A stretch of DNA of 64,000 nt from Pyrinomonadaceae bacterium (lineage in GTDB: Bacteria > Acidobacteriota > Blastocatellia > Pyrinomonadales > Pyrinomonadaceae). Below the pieces are notes generated by a model that worked only from the letters and a program-made list of their open reading frames with translations, ran no database searches and was not told the origin of the DNA. This document shows, piece by piece, positions 1-64,000 of this stretch. The stretch lies in contig JAJTWY010000016.1 in assembly GCA_021463165.1 (NCBI GenBank), positions 1-64,000 of the forward strand. The letters run 5' to 3'. Each line of letters starts with the position of its first letter. Positions within the stretch are counted from its first letter, which is position 1. A program made the position numbers and the translations under genes.

Positions 1-120
1 CTTCGAGTCCTTCTCGCCGGCGAGTTTCGAATCGCGTTCACCAGCAAGCTTCGAGTCCCTTTCACCGGCGAGTTTCGAGTCCTTCTCGCCCGCAAGTTTC
101 GAATCGCGTTCACCAGCGAG
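1..120 (-). repeat. 24-bp coding tandem repeat, five units, continuing past the left edge
   Basis: Five consecutive 24-bp units fill positions 1-120, each reading as an eight-residue peptide of the form KLAGERDS or KLAGEKDS on the minus strand. Unit 1 resembles unit 4 (three differences) and unit 2 resembles unit 5 (one difference), so there is a 72-bp higher-order period of three units. The array lies inside the C-terminal part of the C11 peptidase and its true length cannot be seen. Confidence 0.93.
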
Positions 121-1575
121 TTTTGTGTCGAAGCCTATAGCCACTGATCGAGATGAATGGTCATCGAACCTGACTCCTGAGTAGTAACGATACTTTTCGC
201 CAACGGCTACGTTTTCAACGGGTGCTTCAAAGCGGCGGATCGCGACTTCGTTTAGGTATTTTTCAAGAAAGCCGGTCCAGGTAGTCTGTTTTGCCCGTCC
301 CGTATCCTTGATAAAAAAGAGCCCCTCGTAGTTTTTCTTTGAGACTTCGTAGCCTTCGCGCGACCACGGAAAGAAAACAGATACACCGTTCGAGTACTGA
401 TAAGCAGCTCCACTGAAACCGCTTAGGATGACCGCTTGCCTTAGTGCTGACAATACTAGACGACAGGTAGAACGGAGGTACTCCAGGATCTCGAGGTCGT
501 CCCCACCACCGAGCTCCTCGATCACAAGTCCGCATTCGCGATCAAGCAATTCGCAAAGATCACCCAGGTCAACATTCTGGTCGTACATGTATGACTGGCA
601 CTTCCAATGAACCTGCAGGAGAACGCGCTCCATCTGGCGATAAATGCGACTGGACGGAACAGCAAAACACTGAAGGAGCGCGACCGCTAGTTCGTCGAAG
701 GCATCGGCCAGCTCCGGCAAACGGCAGAGATCCCAGGCAGCCATATCGACAGATACTCCGCCAACGGTGAATGCGTCCTGCGATTTGATAAACTCGCGAA
801 CAAACCGTTCGGCGAACCTCGACCCGTTATAGACATCATCATCGCAGGCCAGGCTTCCAAGGATCTTGGCGTAGGTCCATCCTGCACTTGGAACGCTGCC
901 TTCAGAGGCGATCATCGTTTTTGCGACCTTGCTGAACTCATAACCGACCTCGAGCATTCCCATCACGCATGCGTCGAAACCGAGTAGGTCGAGCGGTTGG
1001 CCAAGCAAAACTGTTGTATCGCGCTCGCGGATATCAGCGGGAACGTCATCCGCTTCGACAATTCGTCCGAGTTCGTCTTTATCCCGAACCAGCCGTCGGA
1101 GGGTGATGTAGAGGTTGGCCATCTTCATTGTTTTCCCGGATGTTTCGTCGCGAAACAGCCCGATGTCCTGAAAACCGAGCGAATGACCTGAGAATATGAA
1201 GGCGTATTTCTTCGCTCGCCGGCCGTAGGTGATCTCGCCACCGGGGTTATCGACCTCGACCTTGTTAACGCACCAATCGACGAAATTAAGTACCGAGCGA
1301 AAATCGGCGGCGTTCTCGTTCTGTTTCAAGGGCACGTCGTGCAGCTTGTCGGGAACCTTGTACGAACGGACGTACTTTGGCCTATCTGGGTCTGAAAAGT
1401 CGCAATACAGAGTAGGGATCGAGGGAGAGTTCCCATCGTAATAAACGAAGAGATTCGGGCTGTTCTCACCTTTGCCGGCAACGCCCTTGATCTGTTCCAT
1501 GGCATATGCCATATCGACGGCGAGATTGTTGTCGCCAGCCATATAAACCATTATCGTCCACTCTTTTTGACTCAT
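1..1575 (-). CDS. Clostripain-family (C11) cysteine peptidase with octapeptide-repeat tail, 3' end outside window
   Basis: This reading frame is open for 525 codons from ATG 1575 to the window edge, which is why the ORF track, requiring a stop, shows only shadows. It begins MSQKEWTIMVYMAGDNNL, the typical opening of C11 peptidases. A His in FSGHSLGF (about residue 130) and a Cys in LLGFDACVMGM (about residue 200) fit the His/Cys dyad of this caspase-like fold. The family cleaves after basic residues and is often autoactivated. No signal peptide is visible, so a cytoplasmic role is likely unless another export route exists. The C-terminal part turns into the LAGERDSK repeat, highly charged and probably helical. 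A strong Shine-Dalgarno (AAGGAG) lies about nine bases before the ATG. It sits 88 bp downstream of, and in line with, the ECF sigma gene. The family call is firm; the role is unknown. Confidence 0.85.
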   Translation of the reverse strand, partial: MSQKEWTIMVYMAGDNNLAVDMAYAMEQIKGVAGKGENSPNLFVYYDGNSPSIPTLYCDFSDPDRPKYVRSYKVPDKLHDVPLKQNENAADFRSVLNFVDWCVNKVEVDNPGGEITYGRRAKKYAFIFSGHSLGFQDIGLFRDETSGKTMKMANLYITLRRLVRDKDELGRIVEADDVPADIRERDTTVLLGQPLDLLGFDACVMGMLEVGYEFSKVAKTMIASEGSVPSAGWTYAKILGSLACDDDVYNGSRFAERFVREFIKSQDAFTVGGVSVDMAAWDLCRLPELADAFDELAVALLQCFAVPSSRIYRQMERVLLQVHWKCQSYMYDQNVDLGDLCELLDRECGLVIEELGGGDDLEILEYLRSTCRLVLSALRQAVILSGFSGAAYQYSNGVSVFFPWSREGYEVSKKNYEGLFFIKDTGRAKQTTWTGFLEKYLNEVAIRRFEAPVENVAVGEKYRYYSGVRFDDHSSRSVAIGFDTKLAGERDSKLAGEKDSKLAGERDSKLAGERDSKLAGEKDSK

Positions 1576-1663
1576 TTTCTTGTCTCCTTAGGAGAAAACT
1601 AAAGGTCCGACTTCATTTAAATAAGCGACAGAATGTCTCGATCGGGGTAATCGACGTCTATCA

Positions 1664-2236
1664 CTATTCGAGGCGTTGACGCAGCCACGCCCTTGCGATC
1701 TGCCAATCCCGTTTGACCGTCTCCCGGGATATACCTAGGATCTCCGCTGTTTCATCAAGAGTCATTCCGCCGAAGTACTTTAACTCAACGATCTGCGCCT
1801 GACGAGGATCAAATTCGCTGAGCTCGGCCAGAGCGCTGTCGAGGGCGACGAGGTCGATGCTCGTCGGGGCGATGTGGACATTGTGGGCCTCAGCCAGCGG
1901 AAGGGTCGCGTGCTCACCGCCGCGTTTTTCGCGACGACGCGTTCGGGCGTGATCTACCAGGATCCTCCGCATAGATTGTGCCGCGATGGCAAAGAAATGA
2001 TTGCGGTCGGCCCACTCGATGTCCTGCTTGCCAACCAATTTGATAAATGCCTCGTGGGCGAGCCCAGTTGTTTGGAGCGTGTGTCCGGGGCGTTCGCCAC
2101 GGAGATAGGCCGATGCCCGCCGGCGCAGGTCGGCGTAGATGTAGCCGGTCAAACTGTCCAGCGCGGCGGCATCGCCCAAGCGCCAGTCGCGCAACAGATC
2201 TGTGATCGGCGGCGGATCGAGGTGGTCGTCTGACAT
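1664..2236 (-). CDS. ECF-type RNA polymerase sigma factor (TIGR02999-like)
   Basis: This 190-residue sigma-70 family protein directs RNA polymerase to an unknown regulon. I chose ATG 2236 (MSDDHLDPPPITDLL) because the longer ORF to 2527 runs antisense into the kinase gene and its extra residues look non-coding. Region 2 contains LTGYIYADLRRRASAYLRGERPGHTLQ, a pattern typical of the TIGR02999 group common in Acidobacteria and Planctomycetes. Region 4 shows a helix-turn-helix in MTLDETAEILGISRETVKRDW. No anti-sigma factor is adjacent. The gene is divergent from the Ser/Thr kinase, sharing a 133-bp intergenic region, and precedes the C11 peptidase in the same direction. Regulation through the neighbouring kinase is possible but unproven. 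Confidence 0.88.
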   Translation of the reverse strand: MSDDHLDPPPITDLLRDWRLGDAAALDSLTGYIYADLRRRASAYLRGERPGHTLQTTGLAHEAFIKLVGKQDIEWADRNHFFAIAAQSMRRILVDHARTRRREKRGGEHATLPLAEAHNVHIAPTSIDLVALDSALAELSEFDPRQAQIVELKYFGGMTLDETAEILGISRETVKRDWQIARAWLRQRLE

Positions 2237-2369
2237 CCATCGAATATCATATGCTGTTTTTCCCAATGGCAAAGGCGAAAACGAGCCTGTCGGCATGAAT
2301 TTGTCGCTTATGCTATTGATCGGGTAATTGTGATCGGAAAGGAATTCGGCTACGCTCGATCTGTTTCTC

Positions 2370-5150
2370 ATGACACCTGAACGCTGGGACAAGATAAAGA
2401 ACCTGTTTTCCTCGGCCCAGGAATGCTCTGGAGCTGAGCGAAGCGAATTTCTGCTCAGGGCCTGCGGTGGCGACCTGGAACTCAAAGATGAGGTCGAAAA
2501 GCTGCTCAATTCCGCCCGGGATGACAAGTTTCTCGGTCAATCGGCGGTTGCCGAGATCGTCAGCATGTTCGAAGGCGGGACAACGGCTGCCCTCGGCACT
2601 CGAGCGTCCGGCGATACTCCGTCGCGGTACGACGAGGGTGACCTGATAAACGATCGTTACGAGATCATCCGGCTGCTGGGGCGCGGCGGGATGGGCGAGG
2701 TCTATCTAGCCAACGACAAGCGCATCAACCGCAATGTCGCGCTCAAGGTGCTGCATCCTGACCTAGTTTCGAATAAAGAGAGTCTTGGTCGATTCGAAAG
2801 AGAGGCGCAGGCCGTTTCGGCTCTCAACCACCCCAACATTATTACGATCTATGAGTTCGACAAGACGGACGACGGGTCGTCATATATTGTTTCCGAGTAT
2901 GTCGATGGAACGAGCCTGAACCGGATCATAGGTTCCGGGTTAGAGCCGGACAAGGCCCTCGATATCGCCATACAGGCGGCATCGGCCCTTTCTGCCGCAC
3001 ATGAAGCGGGCATCATCCACCGTGATGTAAAACCGGAAAATATAGTGGTTCGGCCTGACGGCTATATTAAGGTCTTGGATTTCGGCCTCGCAAAGCTTGC
3101 TGATAAGCGGGACGGCTCGGCAGGGTCCGGAATGTCGGGATCCGAGGATCCGACGGTCGCGCTGCACAAAACGCGCCCCGGCGCGGTGATGGGTACGGCG
3201 GCATACATGTCGCCGGAACAGGCTCGCGGGCTGAGCGTTGATGCACGGACCGATATTTGGAGCGTCGGGGTCGTTCTCTACGAAATGCTTACCGGCCGTC
3301 GTCCGTTCGTCGGCGATACATCCGCCGATATTATCGTCGGGGTGCTCCTGCGCGAACCGTCGCCGATCGCATCCTACCGGAGCGATGTCTCGCCCGAGCT
3401 TGAGTGGGTCGTGTCGAAGGCCCTTTCCAAAAATGTTGAGGCTCGCTATCAAACATCCAAAGAGCTGAAAGCCGATCTTGAAAAGATCAAACGTCGAGTC
3501 GAGTTTGAATCGACCTCACAACAGAGCGGAGCGTCCATATCAGATGTCGACCTGAAAGTAGCGGCCGTTCCCACTGCGGGAGGTGAGGCCCGACCAACTG
3601 ACGGAGGTGTCGACGAGGTCGGCGCACAGCGACCACGCGGCTTTCACAGCGTCGTCGCCGAGGCCCGATCGCATCGAGTGCGTTCTGCCTTGGCGGCGGT
3701 CACCGTAATTGCCGTCCTCGCCTCGGCCACCTATTTTGGCGCTCGTTGGTTCGGAGGGCACCGGCCTGTCGATTCGATAGCCGTCTTGCCATTTGACAAT
3801 CCGACAGCCGATCCGTCCCTCGATCCTATTGCTGGCGGCCTGACCGAAGCCCTGATCGATCGATTGGCGGAACTCCCGCAGCTAAAGGTCATTTCGCGGC
3901 GGTCAAGTTCCCGTTTTGTTGGATCGGACCTCGATCCGCGAGAAGCGGCATTGAGACTCGGCGTTCGGGCAGTCGTTACGGGGAGCGTTTCAAAGGTTGG
4001 CAACCAGATCAGCGTACGTATCGATGTGATCGACGCAAACGACGATCGCCAGCTCGGCGGCGGTCAGTATCAACGGTCGGCCGACGATCTCGTCCGGCTG
4101 TCCGATGAGGTCGCCCGCGCGGCGGTCGCCAAGCTTGAACTAAACCTTTCGCCGGATCAATCGCGCCGTCTGGCCAAACGGAGTACGGAGAACTCCGAAT
4201 CGTTCCAGTACTATCTGAACGGCCTAAAGGCAATAAACGGCGACGGCAACGGCCGCGATCAGGCCCGAGCATTCTTCGAAAAGGCTGTCGAACTCGATCC
4301 GGATTTCGCCCTCGCCTATGCTGAGATCGCCTGGCTATATTGGCAGGATGCGAACGCAAGCAGTGATCCCGGAAAGGTGATGCCGAAGGCTCGTGCGGCG
4401 GCTGAGAAGGCTCTTGCGATAGATCCCGAACTCGCGAAAGCTCATGTCGCGAAGGCAGTGATCCACGAATATGAGTTCGATTGGGTCAATGCGGAACGGG
4501 AGTATCGGCGGGCGATCGAGTTAAGTCCAAGTCTCGACTTTGCCCGCAATAACTATGCATTTTATCTTTCGGTGCTCGACCGTCAGGACGAGGCTCTGGC
4601 CCAACTCGAAGAGCAACGCAAGCGCGATCCGTTGAATCAACGGCAGAGTTTATTGCAGAAGGCCATTGTGCTTGTGCAGGGACGACGATTTGATGAGGCG
4701 CTGCAGGCATATCAAGCCGCACAAGCGGTTGATCCGTCAAAACCGATCCCGGACTTTGCTCTCGGTTATGCGTATGCCGGGAAAGGAATGAAGGCCGAGG
4801 CCATCTCATACTACAAAAAGGCGGTCGACGATCTTGGTGGGCCTGATAAATACAGCCAGCCGCTTGTCTACCTCGCTGCGATCTACGCCAGTCAACCCGA
4901 TCGCCGGGCCGAAGCTAAGGCTCTCCTCGCAAAGATCGAGGCGATGAATACCTACGTTTCGCCGGCGCTCCTCGCTATCATTTACACCGAACTTGACGAC
5001 AAGGACAAGGCCATAGAACTGCTGGAACGCAGCTACATCAACCGCGACCTCCTGCTCCGCTACATAAGGACGGGATATGAATACGACAAGCTGCGAAATG
5101 ATGCCAGATTTGCCGACCTTGAGCGTCGGTCGGGTCTCACGGCACAATAG
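2370..5150 (+). CDS. Membrane Ser/Thr protein kinase with TolB-like and TPR domains
   Basis: The 926-residue protein has an N-terminal helical segment starting MTPERWDKIK, then a Hanks-type kinase domain at about residues 96-370. Visible kinase motifs are GRGGMGEV (glycine loop), VALKVL (lysine), HRDVKPEN (catalytic loop) and DFGLAKL. One transmembrane helix lies near residues 437-460. After it come a TolB/FlgO-like domain beginning SIAVLPFDNP and TPR repeats to the C-terminus. It is expected to phosphorylate cytoplasmic proteins in response to signals sensed by the extracytoplasmic TPR part. It is divergent from an ECF sigma gene. The downstream zinc-ribbon gene shares the TolB-like/TPR part, suggesting domain shuffling among local paralogues. 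The substrate is unknown. Confidence 0.92.
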   Translation: MTPERWDKIKNLFSSAQECSGAERSEFLLRACGGDLELKDEVEKLLNSARDDKFLGQSAVAEIVSMFEGGTTAALGTRASGDTPSRYDEGDLINDRYEIIRLLGRGGMGEVYLANDKRINRNVALKVLHPDLVSNKESLGRFEREAQAVSALNHPNIITIYEFDKTDDGSSYIVSEYVDGTSLNRIIGSGLEPDKALDIAIQAASALSAAHEAGIIHRDVKPENIVVRPDGYIKVLDFGLAKLADKRDGSAGSGMSGSEDPTVALHKTRPGAVMGTAAYMSPEQARGLSVDARTDIWSVGVVLYEMLTGRRPFVGDTSADIIVGVLLREPSPIASYRSDVSPELEWVVSKALSKNVEARYQTSKELKADLEKIKRRVEFESTSQQSGASISDVDLKVAAVPTAGGEARPTDGGVDEVGAQRPRGFHSVVAEARSHRVRSALAAVTVIAVLASATYFGARWFGGHRPVDSIAVLPFDNPTADPSLDPIAGGLTEALIDRLAELPQLKVISRRSSSRFVGSDLDPREAALRLGVRAVVTGSVSKVGNQISVRIDVIDANDDRQLGGGQYQRSADDLVRLSDEVARAAVAKLELNLSPDQSRRLAKRSTENSESFQYYLNGLKAINGDGNGRDQARAFFEKAVELDPDFALAYAEIAWLYWQDANASSDPGKVMPKARAAAEKALAIDPELAKAHVAKAVIHEYEFDWVNAEREYRRAIELSPSLDFARNNYAFYLSVLDRQDEALAQLEEQRKRDPLNQRQSLLQKAIVLVQGRRFDEALQAYQAAQAVDPSKPIPDFALGYAYAGKGMKAEAISYYKKAVDDLGGPDKYSQPLVYLAAIYASQPDRRAEAKALLAKIEAMNTYVSPALLAIIYTELDDKDKAIELLERSYINRDLLLRYIRTGYEYDKLRNDARFADLERRSGLTAQ

Positions 5151-5160
5151 CTTGCACACT

Positions 5161-5964
5161 ATGATCTTTACCGATATTGAACTTTCAAGAAGGTTGGAGC
5201 GAACCGAGGCTCGCTCGAACGTCGATTTTGTTGAAGCGAGGCGACGCCTGTTCCCGGATAGCGGAGCGTGTTGGAAAGAGGTCGGCGGGGCTTATGCAAT
5301 GTTCGACGGCGTCGGTTCCCCATTGACTCAGACTTTCGGTTTGGGCGTTTTCGAGGATGCCAGCCCGGAACATCTCGACGAGCTGGAGAGTTTCTTCACA
5401 GAACGCGGGGCCGAAGTGTTTCATGAGGTTAGCCCGTTGGCTGACCAAGCGATACTGAGGCTGCTTGGCGATCGCGGATACCGGCCGGTCGAGCTTACCA
5501 CCGTAATGTATCGCGAACTCATTGATGCGGGGCTTACGGTCTCCGGCATTGTCGCGCGACCTATCGAGAGTGACGAAGCCGATCTATGGGCCGAGACAGC
5601 CGCCGCAGGCTGGGCGACGATCGATCCGGGGCTTGCGGATTTTATGCTTGATTTCGGGAAGATCGCTGCCCGAACAGAGCATTCGAAGCCATTCATCGCC
5701 GAGTTCGACGGTCAAAACATCGCTGCCGGCGGGCTTATTATCTTCGACGATATTTGCATCCTTGCCGGTGCGTCGACAAAGCCCGAATTCCGTAACCGCG
5801 GTGCGCAGAACGCATTGCTCGCAGCCCGACTCGATTTTGCTAGGGAACATGGTTGCCGCCTCGCGATGATGTGCGCGGCCCCTAGCAGCCAATCGCAGAA
5901 AAATGCGCAAAAGAATGGCTTTCAGATCGCTTATACACGGATAAAGTGGCAGCTTTTGGGGTAG
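5161..5964 (+). CDS. GNAT-family N-acetyltransferase
   Basis: A 267-residue protein starting at ATG 5161 (MIFTDIELSRR); the ORF-track start at 5077 lies inside the kinase gene. The C-terminal half carries the acetyl-CoA pyrophosphate-binding motif in STKPEFRNRGAQNALL, followed by a helix (LDFAREHGC), as in GNAT enzymes. The N-terminal half is a second, more degenerate GNAT-like unit (VGGAYAMFDGVGSPLTQ). It follows the kinase by 10 bp and precedes the zinc-ribbon/TPR gene by 32 bp, so the three may be co-transcribed. The acyl acceptor is unknown. Confidence 0.82.
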   Translation: MIFTDIELSRRLERTEARSNVDFVEARRRLFPDSGACWKEVGGAYAMFDGVGSPLTQTFGLGVFEDASPEHLDELESFFTERGAEVFHEVSPLADQAILRLLGDRGYRPVELTTVMYRELIDAGLTVSGIVARPIESDEADLWAETAAAGWATIDPGLADFMLDFGKIAARTEHSKPFIAEFDGQNIAAGGLIIFDDICILAGASTKPEFRNRGAQNALLAARLDFAREHGCRLAMMCAAPSSQSQKNAQKNGFQIAYTRIKWQLLG

Positions 5965-5996
5965 TATGTTCTCGTTACCTGTCAAGCCTGAAAACG

Positions 5997-7589
5997 ATGA
6001 AGCGCTGCCCAAAATGCTCACGGAAATATTTTGACGAGACGCAGAACTTCTGTCTCGACGACGGTGCGTGGTTGGTGGACGATGCTGTCGGCCCAGACCA
6101 AGCGACCGTTATTCTTCCGGGTCCCGAATCACCGACACGGCTATTCGTGGCTGCTCCGGACGCAATGACGGTATCGATGTCCGGCTATCAGCCGAACTCG
6201 ATCGCCGTTCTGCCCTTCGCTCACCTGTCGAGCGACCCTGACGACGAGTATTTCTGTGATGGCCTCGCGGAAGAACTGATCAACGCGCTTTCGCGAGTTG
6301 AAGATCTAAAAGTGGTCGCACGTTCGTCCGCCTTCTCGTTCAGGGGAAAGAACGTAGATGTTGCCACAGTAGGTGCTGCGCTCGGGGTCAGCAACGTCGT
6401 CGAGGGCTCGGTACGTAAGTTTGGCGAGCGGATGAGGATCAGCGTGTCGCTCACGAACACGTCGGACGGCTTTAACATTTGGTCCGACAAATACGATACC
6501 GAAATGCGCGACATCTTCGACGTGCAGGACGAGATAACGCGTTCGGTCGTCACCTCGTTAAAGGAAAAGCTGCTCGGCCGGCCGACGAACGAAGACGACC
6601 GAATGACAGCGCTGATCGAGGAGCTGAAGCATCACGCGCACGACGTGACGGCCTACCAATTCTATCTCCGCGGACGATTCCTGTTCAATAAATTCAATGA
6701 ACAGGACCTCTACCGCGCCTTGGCATCGTTTCAGGAGGCCCTCGAGATCGCACCGGATTTTGCTGAGGCGTATTCGGGCATCGCCGACGTCTATATGTGG
6801 CTGACCGAACTCGGCCCGATCGCGCCGCGGGAAGGGATGCCGAAGGCAAAGGAAGCCGCGTTGAAAGCGATAGAACTAAACCCCGGCCTCTCCGAGGCTC
6901 ATACATCGCTCGCGATCGTTCTGCAGGAGTTCGAATACGATTTCGAGCGGGCCGAGACCGAATATAAACGAGCGATCGAACTAAATCCGAACAACGCCCT
7001 TGCCCATCAGATGTATGGAGCCTTGCTCGCACAGCTTGACCGATTTGAAGAAGCAGAACGGCGTTTCAAGCGATCACTCGCACTTGACCCGCTTTCGCCG
7101 ATGGGAAGCTGGATCTATCCGTTTGGGTTATTCCTCGCCCGGCGTTATGACGAATCGATCGAACGTGCGAACAAGATCCTCGAGCTCGATGGCAATTTTG
7201 CCGCAGCGTACCTGATCCTTTCATTCAACTACCAGATGAAGGGCGACACGGAGGCGTCGCAGGAGAATTATTGCCGTTTTCTTGAGATATTTGGTTTGAC
7301 CGAGGTCGCGGCAGCTGCGAGGGAAGGTTTTTCGCGAGGCGGCTGGGACGGGTTCTTACATGCAATGACCACGCAGGAGGTTCGTCAGTGCGTGACCGCC
7401 TATATCTCGGCTGTGTATTTCACCGCCCTAGGCGAAACGGATTCCGCTCTTGACAGTCTCGAACAGTCGTACGAACTCCGCGAAGGCCACATTGTGATGC
7501 TCAACGTCGATCCGCGTTTTGATGGGATTCGAGAGCATCCGCGATTTCAGAGGCTCCTGGAGAAAGTTGGTTTTCCGGATCAAAAATGA
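5997..7589 (+). CDS. Zinc-ribbon, TolB-like, TPR repeat protein
   Basis: I place the start at ATG 5997 (MKRCPKCSRKYFD) because this N-terminal zinc ribbon with CPKC and a later Cys (NFCLDDG) is a familiar opening; the ORF-track start adds 17 unlikely residues. The product has 530 residues. A TolB/FlgO-like domain follows, starting NSIAVLPFAHLSSDPDDEYF, then TPRs such as ALASFQEALEIAPDFAEAY to the C-terminus. No transmembrane helix or kinase domain is evident, so it resembles the sensory half of the upstream kinase placed on a zinc ribbon. TPRs imply protein-protein binding; partners are unknown. A truncated copy of its N-terminus lies immediately downstream. Confidence 0.85.
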   Translation: MKRCPKCSRKYFDETQNFCLDDGAWLVDDAVGPDQATVILPGPESPTRLFVAAPDAMTVSMSGYQPNSIAVLPFAHLSSDPDDEYFCDGLAEELINALSRVEDLKVVARSSAFSFRGKNVDVATVGAALGVSNVVEGSVRKFGERMRISVSLTNTSDGFNIWSDKYDTEMRDIFDVQDEITRSVVTSLKEKLLGRPTNEDDRMTALIEELKHHAHDVTAYQFYLRGRFLFNKFNEQDLYRALASFQEALEIAPDFAEAYSGIADVYMWLTELGPIAPREGMPKAKEAALKAIELNPGLSEAHTSLAIVLQEFEYDFERAETEYKRAIELNPNNALAHQMYGALLAQLDRFEEAERRFKRSLALDPLSPMGSWIYPFGLFLARRYDESIERANKILELDGNFAAAYLILSFNYQMKGDTEASQENYCRFLEIFGLTEVAAAAREGFSRGGWDGFLHAMTTQEVRQCVTAYISAVYFTALGETDSALDSLEQSYELREGHIVMLNVDPRFDGIREHPRFQRLLEKVGFPDQK

Positions 7590-7592
7590 ACG

Positions 7593-7694
7593 ATGAAACG
7601 ATGTCCAGAATGTAGGCGAGACTATTACGACGACACGCTCCTGTATTGTCTCGACGACGGAAACAGACAGCTAATAGGACCCGCGACCAGGTAA
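7593..7694 (+). pseudogene. 33-codon relic of a second zinc-ribbon protein
   Basis: An open frame of 33 codons starts four bases after the previous stop and reads MKRCPECRRDYYDDTLLYCLDDG before an in-frame TAA. It matches the first residues of the upstream gene (MKRCPKCSRKYFDETQNFCLDDG), keeping all three cysteines. It is too short for the ORF track. It is best read as the 5' remnant of a tandem duplicate whose TolB-like/TPR part is lost. It could still be translated as a mini zinc ribbon. Confidence 0.7.
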
Positions 7695-7759
7695 GAGCCG
7701 TCTGCTGCAGCGGCAAATTTTTGTTGTTGGGTGTAACGACCGCAAACAGCAGATGATCG

Positions 7760-8251
7760 ATGAAGGAGACGCTTGATCGGATCTTATTTTTCATTGCGGT
7801 CGCGGTTACTGTGATCGTAGGCTTGGCCTTGGCAGGATACAGCGCCCGGAACATTTATTGGTCTTTTGTAAACCCATCATGGCCGACTGTCCAGGGTCAG
7901 GTCGTTTCGTCGGAAATTCGAATGATCTCAGGATCTAAGGGCAGTTGGAAATGGCCGCGTCCCGAGGTTAAATATCGTTTTAGTGTTGATGGTATTGAAT
8001 ACTGGGGTGATCGTATCACGTTCGGTTACGAACGTGATACGCAAGAGTATGCGGATGCGATGACGCTGAAATACCCACTTGCCGCACCTGTAGCTGTTCA
8101 TTATCATCCTCGAGATCCCTATCTTAATTGTCTCGAAACAGGGGGCCGAATTAGGGGACATCTTTTTGTCATACTTTGTGGATTAGTCTTATGCGTCATT
8201 GCCGCATTACCGATGATCTTTAAACTTCCTTCCCGATATGGCGGTTCTTGA
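7760..8251 (+). CDS. DUF3592 membrane protein
   Basis: The 163-residue protein has a transmembrane helix near residues 8-30 and another near 132-155. Between them lies an extracytoplasmic beta-rich region (WPTVQGQVVSSEI ... AVHYHPRDPYLNCLE). This layout and the V-x-Y-x-P-x-x-P-like segment are typical of DUF3592, whose function is unknown. It stands alone between the zinc-ribbon relic and the NCS1 transporter. Confidence 0.75.
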   Translation: MKETLDRILFFIAVAVTVIVGLALAGYSARNIYWSFVNPSWPTVQGQVVSSEIRMISGSKGSWKWPRPEVKYRFSVDGIEYWGDRITFGYERDTQEYADAMTLKYPLAAPVAVHYHPRDPYLNCLETGGRIRGHLFVILCGLVLCVIAALPMIFKLPSRYGGS

Positions 8252-8351
8252 TCCGGCATTTGGGATCGAACCGCATTGACAACGTATCGCATTTCCTACT
8301 ATCGTTCGCTCTGGAATAAATTGGATCGGTTCAATCTTGTGAGAATTCATT

Positions 8352-9839
8352 ATGAGTGATTCAACCCGGGAATTTGTCGAGTTGAGCGACGACGTTTCGG
8401 CCTCGCCGTTGTGGAACGCGGACCTTGCTCCGACGACGATCGGGCAGCGGACGTGGACGACGTGGAACATCGCTGCGTTGTGGATCGGGATGAGCGTGGT
8501 GATCACGACCTATACGCTCGCGGGTGGGTTTATCGAGGCCGGGATGACGTGGTGGCAGGCGATGATCACGATCCTGCTCGGCAACTGCATTGTGCTGATA
8601 CCGATGGTTTTGAATGCACATGCGGGTACGAAATACGGCGTGTCGTTCCCGGTTCTGGCCCGTGCATCGTTCGGAACCAAGGGCGCGAATATTCCGGCTA
8701 TTTTGCGGGCGATCGTGGCATGCGGCTGGTTCGGTATTCAGACGTGGATCGGCGGAGCAGCCATCGATGCTCTGCTGACCGCGTTATGGCCGGGCTGGGC
8801 GTCGATCGACGCGATGCTTGGCGGCAATCCGCTGCATACGTGGATATCGTTCCTGTTGTTCTGGGCGATACAGGTCGTAATTATTTTGAAAGGTATCGAG
8901 GGCATCAAACATCTGGAAAGCCTGTCGGCACCGATACTACTGCTCGGCGGACTCGTTTTGCTGATCTGGGCTGCCAGCGCTGCCGGGGGACTAGGCAATG
9001 TGCTGTCCGGCGTGGCGGTTCTGCAGAAGCAGCAGGGTGATTTTTGGACGATCTTTCCCGGGGCATTGACGGCCTCAGTCGGTTATTGGGCAACGCTGAG
9101 TCTGAACATTCCGGATTTCACGCGATACGCGAAAAGCCAGCGTTCGCAGATGATGGGGCAGGCGCTAGGTTTGCCGACGACGATGACCGCGTTCGCATTC
9201 ATCGGTGTTGCGGTGACGAGTGCGACCGTCATCATCTACGGCGAAGCGATCCCAGATCCCGTCAAGCTGATACAGAAATTTGATTCGACGGTCGTCATTC
9301 TTTTTGCGATGATCGTCATTTTTGCCGCGCAGCTTTCGACCAATATGGCTGCGAATGTCGTATCGCCGTCGAATGATTTTTCGAACCTAAATCCAAAGAA
9401 GATATCGTACGTTGCGGGCGGCATCATTACCGCCATCATTGGCATTCTGATGATGCCGTGGCAGCTGATGTCGTCGATGGGAGCGTATATTTTTACGTGG
9501 CTGATCGGCTATTCCGGCCTGATGGGCGCCATCGGGGGCATTCTGATCTGCGACTATTTTGTCGTTCGCGGAAAACATCTGGAGCTAGCCGAATTATTTA
9601 ATACCGATGGGATATATTCATACGGCGGCGGGTTTAACTGGCGGGCGATCGCGGCGCTGGTTTTGGCTATAGCTCCGGTGGTTCCGGGGTTTCTGCGGGC
9701 CGCATCTACGCCGGGCGGTCAGGTCGCCGACGCCGGAATTCTCGACACGCTTTATATCTATGCGTGGTTTTTGACCTTCGGCATCGCGTTTTTGGTGTAT
9801 CTTATTCTCACGAAGTTTAGTCCGCCCTCGCAAGGGTGA
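8352..9839 (+). CDS. NCS1-family nucleobase/hydantoin transporter
   Basis: This 495-residue protein has about 12 hydrophobic segments and aligns by eye along its length with NCS1 symporters such as Mhp1 (hydantoin) and CodB/PucI relatives. The segment CGWFGIQTWIGG holds the Trp and Gln that in Mhp1 (W117, Q121) contact the substrate ring, and QLSTNMAANVVSPSNDF matches the region carrying its substrate-binding Asn. It probably imports a pyrimidine base, dihydropyrimidine or hydantoin with a cation, through the inner membrane. It is the first gene of the pyrimidine degradation cluster and is followed at 15 bp by a small membrane protein. Which base is carried cannot be told from sequence. Confidence 0.9.
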   Translation: MSDSTREFVELSDDVSASPLWNADLAPTTIGQRTWTTWNIAALWIGMSVVITTYTLAGGFIEAGMTWWQAMITILLGNCIVLIPMVLNAHAGTKYGVSFPVLARASFGTKGANIPAILRAIVACGWFGIQTWIGGAAIDALLTALWPGWASIDAMLGGNPLHTWISFLLFWAIQVVIILKGIEGIKHLESLSAPILLLGGLVLLIWAASAAGGLGNVLSGVAVLQKQQGDFWTIFPGALTASVGYWATLSLNIPDFTRYAKSQRSQMMGQALGLPTTMTAFAFIGVAVTSATVIIYGEAIPDPVKLIQKFDSTVVILFAMIVIFAAQLSTNMAANVVSPSNDFSNLNPKKISYVAGGIITAIIGILMMPWQLMSSMGAYIFTWLIGYSGLMGAIGGILICDYFVVRGKHLELAELFNTDGIYSYGGGFNWRAIAALVLAIAPVVPGFLRAASTPGGQVADAGILDTLYIYAWFLTFGIAFLVYLILTKFSPPSQG

Positions 9840-9854
9840 GCGTAAAGGAGCTGA

Positions 9855-10343
9855 ATGATGACCAAGAGACTTGCGGCAATCTTTCTTTGGATATCTATAG
9901 TTACCTGGGGGCTGTGGTTCGGAGCACTCGTTTATGAAATGAATACTGTGCTTCCTTTGTGGAGTTCGAACCTGCCGCAATCCGTGATCGAATGGAATTC
10001 ACGGCCTGAGTTCAAGTTCAATCCGACACCCTATTACGTGCCCGTCGCTGTGACAACGATCTTGTCGTCGTTGTTGGCATTTCTGTTAGGTTGGCGCAGC
10101 GGCGGGCGTACGCCTTGGCTTTTTGTTTCGGCCGCGAGCTCGGTCGTGACTCTCGCCTACACGCTGCTATACTTTTTCAGCAAAAACGATGTATTGTTTC
10201 GCGGCGAGAACGCGGGGCTCAGTGGTGAGCAGATCACGGAAATCGCGAATGCGTGGATAACGGGCAATTGGATCAGGGTTTTTATCATGGCGGCGGGCTA
10301 CTTTGCGGCACTTGTTGCATTTCGCTACGGTACAAAAGATTAG
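9855..10343 (+). CDS. Hypothetical four-helix membrane protein
   Basis: I do not recognise this 162-residue protein. It shows about four transmembrane segments (near residues 7-28, 56-80, 88-108 and 135-155) with the first loop probably outside. A good ribosome-binding site (AAAGGAG) precedes the paired ATGs at 9855 and 9858. It lies between the NCS1 transporter and mmsA, with mmsA starting one base after its stop, so translational coupling and a role linked to this pathway are likely. Confidence 0.7.
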   Translation: MMTKRLAAIFLWISIVTWGLWFGALVYEMNTVLPLWSSNLPQSVIEWNSRPEFKFNPTPYYVPVAVTTILSSLLAFLLGWRSGGRTPWLFVSAASSVVTLAYTLLYFFSKNDVLFRGENAGLSGEQITEIANAWITGNWIRVFIMAAGYFAALVAFRYGTKD

Positions 10344-10344
10344 G

Positions 10345-11802
10345 ATGAAGTACGCAAAAGTTAAGAATTTTTACAACGGCAGATTTGTGGATAGCTCGGC
10401 TGCATGGACTGATGAGGTGGTTTCGCCCATCGATGGTTCGCAGCTCTCCAGCGTTCCGATGTCGACGATCGACGAATTGAATGCTGCGGTTGCATCGGCA
10501 AAGGCGGCGGCAGCGGGCTGGGCAGCAACGCCGATAAAGGAGCGCGTTCAGGTTTTTTTCAAATATCGATATTTGCTCGAAAAGAATTTTGACGAGCTGA
10601 CCGCGCTCGTTTCCGAAGAGAACGGCAAAACTTGGGACGAGGCAAAAGCCGAAGTTGAAAAATCGATCGAGCTGACCGAGTTTGCTTGCTCGATGCCGCA
10701 GCTCGTCGCGGGTGAGATCCTTGAGGTTTCAAAGGGCGTCGAGTGCCGCACCGAACATTTTCCGCTTGGCGTTGTCGCGTCGATCGTGCCGTTCAACTTT
10801 CCGCTGATGGTGCCGAATTGGACGATGCCAAATGCGCTTGTGCTCGGCAACACGATGATCATGAAGCCGAGTGAACTCGTGCCGCTTTCGTGTCAGCGAA
10901 TGGCCGAGCTTTTGAAAGACGCCGGTTTGCCCGACGGTGTTTTTAACATCATCAACGGCGGCAAGGAGATCGTCGAAGGCATCTGCGATCACGCCGACAT
11001 CGAGGCAGTAAGTTTTGTCGGTTCGACAAAGGTCGCGAAGCTCGTTTACCAGCGCTCGACAAACGCGCTCAAACGCTGTGTCGCGCTCGGCGGTGCGAAA
11101 AATCATCTGTTCGTGCTGCCTGATGCCAACCCGTCGATGACCGCGACAAACGTGACGGCTTCGATGTCAGGCTGCGCCGGCCAGCGCTGCATGGCTGCCT
11201 CGGCGATGCTCGCGGTCGGTAACGTCGATCCGATAATTTCGTCGATCTGCGACGAGGCAAAAAAGGTAGTTCCCGGCAAAAATCTCGGCGCGGTCATCTC
11301 GCCCGCTGCGAAGAAACGCATTGAAGATTACATAACCGAGGCCGAGCGTGCGGGAGCAAAAATCCTCGTCGATGGCCGTGGTGCCACGGTTGAGGGCAAG
11401 GAAGGCGGTACATACGTCGGCCCCACCGTGATCGACTATGTAACACCAGATATGTCGGTCGCGAAGGAGGAGATCTTCGGCCCGGTTATCTCGATCATGC
11501 GTACGGATACGATCGATGATGCGTTAAGGATCGAGAACGCAAATCCGTACGGAAACGCTGCGTCGGTCTTTACGCAAAGCGGAGGTGCGGCTCGATATAT
11601 CATGGAACACGCCTCAGCAGGAATGATCGGCGTCAACATCGGCGTACCCGTGCCGCGCGAACCGTTCTCGTTCGGGGGATGGAACGATTCACGGTTTGGC
11701 GCAAACGATATTACGGGCAAAAGCTCGATCGAATTTTGGACGAAATTGAAAAAGACAACGACCAAGTGGAACCCGGAGGCTGGCGTCAATTGGATGAGTT
11801 AA
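10345..11802 (+). CDS. mmsA: CoA-acylating methylmalonate-semialdehyde dehydrogenase
   Basis: A 485-residue aldehyde dehydrogenase superfamily enzyme starting at ATG 10345, one base after the previous stop; the ORF-track start at 10303 adds residues inside the upstream gene. The active-site segment SGCAGQRCMAAS has the GQRCMA signature of the MmsA/IolA group, which uses CoA rather than water and releases CO2. The ALDH motif GGAKNH is also present. It converts malonate semialdehyde to acetyl-CoA or methylmalonate semialdehyde to propionyl-CoA. In this cluster it would be the last step of uracil and thymine breakdown through beta-alanine and beta-aminoisobutyrate. A role in inositol or valine catabolism is the alternative, but no such genes are near. 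Confidence 0.93.
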   Translation: MKYAKVKNFYNGRFVDSSAAWTDEVVSPIDGSQLSSVPMSTIDELNAAVASAKAAAAGWAATPIKERVQVFFKYRYLLEKNFDELTALVSEENGKTWDEAKAEVEKSIELTEFACSMPQLVAGEILEVSKGVECRTEHFPLGVVASIVPFNFPLMVPNWTMPNALVLGNTMIMKPSELVPLSCQRMAELLKDAGLPDGVFNIINGGKEIVEGICDHADIEAVSFVGSTKVAKLVYQRSTNALKRCVALGGAKNHLFVLPDANPSMTATNVTASMSGCAGQRCMAASAMLAVGNVDPIISSICDEAKKVVPGKNLGAVISPAAKKRIEDYITEAERAGAKILVDGRGATVEGKEGGTYVGPTVIDYVTPDMSVAKEEIFGPVISIMRTDTIDDALRIENANPYGNAASVFTQSGGAARYIMEHASAGMIGVNIGVPVPREPFSFGGWNDSRFGANDITGKSSIEFWTKLKKTTTKWNPEAGVNWMS

Positions 11803-11841
11803 GATAGATGAACGCCCAAGTCAAAAAAGGAGGCCAGGTGG

Positions 11842-12285
11842 ATGGAGGAGCTTGAAGTAAAGACAAGTAAAGTGCCGATCGTTGCGACGGTCTTCCTCGC
11901 GGTGCTTTTTGTGCCGATGGGGCTTGGGATGCTTTACAGTGGTGTTTCGGGCGGGAAGCCGGTCTTCCTTGTTATGGCCGTTGTGATTCTCGCGTTATTT
12001 GCTGCGGTCTTTTACTTGGTGTTTCGGGCTCATCGTCGTACGGTTCGACGCTTTTCGGCTCGCGGTGTGATGCGAAACGACGGTGTTGAATTTCCTTGGT
12101 CGACGCTTAAGGGCATTCACGACCAGTTAGTTACCCGCCGCGGCCAGGTTTTTATCTGGAGGCGCGAGGTTCAGTTCAACGATGGCTCGACTGCCTGGTT
12201 GATCCCATCGAAGATTTCCAATTTTGCCGAGGTGAGGGATTTTACGGATAAGCTCGACTGTGAACATACGAGCGGCTCTGCCTAA
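11842..12285 (+). CDS. Hypothetical two-helix membrane protein with PH-like tail
   Basis: The 147-residue product has two transmembrane helices near residues 14-33 and 39-62, then a soluble domain (VRRFSARGVMRNDGVEFPW ...) that resembles bacterial PH-like domains by its beta-strand pattern. The family is not certain. An AAAGGAGG sequence lies about eight bases before ATG 11842. It sits between mmsA and the beta-ureidopropionase gene, in the same direction. Confidence 0.65.
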   Translation: MEELEVKTSKVPIVATVFLAVLFVPMGLGMLYSGVSGGKPVFLVMAVVILALFAAVFYLVFRAHRRTVRRFSARGVMRNDGVEFPWSTLKGIHDQLVTRRGQVFIWRREVQFNDGSTAWLIPSKISNFAEVRDFTDKLDCEHTSGSA

Positions 12286-12365
12286 AAATGAGGATCGACG
12301 TGAAGAGGAACACCGAGGATTAAGAACTTGTATTGTCCGAAAAGAAATAGGAGAAGAGCGAATCA

Positions 12366-13235
12366 ATGGCGCGAATCGTAAAAGGAGGCCTGATCCAGGC
12401 TCACAACCAGAAGGCGGCGGATGCCCCGATCGAAGAGATCAAAAAGGCGAATATCGATCATCAGATGAAATTTGTCGAGGCGGCGGCGAAGCAGGGCGTG
12501 CAAATGCTTTGCTTTCAGGAAATTTTTACGACGCCATATTTCTGTGCCGAGCAGACGACGCGTTGGTACGAGGCGGTCGAGAGAATACCGGATGGCCCGA
12601 CGGTCAAGCTGATGCAGGATGTGGCAAAGCAGTTTGGCATGGTGCTCGTAGTCCCGATCTATGAGGAAGAGCAGACGGGCGTTTATTATAATTCGGCTGC
12701 CGTGATCGACGCTGACGGCAAGTATCTCGGCAAATATCGCAAGACGCACATTCCGCATGTCGCACCGGGTTTCTGGGAGAAATTTTATTTTCGTCCGGGC
12801 AATCTCGGCTATCCGTGTTTTGATACGGCTTTTGCGCGGATCGGCGTTTATATTTGCTACGACCGACACTTTCCCGAAGGCGCTCGATGTCTTGGTTTGA
12901 ATGGGGCCGAGATAATTTTTAATCCGTCAGCCACCGTTGCAGGTTTGAGCGAATATCTTTGGAAACTCGAACAGCCTGCACACGCTGTCGCGAACGGCTA
13001 CTTTGTCGGGGCAATAAATCGCGTCGGCACCGAGGCTCCGTGGAACATTGGCGAGTTCTACGGCCAATCGTATTTCTGCGATCCGCGCGGACAGATGCTC
13101 GCCGTCGGCACACGCGATCAGGACGAACTCATCGTCGCCGATCTCGATATGGACAAGATCCGAGAGGTCCGAAACACCTGGCAGTTTTTCCGCGACCGGC
13201 GCCCGGATGCTTACGGAGCGATAGTGGCCGATTAG
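12366..13235 (+). CDS. Beta-ureidopropionase (N-carbamoyl-beta-alanine amidohydrolase), nitrilase superfamily
   Basis: A 289-residue nitrilase-fold amidohydrolase. The Glu-Lys-Cys triad is visible in CFQEIFTTPYF, KYRKTHIPH and VYICYDRHFPEGAR. Segments GFWEKFYFRPGNLG and NGAEIIFNPSATVAGLSE are much closer to beta-ureidopropionase than to N-carbamoylputrescine amidase, though the latter cannot be fully excluded. It would split N-carbamoyl-beta-alanine into beta-alanine, CO2 and ammonia, step three of reductive pyrimidine degradation, in the cytoplasm. The gene lies between mmsA and preT, which supports this function. AGGAG precedes the ATG by about ten bases. Confidence 0.88.
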   Translation: MARIVKGGLIQAHNQKAADAPIEEIKKANIDHQMKFVEAAAKQGVQMLCFQEIFTTPYFCAEQTTRWYEAVERIPDGPTVKLMQDVAKQFGMVLVVPIYEEEQTGVYYNSAAVIDADGKYLGKYRKTHIPHVAPGFWEKFYFRPGNLGYPCFDTAFARIGVYICYDRHFPEGARCLGLNGAEIIFNPSATVAGLSEYLWKLEQPAHAVANGYFVGAINRVGTEAPWNIGEFYGQSYFCDPRGQMLAVGTRDQDELIVADLDMDKIREVRNTWQFFRDRRPDAYGAIVAD

Positions 13236-13243
13236 AACGTGGA

Positions 13244-14029
13244 ATGATTGTTCGAACGCTGTTTGCTGTTATTGCGATCCTTGCCGGCTCCTGGCTGAGC
13301 GTAGTCGCGCAAAGTGCGCAGGCAATTGAATCGGAGTTGATCAAGCATCTCGACAACATCCAAACGAGTCGTGAGAATGAAACTGTTCTCGATGCCGAGA
13401 ACCGTGTCCTCAAACAGAAGCTGCTGCGGTACGGGAAAAAGCTGGCGACGTTGAAATATGATTTCAAGGCCCTCGCCGAAAGGATGTATATAACTACGTC
13501 GAAGGACCGGAGGTTTAGGATCTATTCCTGGGACACGAATACCGGCGGCACAATGAAGTTCTTCGAAGGCGTTTTTCAGTTTCAGGGCAAGCGTGGACGG
13601 GTTTATTCACAGCCGTTCATCGGCACCGGAAAGGGGGATCCGCGCGGGTTTTATTCCCAGATATTTCAATTGGATACTGGAAAGAGCCGAGTCTATCTCG
13701 CGACCTCGAATTCGGTCTTCTCGACGTCGCAGATGCGTCAGGATCTGCGTGCTTTTGCCATCGACGGCGAAAAGCTCAACACCGACGTACGGCTGATCCG
13801 AACGCCTACGGCTTTGCGTGATTCGGTCGGATTCGATTTTGATTTCTTCTCGGTCGTCGATCGGCCGGAACGGCCCGTAAAGCTCATTTATTGGGATGAG
13901 ACCAGAAAGCAGTTTCGGTTTCCTGTCGTGCTTGCCGATCGCAAGTTCCCGAACGGCGGGCGGGTGACGAACAGGTTTATTACCTATCGATTTGATGGGA
14001 AAGAGTTCGTTCGGCTGCCGATACGTTGA
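13244..14029 (+). CDS. Hypothetical secreted protein
   Basis: I chose ATG 13244 (MIVRTLFAVIAILAGSWLSVVAQ), which gives a clear signal peptide; the longer ORF from 12959 lies in another frame of the previous gene. The 261-residue protein then has a charged, likely helical stretch (IESELIKHLDNIQTSRENETV ...) followed by beta-rich sequence with SWDTNTGGTMKFFEGVFQF. I cannot assign a family. It starts nine bases after the beta-ureidopropionase stop and precedes preT, so it may be co-transcribed by position only. Confidence 0.65.
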   Translation: MIVRTLFAVIAILAGSWLSVVAQSAQAIESELIKHLDNIQTSRENETVLDAENRVLKQKLLRYGKKLATLKYDFKALAERMYITTSKDRRFRIYSWDTNTGGTMKFFEGVFQFQGKRGRVYSQPFIGTGKGDPRGFYSQIFQLDTGKSRVYLATSNSVFSTSQMRQDLRAFAIDGEKLNTDVRLIRTPTALRDSVGFDFDFFSVVDRPERPVKLIYWDETRKQFRFPVVLADRKFPNGGRVTNRFITYRFDGKEFVRLPIR

Positions 14030-14072
14030 TATTATTCATCAGAACTGGTCGAACTGGTGTAACATTCGATTC

Positions 14073-15455
14073 ATGTCAGCATACTGTTCACCCCTCGATA
14101 TTAGACAGATCGAGCAGAATTTTGCCGAGATCAATCCCGCGATGTCTGCTCCCGAGGCATTGCAGGAAGCCAACCGCTGTCTGTATTGCTTCGATGCCCC
14201 ATGTACTCGTGCCTGTCCGACACATATTGATGTGCCTGCGTTTATCAAGAAGATCGCTAGCGGCAATGTGACCGGGGCGGCCCGAGTGATCTTTGATGCG
14301 AATCCGATCGGTGCCTCATGCGCCCGCGTTTGCCCGGTCGAAGTGCTTTGCGAAGGGGCTTGTGTTGAGAAGACGCTCGTCAAGAAACCGATCGAAATAG
14401 GCCGTTTGCAGCGATACGCGACCGACCACGTCATGTCGAACGGAACCCGGATATATGAGCCCGGCCCACGAAATGGTCGATCAGTTGCCATAATCGGTTC
14501 TGGCCCTGCGGGACTTTCTTGTGCATCCTATCTCGCGAGGACGGGATACTCTGTTACTGTTTTCGAGAGGAAGGAAAAAGCCGGCGGCCTTGATACCTAC
14601 GGAATGGCCGAGTACAAGATGCCGCAATCCGTTAGCCTCAGCGAGGTTGAGCATATCGCGGCGATGGGCGTCGAATTTCGGCTCGGAGTGGAGATCTGTT
14701 CTGACGCCGAAGCACGTTCGGATGGAACGGTTACATTCTCGGACCTTATGGCAGAATATGACGCGGTCTTTCTGGCGACCGGCCTTGGGGCAACAAACCG
14801 ACTCAATATTCCCGGCGAAGACTTGCCCAATGTGATCGATGCGCTCAAGTTCATCGAAACGATAAAAACGCGGGATTGGCATGCGGTCCCGCTCGGCAGA
14901 AATGTCGTTGTGATCGGTGCAGGAAATACGGCAATAGATGCGGTAACGCAGGCAAAACGGCTTGGGGCAGAGAAGGTTACCTTGGTCTACCGGAGGACGG
15001 AAATGGATGCCCCGGCTTACGATTACGAGATGGAACTCGCCCGCAAAGACGGCGTCGAATTCATGTGGGAGACGACGCCGATAGAGATCCTCGGGGATGG
15101 GGCGGTCTCAGGTATTCGGGTTCGACAGGCCGGGCGCGAATTTGAGGTCGGCTGCGACCAAGTCATCAAAGCGATAGGCCAGCAGAAGATGTACTCGTTC
15201 TTCAGCGACGTCGCTCGTGTTGAAACTGATGAAAAAGGCCGCGTCGTTGTGGCCGAGAACATGCAGACGTCGGATCCGAAGGTGTTTGCCGGCGGCGACT
15301 GCGTCAACGGCGGCGCCGAAGCGGTCGATGCTTCGCAAATGGGAAAGCTCGCTGCGATGGGTATTCACGAAATGCTCTCGGGAGAAAAGATCGAATTCGC
15401 GGGAGCGATCCTTCGCGATCCTCCAAAAGCACCGGTCGATCCCAATCCGCATTGA
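14073..15455 (+). CDS. preT: NAD(P)H-dependent dihydropyrimidine dehydrogenase subunit PreT
   Basis: The start is ATG 14073 (MSAYCSPLDIRQIEQ), giving 460 residues. The N-terminus carries cysteine motifs for two 4Fe-4S clusters (CLYCFDAPCTRACP and CARVCPVEVLCEGACV), as in the GltD-like domain of dihydropyrimidine dehydrogenase. A FAD-binding GSGPAGLSCA and a pyridine-nucleotide site GAGNTAIDA follow. PreT passes electrons from NAD(P)H to PreA, which reduces uracil or thymine to the dihydro form. In E. coli preT and preA are adjacent; here three unrelated genes separate them. Confidence is high from motifs plus the matching preA. Confidence 0.92.
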   Translation: MSAYCSPLDIRQIEQNFAEINPAMSAPEALQEANRCLYCFDAPCTRACPTHIDVPAFIKKIASGNVTGAARVIFDANPIGASCARVCPVEVLCEGACVEKTLVKKPIEIGRLQRYATDHVMSNGTRIYEPGPRNGRSVAIIGSGPAGLSCASYLARTGYSVTVFERKEKAGGLDTYGMAEYKMPQSVSLSEVEHIAAMGVEFRLGVEICSDAEARSDGTVTFSDLMAEYDAVFLATGLGATNRLNIPGEDLPNVIDALKFIETIKTRDWHAVPLGRNVVVIGAGNTAIDAVTQAKRLGAEKVTLVYRRTEMDAPAYDYEMELARKDGVEFMWETTPIEILGDGAVSGIRVRQAGREFEVGCDQVIKAIGQQKMYSFFSDVARVETDEKGRVVVAENMQTSDPKVFAGGDCVNGGAEAVDASQMGKLAAMGIHEMLSGEKIEFAGAILRDPPKAPVDPNPH

Positions 15456-15460
15456 ACGTT

Positions 15461-15865
15461 ATGAAAAAGAGTAAGCGAATAATCCTTGCGATAGCGCCGC
15501 TTCTGACCTCAGCCCTTGCGTGCGGGGGCGGCGAGGAGCCGCAGGTTCGCGACGTCTACAAGACAAAAGAGGAGTGTATAAAGGATTGGAGCGAAGGCGA
15601 TCTGTGTGAGCAGATGGGCGAGTCCGACGAGCGGACCTATCACGGCGGCCACCATGGATACTATTGGGGACCGGTCTATTATCGGGGGAATAGATCCGTT
15701 AGCTACAACGGACGGACCATATCCGGATCGAGCAACGGCGGTGCGTTGAAACCCTACACGATCAGTTCGTCGTCATCGACGTCAGCGCGGAGCAGCAAGA
15801 GTTCACCGAGTCGGACGACCTACGGCGGATTCACCGGAAGTAGGGGCTCGAGCCCAAGCAGTTAG
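15461..15865 (+). CDS. YgiB/DUF1190-like protein
   Basis: The ORF track starts at a TTG; ATG 15461 (MKKSKRIILAIAPLLTSALACGGG) gives 134 residues with an export signal and possibly a lipidated Cys, although the lipobox is imperfect. VYKTKEECIKDWSEGDLCEQM resembles the ATREDCVAEFGEGQC part of E. coli YgiB, and the Ser-rich tail TYGGFTGSRGSS resembles its GGFG ending. E. coli YgiB/YjfM (DUF1190) genes stand next to YgiC/YjfC, as here. The function is unknown. The next gene starts immediately after its stop, so translation is coupled. Confidence 0.75.
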   Translation: MKKSKRIILAIAPLLTSALACGGGEEPQVRDVYKTKEECIKDWSEGDLCEQMGESDERTYHGGHHGYYWGPVYYRGNRSVSYNGRTISGSSNGGALKPYTISSSSSTSARSSKSSPSRTTYGGFTGSRGSSPSS

Positions 15866-17008
15866 ATGCAGAGGCGGTCATTTCCGGGGCGACCGAACGC
15901 GGCAGAGCGTCATGAGGAGATCGGCTTTCACTATGCAGTTGATCGATCGACCGATGGTGATCCATATTGGACGGAAACTGCGGCGTATGAATTTTCGTTA
16001 GCCGAGATAGAAGCGATCGAGGCAGCTACCGAGGAGCTTCACTATCTATGTCTCGCTCTTGTCGACGATATTGTCACTTCAGGTGACTACCCTGACGGTT
16101 ATGGCTTGACTGATGTGGCCAAAACGCTGGTAGAACGTTCGTGGCGAGAACGCCGTGCGGCTGTTTACGGTCGATTTGACCTGCTCTTTGAATCGCTGGA
16201 GCGAATCAAGCTATACGAATACAATGCCGATACGCCAACCTCACTCCTCGAAGCCTCGGTTGCACAATGGCTTTGGGTCGAGGAGACGCCGGTGCCGAAC
16301 CATGACCAGTTCAACAGCCTCCACGAAAAACTGGTCGAACGCTGGCGGCGGGCCTTGCGAAAGCCGGGCGACATTCTGCACCTCTTTGCGATGAAGGAGG
16401 CTCCGCCCGAAGACTGGGGAAACGTTTCCTACATGGCGGACGTCGCTTTGCAGGCCGGATGGCAGATATTTGTTGATGAAATGGAGAACATCGGCCATTC
16501 CGACGATGGTTTCGTCGATATCAATGGCGATCCGATCCGTTTTGCGTTCAAGCTCTATCCTTGGGAGTGGATGATGGAAGATCCATTTGGCAAGTTTGTC
16601 CTCGATGCCGACACCCAATGGTTCGAGCCGCCATGGAAAATGCTGCTGTCGAACAAAGCGATACTTCCGCTATTGTGGGCGAAGGAACCGAATCATCCAA
16701 ACCTTCTCCCCGCGTATTTTGACGAGGTCGAAGGATTTGTGAAAAAGCCTATTCTCGGCCGCGAGGGGGCAGCGATCTATCGCAACGGGCGACTGATGGA
16801 AGGTTCGTGGGAGTCCGCGGAATATGAGACCGCGTTCGTATATCAGGAGTTCGCGCCACTCCCTGCCTTTGACGGGCACCACCCGGTGATCGGATCGTGG
16901 ATGATCGGAAATCAAGCGGCAGGCATGGGAATTCGGGATGACCGAACGTTGATCAGCGGCAACGGATCGCATTTCGTACCGCATTATTTCGTTGAGGAGA
17001 ATCTATGA
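15866..17008 (+). CDS. YgiC/YjfC-like ATP-grasp protein (glutathionylspermidine synthase family)
   Basis: The 380-residue protein matches E. coli YgiC by eye throughout: NADTPTSLLEASVAQW, FKLYPWEWM, WKMLLSNKAILPLLW, PNHPNLLPAYF, KKPILGREGA and IGSWMIGNQAAGMGIR. It is the synthetase (ATP-grasp) half of glutathionylspermidine synthase without the amidase half. The family ligates a carboxylate to an amine using ATP, but the natural substrates of YgiC-type proteins are not established. ATG directly follows the YgiB-like stop and the gene overlaps the DUF350 gene by four bases, so the three form one translationally coupled set. Confidence 0.9.
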   Translation: MQRRSFPGRPNAAERHEEIGFHYAVDRSTDGDPYWTETAAYEFSLAEIEAIEAATEELHYLCLALVDDIVTSGDYPDGYGLTDVAKTLVERSWRERRAAVYGRFDLLFESLERIKLYEYNADTPTSLLEASVAQWLWVEETPVPNHDQFNSLHEKLVERWRRALRKPGDILHLFAMKEAPPEDWGNVSYMADVALQAGWQIFVDEMENIGHSDDGFVDINGDPIRFAFKLYPWEWMMEDPFGKFVLDADTQWFEPPWKMLLSNKAILPLLWAKEPNHPNLLPAYFDEVEGFVKKPILGREGAAIYRNGRLMEGSWESAEYETAFVYQEFAPLPAFDGHHPVIGSWMIGNQAAGMGIRDDRTLISGNGSHFVPHYFVEENL

Positions 17009-17403
17009 AATACATAACACTCGAAGCGTTTCTAAACTTTCTGCTCTACGCTTTTTCCAGTATCGGACTGCTTGGTATTTTCGGCTTGCTCTACCAATTT
17101 ACAACGCCCTATCACGAGATGACGCAGATCCGCGAAGGCAAGGAAGCTCCTGCAATTGCGATGGGCGGAGCCCTGCTCGGCTTCACTTTCCCCCTTCTCT
17201 CGGTTTCATACCACGGTACGAATTATATTGATTTCCTGATATGGGCGGGCGTAGCGGGCGCCATCCAGATCGTTACATTCAAGGTTCTGTACTGGATCAT
17301 CCCGATGCAGATAGAGGAAGATAACTGGGCGATAGCGATCCTGTACGCGTTTCTAGCGGTGTGTGTGGGACTGATAAATGCCTTTTCGCTGATCCCGGCG
17401 TAG
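17005..17403 (+). CDS. DUF350-like (YjfL-type) membrane protein
   Basis: The 132-residue product has four hydrophobic helices (near residues 9-28, 47-66, 72-93 and 106-128) and overlaps the YgiC-like gene by four bases (ATGA). Position beside DUF1190 and YgiC-like genes, as in E. coli yjfLMC, supports a DUF350/YjfL relationship. Sequence alone supports only a small inner-membrane protein. Together the set may modify a polyamine or peptide at the envelope, which is speculation. Confidence 0.7.
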   Translation: MKYITLEAFLNFLLYAFSSIGLLGIFGLLYQFTTPYHEMTQIREGKEAPAIAMGGALLGFTFPLLSVSYHGTNYIDFLIWAGVAGAIQIVTFKVLYWIIPMQIEEDNWAIAILYAFLAVCVGLINAFSLIPA

Positions 17404-17531
17404 AAATGCTCAAGACGTGATGAAAGATGCCTATTTTCCGCAACCATCTCGTCTTTCAGCCCATGGGATCAAGTTTCACCTGCGTCATCCGAGTGATCAG
17501 CGGTTGAAGTTGCCGCCAGAGTTCTAATATT

Positions 17532-18776
17532 ATGGCCGACCTAAGCATAAATTTTGCTGGTATCAAATCTCCTAATCCTTTTTGGCTGGCGAGCGCTCCG
17601 CCGACGAATATGGGCTCGATGATCGAGCGTGCGTTCGACGCGGGTTGGGGCGGCGCAGTTTGGAAAACACTTGGCGAGCCGATCACGAATGTCTCATCGC
17701 GGCTTGCGGGGCTGGATCAGGGGCCGTTGCGACTGCTCGGGCTGAATAATATCGAGCTGATCACCGACCGGCCGCTTGAGGTCAACCTTCGCGAGGTTTA
17801 CGAGTGCAAGAAAAAATATCCGAATAACGCGGTGATCGTCAGTCTGATGGTCGAGTCGAAGCGAGAGGCTTGGCACGAGATCGTCAAGCGTTCGCAGGAT
17901 ACGGGCTGCGACGCGTTTGAGCTGAACTTCGGCTGCCCGCACGGAATGTCGGAACGCGGAATGGGCTCGGCGATGGGGCAGGTGCCGGAATACACTTGCA
18001 TGGTCACCGAGTGGGTGAAGGAAGTTTCCGAGTTGCCGGTGATCGTCAAGCTCACGCCAAACGTCGCGCATATCGTTCCGCCCGGCCGTGCTGCGCAAAA
18101 AGGCGGTGCCGATGCAGTTTCGCTGATCAATACGATCAACTCGGTGATGGGCGTCGATGTCGATACGTTCATTCCGTATCCGAACGTCAATGGCATGGCC
18201 GCTCACGGCGGTTATTGCGGCACTGCGGTCAAACCGATCGCGCTGAACATGGTCAGCGAGCTCGCGCGTGACGAGGAATTCAACATTCCGATCTCGGGCA
18301 TCGGCGGCATAAATACGTGGCGCGACGCGGTTGAATTTATGCTGCTCGGGGCCGGATCGGTCCAGGTATGCACCGCCGTGATGCATTACGGTTACCGCAT
18401 CGTCGAAGACATGATCGACGGCCTAAACACCTATCTCGATTCCAAGGGCTACGCTTCCGTCAATGATATCGTCGGCCTTTCAGCGAACCGCGTGACCGAC
18501 TGGGGAAACCTTGATCTGAACTACGTCGTCAAGGCTCATGTCAATGAAGAACATTGCGTGCGCTGCAACCTCTGCTACGTGGCCTGCGAGGACGGAGCCC
18601 ACCAATCCTTCGAGTTCGTCGAATCGAACGGGCATCGATATCCGCGTGTGATCGAGGCCGAATGCGTCGGCTGTAACCTGTGCGCCCTCGTCTGTCCTTC
18701 GCCCGGAGCGATCACGATGGAACGCCGCGACGACGGTTCGAACCCGCAGACATGGCGGGAAAGGACGGCCAGTTAG
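17532..18776 (+). CDS. preA: Dihydropyrimidine dehydrogenase catalytic subunit PreA
   Basis: This 414-residue protein has a dihydroorotate-dehydrogenase-like FMN barrel (NPFWLASAPPTN, LNFGCPHGMSERGMG, ISGIGGINTWRDAVE) followed by two C-terminal 4Fe-4S motifs (CVRCNLCYVAC and CVGCNLCALVCP). It reduces uracil and thymine with electrons delivered by PreT, the first step of the reductive pathway. Both partners are in this window, on the same strand, 2.1 kb apart. The length matches E. coli PreA (411 residues). Confidence 0.94.
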   Translation: MADLSINFAGIKSPNPFWLASAPPTNMGSMIERAFDAGWGGAVWKTLGEPITNVSSRLAGLDQGPLRLLGLNNIELITDRPLEVNLREVYECKKKYPNNAVIVSLMVESKREAWHEIVKRSQDTGCDAFELNFGCPHGMSERGMGSAMGQVPEYTCMVTEWVKEVSELPVIVKLTPNVAHIVPPGRAAQKGGADAVSLINTINSVMGVDVDTFIPYPNVNGMAAHGGYCGTAVKPIALNMVSELARDEEFNIPISGIGGINTWRDAVEFMLLGAGSVQVCTAVMHYGYRIVEDMIDGLNTYLDSKGYASVNDIVGLSANRVTDWGNLDLNYVVKAHVNEEHCVRCNLCYVACEDGAHQSFEFVESNGHRYPRVIEAECVGCNLCALVCPSPGAITMERRDDGSNPQTWRERTAS

Positions 18777-18837
18777 ATTGTCAAAGATCGGATAATGGCA
18801 GCGGATCGGCCGCTGTATTGTCGCTCAAAGAACACTA

Positions 18838-19920
18838 TCAAGGACTCACGCCCAACTTCATTAGTTCGTTCTTGGCTCCCTGGTGGTTTGGATTCATTCG
18901 AAGTGCCGACCGAAAGTCAGCGACCGCTTTCTCTTTACTCCCAAGCCCGATGTGTGTCAGACCGCGAAGATAGTAATCGTCAGAGACGGCCGCGTTGCGC
19001 TTTACAACATCATCAAAATTAAACTGTGCGGTGTAGAGCTTTTGCCGATCATTCGGATTCTTCTGGTAGCCTAACAAAGCGGCGAGGCCGCGAAATCTGT
19101 ACGCGTCGACATATTCGCGATCATAGTCCAGGACCTGGTTGAATAGACGTATCGCGCCGTCATAGTCCTGCGCATTGATCAGACGCTGGCCCTGTTCGAT
19201 GAGTGCCTTTATCTCCGCCGGGTTGCCGGGTGTCTTGGTCGGCCCCAATTCCAGCCGGCTGTTGCTCGCAATTCTTCGCGAGCCATTCTCCACCGCATCA
19301 TCGAGCACCAGTATAAAAAATCCGCGCGTCATCGGCTTATCGGGATCGGCTGACGACAGCGAGGCCGGCCCGAATATACATTTGAGAGAATTAACAACTT
19401 CGCCGGCGGTCATGACGTCAGCAATTGCTTTTGGTTCGGGACAATTCGTGATGAAAAGCTCGTCAAAACGCTTGGCTGGCATGCCGATCTTTGAAGCGAT
19501 CTGCCGCAACTGGGCGACGGCGCTCTGCCTGATGGTCCTGTAGGCTGCGGGCGAGAGATTCTGATCCGGCATTAGTTTCCGGCCCTCGGTTAATCCGGCA
19601 ATGCCATATTTCTCGATCAGGAGCTTGAGTTCTTTATACCCAAAGTCAGTCGGCTCGATGTCCGTCACCTGTGTTACCGACGTCAAAGTCTCGGCGGTCG
19701 CCCAGGTGTATGCAGGCGGTTTCATTATCGGCGTGCCTGTCGGAGCGGGAGGGGTCTTTGGCCGATAGACCGGAGGCGTCGACGATGGGCGATAGGTAGG
19801 CGTCGGGGTCGGCGTTGCTCGGGTCGGAGGTTGAGCGGCAAACAAGCTGGGAGAGAATGCAGCAACAAACAGCGCGATGGTCGCGGCAAAAAACATCGAA
19901 ATATGGCCTGCGATTTTCAT
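18838..19920 (-). CDS. Secreted Pro/Thr-rich TPR protein
   Basis: I start at ATG 19920 (MKIAGHISMFFAATIALFVAAF), which leaves a clean signal peptide; the ORF-track start adds 11 residues. The 360-residue protein has a proline/threonine-rich linker (ATPTPTPTYRPSSTPP) after the signal, a helical middle region, and two or three TPRs at the C-terminus (AIRLFNQVLDYDREYVDAY, AVADFRSALRMNPNHQ). It is probably periplasmic or surface-exposed. It converges with preA and precedes no obvious partner. The function is unknown. Confidence 0.75.
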   Translation of the reverse strand: MKIAGHISMFFAATIALFVAAFSPSLFAAQPPTRATPTPTPTYRPSSTPPVYRPKTPPAPTGTPIMKPPAYTWATAETLTSVTQVTDIEPTDFGYKELKLLIEKYGIAGLTEGRKLMPDQNLSPAAYRTIRQSAVAQLRQIASKIGMPAKRFDELFITNCPEPKAIADVMTAGEVVNSLKCIFGPASLSSADPDKPMTRGFFILVLDDAVENGSRRIASNSRLELGPTKTPGNPAEIKALIEQGQRLINAQDYDGAIRLFNQVLDYDREYVDAYRFRGLAALLGYQKNPNDRQKLYTAQFNFDDVVKRNAAVSDDYYLRGLTHIGLGSKEKAVADFRSALRMNPNHQGAKNELMKLGVSP

Positions 19921-19969
19921 AGAATTTGTCCGATCAGGGTCACACGGCTCCATGGTCTCCGTCGCATAT

Positions 19970-22576
19970 CTACTGAGTTTTCAGCAATTCGTCAATGCGA
20001 ACGGGTTTGTAACCTCTTATTATCAATAGACTAATAAGCTCGTCTATCTTGTCATGGAACTTGTCCGTTCGCTTCGGGCCTGAACCGATATGCGTCAGCA
20101 GGATGAATCCGTTCAGGCCTGCGGGTTCCTTGGCTTCGTACTCGCCGATCCGGGTCATGATAGCCTCGCTTGAGATGTAGTTCTTGTCGTCATCGGTTGT
20201 ATAGTCCGCGTTTGAGCGGGTCCCGGGCGTGAAGTTGATGATCTTGTGGCCAAGCGCCTCGGTCCAGTTGGCTATCTCCTCGTTGTACCACTCGTAGGGA
20301 GGCATGAAGAACGGAACCTGTGTCCGGTCAATTCCGAAAGGGCGCATTGCGGCGAAATTGTCGTTCAGGTCGCGCTCAAATTGCTCACGGGTAACGAGCG
20401 TTTTGTTTCGGTCGGCCCAATCGGCATAGAGCAGGTGCTGATCGGAGTGCGGGCCGAGGTAATGGCCGTCCTTTTTTAGGCGTTCGATGATCTGGCGATT
20501 GGCCCGCGTTCGGTAAAAGCGGCCGGTAAGGAAGAATGACGCTTTGATGTTGTGTCGCTGCAATGCCTCAGCTATCACGGTCCCGCCCTCGGCAAATTCA
20601 TCGCCGGTGAAGACGAGAGACATACGTTTGGAGGTCTTATCGCCTCGCGTGATGCCTCCTTCGACGTAGGTCAACCGCGGATCATTCGCCGGCGAGGCGG
20701 ACGCCCGCTCAGGCAGCCGCTTCTGACTCCACAGGGCCATCACGAGTATGGCATCAGCCGTGCCGTCCATGGTTGGTTCGTTGGTCGCATAGTCGCCGAC
20801 ATCATCGTGATAGACGACCTCGGCAGGCTGGAAGATCGCAAATTCGTCGGGTTTGTGAAGAGAAACTCCGATGAGGCCCTTATATGTCTCGGCAGCGATC
20901 GGCCCGTCGACGAGGCCGCCGCGGACCTGCTTTTTCAATAGCTGCACGGTCGGCAAATGAGTGTCCTCGGGGAATTCGCCGCCTGCGGGCAGGCCCTCGA
21001 ACATCGACGTGCCCCAAGGATTTGTGCCGAAAAGCCAATCGCGGTGGGCGATCTTCGAATCGCGGAATCTCCTGTCGCCTGTCATTCGCTCGTACAGTTC
21101 GACCTGCGTGATGTAGGCCACAACGAGATTATTCGAGCACCAGAGAAACGGTACGCCGATCCCGTAGGCGTTTGTTTTGGCGCGCTCGACAATGCGCTCG
21201 ATGCCGGAGCGATAATACCCGGCGAGTTCCCGTTTTGTCCTCGCATCGACGAGCGGATAGAGTGCGAAGTGTCCCACGTTCGTAAACGGGTACATCTCGT
21301 AGTGTCTCGACATCTGATCGCCCATCTGCGAGTCGGGATATTCCATCCACGATGTGGTTCCGGCGAGCTTGGCATAACGTTTAGCGTCTGCGAGATACGA
21401 GAACTTTCTCGTCGCCTTGTAAAGTTCGGCGGCCGCGTACTCCATATCGTCGGCCCACGTCGTTTCGTTGTAGCGGTAGGGAGCACCGAAGGAATTGCCT
21501 TGTTGAAATCCTTCCTGTCGCTTGCCCATCGCGTAAAGCTCTTCAGCCGCCTTGAGGCACTTGGCGGAAAACCCGACATCTTTCAGATCAATTTTCCATA
21601 TCCGCGAGCCCATTGCCATTGCTGCCGCCGAACGGCCGGCGATATTTGCGACACCGGTCGATCTGCTCTGAAACTGCGAGAGGCCCTGCGGCTTGCCGTC
21701 GGCAAAATATGCGGGCCGATAGCTGTTCGGGCCCCAGCCGTAGTCCGCGTTGTCGTTATCCGGCATCTTGAAGCCGCGGTGGTCGCGGTCGTCAGCCACC
21801 TGGTGAATGAGTTGGTCGGCCGCAGGATGGAGCTTATGGATCCAGTCGAGGCCCCATCGTGCTTCGTCCAAAATATCGGCTATGCCGTTCGGGCGGTTTT
21901 CGCGTCCCAACGCGTCGGTAAAGTCACCGAACTTGGCCTTTTCGAGCTCATAGGCGAGCATCATTCGCGCGGTCGCGTTGCTGGCCGTTATCAGATACTT
22001 CAGCTGGTCACCGGCATCGTGCCAGCCGCCCGTTGCATCGACAAAGGTTTCGTCCGGCATCGGCCCATAGAATGAGCGCCCGTCACGTTGATGGCAAACC
22101 ATGTCGAGAAATGGATTGTAGCCACACCGCTGCTGCCGCATGAAAAAAAGCAGATCCTCGTGAAAACCCGGGTAGGCTCCGATGGTGAATTCTTTCGAGA
22201 CCGCACCGGCCTTTACGAGCTGGATCGAATGCTTGCCCGACGCCTCCGATGACATCTTTGAAAAGTCCAGTTCGTAATGATGCGGAAATGACGATCTCCA
22301 GGCCGGGGCCTCGATCGGCTTGATACGGCCAGACCACGCAATATTGCCCGCGGGATCCCTAACGAGAAAAGCCTCGTCTTCGAGCGGCGCTTTTGAGAAC
22401 GCGATAGCAACCTTTTTGTCCTTCGGAAGGTATCCCGCCTGGTTGACACGAATGACAACATCCTGCGCTGTGACGGTGAAAAATGCGATAAAAATCAGTG
22501 ACGTGAATTCCAACAAACGCCGCGAAGCGGTGAAGAGGAAATAGCCAGATGCGGAGCTTCTGGTTTTTTGCCGCAT
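19970..22576 (-). CDS. Secreted GH9 glycoside hydrolase fused to a polysaccharide deacetylase-like domain
   Basis: I start at ATG 22576 because residues before it look untranslated and this start gives a signal segment (LLEFTSLIFIAFFTVTAQ); the product has 868 residues. An Ig-like CelD_N domain (VIRVNQAGYLPKDKK) is followed by a GH9 catalytic domain with the nucleophile-side motif GGWHDAGDQ (about residue 184) and the acid motif TNEPTMDG (about 598). The last third is a NodB-like deacetylase: HSDQH (about 711) and PPYEWY (about 760) match motifs 2 and 3, but motif 1 is VFTGDEFAEGG (about 655) instead of TFDDGP. It would cleave a beta-glucan-type polymer and perhaps deacetylate it outside the cell. 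Activity of the second domain is uncertain. Confidence 0.9.
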   Translation of the reverse strand: MRQKTRSSASGYFLFTASRRLLEFTSLIFIAFFTVTAQDVVIRVNQAGYLPKDKKVAIAFSKAPLEDEAFLVRDPAGNIAWSGRIKPIEAPAWRSSFPHHYELDFSKMSSEASGKHSIQLVKAGAVSKEFTIGAYPGFHEDLLFFMRQQRCGYNPFLDMVCHQRDGRSFYGPMPDETFVDATGGWHDAGDQLKYLITASNATARMMLAYELEKAKFGDFTDALGRENRPNGIADILDEARWGLDWIHKLHPAADQLIHQVADDRDHRGFKMPDNDNADYGWGPNSYRPAYFADGKPQGLSQFQSRSTGVANIAGRSAAAMAMGSRIWKIDLKDVGFSAKCLKAAEELYAMGKRQEGFQQGNSFGAPYRYNETTWADDMEYAAAELYKATRKFSYLADAKRYAKLAGTTSWMEYPDSQMGDQMSRHYEMYPFTNVGHFALYPLVDARTKRELAGYYRSGIERIVERAKTNAYGIGVPFLWCSNNLVVAYITQVELYERMTGDRRFRDSKIAHRDWLFGTNPWGTSMFEGLPAGGEFPEDTHLPTVQLLKKQVRGGLVDGPIAAETYKGLIGVSLHKPDEFAIFQPAEVVYHDDVGDYATNEPTMDGTADAILVMALWSQKRLPERASASPANDPRLTYVEGGITRGDKTSKRMSLVFTGDEFAEGGTVIAEALQRHNIKASFFLTGRFYRTRANRQIIERLKKDGHYLGPHSDQHLLYADWADRNKTLVTREQFERDLNDNFAAMRPFGIDRTQVPFFMPPYEWYNEEIANWTEALGHKIINFTPGTRSNADYTTDDDKNYISSEAIMTRIGEYEAKEPAGLNGFILLTHIGSGPKRTDKFHDKIDELISLLIIRGYKPVRIDELLKTQ

Positions 22577-22734
22577 ACGATCTGTGCGTTGAAGATGCAC
22601 AGAGTAGGGCACGCAACTACAAGTATTCGGGGTCGTACTCAACATTGTTGTTTTCGAGCAATCGGACATATTCATGTTGATATGATTCACGCTAATGATG
22701 AACTGTGGCGGCCATCGTCGAGGGAAACGTTAGC

Positions 22735-23898
22735 CTATATTGTTCCTCGCTTCAATGCCCCGTTTGCGATGCATCCCAAAGCGGCGACGAACTTGTCGAA
22801 CCCGGCGAACCGCGCGTCACCCGTGAAGCCCCTGACGTACCTCGCATAGATCTGCTGTGCGATCACCGCAATTTTAAATGTGCCAAAAACGTAATAGAAA
22901 AGCATGTCAGGAACGGCGCGTCCTAAACTTTCCGAATACATATCGACGAGTTGCTGCCGTGTGATGTTCTCCATCAAGACCCTGGGGTTGAACGGCATCG
23001 AAAGCATCTCGTCACCCGCGTCACCAGACATCCAATATCCCAGCGTAGTGCCGAGGTCCATTAGCGGGTCGCCGACCGTAACCATTTCCCAATCGAGCAC
23101 CGCGGTGACGCGCGTGAGGTCGGCGGGGTCGAGCATCACGTTGTCAAATTTATAGTCGTTATGGATCAGCGACGCGCCCGATTCGGTTGGAATGTTTGCG
23201 TTAAGCCATACGATCGTCTTTTCGAGCGCGTCCCAATCGTGCGTCTTCGCGGCAAAATAGCGTTTCGTCCAGCCTTCGATCTGGCGGCGGTTGTAGCCTT
23301 CGATGCGTCCCAATGTTTCGAGGCCCGCCGCGCTGTAGTCGAGGCCGTGAAGGCCGGCCAGGTTCTCGATGAAGGAGCGGCAGACATCGAGACGGAAGTC
23401 TTCGGAAGTTTCAAGGTCGTGTTTCGCCTTTGCTAACGCGCGGGCTTCAGCACTTTCGCCGTACGTCCCAGGCATTCTGCCTCGAATGATCAGGCCGTGG
23501 CGGCGTTCCATCAGATAGAACTCCGAGCCGATCACCGATGCGTCACCACAGAAAAGCAGCGGCTTCGGTGCGGGGGCATAGACGGCTGCGAGTTTCGAGA
23601 GAACATCAAATTCGCGACGCATGTCGTGAGCCGTCTTGACCGTGTTCCCGAACGGAGGACGGCGGAGGACGAATTCCTGCGTCCCAAAGCCGGCTGGATC
23701 TGCACACGGCTCGCTCGCCTCACCTGCCGCCGCCGGCCGTTCCGGCACGATCCGCACCAGATACGTCAGGTTCGAGCTGCCGCCAGGGAACTGTTCGATC
23801 TCGATAGGGCCGTGCGTCACAAGTTCGCCTTCAAGGTACGCACTCAGCCGTTCGATATCGATCTCTTCGCCCTGCCTTACCGGTTTGGTTTCCCCCAT
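22735..23898 (-). CDS. Aminoglycoside-phosphotransferase-like kinase (ACAD10/11- or LvaA-like)
   Basis: The start ATG 23898 (MGETKPVRQGEEIDIERL) gives 387 residues; the upstream part of the ORF is non-homologous. Kinase-like motifs are LIHNDYKFDNVMLD (catalytic loop) and AVLDWEMVTVGDPLMDLG (metal-binding). This is the acyl-CoA-metabolism branch of the APH family, fused to acyl-CoA dehydrogenase in ACAD10/11 and free-standing in the Pseudomonas levulinate pathway (LvaA). It likely phosphorylates a hydroxyacyl-CoA. It is divergent from an acyl-CoA dehydrogenase with 225 bp between the starts, supporting a joint function. Confidence 0.85.
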   Translation of the reverse strand: MGETKPVRQGEEIDIERLSAYLEGELVTHGPIEIEQFPGGSSNLTYLVRIVPERPAAAGEASEPCADPAGFGTQEFVLRRPPFGNTVKTAHDMRREFDVLSKLAAVYAPAPKPLLFCGDASVIGSEFYLMERRHGLIIRGRMPGTYGESAEARALAKAKHDLETSEDFRLDVCRSFIENLAGLHGLDYSAAGLETLGRIEGYNRRQIEGWTKRYFAAKTHDWDALEKTIVWLNANIPTESGASLIHNDYKFDNVMLDPADLTRVTAVLDWEMVTVGDPLMDLGTTLGYWMSGDAGDEMLSMPFNPRVLMENITRQQLVDMYSESLGRAVPDMLFYYVFGTFKIAVIAQQIYARYVRGFTGDARFAGFDKFVAALGCIANGALKRGTI

Positions 23899-24123
23899 TC
23901 CATCGATCGCGCCATTCGTCAACGGCAAACCGATAATGCCAGAAAAAACGTCGCTCCGGCAAACGGATGAAACAACCCATATCCTTGAGCCCGTTGCCCG
24001 GGATCGCTGCTCAACGCCGCCACGAAATCGCCGAGCATCCAGTCTGTGCAAAAGTATTGCATAAATAAGACAAGATGTCAAGCGCTTTTCGACCACGGCG
24101 GACATTCGTGTAAAATCCTGATA

Positions 24124-25335
24124 ATGAATTTCGAAGTTTGTGAGAAGGCCCGTGAGGTTGCGCGACTTTTGAGTGCGTTCATGGATGAGAACGTCTATCC
24201 GAACGAAACCGCGTACTTGAATGAGCTTGAAAGCGGTGACCGTTGGCGGCCGCTTGAGTTGATCGAGGATCTGAAGGCCAAGGCGAGGGCTGCGGGGTTA
24301 TGGAACCTTTTTTTGCCGGCCGAGTCGGGCCTGACAAATCTGGAATACGCACCGCTGGCCGAGATCATGGGGCGTGTGATATGGGCCAGCGAGGTCTTTA
24401 ACTGCTCGGCTCCGGACACGGGGAATATGGAGGTCCTGCACCTCTACGGTACCGAGGATCAGAAGGCGAAGTGGCTGCGGCCATTGCTCGATGGCGAGAT
24501 ACGCTCGTGTTTTTCGATGACCGAGCCGAATGTTGCCTCGTCGGACGCAACGAATATTGAAGCCTCGATAGTCCGCGACGGCGACGACTATGTTCTGAAT
24601 GGTGAGAAATGGTGGTCGACGGGTGGCGGTGACGCGCGCTGTAGGCTTTCGATCTTTATGGGGAAGACTGACGAAACTGCACCGAAGCACTTGCAGCAGT
24701 CGATGATCCTAGTCCCGATGGACACACCCGGCGTGGTCGTTCAGCGGCAGTTGAATGTGTTCGGATTTGATGACGCGCCGAGTGGGCATTCGCAAATCTC
24801 CTTTATCAATGTTCGCGTTCCCAAGGAGAACATTCTGCTCGGCGAAGGCCGCGGGTTTGAAATAGCCCAAGGGCGGCTTGGGCCGGGCCGCGTTCATCAC
24901 TGCATGCGGCTGATCGGGATCGCGGAACGTTCGCTGGAGATGATGTGCGCGCGTGCGAGGGCTCGTGTTGCGTTCGGAAGGCCGATCGCCGAACAAGGCG
25001 TCGTTCGCCAATGGATCGCGGAGGCGAGATGCGCCATCGATCAGGCGAGGCTTTTGGTACTGAGAACGGCCTGGCTGATGGACACGGCAGGGAACAAGGC
25101 GGCCCGTCGTGAGATCGCCATGATAAAGGCTGTCGTGCCGCAAATGGCGCTAAAAGTGATCGACCGGGCCATCCAAGTCCACGGCGGCGGAGGCGTTTCG
25201 CAGGATCATCCGCTGACCCAGTTCTGGATCTATGCCCGGTCGCTGCGTCTGGCTGATGGGCCGGACGAAGTTCACCTTGAATCAATTGCCAAGATGGAGA
25301 TCAGCGGCCGGCCGTCGGCTGTCGTCGATCAGTGA
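24124..25335 (+). CDS. Acyl-CoA dehydrogenase (ACAD11-like)
   Basis: ATG 24124 ([16 protein letters not shown]) gives 403 residues; the ORF-track start lies in the divergent promoter region. ACAD motifs include [19 protein letters not shown]-contact [26 protein letters not shown], and C-terminal [15 protein letters not shown] and [18 protein letters not shown]. These are most like the ACAD10/11 group. With the neighbouring kinase, the expected chemistry is conversion of a 4-hydroxyacyl-CoA through a 4-phospho intermediate to an enoyl- or 3-hydroxyacyl-CoA. Simple medium- or branched-chain oxidation is the alternative. Confidence 0.9.
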
Positions 25336-25375
25336 TCATGACTAATAGATCGGGCTGAAAACTAACAACTAACCT

Positions 25376-26905
25376 ATGCCAAGTATTGAAGAATCGATCG
25401 ATCCACCTGAAACAATAAGCGAGGGGGAAGCTAAATTCGAGGCATTTCGGAGACGTGCGGGCTATGTCCTCGCACCAGCGGTCTTTCTTGCGATCTTCTT
25501 TTACCCGTTCCAGGACCTAAAGCCCGAGGCCCATCGCCTTGCGGCGATAATGGCGGCGGTTATCGTTCTTTGGCTGTGCGAGACACTGCCGATGACGGCG
25601 ACGGCTTTGCTGGGGGCTGCGGCAGCCATCGTTCTTCAGGTTGCCGACGCAAAGGCGGTCTTTGCGCCGTTCGCCGACCCGCTCATCTTCCTTTTTATAG
25701 GTTCCTTTATTCTGGCGCGAGCTCTTTTCGTCAGAAATCTCGACAAGCGAGTCGCCTTCACCGTCCTTTCACTAAAGATCATCGACGGGCGGCCTTCGAG
25801 GATAATGTTTGCCTTTGGCGCGGTAACGGCCTTCATGTCGGGCTGGATGTCGAATACGGCAACGACCGCCATGATGTTCGCGATCGGGTTGTCGATAATC
25901 TCGTTCCTGATGCGGCAGGAGAAAGAGACCGGCATCAAGATCAATCCGGGTTACGCTACGGCATTGATGCTGATGACGTCCTTCTCGGCGTCGATAGGCG
26001 GTCTGGCGACGCCGATCGGAACTCCGCCGAATGTGATCGGCATAGGCTTTATTCGCAGCTTGGGCGGAACGGATATTTCCTTCTTCAAGTGGATGATGAT
26101 CGGGGTGCCCGTTGTGGTGGTCCTGTTTCTATTCCTCTGGTTCTACCTGAACAAGCTCGCGCCCGCCGGCGTCAAGGTGATCGAGGGAAGCGGTGAGATG
26201 CTTGCCGCTGAGCGCGAGAAACTAGGCCCTTGGACACGCGGCCAGCGGTCGGTTGCTATTGCGTTCGCCGTAACGGTCGTGCTGTGGATCGTTCCAGGCA
26301 TCATTGCCCTTATTCTGGGGGAACAGAGTCAGCAATATAAACTGCTCAACAGCCGGCTGCCCGAATCAGTTGGCGCACTGCTGGGGGCAATGCTGCTGTT
26401 CGTTCTTCCCGGCGACGAGCCCGAGGAGAAGGCGATCAGTTGGGATGACGCGGTCAAGATCGATTGGGGTGTCGTCTTCCTCTACGGCGGCGGATTTGCG
26501 CTCGGCGTACTTTCGTTTCAAACGGGCCTTGCCGAGGCGGTTGGACGCGGCCTGACGGAATTGCTTCCGTTCTCGGGCGGATTCGGCTTACTGGTCGCCT
26601 CGGTTTTTGTGGCGGTGGTCGTATCCGAGACGACATCGAACACCGCCTCGGCAAATATGGTCGTGCCGGTCGTTATCGCCATAGCACAATCCCAGGGAGC
26701 CGACCCGTTCATCCCGGCACTTGGCGCAACATTGGCGGCAAGCCTGGGGTTTATGCTGCCGGTCTCAACGCCCTGTAACGCGATCGTTTACGGCTCGGGC
26801 TACATTCCACTGATGAAAATGGTTCGCTACGGCATACTTTTGGATATTGTCGGAGCGATCGTTATCATCGCATTGGTCTGGACCCTCGGGGCCTATCTCC
26901 GATAG
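25376..26905 (+). CDS. SLC13/DASS-family sodium:dicarboxylate symporter
   Basis: The 509-residue protein has about 11-12 hydrophobic helices and the two repeated Ser-Asn-Thr motifs of the DASS family, in GWMSNTATTAMM and ETTSNTASANMVVP, which bind sodium and a carboxylate substrate. The segment TPIGTPPNVIGIGFI is also typical. It probably imports succinate, malate or a related dianion; sulfate cannot be ruled out. It begins 40 bp after the acyl-CoA dehydrogenase, so the two may share a transcript. Confidence 0.9.
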   Translation: MPSIEESIDPPETISEGEAKFEAFRRRAGYVLAPAVFLAIFFYPFQDLKPEAHRLAAIMAAVIVLWLCETLPMTATALLGAAAAIVLQVADAKAVFAPFADPLIFLFIGSFILARALFVRNLDKRVAFTVLSLKIIDGRPSRIMFAFGAVTAFMSGWMSNTATTAMMFAIGLSIISFLMRQEKETGIKINPGYATALMLMTSFSASIGGLATPIGTPPNVIGIGFIRSLGGTDISFFKWMMIGVPVVVVLFLFLWFYLNKLAPAGVKVIEGSGEMLAAEREKLGPWTRGQRSVAIAFAVTVVLWIVPGIIALILGEQSQQYKLLNSRLPESVGALLGAMLLFVLPGDEPEEKAISWDDAVKIDWGVVFLYGGGFALGVLSFQTGLAEAVGRGLTELLPFSGGFGLLVASVFVAVVVSETTSNTASANMVVPVVIAIAQSQGADPFIPALGATLAASLGFMLPVSTPCNAIVYGSGYIPLMKMVRYGILLDIVGAIVIIALVWTLGAYLR

Positions 26906-26944
26906 AGATCCCGGGACATTTTCCCCGTCGATCCTCTCCAATTC

Positions 26945-26980
26945 GTTCAACCTGACTGATGCCGCCATATCAGGTTGAAC
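26945..26980 (+). terminator. Perfect 11-bp inverted repeat after the SLC13 gene
   Basis: GTTCAACCTGA and its exact complement TCAGGTTGAAC are separated by 14 bases and lie about 40 bp past the SLC13 stop. The following AAATTTCTCTC is only weakly T-rich, so it may be a terminator or an operator-type palindrome. Confidence 0.5.
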
Positions 26981-27019
26981 AAATTTCTCTCAATATGCGT
27001 TAAACAAGACAAAAAACTG

Positions 27020-27048
27020 TTGACAGATGTTTGCCAATCCTGTAATTT
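27020..27048 (+). promoter_or_regulatory. Possible sigma-70 promoter for pilMNOPQ
   Basis: A perfect TTGACA at 27020 is followed after 17 bases by TAATTT, a weak -10 match, in an AT-rich stretch about 290 bp upstream of pilM. A long leader would result. The call rests only on this similarity. Confidence 0.3.
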
Positions 27049-27335
27049 TTATAGAGTGACGGTCACATACACCTTCACACCTTCGCCACCAGGAACGGCA
27101 AAGTTTTCTGAAGTTAGGTTCCACAGATCACAGATCGTGATCGCAAACATCCGACAAATGCGGGTTTTAGGCAAATCTCAGAATTGACCTGTCTAGCAAA
27201 AACATTCCTTACTTTTCGGTCTAACGGCTGGTGGCACAAATAACCTCAAAATCAAAACTCGCATTTATCGGCTGGGAACAAAGAAAACTTTCTTGAAGCA
27301 AAAAGCTAAGCGAAGCGGACAAAGGAGCAAAAATA

Positions 27336-28385
27336 ATGTTCGGTAAAAAGAAAAGCATTGCCGGTTTGGACATCGGTTCCAGTTCGATCAAGATGGTCGA
27401 ACTCGAGGGCAAGCTGAACAATTTGAATTTGGTGAGCCTCGGATTCGAGAATCTTCCGGGCGACACGATCATCGACGGTCAGATCATGGAGCTGAACGTC
27501 GTTTCGGACGTTATTCAGAGCGTTTGCTCAAATCATCAGGTCAATGCGGCGAACGTCGTCACGGGCGTGAGCGGCCATTCGGTCATTCTAAAGAACATCG
27601 TTTTGCCGCCGATGACGCGTGAAGAACTCGAAGAATCGATAGACTGGCACGCGGAGGAACATATTCCGTACGATCTCGCTGACGTCAGTCTCGATTATCA
27701 GGTGACGGCCGAGGATCCTGAGGCGACCCACGTATTGATCGCCGCCTGCAAACGCGAGCGCATCGACAACATCAAGCAGGCAATTCAGCTTGCGGGCAAG
27801 ACGCCGGTGGTCATCGATGTCGATACGTTTGCCCTTCAGAATTGCTACGAAGTGAACTATAGCCCGTCGGACGACGAGGTGGTCACGCTGCTGAACATTG
27901 GTGCATCGACGATGAACGTGAACATCGTCAAGGGAACGCGTTCGCTGTTCACCCGCGATATTACGGTAGGCGGCAGCCAGTTCACGGATGTGCTGCAGAG
28001 AAGCCTCGGGCTTAATTTTCAGCAAGCCGAAGCCCTCAAGCGCGGCATGACCGACGTTGTCGACGGCGTCGAAGAAAAATCGATCGAACCGCTAATGAAC
28101 AATGTGACGGAGATCGTCGCAATGGAGATCCAGAAAACATTCGATTTTTACCGGGCGACGACCGAGGACAATCAGACGGTCGTTCAGAAGATCCTGATCT
28201 CCGGCGGCGGTTCGAAGCTGACCGGGCTCGCACAGGAGCTTTCACAGCGACTGGAGCTTCCGGTAGAGGTCCTGAATCCATTCCGCAATATCAACGTTGA
28301 CAGCAAAAAGTTTGACCCGGACTACCTTAATGAGATCGTGCCCGAAATGGCGGTTGCCGTCGGACTGGCGGTAAGGGGAGTGTAA
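27336..28385 (+). CDS. pilM: Type IV pilus assembly ATPase-like protein PilM
   Basis: A 349-residue actin-fold protein beginning MFGKKKSIAGLDIGSSSIKMVEL, the usual PilM opening with the phosphate-1 loop DIGSSSIK. Later segments LLNIGASTMNVNIVKG and ILISGGGSKLTGL are the phosphate-2 and adenosine loops. PilM binds nucleotide and the cytoplasmic tail of PilN at the inner membrane, linking the pilus motor to the alignment complex. It is the first gene of pilMNOPQ; AAAGGAG precedes the ATG. Confidence 0.95.
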   Translation: MFGKKKSIAGLDIGSSSIKMVELEGKLNNLNLVSLGFENLPGDTIIDGQIMELNVVSDVIQSVCSNHQVNAANVVTGVSGHSVILKNIVLPPMTREELEESIDWHAEEHIPYDLADVSLDYQVTAEDPEATHVLIAACKRERIDNIKQAIQLAGKTPVVIDVDTFALQNCYEVNYSPSDDEVVTLLNIGASTMNVNIVKGTRSLFTRDITVGGSQFTDVLQRSLGLNFQQAEALKRGMTDVVDGVEEKSIEPLMNNVTEIVAMEIQKTFDFYRATTEDNQTVVQKILISGGGSKLTGLAQELSQRLELPVEVLNPFRNINVDSKKFDPDYLNEIVPEMAVAVGLAVRGV

Positions 28386-28390
28386 CCAAC

Positions 28391-29116
28391 ATGATCAAGA
28401 TCAACCTGTTAAATTCCGTTACCGAACGACAAGGCGGCGCAGTCGTTGCCGTCGATCGCAAGATATCGAGCCCGACATCGAAGTTTACCTTGATGTCGAT
28501 AGTCGTTTTCATTCTGCTCGGCGCGTTGGTGGGCTGGGACGTCATTAGTTCGCAAATGGCCCGGACCGAGGCCGAAAGGCAATTGGCCGAGCAAAAGACG
28601 ATAGAGGCCGAGCTTCAGGCAGTGATCAATGAGCAGAAAGAACTCGAGGGCAAGATCGCGAGCATCGACGCCAGGATCGAGGCCATCAAGAAGCTCCGGG
28701 CTTCGCAGGCCGGGCCGAGTGCGGTGCTTGATGCCGTTCGCGAGCGCATTGCTATGGTGCCGGGCCTTTATCTCGAGAGCATCGAGCAGTCTGGCGGAAG
28801 CCTTGTAATATCAGGCACCTCGCCCGACGAATCTCAGGTGACACAGTTCGGCCGGAGCCTCGAATTTTCGAACGGGCTGTTCTCTGATCTCAACATCGAG
28901 ACAAATCGAGCCGAGATCACCAATGAGAACGCACCGGTCAAAGCCGGCGACGCCGGCGGTGAAAGGCCAAAGGTCAACATCGTTAACTTCAAGGTGAAGA
29001 CCGCTTACACGCCCACTAAGGCCGCTGGCGCAAATAGCGACACGAATCCGACGACCGCTTCGGCCCAAAAGCCCGGAGCGCCAGCCGGAGAACCCGCACA
29101 GATCGCCAAGAACTGA
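28391..29116 (+). CDS. pilN: Type IV pilus assembly protein PilN
   Basis: The 241-residue protein begins MIKINLLNSV, matching the conserved IN(L)LP-type motif by which PilN binds PilM. One transmembrane helix (FTLMSIVVFILLGALVGWDV, about residues 36-56) is followed by a coiled coil (residues 60-110) and a small periplasmic ferredoxin-like domain. The C-terminal tail is rich in Ala, Pro and Thr. It starts six bases after pilM. Confidence 0.9.
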   Translation: MIKINLLNSVTERQGGAVVAVDRKISSPTSKFTLMSIVVFILLGALVGWDVISSQMARTEAERQLAEQKTIEAELQAVINEQKELEGKIASIDARIEAIKKLRASQAGPSAVLDAVRERIAMVPGLYLESIEQSGGSLVISGTSPDESQVTQFGRSLEFSNGLFSDLNIETNRAEITNENAPVKAGDAGGERPKVNIVNFKVKTAYTPTKAAGANSDTNPTTASAQKPGAPAGEPAQIAKN

Positions 29117-29151
29117 GCCGAATCGACACGCAAGAATAAAGGGATAACGAC

Positions 29152-29859
29152 ATGTTAGAGAAAATCAAGAATCTAAAGTGGCACTTCCAACTGATGTTGC
29201 TCGTGACCGTTGCGGCTCTGCTGTACACCTGCGTCTGGTATTTCTATACGGGCGATATTCGCACTGAGACCGCGGCGCTGATGGACCAGGTCGCCCAGCT
29301 GCAGGCCAAGAACGAGACGGCCCGCGTCGCTACGCAGCGTATCAATGAGTTTCGAGCCCTTTATGCAAGCAAGGCCGAGGAATATGAGGAATTGAAGGTC
29401 CTGCTTCCTGAACAGCGTGAGATCACCAACGTTCTCCAGAGCCTTCAGGATACGGCGAACGGCCAGCGGCTGACGGTGATGCGTTTCAATCCGCGCGAGG
29501 ATGCGATGCAGGATTCGATCATGTCGAAGCCGGTCGAGGTCGAGGTGGACAGCAACTTCAACAACCTGCGTTCATTCTTCGATGCGATGGCCAAGCTTCC
29601 GAGGATCGTCTCGATCACAGATTTCAAGATACATCAGCTCCCGAAGCAGACCGATGCAAAGACCATCCACTCATCTTTCCTGCTGACGGCATATTACGCC
29701 GCTCCGTCCGATCTTAATCCGAAGCCCGCCGGTCCGGGCGCACCGCCCGTTCCCGGAGCCCCTCCGGCTGCCGGAGCACCTGCACCCGGCGCGGTACCCG
29801 CAGGCCCGCGGCCGCCGGCGATCCAGTCGGCACCGGCAGCGGCACGTCCAGCCAACTAG
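29152..29859 (+). CDS. pilO: Type IV pilus assembly protein PilO
   Basis: The 235-residue protein has one N-terminal transmembrane helix (LMLLVTVAALLYTCVWYF), a coiled coil containing TAALMDQVAQLQAKNETARV, and a periplasmic domain (EITNVLQSLQDTANGQRLTV ...). This is the PilO layout; PilO pairs with PilN to form the inner-membrane alignment complex. The last 40 residues are a Pro/Ala/Gly-rich tail, longer than usual. Operon position supports the call. Confidence 0.9.
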   Translation: MLEKIKNLKWHFQLMLLVTVAALLYTCVWYFYTGDIRTETAALMDQVAQLQAKNETARVATQRINEFRALYASKAEEYEELKVLLPEQREITNVLQSLQDTANGQRLTVMRFNPREDAMQDSIMSKPVEVEVDSNFNNLRSFFDAMAKLPRIVSITDFKIHQLPKQTDAKTIHSSFLLTAYYAAPSDLNPKPAGPGAPPVPGAPPAAGAPAPGAVPAGPRPPAIQSAPAAARPAN

Positions 29860-29893
29860 GCCTGATCGTTCGATTAAACCCAAGAGAAAAGCC

Positions 29894-30640
29894 ATGATCT
29901 ACACATCGACACTAAAACGCTTTGTCAGCCTTGGCGTGTTCGCCGCCGCGTTGATCGTTCTGAGCGGAGCCTTCTCTGAGGCCATTGCCCAACGCGATCC
30001 TTTTGCAAAGCCTGGTTTCATGCGGCCGAGGCCCACCGTTGTTGCTAAACCGAAGCCCGTCAAGGTCGAGAAGCCAGTTGTGAACTACGCACCGCCGCCG
30101 GTCGAAGCCCGCGTTGAATATTACAAGCGGATGCGCGAAGCGGCAGCCGCGAGCGGAGCTCCTATGCCAAAGCCGACGAGCGTGATGACGCTGAGCGAGC
30201 TGGCGGTAAGCGGGATCTTCAAGACGCCGCGTGGCTACGCAGCGATCGTAGAAGCAATACCTATCAAGCTTTCTTACACGATCTATCCGGGCGAGAAGTT
30301 CTTTGACGGGCAGCTGGTCGCTGTCGATGAAGCACGTCTCGTTTTCAGAAAGGTGACGAAGGTCGGCGAAGGCAAGTTCGTCTCGTCGGTCGAGAACAAG
30401 GGGTTGAAACCGTTCGGCACCAAGGCCGAAGCGACGACCGCAGCGGCTCCGCCGCCGGCAGACAAGCCGGTGGAAACGGCGACAAATGCGGCCCCGGGCA
30501 CAAAACCGTCGACCCAGCCCGCGCATAATCCTTTCCTTTCGCCTGTTGACGAAATGAACGCACTTCCCGAGAACCAGCCAAAAGAGCCGGTCAAAACGGC
30601 AAGGAAGCCGGCAAAAACGGCCAAGAACAAGAAGCAGTAG
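29894..30640 (+). CDS. pilP: PilP-like pilus assembly protein
   Basis: The 248-residue protein has a signal-type N-terminus (VSLGVFAAALIVLSGAFSEAIAQRDPF), a proline-rich linker, and a compact beta domain (LAVSGIFKTPRGYAAIVEAIPIKLSYTIYPGEKFFDGQL) resembling the PilP/GspC homology region that links PilNO to the secretin. The tail is Lys/Ala/Pro-rich. Sequence similarity to PilP is modest, and the identification leans on its place between pilO and pilQ. No lipobox cysteine is visible, unlike classical PilP. Confidence 0.75.
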   Translation: MIYTSTLKRFVSLGVFAAALIVLSGAFSEAIAQRDPFAKPGFMRPRPTVVAKPKPVKVEKPVVNYAPPPVEARVEYYKRMREAAAASGAPMPKPTSVMTLSELAVSGIFKTPRGYAAIVEAIPIKLSYTIYPGEKFFDGQLVAVDEARLVFRKVTKVGEGKFVSSVENKGLKPFGTKAEATTAAAPPPADKPVETATNAAPGTKPSTQPAHNPFLSPVDEMNALPENQPKEPVKTARKPAKTAKNKKQ

Positions 30641-30707
30641 TTCTAGCTCTCACAAGTTTTTCGATTCTTAAACAAAGAAACGATCTGATCCAGATACGGA
30701 GGAAACA

Positions 30708-32408
30708 ATGAAGTCCTTTAACAAAACACGCGCCGCGGCCGCCAGATTGCTGGCCGCTATCGCACTTATCACATGTTTTGCACTGACGATCTCGGCTCAG
30801 CGAACTGATCCGCAGTCGCAGGGCAAAATGTACGGCGACCCCGGATTTGTGGGCGAGTCTATCGACCTCAACGTCGTCAATGCCGACGTTCGCGAGATCC
30901 TCAATTACATCACAGACCAGTACGGCATAAACTTCGTGATCGATAAGTCGGTCAAGGAAACGCCCGTGACGGTCAAGGTAAAAGACGTGCCCTGGAATAC
31001 GGCCCTCGATTCGATCCTGCAGGCTCAGGAACTCGGCGTGCAGGTCAATGGGAACATCCTTCGCGTTGCATCGGCAACGGTGCTGGCGAGTGAAGGTGCC
31101 CTGCTTCGCGAGCGTCAGAACAATCAGATAGATACGTCTGCACTTGTCACCGAGCTGGTTCGCCTCAATTATGCGACAGCAGCGGGTTCGCAGGGCCCGG
31201 GAGCAACCACTAGCGGGACCGCTGCCGGCAGTTCGATGCAGGCTGCCGCTTCTTCCGGTTTGGGAATGGGCGGAGGCATGGGACAGGGCGTCGGTGCAGC
31301 GTCGATGACGGGCGGCGACGGGCTGCTGCCGATCATCCGCAGAAGACTTTCACGCCGCGGCTCGATCGAAATCGATTCGCGCAGCAATTCGCTTATCATC
31401 ACCGACGTTCCGGCTAACGTGGCGGCCGTCAAGCAGCTTATCGCGATCCTTGATCAGCCTGAGCCGCAGGTCGAGATCGAAGCCCGCATCGTCGTTGCGT
31501 CACGCAGTTTCAGTCGCGATATCGGCGTTCAGCTTGCCGGGCTTTTGACCGGTGCCCGCGGAAGCGGCGGCTCGATCGGCACGCTGCCGAACGCGACGAC
31601 CACTCTGCCGGTTCCCGGCGGTCTGCCCGTTCCGTCGATCAACAACGATCTTTTTTCGAGCATCGCCAACACCGCTATCGGCCTGACGACCGGCGTCTTC
31701 GGTACGGCTCAGCTTAGTGCCCTGATCTCGGCCGGTGAAAAGAAAGGCCAGGTCAAAGTGATCGCGACACCGCGCGTGACCGCCCTGAACAATCGTCCGG
31801 CGGAGATCAAGAATAGCACCCAGATACCTATCACGACGATACAGCCTAACTCCGGCAGCGGTTCGGCCGTGGTCGCGACAACTGAATACGTTGACGTACC
31901 GCTTCGCCTCGCTATTACGCCTCAGATCACCGATCTCGGCACGGTCATCCTGAATGTTGTTGCGGAGAACAGCTCGACAGCGCAGATCGCTGCCGGTGTT
32001 GCTCCTGCGATCAATACTCAGAGCATGACGACGCAGGTCACGGTTCCCGATGGCGGAACTACGGTCGTCGGCGGAGTTCTCTTCGACGACGAGCGTGAGA
32101 GCCAGGATCGCACGCCGGGTCTCGCGAGCATTCCGCTGCTCGGCAATCTCTTCAAGCGAAAAGGCGTTCAGCGCAATACGAACGAGATCCTTTTCTTCAT
32201 CACGCCGCGCATCACGCGTCCTGATTACAACGCGCAGGTACAACCGGGCACCGCACCTCGCGGCCCGGCGATCACCCAGCCGGTCCCGATGGCCAACCCG
32301 ACATCGAACTCGATGCCAACTCCGGCCCCGACGCCCGGCCCGATCATCCTGCAGTCGCCGGGCCTCGAGACGCCCGCCTCGCCGATCAAACCAAAAGATC
32401 AGGATTGA
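30708..32408 (+). CDS. pilQ: Type IV pilus secretin PilQ
   Basis: This 566-residue outer-membrane secretin has a signal peptide (IALITCFALTISAQ), an STN-type N0 domain (VNADVREILNYITDQYGINFVID), an N1 domain ending IIRRRLSRRGSIEIDSRSN, and the secretin beta-barrel core with VPDGGTTVVGGVLFDD and the final IPLLGNLFKR. A Gly/Met/Ala/Ser-rich spacer (about residues 160-205) separates N0 from the rest. N-terminal AMIN domains found in many PilQ are missing, making it shorter than typical. It forms the pore through which the pilus leaves the cell. Confidence 0.93.
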   Translation: MKSFNKTRAAAARLLAAIALITCFALTISAQRTDPQSQGKMYGDPGFVGESIDLNVVNADVREILNYITDQYGINFVIDKSVKETPVTVKVKDVPWNTALDSILQAQELGVQVNGNILRVASATVLASEGALLRERQNNQIDTSALVTELVRLNYATAAGSQGPGATTSGTAAGSSMQAAASSGLGMGGGMGQGVGAASMTGGDGLLPIIRRRLSRRGSIEIDSRSNSLIITDVPANVAAVKQLIAILDQPEPQVEIEARIVVASRSFSRDIGVQLAGLLTGARGSGGSIGTLPNATTTLPVPGGLPVPSINNDLFSSIANTAIGLTTGVFGTAQLSALISAGEKKGQVKVIATPRVTALNNRPAEIKNSTQIPITTIQPNSGSGSAVVATTEYVDVPLRLAITPQITDLGTVILNVVAENSSTAQIAAGVAPAINTQSMTTQVTVPDGGTTVVGGVLFDDERESQDRTPGLASIPLLGNLFKRKGVQRNTNEILFFITPRITRPDYNAQVQPGTAPRGPAITQPVPMANPTSNSMPTPAPTPGPIILQSPGLETPASPIKPKDQD

Positions 32409-32444
32409 TCGCATAATCGAAAAGTAGTTGTTTCTTCCGAAAAC

Positions 32445-32487
32445 GCCCGGCCGATGCTGAGATATGTATCGGCCGGGCTATCTTTTT
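32445..32487 (+). terminator. Rho-independent terminator of the pil operon
   Basis: GCCCGGCCGAT pairs perfectly with ATCGGCCGGGC across a 12-base loop, and the stem is followed by TATCTTTTTG. It lies 37 bp past the pilQ stop. Confidence 0.88.
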
Positions 32488-32644
32488 GTTAGGGTCCAAT
32501 GTTACTCGTGATCACCCTGTGCACGTTGTGATGTTCAGTGTGTGTGCTTTTCTGATCTCAGGCAGGTATCTGGAAAAAGACGAAAACTAGCGGGAAAGGC
32601 CACGAGCGTGATTCGCCCTTGCTGCGCGCGGGTGTCGGCACTCG

Positions 32645-33520
32645 CTATTCGAGGCCCACGAAGTCGATATTCGTTGCATTTTCCATCGGAGCGAGTGTTC
32701 GCGGGGCGAAGCGGTAGCGTTTTGACTGGACGCCGAGCGTGTAGTTGTCGCCTGCCGGGACATTCGTGAAGCTGTAGATTCCGAACGAGCTCGTTACCGC
32801 AACGGTCTGTAAGCCCGAACCGTTGGTCAGGAGGACCTTCGTATTGCGGACTGGGATCCCGGCCGGGGTGGTGACGCGGCCGCTAATAGAAACCGGCGGG
32901 GCATCCGGGAGCGTGTAAGCCGCTTTTGTATAGACATAGTCGCCGCCCGGACCGCCATCGCTATTGGCGGCGAGTCCGGCAACGTAAAAATCGATCCGGC
33001 CCATCGGTTGGCTCGGGGCCGTCCAGGTGAAGACCCATTCGTTAAAGCCGAACTGTCCATTCGAGAGGCCGCCCGTTTTGTGCTCGATGTATTCGCGAAT
33101 AATGTTGTTGGGGCCGACAACGCCAAAGACGATCTGAGCGCGATCATCGCTCGCCGCCGGTATCCCAAGGCTTCCTGCCTTCTGCCCCATCGGGTCCACA
33201 GCGGTCAACTGAAAGCCGTAGATCACGGCGTTGGCCTCTGTCAGCTTTACCTTGACGGTGTATTGCTGGCCGGGCATGTACGACGGAGGCAGGTCTATGA
33301 TCTGAGCCATGCCTTCGCCGCTATTTGCCTCGAAATCAGCATGGCACCGTGTGCAGTTGGCCTCGAGCGGTGCTCCGGTGTGGGCGGGTGAAGGGCCGAA
33401 TGCCGACGCTGCCGCACGCTGCCGGCTTCCAAACAGGGCGAGCGAGAGGCAAAGAACTGAGACGAAGGCGATTATCGCTAGTTTAAGAAACGCGGCGTTG
33501 CCTGCGACGATCCTGTTCAT
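32645..33520 (-). CDS. Exported protein with a CXXCH motif, Reeler-like domain and carboxypeptidase-regulatory module
   Basis: The start ATG 33520 (MNRIVAGNAAFLKLAIIAFV) gives 291 residues with an N-terminal membrane or signal segment. NCTRCHADFEANSGEG contains a single c-type heme motif. It is followed by a beta domain (LPPSYMPGQQYTVKVKLTE ... YGFQLTAVD) like the Reeler/choice-of-anchor domains of secreted proteins. The last 80 residues are a carboxypeptidase-regulatory-like Ig domain (SISGRVTTPAGIPVRN) nearly repeated at the end of the neighbouring M36 peptidase. It is probably surface-located; the role is unknown. Confidence 0.75.
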   Translation of the reverse strand: MNRIVAGNAAFLKLAIIAFVSVLCLSLALFGSRQRAAASAFGPSPAHTGAPLEANCTRCHADFEANSGEGMAQIIDLPPSYMPGQQYTVKVKLTEANAVIYGFQLTAVDPMGQKAGSLGIPAASDDRAQIVFGVVGPNNIIREYIEHKTGGLSNGQFGFNEWVFTWTAPSQPMGRIDFYVAGLAANSDGGPGGDYVYTKAAYTLPDAPPVSISGRVTTPAGIPVRNTKVLLTNGSGLQTVAVTSSFGIYSFTNVPAGDNYTLGVQSKRYRFAPRTLAPMENATNIDFVGLE

Positions 33521-33641
33521 GAATTTACCTGCTCTATTTTTGACGCCCAAAGCTCCCGGAAAGTCTTGAAAAAAATGTTCTCCTAAAAGGATAGGGTGCT
33601 GATTCCTTGATAGTCAAGGGGCGGACAACGATGTTAAACGG

Positions 33642-36600
33642 CTATTCGAGGCCCGTAAGGTCGAGATTCGTAACATTTCCGGTGATATTCAGGACCTGCG
33701 GAGCAAAACGGTACCGCTTGGACCCGACGCTTACCGTGTACGCCTGCCCGATCTGGATCTGGTCAAAGCTGAACAGGCCGAACGATCCGGTCGTAACGCG
33801 CCGCTGCACCGAGTGTGCATCGGTCAGCGTGACGACAGCATTTCGCAATGCGAGGCCCGTTGGTGTCAGAACGCGCCCCGAGATCGAGACCGGAGGCGGC
33901 GCGAGCTGGCAGGTAAAGTTCGTGACGAACGCCGCACCGTTAAGCGAGATCGTGTCGACACGCCAACCCGGGTCTGTTCCCGTCCCCGCTGTATTGTCAT
34001 CCGCACCGAACCGCCATCGAAGCCTGATGATCTTTCCGTTCGCAGCCGCCGGAAGCTGTGCGACCGTTGTCACGTAACCATTCGAATCTCCCGACCATCC
34101 CTCGCGGCTCGCGAGGGGATTGTTACGCCCGCCGCCGAGAGCCTCGTTGTATCCATTCTGCAGAAATACGCCACCGGCCAATACCAGATCGACAAAATCG
34201 CCGCCTGCAACGGCGATCTCCAGAACGCCGCCGTCCCAGCCCTTTTCGGTATTGAAGCTGTGGCGGAACGTGACCTGGGCGGATGTCGAGGTCACGGAGA
34301 TCGGAGGTGCGGTCAGATCGGTGCCGCCGCCGACGGTCGTCGGGTTTCGAGCGTACATCACATTGGGCTCCGAATCGGGTGTCAAGGTCGAATTGACAAA
34401 GTTCAGGCCATTCGCGACGGGGACGGCGGTCCATCCGGCCGGAAGGGCGGGAGCTGTTACGGAGTCAAAGTTCTCGGCCGCAGTCGTCGCTCCAGGTGCC
34501 CCGACAAAGATCGACCGTTGGAACGAGACGGGCCCTAAGCTGCTGTCAACACTGATCGTAGTTGATATTGTCGAGCCGCATTCTGTGGCGGCGGGGATCG
34601 TGTAGTCGATCGTTTTCGAGGTGCTTGATAAACCGGACATCGTTCCGAAATCAGCCGTTCCGCCACCTGCGATCTGAGCCGTAACACCCGTTGCCACGCG
34701 GCCCGTTGAATTGGTCAATGGGACCGAAATTGTGACGGCCTCGCCCGGTTCCGGATAGCCGTCGCCGTCGCCTGGGGCATCGCTGACCGTTATCGTTGGG
34801 GCCTGGGCGATGTTTGGCAGAGCAAACGATTCCGTGACCCGGACGCTGCTGCTGCCGCCGGTGCTGATGCCGCCAACGCTGTCAACCGATGCCGCGGCGC
34901 CAAAGCCGCGAACGGCAAAGCCCTCCCACGCATCGACAAGATCGGCCTCGGTCCCGCTGGCAAAGATCGCTGCGATCAACGCATCGCGTTCGCTGATCGG
35001 CGTCGGGCCGAGCGGAGCCAGTTTCATCCCGTCCATAACGAACTGCAGGATCCGGCGGTTGCCGACCTCCCAGCCCAGCCGCTGGATCATTCGGGCCCGG
35101 ACCTCCCACAGGGCGCTGGCCCAAACCTCGCCGATCGCATGAACCTGGTCTGCCGTTGGATTGAATCTTGGCGTGAACGCGCCGTCTGAGATATCGATCT
35201 TGGTCGAATCGATGTCCTGGAAGGTGACCGGATTGTGCGGCAGATCGGCGGGGCCGCCCCTGGCTGACATTACCGCACGCGGGAACCGTCGAATGCCGTA
35301 GTAATAATTGTTAAAGCCGACCGAACCGAACAGATAAGAATCGTAGCTGCCGATGGTGTAGAGCCCGTCTATGGCGTCGGTCGGTTCGCTTAGCAGGGAA
35401 CTCGCAAAGAAGTCCGACCATCCCTCACCCATTCCGCGGGCGATATCGAGAAAAAGCCCGTCGCCGTTACCGTGGAGGCGGTTTGAGACGCCATGGGTAA
35501 GCTCATGAATGACAACGTCGGCGTCGAGCGATCCGTCGATGTCAGGGTTCGGGCCGATCCAGATATACATCTGCATTTGCGGACGGTCGCCGTCGCCAGG
35601 CGTCGTGAAATTGGCATTATTCACACCGCTGCAGTCCTGGGCCTGTGCTGAAATACGGTCGCCGCCGAGCCCGCCGCGGCTAAAATTATCGTGCTGGAAG
35701 TTGCGTGCTGCCTCGGTAAAACCAAGACGGTACACTTCGTCGTGAAAGACGTTCGTAATGTAGAAGAGCTGTGTTGTGATGGCCTTCTGAAAATCGGTCG
35801 GAACGGCGTTCGTTCCTTGCTCAAGGCAGGTTTGAGCCGTCTGGCCGGCGGGTAGCGGCGAGTCGCCAGTATTGAGCGCCGGATTCGTCGGGATGCTCGG
35901 ATTGATCGGGAAGTCGAAGACACGGTTTGGCGAGCCGGTCGGAGTGCTGCCAGGATCGATCGCGTTCGGGTCCAGCGAACCAATGTTCGGCGCTTCACGG
36001 TCGAGTCCCGCCTGAACATTGTTGCCATCGAGCGTGTTGTTGCCGTCGGTTATCCAGCCGAGGTTGTTGAATTCATACGGAGATTCGTTGCCGACCCTTG
36101 TCACCAGGGTTCGAGATATGGCGGTGCCCTGAACACCTGTCGGTGCGGTCGGGCCGGGTGTCATCGGGAACGGGTTGTCGGCCACTTTCACCATTGCGTT
36201 GGGGTTCGCATAAACATTGTATGTGGCCGGTTGCGTCTGGTCTTCCGTCAGGTTCTTTCGCCAGAGCATCGTCCCGGTCTTTGCATCGACGATCACGTAG
36301 AAAGCATTTGCAGGATGCCAGATCAAGACCCGCCATGCCGGCACCACGACGCCGGGTTCGGTCGGGAAGTAGGTCTTTTCAGCCTTCGGAGAGCTGATCC
36401 CGGGGCCAAAGACTGCCTTCGTTCCCGAAGATAAGGCACCATCGACAGCCAATTCGGCTTGAGCCAAACGGTCGTCACCTATGTGGGCAGCCGCGATGCG
36501 CACGGCCGCGGCAGGATCACCAAAGTCGGCTGAAACGGCAGATTCATCGATCACCGGCGCAAAGTTATTGATCACCCGGATGATGTCGCCGTCGCGGGTA

Positions 36601-37184
36601 AACCCGGCTTTCACCCCACCGCGAAAAACCCGAACGCCATTGACCTCCTGGTCCAGTTCGACAAACGAGAGATTTCCGTCCGGGTTTGTATAGTTTGAAA
36701 AGACCTTCAGATCTTCTATGTCGGCCGGCTTTGCACCGATAAGTTCGGCGTTCTCGGCGAGAAATTTCTTTAATGAGACGGCCCTGTCAGCGGACAGAGG
36801 GCGGGCGAGGAACCTGCGGCCCTTTTTGACGTCGGGAGCGATCACCTCAGGGATCTTGAGATCGAGATTGTACTCAACCTTGAGCGTTGGCACGCGGAGA
36901 CGGAGCTTGTCCTCGGCGGCGACCATGCGGTCGCGCGCGTCGGCGACGTCCGGAGCTGACCTGCCCGCTTCGGTTCGATAGGCGGCGACCGTGTCGATCG
37001 CGTGCTTGTCCAAACGAATGTCGTAGTTTGGAAGCTCTTTGGCCTGGCCGGTCGAACGCGGATCGCGGCCGGCCGCAGCATTTGCAGACCCCGCAGATGT
37101 CCACCAGATCGCAGTCGCGATCATGAGAACGACCGAGAGCAAGCACAGACATCGTCCGGCCCTTTTCACAAAACAAACTGCCAT
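33642..37184 (-). CDS. Secreted M36 (fungalysin-like) metallopeptidase
   Basis: ATG 37184 (MAVCFVKRAGRCLCLLSVVLM) gives a signal peptide and 1180 residues; the ORF-track extension to 37505 overlaps the helicase promoter and gene. A long propeptide with an FTP-type segment (VELDQEVNGVRVFRGG) precedes the zinc site VVIHELTHGVSNRL (His near residue 561) and the third ligand in GMGEGWSDF (near 585). The C-terminal half carries an Ig-like domain, a jelly-roll/MAM-like domain (FRHSFNTEKGWDGGVLEI) and a final carboxypeptidase-regulatory module. It likely digests extracellular protein for nutrition. It lies beside another exported protein with the same C-terminal module. Confidence 0.9.
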   Translation of the reverse strand: MAVCFVKRAGRCLCLLSVVLMIATAIWWTSAGSANAAAGRDPRSTGQAKELPNYDIRLDKHAIDTVAAYRTEAGRSAPDVADARDRMVAAEDKLRLRVPTLKVEYNLDLKIPEVIAPDVKKGRRFLARPLSADRAVSLKKFLAENAELIGAKPADIEDLKVFSNYTNPDGNLSFVELDQEVNGVRVFRGGVKAGFTRDGDIIRVINNFAPVIDESAVSADFGDPAAAVRIAAAHIGDDRLAQAELAVDGALSSGTKAVFGPGISSPKAEKTYFPTEPGVVVPAWRVLIWHPANAFYVIVDAKTGTMLWRKNLTEDQTQPATYNVYANPNAMVKVADNPFPMTPGPTAPTGVQGTAISRTLVTRVGNESPYEFNNLGWITDGNNTLDGNNVQAGLDREAPNIGSLDPNAIDPGSTPTGSPNRVFDFPINPSIPTNPALNTGDSPLPAGQTAQTCLEQGTNAVPTDFQKAITTQLFYITNVFHDEVYRLGFTEAARNFQHDNFSRGGLGGDRISAQAQDCSGVNNANFTTPGDGDRPQMQMYIWIGPNPDIDGSLDADVVIHELTHGVSNRLHGNGDGLFLDIARGMGEGWSDFFASSLLSEPTDAIDGLYTIGSYDSYLFGSVGFNNYYYGIRRFPRAVMSARGGPADLPHNPVTFQDIDSTKIDISDGAFTPRFNPTADQVHAIGEVWASALWEVRARMIQRLGWEVGNRRILQFVMDGMKLAPLGPTPISERDALIAAIFASGTEADLVDAWEGFAVRGFGAAASVDSVGGISTGGSSSVRVTESFALPNIAQAPTITVSDAPGDGDGYPEPGEAVTISVPLTNSTGRVATGVTAQIAGGGTADFGTMSGLSSTSKTIDYTIPAATECGSTISTTISVDSSLGPVSFQRSIFVGAPGATTAAENFDSVTAPALPAGWTAVPVANGLNFVNSTLTPDSEPNVMYARNPTTVGGGTDLTAPPISVTSTSAQVTFRHSFNTEKGWDGGVLEIAVAGGDFVDLVLAGGVFLQNGYNEALGGGRNNPLASREGWSGDSNGYVTTVAQLPAAANGKIIRLRWRFGADDNTAGTGTDPGWRVDTISLNGAAFVTNFTCQLAPPPVSISGRVLTPTGLALRNAVVTLTDAHSVQRRVTTGSFGLFSFDQIQIGQAYTVSVGSKRYRFAPQVLNITGNVTNLDLTGLE

Positions 37185-37369
37185 TAATGAGTTCCCCTTA
37201 TTCGTGCTTCCGTTTTTGATGCAAAAAAATGGCCGCCGGTTTCGAAGTAATTTAGCAAAGACATTAAAATAGAAAGGTTGTAATTGTACGGCGAAAGTCT
37301 TCCAAATACTTCGGAAAACGCGGATTCGAGAAACTAATTTATACCAAAAAAGGACAATACTCGCCAAAA

Positions 37370-39373
37370 ATGGCTGCCGAGAAACCGCAGGAGAATAATA
37401 GCGAAGTGGGGGGATCGGTGTTCGGCCCCGACGGTGTGATCGCCCGTGCACATGAGAACTACGAATATCGCGAAGGCCAGGTGAGAATGGCCGAGGCCAT
37501 AGCACGCTCGTTCCTCGACAAGAAGCACCTGATCGTCGAGGCGGGAACCGGAACCGGAAAAACGCTTGCCTATCTCGTTCCCGCGATAAACGAATCGATC
37601 CGCACCAAGAAACGGATCATTGTTTCTACGGGTACGAAAAACCTGCAGGAACAACTGATGGAAAAGGATATTCCTTTTCTGCAGAAGGTATTTCCGAAGA
37701 AGTTCACGGCTGCATATATGAAAGGGCGTTCGAATTACGCCTGCCTTTATCGCATTCACAAGAGCCACGACCAGCCGATTCTCGACGGGATTGGCGACGT
37801 CGAGTATTTTCGCGAAGTCGCCGAGTGGACTCGCGAAACTGAAACGGGCGACCGCTCGGAACTTACATTTCTGCCGGAAAACCTTTCGTTCTGGCCGCGA
37901 ATGAACGCCAAGGCCGAAACCTGCCTTGGGCAAAAATGTCCCGATCACGAACCCTGTTTCATAACCAGAATGAGGACGGCGGCGGACAATGCGGACATTG
38001 TTATCGTCAACCATCATCTCTTCTTTGCGGATCTCAATGTTCGCGGCAACCAGTTCGGTCGGGTGCTGCCTGATTATGGAGCCGTGATCTTTGACGAAGC
38101 TCACCTGATCGAAGATATCGCCGCCGACTATTTTGGGTTTCAGGTCTCAAATTTTCGTATTGACGAGCTTGTCCACGATGCCGGGTCGCTGCAGATATCG
38201 GACGCAATATTCAACTCCGCGATAATGAAAACTTCCGCGCGGATCGCCGACCTCTCGGAGCAGTTTTGGTCGCGATTTGCACAGGCCCGGGGCCAGGAAG
38301 GCCGGTTTCCGCTGCCATCTGAGGCGTTTCGCGTAAGAACGGTTGACGGCGAGGTGCCGACCCCGCTCGGAGAAAGCTATCAGGCGCTCGATGAAGCGCT
38401 TGGCCGATTAGAAAGCGATGTTGATATGTTTGCCGAAAAGCTTGTCGAGGCCGACAGCGTCGTAAGACGTATCAGGCAAACTCGTTTTGACCTTGGCTTC
38501 ATCGTCGCGCAGGCTGACCGCAATTTCGTTTACTGGCTAGAACGCCGCGGGCGTGGAACGTATCTGCAGGCCTCGCCGGTCGATGTTTCTTCGCTGCTGC
38601 AGGAGAAACTTTTTGACAAGGTCGATACCTGTGTACTCACATCGGCGACGCTCTCGGCAAAGGGCAGCTTTAATTTCATTCGAGAAAGGCTCGGCCTGAC
38701 CCGCGGTAGAACAGATCTGCTCGAAGCTCCGTCCTCGTTCGATTACGAGAATCAGGCGATACTTTACTTGCCCAAGGGCATGCCCGATCCGCGTTCGCCT
38801 GAGTTCAACCAGATCGCCGCGGCCGAGATCGTGCAGATCCTGCACGCCACAAAGGGTCACGCATTCGTTCTTTGCACCAGCAATTCGTCGATGGCCGCGC
38901 TTTACGAACTTGTCTCGTCGCGGGTCGGTTATCCCTGCTACCTGCAGGGCACGATGTCGAAAACCGGTATTATCGATAAGTTTCGGTCAACGCCGAATGC
39001 CGTGCTTTTTGCGACCTCGAGCTTTTGGCAGGGAGTCGATGTGCGGGGCGAACAGCTCTCATGCGTGATCATCGACAAACTCCCGTTCTCGGTCCCGACC
39101 GACCCGCTCGTTCAGGCCAGATCGCGGTTCATTGAGGAAAACGGCGGGAGCTCGTTTTTTGACTACAGCGTGCCGCAGGCGATCATCAGCCTGAAACAGG
39201 GGATCGGCCGCCTGATCCGCAGCCGCACCGACCGCGGCGTGATAGCGATCCTCGATCCTCGATTGAGGACGAAAGGATATGGCAAGGACTTCTTGCGGAG
39301 TCTGCCACGAATGCGAATAACGAGTGATATCCAAGATACAATGGAGATGACAAGGATCGCAGATCGATTGTAG
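37370..39373 (+). CDS. DinG/XPD-type ATP-dependent DNA helicase
   Basis: The 667-residue superfamily 2 helicase shows Walker A VEAGTGTGKTLAYL, motif Ia STGTKNLQEQL, DEAH in VIFDEAHLIED, a SATL motif (LTSATLS) and C-terminal QGIGRLIRSRTDRG. Four cysteines between motifs Ia and II (NYACLYR, ETCLGQKCPDHEPCF) would hold a 4Fe-4S cluster, as in DinG and XPD. It unwinds DNA 5'-3' and acts on repair or replication intermediates such as R-loops. It is transcribed alone, away from the M36 gene. Confidence 0.92.
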   Translation: MAAEKPQENNSEVGGSVFGPDGVIARAHENYEYREGQVRMAEAIARSFLDKKHLIVEAGTGTGKTLAYLVPAINESIRTKKRIIVSTGTKNLQEQLMEKDIPFLQKVFPKKFTAAYMKGRSNYACLYRIHKSHDQPILDGIGDVEYFREVAEWTRETETGDRSELTFLPENLSFWPRMNAKAETCLGQKCPDHEPCFITRMRTAADNADIVIVNHHLFFADLNVRGNQFGRVLPDYGAVIFDEAHLIEDIAADYFGFQVSNFRIDELVHDAGSLQISDAIFNSAIMKTSARIADLSEQFWSRFAQARGQEGRFPLPSEAFRVRTVDGEVPTPLGESYQALDEALGRLESDVDMFAEKLVEADSVVRRIRQTRFDLGFIVAQADRNFVYWLERRGRGTYLQASPVDVSSLLQEKLFDKVDTCVLTSATLSAKGSFNFIRERLGLTRGRTDLLEAPSSFDYENQAILYLPKGMPDPRSPEFNQIAAAEIVQILHATKGHAFVLCTSNSSMAALYELVSSRVGYPCYLQGTMSKTGIIDKFRSTPNAVLFATSSFWQGVDVRGEQLSCVIIDKLPFSVPTDPLVQARSRFIEENGGSSFFDYSVPQAIISLKQGIGRLIRSRTDRGVIAILDPRLRTKGYGKDFLRSLPRMRITSDIQDTMEMTRIADRL

Positions 39374-39502
39374 CCGTTTCCCGGGGTCGATGCCCCTGAC
39401 CATCTTACGTTGTCCCTTTGGGCTTCAAATGTTTGATCGCCTTGCCCGCCTGGCTATTTTACGAGGCACGGTTGGTGCTATATTTCTAGCGGATCGTCGG
39501 AT

Positions 39503-39886
39503 ATGTCAAGTTTCTTTGAAGTAATGATCGAGCGCAATTTCTCGTCGGCCCATCAGTTGCGTGGGTACAAGGGGAAGTGCGAGAACCTGCACGGGCACAA
39601 CTACAAGATCGAGATCTTCGCGAAGGGCGAGGAACTGAACAATATCGGCCTGCTGATCGATTTTGGTGACCTGAAAAAGGCTGCAGACGAGGTTGTAAAA
39701 TATCTGGATCACCGCAATCTAAACGAGCTTCCGCCGTTTGACGAGGAGCTCAATCCATCGGCCGAGAATATCGCACGCTATTTCCTCGAGTACCTGAATA
39801 CGCGGGTTGCGGACGAGCGAGTGCGTGTATTCAAAGTCCGCTGCTACGAAACCCCAACGAGCGTCGCCACGTATGTTAGCGAATAA
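39503..39886 (+). CDS. queD: 6-carboxy-tetrahydropterin synthase QueD (PTPS family)
   Basis: The 127-residue protein matches the PTPS/QueD family. Zinc ligands are in FSSAHQLRG and ENLHGHNYK, the catalytic cysteine is in GKCENLHG, and a later CYETPTSVATY carries the substrate-binding Glu. It converts 7,8-dihydroneopterin triphosphate to 6-carboxytetrahydropterin, step two of queuosine synthesis. No other queuosine gene is in the window, so a biopterin-type role is the alternative. Confidence 0.9.
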   Translation: MSSFFEVMIERNFSSAHQLRGYKGKCENLHGHNYKIEIFAKGEELNNIGLLIDFGDLKKAADEVVKYLDHRNLNELPPFDEELNPSAENIARYFLEYLNTRVADERVRVFKVRCYETPTSVATYVSE

Positions 39887-40025
39887 CGCTCTCCAACTAA
39901 TACGCCGAATGGTAGTAGTTCGAGCGGCGCACTACTGTTAGTTTTGGACATACGGTCAAGCCCTTTTTTCGCGGGCAGACCTCGAACGGCCCTTGCAAGA
40001 CACAAAAAGAAAACGAAAGGCAGCG

Positions 40026-40568
40026 ATGCTCAGGATCGCGCGGAAGGTGCATCGCATGTCCGGCGCGTTGCTTTTCGTCTTTTTCTTTATTGTTGCCACA
40101 ACGGGCCTGATCCTGGGTTGGAAGAAGAATACAGGTGGACTGATCCTAGCTAAAACCCACGCCGGGAAGTCGAATGACCCAAAAAACTGGCTTCCGATAG
40201 ATGTTCTGCGGCAGAAGGCTATCGAACATGCAAAGCAGCATGTTTCAGCCGATTTTGATCCGAAGATCGACCGTATCGACGTCAGGCCCGACAAGGGAAT
40301 GGTCAAGTTCGTTTTCGTGGAAGGCTATTGGGGAGTCCAGATAGATGCGACGACCGGCGAACTGCTGCTGATGGAGAGTCGGTGGGCGGACCTGACCGAG
40401 AATATACACGACGGGTCGGTCATCGACTATCTTCTCGGCACGGACGGCCAGTTCAAACTATTCTATACCTCCGTGATGGGGGTATCTCTGTTGCTATTTA
40501 CGGTTACCGGTTTCTGGCTCTGGTACGGGCCGAAAGATTTTAAGAAGAGTAGAGGAACAAGCGCGTGA
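40026..40568 (+). CDS. PepSY-associated membrane protein
   Basis: I prefer ATG 40026 (MLRIARKVHRMSGALLF), preceded by GAAAGG, over the TTG used by the ORF track; the product has 180 residues. Two transmembrane helices (about residues 14-35 and 147-165) flank a PepSY-like extracytoplasmic domain (GYWGVQIDATTGELLLMES). Small PepSY proteins commonly accompany TonB-dependent iron receptors as putative ferric reductase components. It overlaps the TonB receptor gene by four bases, indicating coupling. Confidence 0.85.
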   Translation: MLRIARKVHRMSGALLFVFFFIVATTGLILGWKKNTGGLILAKTHAGKSNDPKNWLPIDVLRQKAIEHAKQHVSADFDPKIDRIDVRPDKGMVKFVFVEGYWGVQIDATTGELLLMESRWADLTENIHDGSVIDYLLGTDGQFKLFYTSVMGVSLLLFTVTGFWLWYGPKDFKKSRGTSA

Positions 40569-43318
40569 TCTCGATCCGAACAGGAATCCAAATTATCTTA
40601 GTTCTCATAGTTTCGACGACCGCCTTCGGACAGGGCACGGGTTCGATCGCCGGAAATGTTCGTGACAGTGCGGGCGCCGCGATACCGGGTGCGGAAGTCA
40701 GGCTGATCAATGCGCAGCAGATAGCGATCAAGGTCACGCAGACCGATCAGCAGGGAAATTACCGCTTCGATTCGGTCGCCAATGGCAGTTACATGATCCA
40801 GGCGGCCAGCCAGAATTTTAGTCCAAAGAGTGAAGCTGTCAAGGTTGACCGGGAATCGATCTCGGGGCTGAACATCGCCCTTTCGGTCAACCAGCTTACC
40901 GAACAGGTCACGGTCACTGCCGACACCGGACTGGTTGGCGAAAAGGACAAGGTTCCGGTCCAGATCAATATCATCTCGTCGGACGCCATAATGCAGAGGA
41001 CGACGAACGTGCTGGCGCAGGTTGTCGATGAAGAAAGCGGAGCTTCGCTCCAGCGTACAAGCCCAACCATCGGGGCGGTCCTTGTTCGAGGGTTGACCGA
41101 GGTCGGGGTTTATGTGGACGGTGTCCGTTACACCAACTCGACGCAGCGGGGCGGGATCAATACCTTCTTTAACCTCAACGAGCCGACGGCGCTCAATTCG
41201 GTCGAGATCCAGCGCAGCCCGAATACGGCCCAGTTTGGTTCGGACGGGCTCGGCGGTAACGTGCAGCTTATTTCGCGGCAGCCGCAGTATGGTTTCGACG
41301 AGCCGGCATGGCACGGCGACCTCAATACGGGATATACCTCCGCTGACAATTCGTTTGGAGCTAATTTGCTCACGAGTTACGGAACCCGCCGATACGGCAT
41401 AATGACAAATATCATCGGCAGGCGGGTGAATACGCTCCGGCCGGGAGGAGGCGTCGAGAGCCATTCGGCGATCACGCGATTTCTGGGCCTTCCGTCAAAC
41501 TTTATGGGCGACGATCGGCTGCCCGACACAGCGTTCACGCAATATGGCGGCACGCTCCATGCCAATTTTACCCCGCGGGACGACCAGAATCTCAGCTTCC
41601 GGTATCAGCGAAGCCAGCAGGACGGCGGCAAGCGGTACGATCAGTTGATCGGCGGCGACGGCAACCTGATCGCGGAGCTTAAGAATCTGATGCTCGATTT
41701 TGGGTACCTGAGATACACAAAGCTCGGGGTCGGTTTCTTTGATAATTTCTCGGCGAACGTGTCATACAACAGCCAGCGCGAGGAGCGGATCAACCAGGGC
41801 GGCCAGGGCAATCCGTCGGGTTCGATCACCAACGACCGCGAACGCACTTCGACTTACGGCCTGGCGTTCTACCTCGACAAGCAAGCCTCACGCAACAATT
41901 TCCTGCTCGGCGGCGACTATTATTACGACAAGGTGAGGGCTCCTTCCTTCAGCACAGATCCGGTCTCGCGTACGGTCACGTTGGTTCGGCCACGTGTGCC
42001 GAACGGCTCAACGTACAAGCTTGCGGGCCTCTACGTGCAGGATGTTTTTGAAGCCGTCCCGGAACGGCTGCGTCTTAGCGGATCGCTGCGTTATAACGTC
42101 GCTTCCTATCGATCGCGGGCGTCGGATGCGCCGGTCGTAGGCGGCACTCCTCTATTTCCAGACGATTCAGCGAGGTTTGAGGACTTCTCGGGCAGGATCG
42201 GCATGACCGTCACACCATTGACCGGGTTAAACTTCGCAATAAACTACTCGCGCGGATTTCGTGCGCCGAACATTACCAGTCTCGGCGGACTCGGCCTCGT
42301 CGGAGTCGGATTCCAGGTATCGACCGCAGATGTGGCAGGGCTTGGCGGAACGATCGGTACGACCGCGAATGCGACGGCGGTTTCGACGGGCGTTTCGGTT
42401 GGCCCGCTTCGTTCCGAGATCAGCGACAACGTCGATTTCAGCATCCGATATCGCAACTCTCGTGTTGAATTAGACCTTACGGGATTCAATATCGACTATT
42501 CTGACACAATAGTTCGACAAACGCTCATCCTTCCGCCGGGGGCGGTCGGGAAACGGCTGGGGAGCCAGACGATCACCAGTCAGAACGCCAATGGAGCCGT
42601 GTTCGTTCCGGCTTCAACGACACCGGTGCTCGTCCAATCCAATTTTGGCAGCACGAGGCTGAAAGGAGCCGAATTCAACTTCGCTTATCGTTTTCACCGT
42701 AGCTGGACCGTGGCCGGTAATTATTCTTACGTCTTTGCGGAAGACAGATCGACGGGCGTGCCGCCAAATCTCGGCGGTGGGGGACTTCCGCCGCAGTTCG
42801 GATTTATGCGGCTAAGATATCAGCCGCCCGGCAAGCGCTACTGGTTCGAGGCCTACGCGAATCTTGCCGGACGACAAGACCGGCTGTCATCACTCGACGT
42901 TTCCGACAGGCGGACCGGCGGGGCGAGGACCAGATCCCAGATACAGAATTTTATTCGCCGCGGCGCGTGCGTCAGAGGGATATCGGTACCGACCGTCGTC
43001 CAGGCCTGCGGTACATCGAACGGCAATTACCAGCTTGCGGCGACCGGTGAGACACTGGCACAGGTCCTGAACCGGGTTTTGCCGATCGGAGCGACGATCA
43101 ACGGCGTTCTCGTTGTAAATAACGATACCGCCGTGCCGCTGTTCAGGGCGATCCCGGGCTACGGACTTGTGAATCTGCGCGGCGGTTTTCGGCTCATGGA
43201 ACGCCAGGAGCTAAACTTTGATCTCGAAAACATCGCGGACAAAGGCCACCGTTCACCGGGTTGGGGCATCGACGGCCCGGGCCGAAGCCTGACGGTTCGC
43301 TATAGCATCAAATTTTGA
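40565..43318 (+). CDS. TonB-dependent outer-membrane receptor with N-terminal carboxypeptidase-regulatory domain
   Basis: The GTG start at 40565 overlaps the PepSY gene stop. The 917-residue protein has a signal peptide ending in TTAFGQG, an Ig-like carboxypeptidase-regulatory domain (SIAGNVRDSAGAAIPGAEV), a plug domain (APTIGAVLVRG-like, VYVDGVRY, SVEIQRSPNTAQFGSDGLGGNV) and a beta-barrel ending YSIKF. The barrel segment VNLRGGFRLMERQELNFDLENIADKGHRSPG is typical of siderophore/heme receptors. It likely takes up ferric chelates. Its 3' end overlaps the convergent GNAT gene by 19 bp. Confidence 0.92.
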   Translation: MISIRTGIQIILVLIVSTTAFGQGTGSIAGNVRDSAGAAIPGAEVRLINAQQIAIKVTQTDQQGNYRFDSVANGSYMIQAASQNFSPKSEAVKVDRESISGLNIALSVNQLTEQVTVTADTGLVGEKDKVPVQINIISSDAIMQRTTNVLAQVVDEESGASLQRTSPTIGAVLVRGLTEVGVYVDGVRYTNSTQRGGINTFFNLNEPTALNSVEIQRSPNTAQFGSDGLGGNVQLISRQPQYGFDEPAWHGDLNTGYTSADNSFGANLLTSYGTRRYGIMTNIIGRRVNTLRPGGGVESHSAITRFLGLPSNFMGDDRLPDTAFTQYGGTLHANFTPRDDQNLSFRYQRSQQDGGKRYDQLIGGDGNLIAELKNLMLDFGYLRYTKLGVGFFDNFSANVSYNSQREERINQGGQGNPSGSITNDRERTSTYGLAFYLDKQASRNNFLLGGDYYYDKVRAPSFSTDPVSRTVTLVRPRVPNGSTYKLAGLYVQDVFEAVPERLRLSGSLRYNVASYRSRASDAPVVGGTPLFPDDSARFEDFSGRIGMTVTPLTGLNFAINYSRGFRAPNITSLGGLGLVGVGFQVSTADVAGLGGTIGTTANATAVSTGVSVGPLRSEISDNVDFSIRYRNSRVELDLTGFNIDYSDTIVRQTLILPPGAVGKRLGSQTITSQNANGAVFVPASTTPVLVQSNFGSTRLKGAEFNFAYRFHRSWTVAGNYSYVFAEDRSTGVPPNLGGGGLPPQFGFMRLRYQPPGKRYWFEAYANLAGRQDRLSSLDVSDRRTGGARTRSQIQNFIRRGACVRGISVPTVVQACGTSNGNYQLAATGETLAQVLNRVLPIGATINGVLVVNNDTAVPLFRAIPGYGLVNLRGGFRLMERQELNFDLENIADKGHRSPGWGIDGPGRSLTVRYSIKF

Positions 43319-43845
43319 AGCGTCTTTTCTAGTACAAGATTTATCCCGACGGAGTCACCGTAAGGAAATTCGAGCGTGCCTCGCTGCGCGAAGCCGTTTT
43401 TTTCATAGAATCGCTGAGCGCGGGCGTTCCTTTCCCATACTCCGAGCCAAATCGACCCGGCGCCGAGTTCTCGGGCTTCGTCAAAACACCGATCGAGCAA
43501 CAGCTGGCCTACTCCGGTTCCCCAAACGCGTTCAACGACATAAATTCGACGAAGCTCCGTGGTAGCTGGCGTGGTTATCGAAGGATGTCGTGAGCCTTCG
43601 ATCAGCCTTGCATACCCGACGGCTTTACCGTCGAGAAACGCGATCAGGAAGCTGGATCCGGGCTCGCCGAGTTCCTCGGCGACGCGGTCGAGTTCGAACG
43701 ATCCGCGAATGTAATTGGTCAGGTCGTGCGGATCGTCCTGTTCGAAATAGGCCTCATAGAACGAGACCGTGGCAAGAACCGAGATCAGGCCGGCATCTTC
43801 GGGCAACGCACGCCGGATCGAGAGCTGTTCGGAAGCGGGGATCAT
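43300..43845 (-). CDS. GNAT-family N-acetyltransferase
   Basis: The 181-residue enzyme (from ATG 43845; the upstream ATG 43863 is possible) opens LSIRRALPEDAGLISVLA, a typical GNAT first strand. The acetyl-CoA motif is RIYVVERVWGTGVGQLLLD, and WLGVWERNARAQRFYEKNGF is the usual closing motif. It resembles RimI/PhnO-like enzymes of unknown substrate. Its 3' end overlaps the TonB receptor gene tail to tail. Confidence 0.88.
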   Translation of the reverse strand: MIPASEQLSIRRALPEDAGLISVLATVSFYEAYFEQDDPHDLTNYIRGSFELDRVAEELGEPGSSFLIAFLDGKAVGYARLIEGSRHPSITTPATTELRRIYVVERVWGTGVGQLLLDRCFDEARELGAGSIWLGVWERNARAQRFYEKNGFAQRGTLEFPYGDSVGINLVLEKTLQNLML

Positions 43846-43996
43846 ACGTCCAGCATCGCACATTTTGAACGGCGGACGTTAGGCCCGGCCGTCCGGGAAT
43901 CGTTGACAGCCGGGAAGCGGTTGGTATATGTTGGAGTCCTCTTTTTTCAACACAGATCATCACAGATTTATCACTCCAAAGTGAGGGGGTTTTTCG

Positions 43997-44836
43997 ATGA
44001 AACAGCGCCATCTCTTTTCTTCGCTACGATTTGCGGCAGTTATCTCACTTTGTGTCGTTAACTGCGTCTTCGCCGGTAGCTACTATCACGGTTATCCGGA
44101 TGAGAGTTTGACCGTCGTGAAGAGGCCTGCTGAGGGCGGCATCAAAGAAGACATTCCCATTCAATATCGACAGAAGTATGATCGATGGAAAGCCGAGTTG
44201 CTTGCGACCGATTTCGGCCGTGCTCAATGGGAAAGGTATGCGAACAACAAGAGTTTTCTGCTCACGATCTCGATCTCCGACAAGAAGGGAAAAGGGGCCG
44301 GCACCGGCAAATATCTATGGGATGAGGATGGCAACTTCGTCGGTGCGACCATCACGCTGGGCAGCAAACTGAACGAAGGCTACCCAAACCCGATCTATTA
44401 CCCGGTGATGAATTCGCTCTCGTCGGATGAGACATCTTACACGATCAGCGGCCGCATACTCGCCGCTGCAAAGATGTCGCACGAGTTTGGCCACGTGAAC
44501 CAGACATCCGAGGCCAACCGCTCGTTCATGCAGCTTCAGAATTCACTAATGCCGGTCTATACATCGATCTTTCTCAAGAACGGGCGGAATACCCGGGACG
44601 CGAAACTTGTCGATCTGGCGCGCCAGATGGGTGGCACGCCGGTCGAGATATGGGAAAGCCGCGAATACTGGAGCGAGGTCAACGCAATGCTTTACCTGAA
44701 AGAACGCATCAGCAAGGAGGATTATCACTGCTTTGTCTTCAATAAGATCAAGCAGAATGTGACGACCTACGCCAAGGATTATGAGTATCGATTCGACCAG
44801 CAGGGCGTTCTATCAAATTCGCCCTGTTCGAAGTAG
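43997..44836 (+). CDS. Putative exported zinc metallopeptidase-like protein (HEFGH)
   Basis: I do not recognise the family of this 279-residue protein. It has a signal peptide (FAAVISLCVVNCVFAGSYY) and an HExxH zinc motif in AAKMSHEFGHVNQ near residue 163, with a possible third ligand Glu in REYWSEVNAML about 65 residues later. Such a layout suggests a gluzincin-like periplasmic peptidase, but the motif alone is weak evidence. A GAGGGG sequence lies upstream of the ATG. The gene stands alone. Confidence 0.65.
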   Translation: MKQRHLFSSLRFAAVISLCVVNCVFAGSYYHGYPDESLTVVKRPAEGGIKEDIPIQYRQKYDRWKAELLATDFGRAQWERYANNKSFLLTISISDKKGKGAGTGKYLWDEDGNFVGATITLGSKLNEGYPNPIYYPVMNSLSSDETSYTISGRILAAAKMSHEFGHVNQTSEANRSFMQLQNSLMPVYTSIFLKNGRNTRDAKLVDLARQMGGTPVEIWESREYWSEVNAMLYLKERISKEDYHCFVFNKIKQNVTTYAKDYEYRFDQQGVLSNSPCSK

Positions 44837-44915
44837 TGCCCGCGTAGTTTGACGGCGAGGACGAAACCGTTTTCCCCGATCGTTCGAACGTGCCGAGGGT
44901 CGCTACCCTCGGAAG

Positions 44916-46061
44916 CTATCTCACGCCAAAAATGATATCCATCGTTAACTGGTCGAGTCTTTCATATCCGAGGCCTCGCGAGGCGAGTTGGTGACGGTCG
45001 AAATCAGTCGCCAGAAGTCTCTCGAATGAACCAAGCGAACCTCTATTTGTTTCTTCTATCTCGGCAAGAATGGCCTGGATCTCGCCGTCTGCATTCCATC
45101 GTTCGCCCTTTTCCTTTAGGATCAGATATGTCCGCATACAGCCTCGGGCGAAGTCTTTTACGCCGTTGTAGTCCTCGGTGCGATAGGCGTGGGCGTCGAA
45201 GTGGCGCATTCCCTGATAACCGACATCCTCGAGAAATTTAACTACCCAGAACATCTGCTTGACCGACACGGAACCGAACCGCAGGTCCTGGTCGTAACGG
45301 CCCGGATATTGGTCGTTGAGGTCGATATGGAATAGCTTTCCTGCTTCCCACGCCTGCGCGATGGCGTGGTACATCGAAAGTCCGGGCATCTGTTCATGGG
45401 CGACCTCGGGATTTACGCCGACCATTTCCTTGTGATCGAGCGTTTCGATGAAAGCAAGATATGCGCCGGTCGTGGGCAGGTAAATGTCGGCACGCGGCTC
45501 GTTCGGCTTGGCCTCCAGCGCAAATTTATAGCCGAAATTCTGCGAAATGCTGTATTCGCAGAGGTAGTTCATCGCCTCACGCAGCCGCTTGATCGCCTCA
45601 TCGGGCCGTCGGCAGGCGTCGGTCTCAACACCTTCACGGCCGCCCCAAAGGACAAATATCTCGGCTCCTAACTCGGCCCCGAGTTCCATTGCCCGCATCG
45701 TTTTCTGAACAGCATAGTGGCGAACCTTCGCATCATTGGCCGTAAACGCACCGTCGCGAAAAACGGGTTCGTAAAACAGATTTACCGTAGCCATTGGCAC
45801 CTTGATGCCATTGTCTTCGCAGGCCGTTCGAAACTCGGCGACTATCTGATCTCGCTCGGCGGCGGTCGCGTCGATCGGCACCAGATCATTGTCGTGGAAG
45901 TTGACGCCATATGCTCCGACCTCGCCCAAAAGTTGGACGAGGTCGACCGCCGTCCTTTTCTCGCGAACCTGCGTCCCGAATGGGTCAGCCCCGCGATTGC
46001 CAACAGTCCACAAGCCGAACGTGAATTTGTCTTCAGGTTTTGGCTGATAATTTGTCGTCAT
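44916..46061 (-). CDS. xylA: Xylose isomerase (short, ~380-residue class)
   Basis: The start ATG 46061 ([24 protein letters not shown]) gives 381 residues, the length of the actinobacterial-type XylA. Matching motifs are FGLWTVG, the catalytic His region [15 protein letters not shown], the metal-binding [19 protein letters not shown] and HIDLNDQ. It interconverts D-xylose and D-xylulose. It is the last gene of a leftward operon with GalE and an ABC importer; 16 bp separates it from galE. No xylulokinase is visible. Confidence 0.95.
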
Positions 46062-46077
46062 ATTCTGATCCTCTCCG

Positions 46078-47058
46078 CTAGTTGTAGCCATGCGGGTTGG
46101 CAATTTTCCAATCCCAGGCTGTCCGGATGATCTCTTCAATATCCGCGATCTGCGGTTTCCATCCAAGCACTTCCCAAGCCTTTGTCGCGTCGGCGATCAA
46201 CTGCGGCGGATCGCCCGGACGACGAGGTGCCATGCTTATCGCGATCGGTCTTCCGGTTACGCGGCGGGCGGCTTCGATCACCTCAAGGACCGAAAATCCC
46301 ACGCCATTTCCGAGATTGATGTGCGTTGACACCCCGCCATTTTCGAGGTGATCGAGCGCCCGTGCATGAGCATCGGCAAGATCGGCTACGTGGATGTAAT
46401 CCCGAATGCAGGTGCCATCCGCGGTCTCATAATCGTTTCCGAAAACGGAGACCGACGGCGATCCACCTGCCGCAACATCCAGCGTCAACGGTATCAGGTG
46501 GGTTTCGGGGTCATGATGCTCGCCGCATCGCTTCGTGGCGCCCGAGGCATTAAAGTAGCGCAGGGCGACGGATCTCATTCCGTAGGCCCCATCATATGAT
46601 TCCAGAATCCGCTCGGTCATAAACTTCGACCAGCCGTAGGGATTAACGGGGTTCTGCGGATGTGCCTCGTCGATCGGTATTCTGACCGGATCGCCATAGG
46701 TCGCGCAGGTCGACGAGAAAACGAATCTTTTCACACCCTGTTCGATCAAGGTTTTCAGCAGCCGGTCGGCCCTCACCGTGTTGTTGTCAAAATACTTCGC
46801 CGGATCGGCCATCGATTCGCCGACGTAGGCATAGGCCGCAAAATGAACGCAGGCGTCAATGCCGTGTTCCGCAACGATGCGGCCAACTAGTTCGCTGTCG
46901 CCAACATTTCCTTCATAGAACGGCACATCCGCGTCGATCGCATTTCGGTGGCCGTAAACGAGATTATCCAGCACGACGACGCTGCGCCCGTATTCACGCA
47001 GCAACTCGACCGTTGCGCTTCCGATATATCCCGCTCCGCCTGTTACGAGAATGGCCAT
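46078..47058 (-). CDS. galE: UDP-glucose 4-epimerase
   Basis: The 326-residue extended SDR protein starts [20 protein letters not shown] (NAD site), has the catalytic Ser in FSSTCATYG and the Tyr-Lys pair in YGWSKFMTE, plus NPYG and YFNASGAT typical of GalE. It interconverts UDP-glucose and UDP-galactose (or the N-acetyl forms). It starts six bases after the ABC permease stop and is followed by xylA, so it belongs to the sugar operon. Confidence 0.93.
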
Positions 47059-47063
47059 GGTGT

Positions 47064-48017
47064 TTACGACGCGACCTTCGCCGCCTGCCTTTGCCGCAAA
47101 AGCTGATCTGCAACGACGCCGATCAGGATCACGGCTCCCATCACGGCAAAATTAAGCGAGCTCGGGATGCCGAGCAGGTTTACGAGATTCTGCAAAACCT
47201 GCAGCAATGCCGTCCCGATCAGTATGCCGATTATCGATCCTTCGCCGCCCCTGAGCGAACAGCCTCCGAGGACGGCGGCCGCGATGCCGTAAAGCTCATA
47301 GAAATTTCCATGTGACGAGGGTGAGATCGAGTTGGTGTAGAACGCGAGCAGAATGCCGGCGATCGCCGTCAGGAACGAGCAAATGACATAGGCGCTCGCG
47401 ACAACAAGGTTCGCGTTGATCCCCGAATAGCGGGCCGCCGTTTCATTCCTTCCGACGGCAAAAAGATAACGTCCGAATATCGATCGATGCAGAAATAACC
47501 AAGCGATGACCGAGATAACAACGAGGATGATAAACGGAGTCGGTATGCCAAGCAGGCTGCCGGTCGCCATGCTTTGGAGTGTTTCGAACCCGCTCGCCGC
47601 ACCGAAACCTTTGGTCTCGTCGTTCGCCACAAATCGCGCCAGCCCACGATAAAAAAGCAATCCACAGAGGGTAACGATGAACGGCTGGATCTTGACCTTG
47701 GTAATGAGAAACCCGTTGAAGACGCCAAGCGAAGTCGTTATGGCAACCACCAGAAGCACGGCGGCCGCGGCCGGCAGCTGCCATTCGACCAGAAAGATCG
47801 ATAGCAGAACGCCCAGCAAAGCAAACACGGAACCAACCGACAGATCGATGCCGCCCGTGATCACGACCAGCCCGAGCCCGATGCTGAAAATGCCGTAAAT
47901 GCCTATCAGCCGTGTCAGATTCTGAAGATTGACTCCCGAGACAAAGCTCGGATTCAGGATCGCAAGCACAATACAAAGCACGACGAGCAATACAAACGTT
48001 CCTAATTCTTTTCTCAT
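47064..48017 (-). CDS. Sugar ABC transporter permease (RbsC/XylH family)
   Basis: The 317-residue membrane protein has 8-10 hydrophobic helices and the family motifs [20 protein letters not shown] and [18 protein letters not shown], typical of carbohydrate-uptake-2 (ribose/xylose) permeases. It forms the inner-membrane channel with the ATPase encoded just upstream. Neighbouring xylA suggests xylose as the sugar, but ribose or galactose are equally allowed by sequence. Confidence 0.92.
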
Positions 48018-48110
48018 TTCTGTAAGACCCTCGGCCTTCTGGCCTTGCTCGCGGTTCTCGTCTCCGATAACTCTGTCCGAAAACCACTGCCAAGTGCCAA
48101 AGGCCGTCTT

Positions 48111-49601
48111 TTAATGCCCAACGGCCAGTCTCATCACCGCTTCTTCGTTCGCCTCGGCACGGTCGAGAATCCCGGTTATGGTTCCCTCGTGCATCACGGC
48201 GATCCGATCGCTCTCGCCCAGAACCTCTTCCATATCGCTCGAGATCATCAAGATCGCGACGCCGCTTGCGGCGAGTTCGCGCATCAGCTGGTAGATCTCG
48301 GACTTGGCTCCTACGTCAATTCCGCGGGTCGGTTCGTCAAATATCAACAGTTTCGGCTCGAGCGAAAGCCATTTTGCGAGCACGACCTTCTGCTGATTGC
48401 CGCCGCTGAGGGTCGAGGCCTTCGATTCGACCGAAGGAGCTTTCACCCTGAGCCGCTCCGACATTTCTTCGGCTTTCTTCGTTTCGTCGGCCCGGCTGAC
48501 CAGGCCGCCTGAGGAATAGCGATCCAAGGATGGCAGCGTGATGTTTTCGCGGATCGAGAGATCGACGATAAGACCTGAGTTTCGGCGGTCCTCTGGAACA
48601 AGAAAGATGCCATTGCGGATCGCGTCTCTGGCCGAAGCAATGCTGATCGCCTTGCCATCCATTTCAACCGTTCCCGATAGCGGGACATCGACCCCGAATA
48701 TCGCCTGCGCCGCATCAGACCGCCCCGCCCCGACAAGGCCTGCGAATCCCAGTATCTCGCCCTTTCGTATCTCAAACGAGATCGGACTATTCGGATATCG
48801 CCGTGTTCGCAGACCGTGGACCTTGACGGTATCAGACACGTCGGTCGCGTTTTGTGGGCGGTCGGTATGCTTGATGTCGCGGCCGACCATCAGCTTGACG
48901 ATAGCTTCGTGGTTTATCTCGTCACGCTCCAAAACCCCGGCATTCCGGCCGTCACGAAGCACGACGACGCGGTCTGCGATCTCCTTGATCTCGCCCAATC
49001 GGTGCGAGATGTAAATGATCGAGACTCCCTGATCACGCAGCTCTTTGATCACACCGAGCAGCCTTTCGGTCTCGGTCAGCGTCAGGCTCGAAGTCGGCTC
49101 ATCCATGATCAGCATGCGTGCATTCAGCGACAGAGCCTTGGCGATCTCGACCAGTTGCTGCTGGGCGATCGAAAGCTCGCTGAGTCGCGTGCGCCCTGGA
49201 ATGTCCAGCCCGAGACGTTTCAGAAAGACCTCGGCGTCGGCGTTCATCTTTGCTCGATCGACGATAAAACCGATCTTCCTGGGCTCGCGTCCGAGATAGA
49301 CATTTTCAGCCGCCGTCAGATTGTCGAGGACGTTCAGCTCCTGATGCACAAAACCGATGCCGTTTGCCCCCGCGTCGCCCACCGAGCGTATCGCCGTCAC
49401 CTTAGAGTTGATGACGATGGTTCCTTCGTCAGGTTGATAAACGCCCCCGAGGATCTTCATCAGCGTGGATTTCCCGGCGCCGTTCTCGCCGGCCAAAGCG
49501 ATCACCTCACCCTCGCCGACCGCGAGGTCAACATCGCCAAGCGCGAGAACTCCCGGGAATCGCTTGGTTATCCCTTTCATTTCGAGGATCGGCTTGCTCA
49601 T
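48111..49601 (-). CDS. Sugar ABC transporter ATP-binding protein (RbsA/XylG family)
   Basis: The 496-residue double ATPase has a canonical Walker A GENGAGKSTLMKI and signature LSIAQQQLVEIAKAL in the first half, and a degenerate Walker A GLVGAGRSDAAQAI with signature LSGGNQQKVVLAKWL in the second half. This asymmetry is the rule in the CUT2 family. It is the first visible gene of the leftward operon. The periplasmic binding protein that normally completes such importers is not in this window. Confidence 0.93.
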   Translation of the reverse strand: MSKPILEMKGITKRFPGVLALGDVDLAVGEGEVIALAGENGAGKSTLMKILGGVYQPDEGTIVINSKVTAIRSVGDAGANGIGFVHQELNVLDNLTAAENVYLGREPRKIGFIVDRAKMNADAEVFLKRLGLDIPGRTRLSELSIAQQQLVEIAKALSLNARMLIMDEPTSSLTLTETERLLGVIKELRDQGVSIIYISHRLGEIKEIADRVVVLRDGRNAGVLERDEINHEAIVKLMVGRDIKHTDRPQNATDVSDTVKVHGLRTRRYPNSPISFEIRKGEILGFAGLVGAGRSDAAQAIFGVDVPLSGTVEMDGKAISIASARDAIRNGIFLVPEDRRNSGLIVDLSIRENITLPSLDRYSSGGLVSRADETKKAEEMSERLRVKAPSVESKASTLSGGNQQKVVLAKWLSLEPKLLIFDEPTRGIDVGAKSEIYQLMRELAASGVAILMISSDMEEVLGESDRIAVMHEGTITGILDRAEANEEAVMRLAVGH

Positions 49602-49645
49602 AGATCGATCTGATAGCGGTCTCCACAGATTAACACGGATCGCTG

Positions 49646-51211
49646 TTATGCCCAGTAGTTTCGGTCGAGCGAACGATAATTTATCGCCTCGCTGATGTGT
49701 CCGGGTTCGATGTGCTGCTTGCCGTCGAGATCGGCAATGGTCCGCGAAACCTTCAGTATCCGGTCGTGTGCGCGGGCCGAGAGGCCCTGCCGCAGCATCG
49801 CTTTTTCAAGAAGCTGTTCGCTCATCTCATCCAACTCGCAGTAGCGTCGTATCTGCTTCGGCGACATTGCTGAGTTCGAGTAGATACCGTCGCCGCCGAG
49901 TCGTCTGATCTGCAGCTCGCGGGCACGAATAACACGCTCGCGTATGGTCGCTGAGCTGTCACATTCTTCTACATTTTTTCCGCGAAGCTCGTTAAATTTG
50001 ACCGCGGGCACGTCGATATGGATGTCGATCCTGTCCATCAGCGGCCCCGAGATCTTGCCGACGTATCGCTGGATCATCGGCGGCGTGCATTTGCACTCAC
50101 GCGACGAGCCGAAATACCCGCACGGACAAGGGTTCATCGAGGCGACCAAAGTGAAATTCGAAGGGAAGGTCAGCGATGTCGCCGCACGCGAGATGGTAAC
50201 GGTCTTGTCCTCCATCGGCTGGCGGAGGACCTCGAGCACCGAGCGGTCGAATTCCGGCAGCTCGTCGAGAAACAGCACGCCGAGATGAGCCAGGGAAACA
50301 TCGCCCGGCTTCGGGATCGAACCGCCGCCGATAAGCCCGGCCTGCGAAACGGTATGATGCGGCGACTTGAACGGCCGCTCGACGATGAGCCCCGAACGCC
50401 CCGTCAACCCCGCGACCGAATGAATTTTTGTTATCTCGATCGCTTCTTCAAACTCAAGCGGCGGCAGGATCGTCGGCAAACGCTTCGCGAGCATCGTCTT
50501 GCCTGAGCCCGGCGGGCCGATGAACAGTATGTTATGCCCGCCGGCACTTGCCACTTCGAGAGCACGCTTTGCGGACTGCTGTCCGCGAACCTCGTTAAAA
50601 TCGACGCTGTAACGATTTTCGCGGCCACGCAGTTCGGCCATGTCGAGCCGCATCGGCTGCACGCGGGTCGGTTTTCCGGTCATCAACTCATGCGAAAGCT
50701 CAGCCGCAGTTCGCAGATCGGCGACCGGATAGACGTTTATGCCGCTCACGACCGCAGCTTCCGGCGCGTTCTCCTCGGGCAAAAGTACGTGCTTTATCCC
50801 GACCTCGCGTGCCTTCAAAACGATCGACAAAGCCCCGCGCACCGGCCGCACGCGTCCGTCGAGCGAAAGTTCGCCTACGCTCAGGATACCTTCGACGCTC
50901 TCGATCGCCAGATCGCCGTTCGCGCCCAATATCCCCAAGGCCATCGGCAGGTCAAATGCCGCCCCCTCCTTCTTAACGTCAGCCGGAGCCAGATTGATCG
51001 TCGTCTTGTGAAAAGGGAAGAAGTACTTGCTATTAGTGATCGCCGCCCGAACTCGCTCCTTCGATTCACGAATAGCCGTATCCGGCAGCCCGACGATAGT
51101 AAACGGCGGAACAACATCGCCCTCGTTCTTCACCGGCTGCAGATTCACCTCGATATCGACGATCAACGCATCAATACCGTAAACGCACGCCGACTGCGAA
51201 AGGAAGAGCAT
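49646..51211 (-). CDS. comM: ComM/YifB-family Mg-chelatase-like AAA+ protein
   Basis: The 521-residue protein has an N-terminal Lon-protease-like domain ([19 protein letters not shown]), an AAA+ core with Walker [17 protein letters not shown] and Walker [11 protein letters not shown], and a C-terminal HTH-like tail. [14 protein letters not shown] carries the cysteine cluster of the family. ComM is a hexameric helicase that drives branch migration during natural transformation. Together with the type IV pilus genes it is consistent with DNA uptake, but no comEA, comEC or dprA is visible. Confidence 0.93.
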
Positions 51212-51288
51212 AGCTAAAGAATTGAACAGCGGAAGTTTAGCTTATTCATGCGGAAAAACCAATAAACCAGCTTTTAGCATTGTCTTCT

Positions 51289-51430
51289 GAATGAATTGCC
51301 ACTAGCTTTAGCTAGTGGCAATAGGCAAGAAAAGAGGCTTCGGGCTTTAGCCCAACAGCTTATAACACCATTGGGCTGAAGCCCAGATCATTTACAGAAT
51401 TCAATCCACTAGCAAAAGCTAGTGGCAATT
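51289..51430. repeat. Palindromic repeat copy 1 (MITE/REP-like)
   Basis: Outer arms GCCACTAGCTTTAGCTAGTGG and the near-complement at the right end (CCACTAGCAAAAGCTAGTGG) flank an inner hairpin made of CGGGCTTTAGCCC and GGGCTGAAGCCC. The unit is 142 bp. Each arm is itself palindromic. Confidence 0.9.
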
Positions 51431-51583
51431 CAAAACAGTCGGCTAGTCACTAAACAGTGAAAACAGTTCTCAAAACCAACATCTGCCTGAGAAAAAAGGC
51501 CGGAGTGGCGATTGGCCCCTGGCTCTTTTTGCATTGCCACGGGCTTTCTGAAAGAACTGCCATTGGCTATCGCCTAGCCTTCG

Positions 51584-51723
51584 GAATGAATTGCCACTAG
51601 CTTTAGCTAGTGGAAATAGGCATGAAAAAAGGCTTCCGGCTTTAGCCCAACAGTTTGAGCACATTGGGCTGAAGCCCGGATCATTGAGAGAATGCAATCC
51701 ACTAGCTAAAGCTAGTGGCAATT
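51584..51723. repeat. Palindromic repeat copy 2 (MITE/REP-like)
   Basis: Same structure as copy 1, 140 bp, with about a dozen substitutions mainly in the loop and spacer. Right outer arm is the perfect CCACTAGCTAAAGCTAGTGG. Confidence 0.9.
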
Positions 51724-51841
51724 TATTCCGAAAATACAGCAAAAGCCAGTGGCAATTCTCTAAAAGATCGATCATCATTGGCTCAAACTAGTTAAGAAAA
51801 ATAGGGAGAAGGGATTCTGGGCTTGAGCTCTTACTGGTCGT

Positions 51842-52276
51842 ATGCCACATATCAGTGTTTGGGTACATTTCGTTTGGACAACTAAAGATCGCGAACCGCT
51901 GCTTACGGAATCGATCAGATCCAAGGTATTCGAGCATATTCGCGAAAACGCCAAGGCCAAAAGCATATTTATCGGAGCATTGGATGGCTGGGTCGAGCAC
52001 GTTCATTGCCTTGTGTCGTTAGGTTCGGGACAAAACCTTGACGAAATAATGCGGCTGTTGAAAGGCGAGTCGTCGTACTGGATAAACAAGAATCAGTTGT
52101 GCCGTGGGAAATTTCACTGGCAGGATGAATATTTTGTGGTTTCGGTAAGCGAATCTCTATTGCCGAAGGTGAGAAAATACATCGATTCGCAGGAAGATCA
52201 TCATCGTGTCAGGCCTTTTGATGAAGAGTTCGATGACTTCCTTGAGCGCGGAGGATTCAAGCGAGGGTTGGGCTGA
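51842..52276 (+). CDS. REP-associated tyrosine transposase (Y1 HUH family, IS200-like)
   Basis: The 144-residue protein has the Y1-transposase fold: HISVWVHFVWTTKDREPLL at the N-terminus, the HUH pair in WVEHVHCLVSL, and a catalytic Tyr in VRKYIDSQEDHH. Such enzymes cut and rejoin single strands at hairpin-bearing ends; RAYT members act on REP sequences. The gene ends GGGTTGGGCTGA, where the last codons belong to the repeat arm, so the element and its neighbours share ends. All key residues are present, so it may be active. I see no TnpB partner. Confidence 0.9.
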   Translation: MPHISVWVHFVWTTKDREPLLTESIRSKVFEHIRENAKAKSIFIGALDGWVEHVHCLVSLGSGQNLDEIMRLLKGESSYWINKNQLCRGKFHWQDEYFVVSVSESLLPKVRKYIDSQEDHHRVRPFDEEFDDFLERGGFKRGLG

Positions 52277-52328
52277 AGCCCGGATCATTTTACAGAATGC
52301 TATCCACTAGCTGAAGCTAGTGGCAATT
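52268..52328. repeat. Right half-copy of the palindromic repeat at the transposase 3' end
   Basis: TTGGGCTGAAGCCCGGATCATTTTACAG followed by the CCACTAGCTGAAGCTAGTGG arm; overlaps the last three codons of the transposase gene. Confidence 0.88.
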
Positions 52329-52793
52329 CAAAACAGTCAGCTAGTCACTAAAACTGTGAAAACAATTCTCAAGACCAACATCTGCCTGAGAAAAAAGGCC
52401 GGAATTTTCACTAGCTTCCCATTCTTAGAGATGGTTACAGAGGAATTTGCCCCTAGCGTTAGCTTTGTTTTCGGAATGAATTGTCATCAGCTTTAGCCTT
52501 GCTTTCAGAATGAATTGCCACTAGCTTTAGCTAGTGGAAATAGGCAAGAAAAGAGGCTTCGGGCTTTAGCCCAACAGTTTGTAATGCCATTGGGCTGAAG
52601 CCCGGAATATTTACAGAATGCAATCCACTAGCTGAAGCTAGTGGCAATTCAAAACAGTCAGCTAGCCACTAAAACAGTGAAAACAGTTCTCAAAACCAAC
52701 ATCTGCCTGAGAAAAAAAGGCCGGAATTTTCACTAGCTTCCCATTCTTAGAGATGGTTACAGATGGATTTGCCCCTAGCGTTAGCTTTGTTTT
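52327..52793. repeat. Tandem duplication of linker modules between palindromic repeats
   Basis: A linker (TTCAAAACAGTC ... CATCTGCCTGAG ... GGCCGGA) followed by a module (ATTTTCACTAGCTTCCC ... CCCCTAGCGTTAGC) occurs at 52327-52481 and again at 52648-52793. The linker alone also occurs at 51429-51503. The right-arm hairpin recurs at 52268, 52590 and 52878, giving periods of 322 and 288 bp. Confidence 0.88.
52508..52649. repeat. Palindromic repeat copy 4 (MITE/REP-like)
   Basis: Full 142-bp copy with GCCACTAGCTTTAGCTAGTGG, the CGGGCTTTAGCCC/GGGCTGAAGCCCG inner hairpin and CCACTAGCTGAAGCTAGTGG. Confidence 0.9.
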
Positions 52794-52795
52794 TA

Positions 52796-52937
52796 GAATG
52801 AATTGCCACTAGCTTTAGCTAGTGGAAATAGGCAAGAAAAGAGGCTTCGGGCTTTAGCCCAACAGCTTATAACACCATTGGGCTGAAGCCCGGGTCATTT
52901 ACAGAATTCAATCCACTAGCTAAAGCTAGTGGTAATT
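52796..52937. repeat. Palindromic repeat copy 5 (MITE/REP-like)
   Basis: Full 142-bp copy very close to copy 1 in its loop (CAGCTTATAACACCATTGGG). One substitution in the terminal GGTAATT. Confidence 0.9.
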
Positions 52938-53582
52938 CTTTCAGGTTATCGACAGCCGGAGTTAGTAGCAATTCATTCAAGCTCTCCACAGCCTGAGCAA
53001 GAGACAATTCTCTCAAGCGACTCATACCTAAAGCTAGGCAATTCCTTCAAGAGTTGGCCAACTCACGATCGGAGCGAAAGGAGATCGACAGTTCATCTCA
53101 CCACCTTGGACCTCAGTGACAAACATCTTGACTCTTACGCAACAGATGTGCTATCAGTGAAAGAGTGTTGCATAGCCTTTATATGGCTCGGCTGCGGGAT
53201 CTTTGACAAGAAAAAAGCTGCGATGAGCGGGTCCCAAATTCCGCCCTGTTTTGTGGGGTGATAGGCTTATATTGTCTTACAAAAATTTTTTTGAAAACGG
53301 CGGAAAGTGAGGTGATCGCGGTCGTAAAGTATTGATAACAGCGAGTTTATTTGTCCCAAGAGGTGCGTGGGACAGTCGTGGAACGATGGGACAGTCGGAA
53401 TATCGAGGTTAACCTCCTATCACGTCAACACTTACGGCCAAAGTTCGTGTAAGACAAATGTAAGAAACCTGCGGGTTGTCTCGGCGGGCCGCATGAAACT
53501 TGCATTTTCTGGTGGACTCAGGTCTAATGATAGTTTGCTCTGATGAGCGCATCTTTTGCCGAAGAGGAGGTGAGAAAACGAA
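52938..53582. other. Gene-free stretch upstream of rpsU
   Basis: After the last repeat there is about 410 bp with no recognisable gene (the ORF at 52929 looks random), then the TGTCCCA palindrome and the rpsU leader. A poly-T run and a TGTCTTACA sequence lie near 53275. Confidence 0.6.
53352..53393. promoter_or_regulatory. TGTCCCA-N7-GTGGGACA palindrome upstream of rpsU
   Basis: TGTCCCAA, seven bases, then GTGGGACA, followed 11 bases later by a further ATGGGACA. It lies about 190 bp before rpsU. The same arrangement recurs near 60230. GTGTAAGACA follows at 53447. It may be an operator or the end of a mobile element. Confidence 0.5.
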
Positions 53583-53840
53583 ATGGCATTTATTACAGTG
53601 AATAACAACGAGTCGATCGAGTCGGCACTTCGCCGGTTCAAGAGAAAGGTTATCAGCGAGGAGATCATCAAGGATCTCAAGAAGCACGCTCATTTCATTC
53701 CTCCGGGCCAGAAGGCAAAGCTCAAGTCGGTCAACGCGCGCAAGCGCAATCGTCGCAGGTTCCGTCAGCAGCGTCCGATGGGTACAGGTGCGGGGATCGG
53801 GGCTGGTGCTTCGCGTCCGCCGCTCGGGCAGAACAGATAA
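53583..53840 (+). CDS. rpsU: 30S ribosomal protein bS21
   Basis: The 85-residue protein begins MAFITVNNNESIESALRRFKRK, the usual S21 start, and keeps the Arg/Lys-rich helices that bind 16S rRNA near the anti-Shine-Dalgarno region. The C-terminus is longer than the E. coli protein (71 residues) and ends in a Gly/Ala/Pro-rich tail. A near-perfect AGGAGGTGA lies nine bases before the ATG. S21 takes part in initiation on structured or leadered mRNAs. It is monocistronic, followed by a terminator. Confidence 0.95.
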   Translation: MAFITVNNNESIESALRRFKRKVISEEIIKDLKKHAHFIPPGQKAKLKSVNARKRNRRRFRQQRPMGTGAGIGAGASRPPLGQNR

Positions 53841-53860
53841 CGAAAGTTAAAAGTAAAAAG

Positions 53861-53907
53861 TAAAAGGTGAAAAAGCGCGGTGCAGCACCCAACTTTTTCA
53901 CCTTTTA
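53861..53907 (+). terminator. Terminator hairpin after rpsU
   Basis: TAAAAGGTGAAAAAG pairs perfectly with CTTTTTCACCTTTTA across a 17-base loop, immediately after rpsU. The A/T-rich arms make it potentially bidirectional. Confidence 0.75.
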
Positions 53908-53963
53908 CCGTTTAATATAGACATAGCTTCTTCACCTTTTGACTTCTGCCTTTTGTTTCAATA

Positions 53964-54713
53964 ATGTCGCGACCGAGAATTTTACTAACAAACGACGATG
54001 GTTATCACGCAGATGGCATTCTGGCTCTTGAGGAAGGGCTGAAAGAGATCGGCGATGTGTATGTTGTCGCCCCCGAATCGGAGATGAGTGGGGCTTCGCA
54101 TAGTTTGACGCTCGCCAGGCCGCTGCGTATCCGGCAGCGGAGCGAACGGCACTGGACTGTCGACGGGACGCCGACCGACTGTGTGACGCTGGCGCTAAAT
54201 CAGATCCTGCCGAAGGACGAGATGCCCGACATTTGCTGCTCGGGCATCAATCACGGAGCTAATCTTGGCGATGACGCGACGTATTCGGGAACTGTTGCAG
54301 GAGCGATGGAAGCCACTATTCTGGGTGTGCCGGGCCTCGCCTTTAGCCTCGCGGTTACGCGCGACCATATTTTTGACGAGTCCATAAAGGTCGCGGTCGA
54401 AGTAACGAAAAAGGCGCTTGCGGATGGAATCCCGATGTGGACTTTGCTGAACGTCAACGTCCCGAAGGGCGTTCCTAAAGGCATTCGTATCACAAAACAG
54501 GGTTTTAAGCATGCCCGCCCGCATATTACCGAGCATCTAGACCCACGCGGCAAGCTATATTATTGGATCGGTGAGCTGCGCGAGGGCTTTCACCCCGAAG
54601 GCGGGACCGATTTTGAGGCGATCGACGAAGGGTACGTTTCGGTTACGCCGATGCGAAGCGACCTCACGAACCATGTCGCCATCGAGCAGCTCAAGAACTG
54701 GAATTCAAACTGA
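53964..54713 (+). CDS. surE: 5'/3'-nucleotidase SurE
   Basis: The 249-residue protein opens PRILLTNDDGYHADG, the metal-binding DD motif of SurE, and has VVAPESEMSGASHSLT, DGTPTDCV and SGINHGANLGDD, all conserved. It dephosphorylates nucleoside monophosphates (and short polyphosphate) in the cytoplasm. Its stop overlaps the pcm start (TGATG), as in the widespread surE-pcm pair linked to stress survival. Confidence 0.96.
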   Translation: MSRPRILLTNDDGYHADGILALEEGLKEIGDVYVVAPESEMSGASHSLTLARPLRIRQRSERHWTVDGTPTDCVTLALNQILPKDEMPDICCSGINHGANLGDDATYSGTVAGAMEATILGVPGLAFSLAVTRDHIFDESIKVAVEVTKKALADGIPMWTLLNVNVPKGVPKGIRITKQGFKHARPHITEHLDPRGKLYYWIGELREGFHPEGGTDFEAIDEGYVSVTPMRSDLTNHVAIEQLKNWNSN

Positions 54714-55387
54714 TGACCGCCGCGACACAGCCCGACCTGACAGATGAATTCACTCTGCCGCGCTATCGCATGGTCGAGCTGCTACGGGACAAGTACAAGA
54801 TCGCGGACGAACGCGTTCTCGACGCAATGGCCCGGGTTCCGCGGCATTATTTCGTACCGGAAGCTATCAGGCATCAGGCTTACAAGGACAATGCCCTTCC
54901 ACTTGCTTTGGGACAAACCATTTCGCAGCCTTTTATCGTCGCGAGGATGACCGAGCTGCTCGAGTTGAAGGGCGATGAAAAGGTTCTCGAGATCGGAGCG
55001 GGTTCCGGATATCAAACGGCCGTCTTGGCATTGCTCGCACGCAAGGTCTTTGCCATAGAACGGCTCGAACAGCTCGCGGCCGAGGCAAATACAAAACTGC
55101 GCTCGCTTGGTTTCCGAAACATCACGTTGAAGGCGGGCGACGGCACAAACGGATGGGACGCCTATCATCCGTATGATGCGATCCTGACCGCGGCTGGCGG
55201 GCCTGAGATCCCGATACCGCTTGTTCTACAACTCAAGCCCGGCGGAAAGATGGTCATCCCGATCGGTGCCGATCAGCGTTCGCAACGCTTGTGTCGAATT
55301 GTAAGAACCGAGAGAGGTTATACGCAGGAGGATCTCGGACCGTGTGCGTTCGTGCCTCTGATCGGTGAACACGGGTGGAATAAATAG
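54713..55387 (+). CDS. pcm: Protein-L-isoaspartate O-methyltransferase
   Basis: The 224-residue SAM-dependent methyltransferase contains the PCMT signatures LPLALGQTISQPFIVARM, VLEIGAGSGYQTAVLALLA (SAM motif I) and LKPGGKMVIPIG. It methylates isoaspartyl residues in damaged proteins so that they can revert. It is translationally coupled to surE through a one-base overlap. Confidence 0.95.
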   Translation: MTAATQPDLTDEFTLPRYRMVELLRDKYKIADERVLDAMARVPRHYFVPEAIRHQAYKDNALPLALGQTISQPFIVARMTELLELKGDEKVLEIGAGSGYQTAVLALLARKVFAIERLEQLAAEANTKLRSLGFRNITLKAGDGTNGWDAYHPYDAILTAAGGPEIPIPLVLQLKPGGKMVIPIGADQRSQRLCRIVRTERGYTQEDLGPCAFVPLIGEHGWNK

Positions 55388-55394
55388 TTTCAAT

Positions 55395-56132
55395 ATGGAA
55401 TCGATCGTTGATTTTCTATACCAGGTCAAGGACTATCTCAACCCCAAGATCCTTATCGACTGGATGCTCTTGAAACTTGGCATCTATGTCTATTTCGGCC
55501 TATTCTTTATCGTTTTTGCCGAAACTGGTCTGGCGATCGGCTTTTTTCTGCCTGGCGATTCACTTCTTGTGGTCTGCGGCCTGTTTGCGGCGGCGGGGAA
55601 GCTGAATCTGTGGATAATGCTCGTCGCTCTCGTTATTGCTGCCGTCTTGGGAGATGCGGTTGGGTATTACTCGGGACGCAAGGTCGGGCCGGCGATCTTT
55701 AGCAGGCCGAAGTCCCGCTTCTTCAACCCTAAGCATCTTAAGAAGGCACACGATTTTTATGAGAAGCACGGAGGAAAGACCATCATCCTCGCGCGTTTCG
55801 TACCGATCGTGAGGACCTTTGCCCCGATCGTCGCGGGGGCGGCTGAGATGTCGTATCGGCAATTTGCTCTTTACAACATCGTTGGCGGGCTGGCGTGGGT
55901 AACGAGTATGCTGTTTGCCGGCTATTTTCTCGGCGGACTCGTTGAGCAGTTCGTGAGAAATGTGTTTGGTGTCGAGAGCTTCAAGTTAGAGGATCACATC
56001 GATAAGGTCGTCATCGTGGTCATTTTCCTCTCCATTTTGCCGATCATTTTCGAGTATATGAAAGCGAGAAGAGAGGGCAGGAAGGAACAAGCCGAAGCGG
56101 CCCTCGAGCCGGGGTCGGACGCGGTGAACTAG
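55395..56132 (+). CDS. DedA-family membrane protein
   Basis: ATG 55395 (MESIVDFLYQVKDYLN) gives 245 residues. The DedA/SNARE-associated domain shows GLAIGFFLPGDSLLVVCGLFAA, LGDAVGYYSGRKVG, the re-entrant signature FYEKHGGKTIILARFVPIVRTFAPIVAG and a terminal helix. DedA proteins are inner-membrane transporters or flippases, some recycling undecaprenyl phosphate or moving phosphatidylethanolamine. It follows pcm by seven bases and may belong to the same transcript. Confidence 0.9.
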   Translation: MESIVDFLYQVKDYLNPKILIDWMLLKLGIYVYFGLFFIVFAETGLAIGFFLPGDSLLVVCGLFAAAGKLNLWIMLVALVIAAVLGDAVGYYSGRKVGPAIFSRPKSRFFNPKHLKKAHDFYEKHGGKTIILARFVPIVRTFAPIVAGAAEMSYRQFALYNIVGGLAWVTSMLFAGYFLGGLVEQFVRNVFGVESFKLEDHIDKVVIVVIFLSILPIIFEYMKARREGRKEQAEAALEPGSDAVN

Positions 56133-56238
56133 GCCTTATCGCTGCACGGACTAAAGAGAACTTTGCTGCGGATCCTTATCGAAGCTCCGTCCGGTTTGAC
56201 TATCGAGGCCGGCGTAGATACACTCTTAGCTTAGTTAA

Positions 56239-56315
56239 CGGGGCGTGGCTCAGCCTGGTAGAGCGCACGGTTCGGGACCGTGAGGTCGGATGTTCAAATC
56301 ATCTCGCCCCGACCA
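56239..56315 (+). tRNA. tRNA-Pro (anticodon CGG)
   Basis: The 77-base sequence folds with acceptor CGGGGCG/CGCCCCG, a D arm GCTCAGCCTGGTAGAGC, anticodon stem CACGG/CCGTG closing loop TTCGGGA (anticodon CGG), and T arm GGATG-TTCAAAT-CATCT. The CCA end is encoded. Confidence 0.96.
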
Positions 56316-56473
56316 TTCTCGATAAATGGTGTGATTCAGATCGCACCATTTCTTATTTTAAATATGATCCAGATCATAGATTTATCCCAGGCACGGTGAT
56401 ACTGACTCGATTGCGACGCGACATGGCTGAAGCAGACGTGCACGCCGACACACCTGTCCAATGGAGGTTTATC

Positions 56474-57810
56474 ATGATCAGACAGAATATTCGAGGAGTT
56501 GCTGTCGTGCAAATTGCGGCCGCAATGCTTTTTTCACCAGTTACCTTTGCCCTTCACGGGGGCGTTCAGTCAAGCGACAAGTCCTCCGTCAATACCGAAA
56601 ATGGTCTTTCGACCATAACCTACAATGTTCGCGGCGGGACGGTCAAGGTTCACCTGCCTGCGGACATGGCGGCCGGGGATACAATTACCGGCACCGTCAT
56701 CGCCGAACCGACAAAGACAGCGAATGAGACCGGACCCGCCTCTGATACGCTTAACGGGATCGTACTTGACCTTGGCGATGGCCAGAAAGTTCAGGTGTGT
56801 GAGCCGTGCTCAACACTTCGGAACTTCGTTATACCCCATGTGCTGGAGGGAAGCCGCGGACTCAGCAAGATCTCAGTTAGCCAGCCCGGGGCCCCTAAAC
56901 TGACGGCTTCAGTTCCGCTCTTGACAAATCCAGCGAGCCTCGTAAACACAGACCCCAATTTTCCACCCTTCGTACAGGCCGGCCGTCCGGTTCCGATCAC
57001 CGGGGCATTCGACGGAAACGCCGCGAACACACAGTGTACGATAGGCGATCAAGCGGCAACGCTACTCGCTGAGTCGCCTCGGTCGGCCATCTTTCGCACC
57101 CCTGCGAATCTCAGTGGCCCGGCCCGCGTCCAGCTCACTGACAGAACAAGACGACCGAAGGAAACACACGGGTCGTTCAACTTCGGCTTACCGCTGACAG
57201 GACGGCGCTGAAGCGTGGCGAACGAACAAATGTGCATCTCGAGATAACGGGACTTGAAGGTGAGAGCCGTAATGTTCCGCTGCGTCTGGTTACAAGCGGG
57301 GCTGCCAATATGCAAGGCGGAAATACGCAAATAATCGAGATCACGCCGAGCGACCTTGCGGCTGACGGTTCTTTTACCCGTGACTTTGCACTAACTGGCA
57401 CGACGACAGGTACTTTCAGCGTTACAGGAACTGTTCCGATCGGCAAACCGGTAGCCGGTGGAGCAAAGGGGTGTGAGTGCTTTTGTGTCCTCAATCCAAA
57501 CCCGATCGTGACTGCCGGAAAGAGGAAGATCGCAGGTGGGGCTCAACACGCTTTTTCGCCGAACGTCTCAAAAGCCGCGTGCAACGGGAATCAGTGCAGC
57601 ATTGCAAAAACGGAGTACAAGTGGTCGGTGGGAGCCGGCAGTACCGCAACCTATACGATAGTCGGTGGTATTGATGATGCAGAAACCATCTCGCTTGACG
57701 TGACAAAGGCGGGGACCGTCGAGCTAACTGTCACGGTGACAGTTAAGTGCAGTGACGGAACAACTTGCAGTGATACAGATTCCAAAACTTTTAGGGTCGA
57801 TACGAAATGA
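56474..57810 (+). pseudogene. Secreted Cys-containing repeat/Ig-like protein, interrupted by a frameshift near 57180-57195
   Basis: The first part starts at ATG 56474 (MIRQNIRGVAVVQIAAAMLF, signal peptide; GGAGG six bases upstream) and stops at 57211. The second ORF (57232-57810) is in another frame and has no good start of its own, only a GTG. Reading that frame backwards gives LTADRTALKRGERTNVHLEITG, which continues naturally from the first part (ETHGSFNF). Restoring one base would join them into one protein of about 445 residues. The C-terminal part has Cys-rich and beta-rich sequence (CECFCVLNPNP, SLDVTKAGTVELTVTVTV) like bacterial Ig domains. The family is not recognised. Recent mutation, sequencing error or programmed shift are all possible. 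Confidence 0.75.
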
Positions 57811-57842
57811 ATATCGGGCCTTTGACTTGATCTGAGGGGCCG

Positions 57843-57870
57843 GAGGGCAGACAACTGCATGCCTGCCCTC
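57843..57870. terminator. Hairpin between convergent genes
   Basis: GAGGGCAG and CTGCCCTC pair over a 12-base loop between the frameshifted gene and the S46 gene. No T-run follows, so it is a weak terminator candidate serving either side. Confidence 0.35.
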
Positions 57871-57888
57871 GACCATCACCATCCGAGA

Positions 57889-60060
57889 CTATCGGCCAAC
57901 GAGTTTCATCTCATCCACGACCCATTTCGCATTGCCGAACTTTTCGGTAACGAAAAGCACGAAGCGGATATCGACTGAGATGGTCCGATTGTACTCAGGG
58001 TCATAATAGAAATCGTTGCCCAGGCCTTCGTAGTTGCCGTCGAAACATAACCCAACCTGTTCGCCGTTCGCGTTCAGGATCGGTGATCCGCTGTTCCCGC
58101 CGATGATATCGGTGTTCGAGAGGAAGTTTACGACGACGCTGTCGCCCTCGCCATAGCGGCCGAAGTCCTTAGCCGCCTGCAGATCCTTGAGCTTCTGCGG
58201 AGCGTCGAAGGGGTTGACGCCAGTGTCTTTCTCGAACATTCCTTTCATTGTGGTGAACGGCGTTCGATACTCGGCCTCGCGTGAGCGGTACCCCTTGACG
58301 TTGCCATAGGTGAAGCGAAGGCTTGAGTTGGCGTCAGGATACACGGTCGCGGTGCCTCTCATCTCGGTAAGCGCTTGCGTATATAGGAGCCGCAGCCGAT
58401 TGATGTTCGCGTTGAACTTCGCCGTCTTTGCGTCGGTAGCTGCTCGTTCTTCGGCAACACCTCGGGCAAATCCCAAGATCTTCTCGCGAGTCTCATTAAA
58501 CTCCATTGTCCGCGGACCGTAAAGTCCGGCCACTCTTTCGGCTGAAGCGTACTCCCCGTTGCCGATCGAATCGGCAAATTTCGCCTCGGCGTCGCGGCGG
58601 GCCTTGCCCTTGAGCGACCCGAAGAGATCTTCGGCCGGTTTGAACTTCTGGTCAGCGGGAAGCTGGTCGAAGGATCGGAGGAAGTATTTGATCATCTCAA
58701 GTTCGTGGGCCGGTTCGCGCTCGCTGTAGGCCTGCTCGATCAGCTTCAGTTTTGCTGCGCGCTCGGTATCGCTCAGCATCTTGGCATTTGGGCCTGAGGT
58801 CGCAACGACCGCGGCAAAAACCTGGCTAAAGACAGTCATCGACAGCGGGTCGGGAACTCGACGGAGGAGTACGTCGCGTCTTGCAGTGGCAAAGGTCTCC
58901 TCAGAAAGAGCTCGTAGTTCTGACAATAGCGATCCGTATTTCTTCTGCCTCTCGGGGTTTGAGGCGATCCATGAGGCAAGTTTGGCTTCCTCTGCCTCAC
59001 GCTGTTCGACCACCTTTGCCCGTCTCAGCCTCAAGGCGCCGCCGCCGTAAACTGTACGGGAGTTGTCGAAATTTGCGATGTCGCTCTGGAACGCGATCCG
59101 TTTCTCCTCGTCGGTTTCGCCGATCTTGGCGAGGCTCCTCGAAAGGGCATCAAGATAAGAAGCGAGGAACGGGAAGTTTGCGTCGCGTGCATATTTTATC
59201 GACCAGCTTTCGCGATAACGCGTGGTTCCGCCGGGATAGCCCAGGACGAAGACGAAATCGTTGTCCTTGAGACCGCCAATGTTCATCGTTAAGAACTTTT
59301 TCGGCTTGTAGGGAACATTGTTCGGCGAATAATCCGCCGCGGAGCCGTCGGGGGCCACATAGGCCCGAAGGAAAGTGAAATCTCCCGTGTGGCGAGTCCA
59401 TTGGAAGTTGTCCGGGTCTCCGCCGAACACGCCGATGTTTCGCGGCGGAGCATACACGACGCGAATATCCTTTATCTGCTGGGTTTCATAGAGATAGTAA
59501 AAGAAGCCGCTGTTGAGCATCTGAATGCGGACGATCGAGCCCGGCTTTGCCTTGGCTTGCTCGGCCGCCTGCAAAGCATCAGCATTTGCCTTTATCTTCG
59601 CAGCAAGAGCTTCGGCCGCTAGGCCGTCCGTGCCAGCCTTGACCTTTGCCGTCACGTCTTCGACCCGATTCGTAATGAATATCGAATAACCTTGGGCAGC
59701 TATCTCGCCGGATCGCCCGTCGGTACGAAAGCCCGTCTCAACCAGGTCGTTGCCCGGCGTCGAAGCCTTTACAAGGGCGTCGAACCCGCAATGGTGATTT
59801 GTCAATATCAGGCCTTCGGGCGAAACAAACTCGGCCGTGCAGCCTATCGAAAGCCTGATGACCGCATCGGTCAAACCGCCGCCGGCCGGATTGTAGATCT
59901 CGGAAGGCTTTATCTTCAGCCCCTTTTTATCGAGCGGCAGCCGCGCGATCTGATCTGGAGCGAACATGCCTTCGTCAAAGGCGAGGACAAACGAAGAAGT
60001 CGACAAAAACACCGCGAGCAGGATCGCGATCGAGAAAAATCTGTTTCCAATAGCTTTCAT
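57889..60060 (-). CDS. S46-family dipeptidyl peptidase (DPP7/DPP11-like)
   Basis: The 723-residue protein has a signal peptide (FFSIAILLAVFLSTSSFVLAFDEG), the His region LILTNHHCGFDALVK and the catalytic Ser in IIGGNSGSPILNANGEQVGL, with the intervening Asp presumably in EDVTAKVK-distal sequence. This chymotrypsin-fold family releases dipeptides from peptides in the periplasm. Exact specificity (DPP7 hydrophobic or DPP11 acidic) depends on a residue I cannot place by eye. It likely works with the M36 and other exported peptidases to use proteins as nutrients. Confidence 0.92.
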   Translation of the reverse strand: MKAIGNRFFSIAILLAVFLSTSSFVLAFDEGMFAPDQIARLPLDKKGLKIKPSEIYNPAGGGLTDAVIRLSIGCTAEFVSPEGLILTNHHCGFDALVKASTPGNDLVETGFRTDGRSGEIAAQGYSIFITNRVEDVTAKVKAGTDGLAAEALAAKIKANADALQAAEQAKAKPGSIVRIQMLNSGFFYYLYETQQIKDIRVVYAPPRNIGVFGGDPDNFQWTRHTGDFTFLRAYVAPDGSAADYSPNNVPYKPKKFLTMNIGGLKDNDFVFVLGYPGGTTRYRESWSIKYARDANFPFLASYLDALSRSLAKIGETDEEKRIAFQSDIANFDNSRTVYGGGALRLRRAKVVEQREAEEAKLASWIASNPERQKKYGSLLSELRALSEETFATARRDVLLRRVPDPLSMTVFSQVFAAVVATSGPNAKMLSDTERAAKLKLIEQAYSEREPAHELEMIKYFLRSFDQLPADQKFKPAEDLFGSLKGKARRDAEAKFADSIGNGEYASAERVAGLYGPRTMEFNETREKILGFARGVAEERAATDAKTAKFNANINRLRLLYTQALTEMRGTATVYPDANSSLRFTYGNVKGYRSREAEYRTPFTTMKGMFEKDTGVNPFDAPQKLKDLQAAKDFGRYGEGDSVVVNFLSNTDIIGGNSGSPILNANGEQVGLCFDGNYEGLGNDFYYDPEYNRTISVDIRFVLFVTEKFGNAKWVVDEMKLVGR

Positions 60061-60566
60061 ATGATTGAGTTCGATCTAGTGTGACTTAAATGGTTACTGA
60101 TGTGATGAAAGTATACCGCAATCATCCCATTCCCCGTAATTTAGTGCCCAAAACTGTCCCGCCGTTGCCCGCAAAGTACTGAATCCGATATCGGCGCGTC
60201 ACCAAAAGTGTCCCACCCCGTACCAGCACTGTCCCACCCTACTCGTGGGACACCGTAACCATTGTGTTGTAAATGACTTACAGAGGTCAGAAGGCTTAAA
60301 TTTTGGGTTATTTCAACAAAAGTGTAAGACATGTTCCTCGTCGTCTTGTTCTGATAAAAGCTCTCGGACCTCGTCCTGTTCCACAACCCCTTTCCGGCGG
60401 CCGCAGATGCAACTATCATGCAAGTATAGCACAAAATCAGAACCCAGGAGGTACAATTTAAGAACGGGCCGCTTTACCTTGTTGACGGCCAGTTTCCGTT
60501 CAATTTCTTTCCAAAGAAATGCATGACATGCTTTGTCGTGATCGAACTGATCTTGCCTGAAGACGC
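60061..60566. other. Noncoding region between S46 and M23 genes
   Basis: About 500 bp without a convincing gene. It carries the TGTCCCAC repeats and palindrome, then GTGTAAGACA at 60322 and an isolated AGGAGGT at 60446 with no start codon behind it. The same order and spacing of elements precedes rpsU. Confidence 0.6.
60155..60252. promoter_or_regulatory. TGTCCCAC repeats and TGTCCCAC-N7-GTGGGACA palindrome
   Basis: TGTCCCGC at 60155, TGTCCCAC at 60209 and 60230, and the inverted GTGGGACA at 60245. The last pair forms a perfect 8-bp palindrome with seven-base spacer (CCTACTC). It lies about 100-190 bp upstream of the S46 start. Operator or relic of an insertion-element end. Confidence 0.5.
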
Positions 60567-60597
60567 AAAAAAAGCGAGCGTGTTCGCCCGCTTTTTT
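60567..60597 (-). terminator. Terminator of the M23 peptidase gene
   Basis: On the minus strand AAAAAAGCGGGCG pairs with CGCTCGCTTTTTT (one G-T pair) around a short ACA-type loop, with a T-run, 20 bp past the M23 stop. Confidence 0.88.
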
Positions 60598-60616
60598 GAT
60601 TTATTTGATGAAATGA

Positions 60617-61441
60617 CTACTTCTTGACTAATTTCGTCAGATCGACCGGTTCGGTCGGGAGGAAATGACGCGGGTTGATGGCCTTGTCGTTGAGCAGCAG
60701 TTCGTAGTGAAGGTGCGGGCCGGTCGAGCGGCCGGTCGAACCAACCTGACCGATCATCTGGCCACGCGTGACGGTCGTTCCGGCTTCGGTCTCGATCTTC
60801 GAAAGGTGGCCATAGCGTGTGGTCAGGCCGTTGCCGTGGTCGATCTCGACGAGGTTGCCGTAGCCGCCCTTGTAGCCAGCCGAGACGACGGTGCCGTTTG
60901 CCGGAGCAATGACGAGGTCGCCGCGTTCGCCGTCGATGTCCATACCGGCATGAAACTCATAAGCTCGTCCGCCGAAAGGATTCCGACGGAAGCCAAATTC
61001 GTTATTGATCTTGCCAAGATGGGCCCAAATGGTCGGCAGGGTTGAAGGATCTGCTGTTTTACGGATCGCCATTAACTGGTCCTCGACCGAATTGTCCTCA
61101 CCGTCTTCAACCGGGCCATCTTCGGGGCCGCCGCTGTTAAACGCGAGTTCGCTGGGCGACTGAGGCCTGGTGTAATCGGTTGTTTCGACAGTTGAAGGGA
61201 CGACTGATTGAGGGGCGATCTGTGCTACGGGAGAGATGTTCAAGGCCGATGTATCGGCAAGTGCTGAATTCTTAACGATGCCGCTCATGCCGATCGACAC
61301 GGCGGAAATACCTAGAAGTAGTAAGATTCCAATGGTTCCAAAATGAAGGTAGCTCTTCCTGAGAGCTACTCGCTTGATATAAATACCTGATTTTGATGAA
61401 TGCGATAAAAGAAAAGTATACGACTTATCGTTTTTCTGCAT
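60617..61441 (-). CDS. M23-family (LytM) peptidoglycan endopeptidase
   Basis: The 274-residue protein has a single N-terminal transmembrane helix (YLHFGTIGILLLLGISAVSIGM), a low-complexity linker, and a C-terminal M23 domain: FHAGMDIDGERGD (zinc His and Asp), RYGHLSKI and TGPHLHYELLLND (second His pair). All zinc ligands are present, so it should cut peptide cross-links of peptidoglycan in the periplasm. It is transcribed leftward with its own terminator; a promoter probably lies in the 61442-61720 gap. Confidence 0.92.
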   Translation of the reverse strand: MQKNDKSYTFLLSHSSKSGIYIKRVALRKSYLHFGTIGILLLLGISAVSIGMSGIVKNSALADTSALNISPVAQIAPQSVVPSTVETTDYTRPQSPSELAFNSGGPEDGPVEDGEDNSVEDQLMAIRKTADPSTLPTIWAHLGKINNEFGFRRNPFGGRAYEFHAGMDIDGERGDLVIAPANGTVVSAGYKGGYGNLVEIDHGNGLTTRYGHLSKIETEAGTTVTRGQMIGQVGSTGRSTGPHLHYELLLNDKAINPRHFLPTEPVDLTKLVKK

Positions 61442-61720
61442 TATGCTGTAAAGCTCCTTTTAATGATCTTGCGCACCGCGACGATAAAGCAGCCGCAGTA
61501 CTTGGAATCACGCAAGAATAGCCGCGAGCGACTAACGCGAAACCTTAGTCAGACGATTACCTAACATGGTGACCGTCCGCTGTCGTGGGTGAACAAATTA
61601 AAAACTTCCCAATAAAAACTTAATAGGAACTACAATCAAACCACAAACCGCCCAAGAAGGCAAGCGCTAGCGGCAATGCCATTTGAGCGGCTTATGAGTT
61701 GAATAATAGATCCTATTGGC

Positions 61721-61921
61721 TCAGTCCTTCTTGCGATTGCTCTGCCAGGCCCGAAAGACCATGAATCCCACGGCTGCGAAGACTGCAATGAAGGCGAGAA
61801 CTATCAGCAGCTTGATCGCGACCGAGAGAAATCCGACAAAGCCGACCAAGGCCTTCAACAGGACGATCAAGAGCGCGAGGATCGCGACGATACTGCCTCC
61901 AACGGATGCTGCTTTTAACAT
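61721..61921 (-). CDS. Small two-helix membrane protein
   Basis: This 66-residue ORF consists almost wholly of two transmembrane helices (residues 8-28 and 36-58) ending in a basic tail, QSNRKKD. An AAGGAG site about 11 bases upstream of ATG 61921 and its place at the end of the sigma/anti-sigma operon support it. The function is unknown. Confidence 0.65.
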   Translation of the reverse strand: MLKAASVGGSIVAILALLIVLLKALVGFVGFLSVAIKLLIVLAFIAVFAAVGFMVFRAWQSNRKKD

Positions 61922-61936
61922 ATAACGTAAAACTCC

Positions 61937-62692
61937 TTAAGCGTCTCTCCAGCCTCCGCTTCGCGAGCGGTCGGAAAAATCGTTCTGTGCGACTCGATAG
62001 TCAGCCTCAGTATAGCGTGGATTCGACAGGGCAAAGCTGGTCGAGGGCTCAGACCGGTTCCACTTCGTGTCTGTCGAAGGTGCCTTGAATATGTAGCCTT
62101 TTAATAGATATATCCCAAGACCGATGAGCATCAAAGGCAGAAGCCCCCGCAACACTCCGCGCATCGGGAACAGATTCTGCATAACAAACGTGAATCCCAG
62201 CACGAGGAGCACGATACCCCATAGCTTCGGATTACCCGAAAATCTCTTAACGAGGATGTCGTCAGCAACGTCAGGTGTCAGCCCCGAACGGATCATCTGA
62301 GCCGTTCTGAACGAATCGAGAGCTGCGAAACCCCACATTCCAAGCATTCCGAACAGGAACAGCGGTGTTCCGGTAAGAATTGCCATCTGGAAAAGCCCGA
62401 TAAAGATGCCGAAATATACGAGAGCCTTTACCGTCTGCCCATTGTAAGCGGCCCCAAGACCCGGACACAGCAATGAAAGAAGCGTTGCTACCAGCGGCGA
62501 TGTGCGTTTTCTGACGAACGGAATACTATGCGGTTGGCTGCGCTGATCACGAAGCAGATCGATGCCTAATACGATACAGTCCTGACAATAAGGGAAGCCC
62601 TTGATCCTGTGGTCGCAAGCAGGACAGAGCGGCTTGCCGCAGCCATTGCAGCTCACCGTCGCCACATTCTGGCTATGAAAGGTACAATTCAT
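61937..62692 (-). CDS. B-box zinc-finger membrane protein
   Basis: The 251-residue protein starts with a B-box-type zinc finger (CTFHSQNVATVSCNGCGKPLCPACDHRIKGFPYCQDC), then about four transmembrane helices, one with the TM2-like segment LLCPGLGAAYNGQTVKALVYFGIF, and a soluble tail. The start overlaps the anti-sigma stop by one base (TAATG), so it is co-translated with it. It may be a target or modulator of the sigma system; there is no proof. Confidence 0.78.
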   Translation of the reverse strand: MNCTFHSQNVATVSCNGCGKPLCPACDHRIKGFPYCQDCIVLGIDLLRDQRSQPHSIPFVRKRTSPLVATLLSLLCPGLGAAYNGQTVKALVYFGIFIGLFQMAILTGTPLFLFGMLGMWGFAALDSFRTAQMIRSGLTPDVADDILVKRFSGNPKLWGIVLLVLGFTFVMQNLFPMRGVLRGLLPLMLIGLGIYLLKGYIFKAPSTDTKWNRSEPSTSFALSNPRYTEADYRVAQNDFSDRSRSGGWRDA

Positions 62693-63462
62693 TATCTCTG
62701 TTCCTCAGTCGCGATAGTCACTGGTTCGCCGGACGACGGCTTGCCGTTCCATGCGTCTGCCCCCTGCTGATACGTCTGTTTGGCGAGCTGAACACTCTCC
62801 TCATAAACACCTGACAGCGATCCGTCGGCCGAAACCGTCTGGCTGACCATCAGGAACGCAAAAAGGAGCATCATCGCGACCGGAGCAAGCTGCGGAATGC
62901 GAACCGGAATGCCTATGCCCCGGATCCATTCAGCGATCTGTGATGTCCACGAAGCCTTCACTTCCGCCGCCTTTTCGGTTCCCAGCGTGAGGTTCAATAT
63001 CCTTTCATGGAGGCCCGCCGGCACGGCAAGCTCGTCCATCTTGTAAGTGTAGAGCGAAGCGATCGAACGTACGACCATGCCCGGAAGGTCCTCGCAGCCC
63101 GTGCATAGAGCCGCGTGACGTTCCCAACGATGGAACGCGGCAGCCGGAAGGAAGCCGTCCAGATAGTCGGTCAGATGGGCCTCAAAGTCCTCGCAGGTCA
63201 TTGCCGTTTCGGGCATTGTCATCGAAAGGACCCGCGCCTCAAGTCGTGTCATCGATGCCTTCGGCGCCGATATCTGATGGCAGACCTCAAGGGACTCTTT
63301 CACGTCGTTGAGAAGGGAATGGCAAAGCGGGCAGGCCAGAGCGTGAGAAGCAACCGCCTTATGGGCCGCATTCTCAAGCGTCCTGTCCAAATAATCGGTC
63401 AACAGTTCCTCGAACGTCGAACAATTAATTATGTTTTCCTGCTCCTTTATCATCATTCTCAA
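62692..63462 (-). CDS. Anti-sigma factor with two zinc-finger (zf-HC2) domains
   Basis: The 256-residue protein has two successive anti-sigma zinc-finger segments, CSTFEELLTDYLDRTL ... HALACPLCH and CEDFEAHLTDYLDGFL ... HAALCTGC. A transmembrane helix (PVAMMLLFAFLMVSQTVSA) lies near residue 200, followed by a short outside tail. It should hold the neighbouring ECF sigma factor at the membrane until a signal releases it. It lies 39 bp downstream of that gene. Two zf-HC2 domains in one protein are unusual and suggest a duplication. Confidence 0.85.
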   Translation of the reverse strand: MRMMIKEQENIINCSTFEELLTDYLDRTLENAAHKAVASHALACPLCHSLLNDVKESLEVCHQISAPKASMTRLEARVLSMTMPETAMTCEDFEAHLTDYLDGFLPAAAFHRWERHAALCTGCEDLPGMVVRSIASLYTYKMDELAVPAGLHERILNLTLGTEKAAEVKASWTSQIAEWIRGIGIPVRIPQLAPVAMMLLFAFLMVSQTVSADGSLSGVYEESVQLAKQTYQQGADAWNGKPSSGEPVTIATEEQR

Positions 63463-63501
63463 CCCCTTGGATCAAATCCCGTCAAACATCCCGCCGGCTA
63501 T

Positions 63502-64000
63502 CTAGATCGTCACCACTCTCATTCGTCTCAATATCTTTGCCAGCTCAATTCGCCCTCGATTTATTCGCGATTTCACCGTCCCTTCCGGTATTCGCAGAAC
63601 ATCGACGATCTCCTGGTATGTCAGTTCTTCAATATCCCGAAGGATCACGCACGTCCTAAGGTCCTCCGGCAGCTTGTCAATTCCTTCCTGCACCTGCGAG
63701 GCAAGTTCTTTACGCTCCATCTCACGGTGGGCCGAACTTCCGGCGGCTCGAAGGTGATACTGGTGGTCGTCCACCGCATCGGCCATCGTATTCTGCGGAT
63801 TTCGCTGTCGATGGCGGTAATCATCGATTATCAAATTGCGTGCAAGCCGCATCAGCCAATTCGCCAGATCGCCCTGTTTAGAGTCATATTGCTCGAGACT
63901 CCGATAGACCCGGATGAAAACATCCTGTGTCAGATCCTCGGCTGAATCAATGTTCGAGGTGAAGCGGTAGGCAAGATTGAAGATACGCCGCGAAAACGCA
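63502..64000 (-). CDS. ECF RNA polymerase sigma factor, 5' end outside window
   Basis: The frame is open from the right edge to the stop at 63502; the ORF-track ATG 63852 is internal. The visible 166 codons start AFSRRIFNLAYRFTSNIDSAEDLTQDVFIRVYRS, sigma region 2, and end with region 4 (LTYQEIVDVLRIPEGTVKSRINRGR). This is a SigW/RpoE-like ECF factor. It is followed by its probable anti-sigma factor and a B-box protein in one operon. Confidence 0.92.
   Translation of the reverse strand, partial: AFSRRIFNLAYRFTSNIDSAEDLTQDVFIRVYRSLEQYDSKQGDLANWLMRLARNLIIDDYRHRQRNPQNTMADAVDDHQYHLRAAGSSAHREMERKELASQVQEGIDKLPEDLRTCVILRDIEELTYQEIVDVLRIPEGTVKSRINRGRIELAKILRRMRVVTI

Follow-up and report, generated by a model that had tools for sequence, protein, structure and literature searches.

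A conserved fusion of a GH9 glycoside hydrolase and a NodB-like domain with an altered motif 1 in Pyrinomonadaceae and other bacteria

Gene architecture and host genome context

The window analyzed here is a stretch of 64,000 nucleotides from contig JAJTWY010000016.1 of a Pyrinomonadaceae bacterium. On its minus strand, an open frame spans positions 19970-22690, with a GTG at 22690 as its upstream limit. Starting from the Met at 22576 gives a gene (19970..22576, minus strand), with the same limits as in the earlier note, predicted to encode an 868-amino-acid protein with a plausible signal peptide; this protein is referred to as GH9-PDA, and residues are numbered throughout in the 868-residue form. 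Three Pfam domains, each exceeding its curated cutoff, follow one another in the order CelD_N, Glyco_hydro_9, and Polysacc_deac_1. The first is a CelD_N Ig-like domain (residues 41 to 111, positions 22244..22456; PF02927, E 3.4e-10), the second is the GH9 catalytic domain (residues 138 to 612, positions 20741..22165; PF00759, E 8.4e-69), and the third is a C-terminal NodB/CE4-like domain, abbreviated PDA (residues 645 to 866, positions 19979..20644; PF01522, E 1e-11), which was also identified from an AlphaFold2 model and Foldseek. The probable signal peptide (22466..22576, ending in FFTVTA-QD) was assigned by sequence inspection, and the model places a low-pLDDT helix at residues 12 to 32. 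The whole protein was modeled with a pLDDT of 86.2. A GH9 domain joined to a deacetylase-like domain in one secreted protein, as the earlier note on this DNA had proposed, is therefore indicated by the Pfam domains and the plausible signal peptide.

Decay to a pseudogene was ruled out by the unbroken ORF and by conservation among relatives, and an assembly artifact was ruled out by full-length homologues with 63 to 81% identity from other assemblies. The gene had no match in PADLOC, and a plasmid search with GH9-PDA as the query returned only distant GH9 domains, none reaching 80% query coverage. No description of GH9-CE4 fusions was found in the literature searched by that wording.

The neighbors of the GH9-PDA gene encode a TPR protein and an APH-family protein and are not amino-sugar genes; further ORFs of the window were recognized by eye as encoding a dihydropyrimidine-dehydrogenase-like protein and an acyl-CoA dehydrogenase. 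The APH-family gene (22735-24105) overlaps the start of the divergent acyl-CoA-dehydrogenase-like ORF (24046-25335), and several relatives from the Blastocatellia likewise have an APH-family gene upstream of GH9-PDA. Its candidacy as an amino-sugar kinase was dropped, as it adjoins the acyl-CoA-dehydrogenase-like ORF, and a supposed Gemmatimonadota partner proved to be a formamidopyrimidine glycosylase grouped by loose clustering.

Elsewhere in the host genome, where the GH9-PDA gene is the sole GH9, there are four further PF01522 places, two GH20 genes, NagA (C2:109148), and MurQ (C2:95833); no GH18 was found in this genome. The MurQ gene sits in a BadF-MurQ-unknown-SSF-GH3 run (L182, G000:C2:90000-109000, 1358-7685) comprising a GH3, a sodium-solute symporter, an ORF with no Pfam match, MurQ, and a BadF-type ATPase/kinase; the run is likely a MurNAc catabolic cluster and is unlinked to the GH9-PDA gene. 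At another locus (L183, G000:C56:22000-28000), a GH20 beta-hexosaminidase adjoins a NanE-ROK fusion, with nearby ORFs that appear sulfatase-like by eye. This gene set fits the use of GlcNAc/MurNAc oligosaccharides over polymeric chitin or cellulose, although fit is not proof.

Conserved and altered residues of the two domains

Alignment to solved GH9 enzymes placed the catalytic aspartates at D187 and D190 (DAGD of WHDAGD, 22007..22018, minus strand); the general acid is E600 (TNEP, 20777..20779, minus strand). Among members of the GH9 clade, the Asp pair is kept in 107/107 and 106/107 and E600 in 107/107, in agreement with the earlier note's view that the GH9 catalytic residues are intact. 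The features of the family were found in both sequence (PF00759, E 8e-69) and fold, which is (alpha/alpha)6 with Foldseek TMt values of up to 0.80. The PHHR substrate-binding motif is a common feature of GH9 but does not define the family; its His is kept in 107/107 clade members, and its Arg is absent across the clade. An unusual DDRDH motif (residues 262 to 266, positions 21779-21793) is invariant in the same 107 sequences. By both sequence and fold, the nearest solved structures are the Ig-like-domain endoglucanases 3x17, J30, CelD, and BoGH9A (TMt about 0.79). The Vibrio exo-glucosaminidases PBPRA0520 and VC0615 matched more weakly (TMt about 0.67, about 15-16% identity), and membership of the GH9 domain in their subgroup, which is marked by long loops that block the -2 subsite, is therefore not claimed.

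The NodB domain modeled alone reached a pLDDT of 97.1 and a pTM of 0.93, and its Foldseek matches were CE4 enzymes. The top match was an acetylxylan esterase (7fbw), and the GlcNAc deacetylase Bc1960 and the pseudoenzyme BA3943 were also near the top. The solved sequences nearest to the PDA profile are those of the PdaA/BA0424 MurNAc-deacetylase group.

The FTGDEF and HSxxH motifs were present as previously described, the latter as HSDQH (motif 2, 20435..20449), and all motifs were counted in an alignment of 81 homologous PDA domains. The motif-1 metal-ligand position, D659 in GH9-PDA (20600..20602), is Asp in 42 domains, His in 31, and Gly in 8, each Gly being followed by an Asp (a shifted Asp). 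Both motif-2 histidines (H710 and H714) are present in 81/81, as are both members of the CE4 acid pair, the motif-4 Asp (D791, 20204..20206) and the motif-5 His (H829, 20090..20092). The catalytic-base Asp is absent from every domain, the aligned position being Thr, Ser, or Ala and never acidic. Motif 3 (M758-P-P-Y-E762-W763, 20288..20305) reads MPPYEWYN compared with the usual RPPYG, and the Arg partner of the base is replaced by Leu, Met, or Ile in 81/81, a change that the earlier note had overlooked. The Glu-Trp pair directly after the motif-3 Tyr (E762 and W763) is invariant and newly fixed relative to CE4. In CE4 enzymes, the motif-3 Arg tethers the base Asp, the motif-4 Asp tethers the acid His, and the Tyr backbone contributes to the oxyanion hole (PMC5855634). 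Set against this scheme, the PDA pattern corresponds to one charge-relay pair lost together, with the other pair and the metal residues retained. Because two defining catalytic residues, the motif-1 base Asp and the motif-3 Arg, were tested and are absent, GH9-PDA should not, judging by its motifs, be classed as a standard CE4 enzyme.

Profile alignment against a canonical CE4 protein from a genome of the same genus (L013) sets F-T-[G]-D against F-D-D, by which the base Asp would have become Thr, one Gly would have been inserted, and the metal Asp would have been kept. HMMER alignment against PdaA leaves motif 1 ungapped and moves the Asp by one residue. The metal triad residues are kept as D/H-H-H or with a shifted Asp. 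Since the two alignments differ by one residue, sequence does not fix exactly where the Asp sits. As to the earlier suspicion that metal binding or catalysis may be changed, the base Asp and its Arg are lost in 81/81, and the metal-site residues appear to be retained. A search for homologues sharing the altered motif, as the earlier note had suggested, revealed the alteration to be the rule. Absence of a metal site together with absence of motif conservation, which that note held would overturn its reading, was not found, the motif being strongly conserved; that reading is supported in part. Because it occurs in all 81 homologues examined, the altered motif is, on comparative grounds, neither chance nor decay.

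A maximum-likelihood tree built from the 81 domains, with low support on many of its inner branches and a bootstrap that had not fully settled, requires 20 changes over six ligand/architecture groups. Domains with different ligands are neighbors in this tree (L035 [His] and L066 [Asp], L145 [shifted Asp] and L161 [His], and L049 [Asp] and L040 [shifted Asp]), and the repeated exchange of the three forms fits a metal ligand kept under selection. From these residues, we infer that PDA may bind a metal.

The same pattern could arise if the NodB domain were a pseudoenzyme, having kept its fold and metal-site residues, lost hydrolysis, and come to serve GH9 as a module for glycan binding or positioning. 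The invariable loss of the base Asp and Arg is consistent with this, as are the high Foldseek rank of BA3943, a CE4 pseudoenzyme, and the reported inactivity of the CE4 relative ECU11_0510, which lacks the base Asp (PMC5855634). However, neither the acid His/Asp pair nor the motif-2 ligands vary, and the motif-1 ligand position exchanges only among metal-competent forms, a constraint that a binding-only domain would not need, and PDA also occurs as a separate gene that is unlinked to GH9 in some genomes. We regard a pseudoenzyme as unlikely, if still a serious contender.

Distribution and gene neighborhoods

Within the genus of the window, the domain was found in 10/36 other genomes, at 75 to 83% identity, and in 0/23 sampled genomes of other genera of the same class. 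Relatives were found in genome contigs of Acidobacteriota, many Bacteroidota, Neomarinimicrobiota, Ignavibacteriota, and KSB1. GH9 and PDA form a single protein in most relatives, across several phyla, and are encoded by separate adjacent genes, in either order, in other Bacteroidota. Many Cyclobacteriaceae loci contain GH9 with no adjoining PDA, and one such genome has PDA on another contig. Across 396 Bacteroidota genomes, PDA was present in 41, clade GH9 in 41, and both in 36 (Fisher P = 3e-40), and where PDA was neither fused nor adjacent, GH9 was present in 5/10 genomes versus 5/355 genomes with no PDA (P = 1e-6); both P values ignore shared ancestry and so overstate independence. The fusion, the motif pattern, and the co-occurrence are well supported. 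At one locus (L150:7120-9027), the partner joined to the same altered PDA is not GH9 but a Beta-lactamase2 domain.

Gene neighborhoods in relatives were also compared, with family membership beyond the proteins actually scanned assigned by BLAST clustering only. Three loci (L077, L152, and L154) contain MurQ with a sodium-solute symporter and a metallophosphatase, MurQ being above the TIGR00274 cutoff in L077 and L152, and L077 also contains GHL10. L149 carries genes for a NagX-like DUF5009/HGSNAT protein, NagA (above cutoff), SIS, MFS, and ROK-cluster proteins. According to one proposal (PMC9007349), NagX acetylates glucosamine in the periplasm, and a GH9 that releases glucosamine would fit such a role. 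A GH18 occurs with ROK, MFS, and SIS in L169, and parts of a ROK/MFS/SIS/YdjC/DeoR set are common to L031, L033, L046, L048, and L088, with ROK/MFS/SIS/YdjC in L033 and a ChbG-like YdjC upstream in L046 and L048. TonB-dependent receptor, PDA, and GH9 genes occur together in L042 and L063, the latter adding a GH3-beta-lactamase, and in L147 a gamma-glutamyltranspeptidase adjoins a lone PDA. A metallophosphatase-beta-propeller protein of about 600 amino acids recurs near GH9/PDA genes (L063:10603-12438 and L077:3089-4945). Among 102 genes within two places of PDA or GH9 in evenly drawn genomes, no family had more than five members. Because this pooled scan shows no dominant family, the amino-sugar context of GH9-PDA, which occurs at a minority of loci and is not general, is suggestive only. 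The scanned genes included no cellulase or hemicellulase neighbors. In those relatives whose neighborhoods are informative, the context concerns amino sugars (chitosan-like or peptidoglycan-like) and not cellulose, consistent with the earlier proposal of a chitosan-like substrate.

An alternative reading is that PDA is a metal hydrolase that differs in kind or specificity, acting for example on MurNAc-specific groups or on the muramic lactam of peptidoglycan fragments. In addition to the closeness of the PDA profile to the PdaA/BA0424 group, this would accord with the MurQ operons and the GHL10, with the PDA-Beta-lactamase2 fusion and GH3-beta-lactamase, and with the gamma-glutamyltranspeptidase beside PDA. 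The GH18, NagA, and NagX-like neighbors elsewhere point instead to GlcNAc, and the folds nearest to PDA are a mix of GlcNAc deacetylases and acetylxylan esterases; such a hydrolase is considered quite improbable. A plant cell wall enzyme, in which a GH9 endoglucanase and an O-acetyl esterase act on acetylated glucomannan or xyloglucan, is very improbable, since the closeness of GH9 to endoglucanases (including the BoGH9A xyloglucanase) and of PDA to an acetylxylan esterase is set against a single GH9 in the host genome, the cellulase- and hemicellulase-free neighborhoods scanned, and the loss of the PHHR Arg from the whole GH9 clade.

Proposed function and relation to known systems

GH9-PDA appears to be a little-studied enzyme that breaks chains of amino sugars and not cellulose. 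The reading preferred here, at somewhat short of an even chance, is that it is a secreted protein combining an active amino-sugar N-deacetylase with a GH9 cutter. We infer metal binding, deacetylation, E762 as base, the substrate, and the order of steps as follows. The substrate would be amino-sugar beta-glycan oligosaccharides, either chitooligosaccharide-like or peptidoglycan-derived (GlcNAc/MurNAc). The NodB domain would de-N-acetylate these by means of a metal held by (Asp or His)-His-His, with the His/Asp acid pair retained, and the invariant E762, beside the oxyanion-hole Tyr, may replace the lost Asp/Arg base pair. The GH9 domain would then cleave the de-N-acetylated unit, as proposed by reference to the Vibrio GH9 glucosaminidases, which prefer GlcN units and do not cut (GlcNAc)2 (PMC6096475), and the products would feed the host GlcNAc/MurNAc pathways. 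The invariant metal and acid-pair residues together with the family-wide absence of the base/Arg pair, the repeated ligand exchange, the confident CE4 fold, the GH9/PDA co-occurrence, the amino-sugar operons of some relatives, the existence of GlcN-preferring GH9 enzymes, and the gene set of the host genome count in favor of this reading. The reported inactivity of ECU11_0510, the greater nearness of the GH9 fold to endoglucanases, the position of the host gene away from amino-sugar genes, and the lack of a dominant family in the pooled neighbor scan count against it. The fuller version, an active metal deacetylase with a new base (candidate E762) and an Asp/His ligand, acting on oligosaccharides of peptidoglycan or chitin in tandem with a GH9 that is a glucosaminidase or muramidase, is offered tentatively, as less likely than not.

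Roughly a tenth of the sampled Bacteroidota genomes carry the GH9/PDA pair, as does part of one Pyrinomonadaceae genus, and automatic annotation would label it as a cellulase and a polysaccharide deacetylase. If the amino-sugar reading is true, both labels mislead, and the protein serves amino-sugar recycling with a deacetylase that uses a different catalytic base. If the fuller version holds, PDA would represent a mechanistically distinct deacetylase family accompanied by a new GH9 specificity. PDA also offers a clean case for asking how a NodB enzyme works, or ceases to work, when one of two charge-relay pairs has gone and the other is fixed.

Compared to the GH9 endoglucanases 3x17, J30 (5u0h), CelD (1clc), and BoGH9A (6dht), GH9-PDA has the same Ig-like and (alpha/alpha)6 GH9 domains and the same catalytic DxxD and Glu, but it differs in the loss of the PHHR Arg, the invariant DDRDH, the fused or paired NodB domain, and a context in which cellulolytic genes were not seen. 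The Vibrionaceae GH9 exo-glucosaminidases (PBPRA0520 and VC0615; PMC6096475), with their separate chitooligosaccharide deacetylase, are alike in the proposed amino-sugar pairing of GH9 and NodB, whereas their GH9 and deacetylase are unfused and the Vibrio deacetylases belong to a distant NodB subclass. PdaA and BA0424 (1w17 and 2j13) have the NodB fold, HSxxH, and motif-5 His in common with PDA; in the alignment, PdaA retains the base Asp of motif 1 (FDNG) as well as the Arg of motif 3, and GH9-PDA has neither. BoPDA of Bacteroides ovatus (PMC11713874) and CtAxeA are metal-binding CE4 enzymes with a noncanonical metal site that lose a motif-2 His and keep the motif-1 aspartates, the reverse of GH9-PDA. 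BA3943 (7bkf), ECU11_0510, and BA0150 (4m1b) combine the NodB fold with an altered motif 1, as PDA does, but are isolated cases, whereas in PDA the acid pair and the motif-2 ligands are invariant over 81 sequences from several phyla, with a new Glu-Trp pair fixed.
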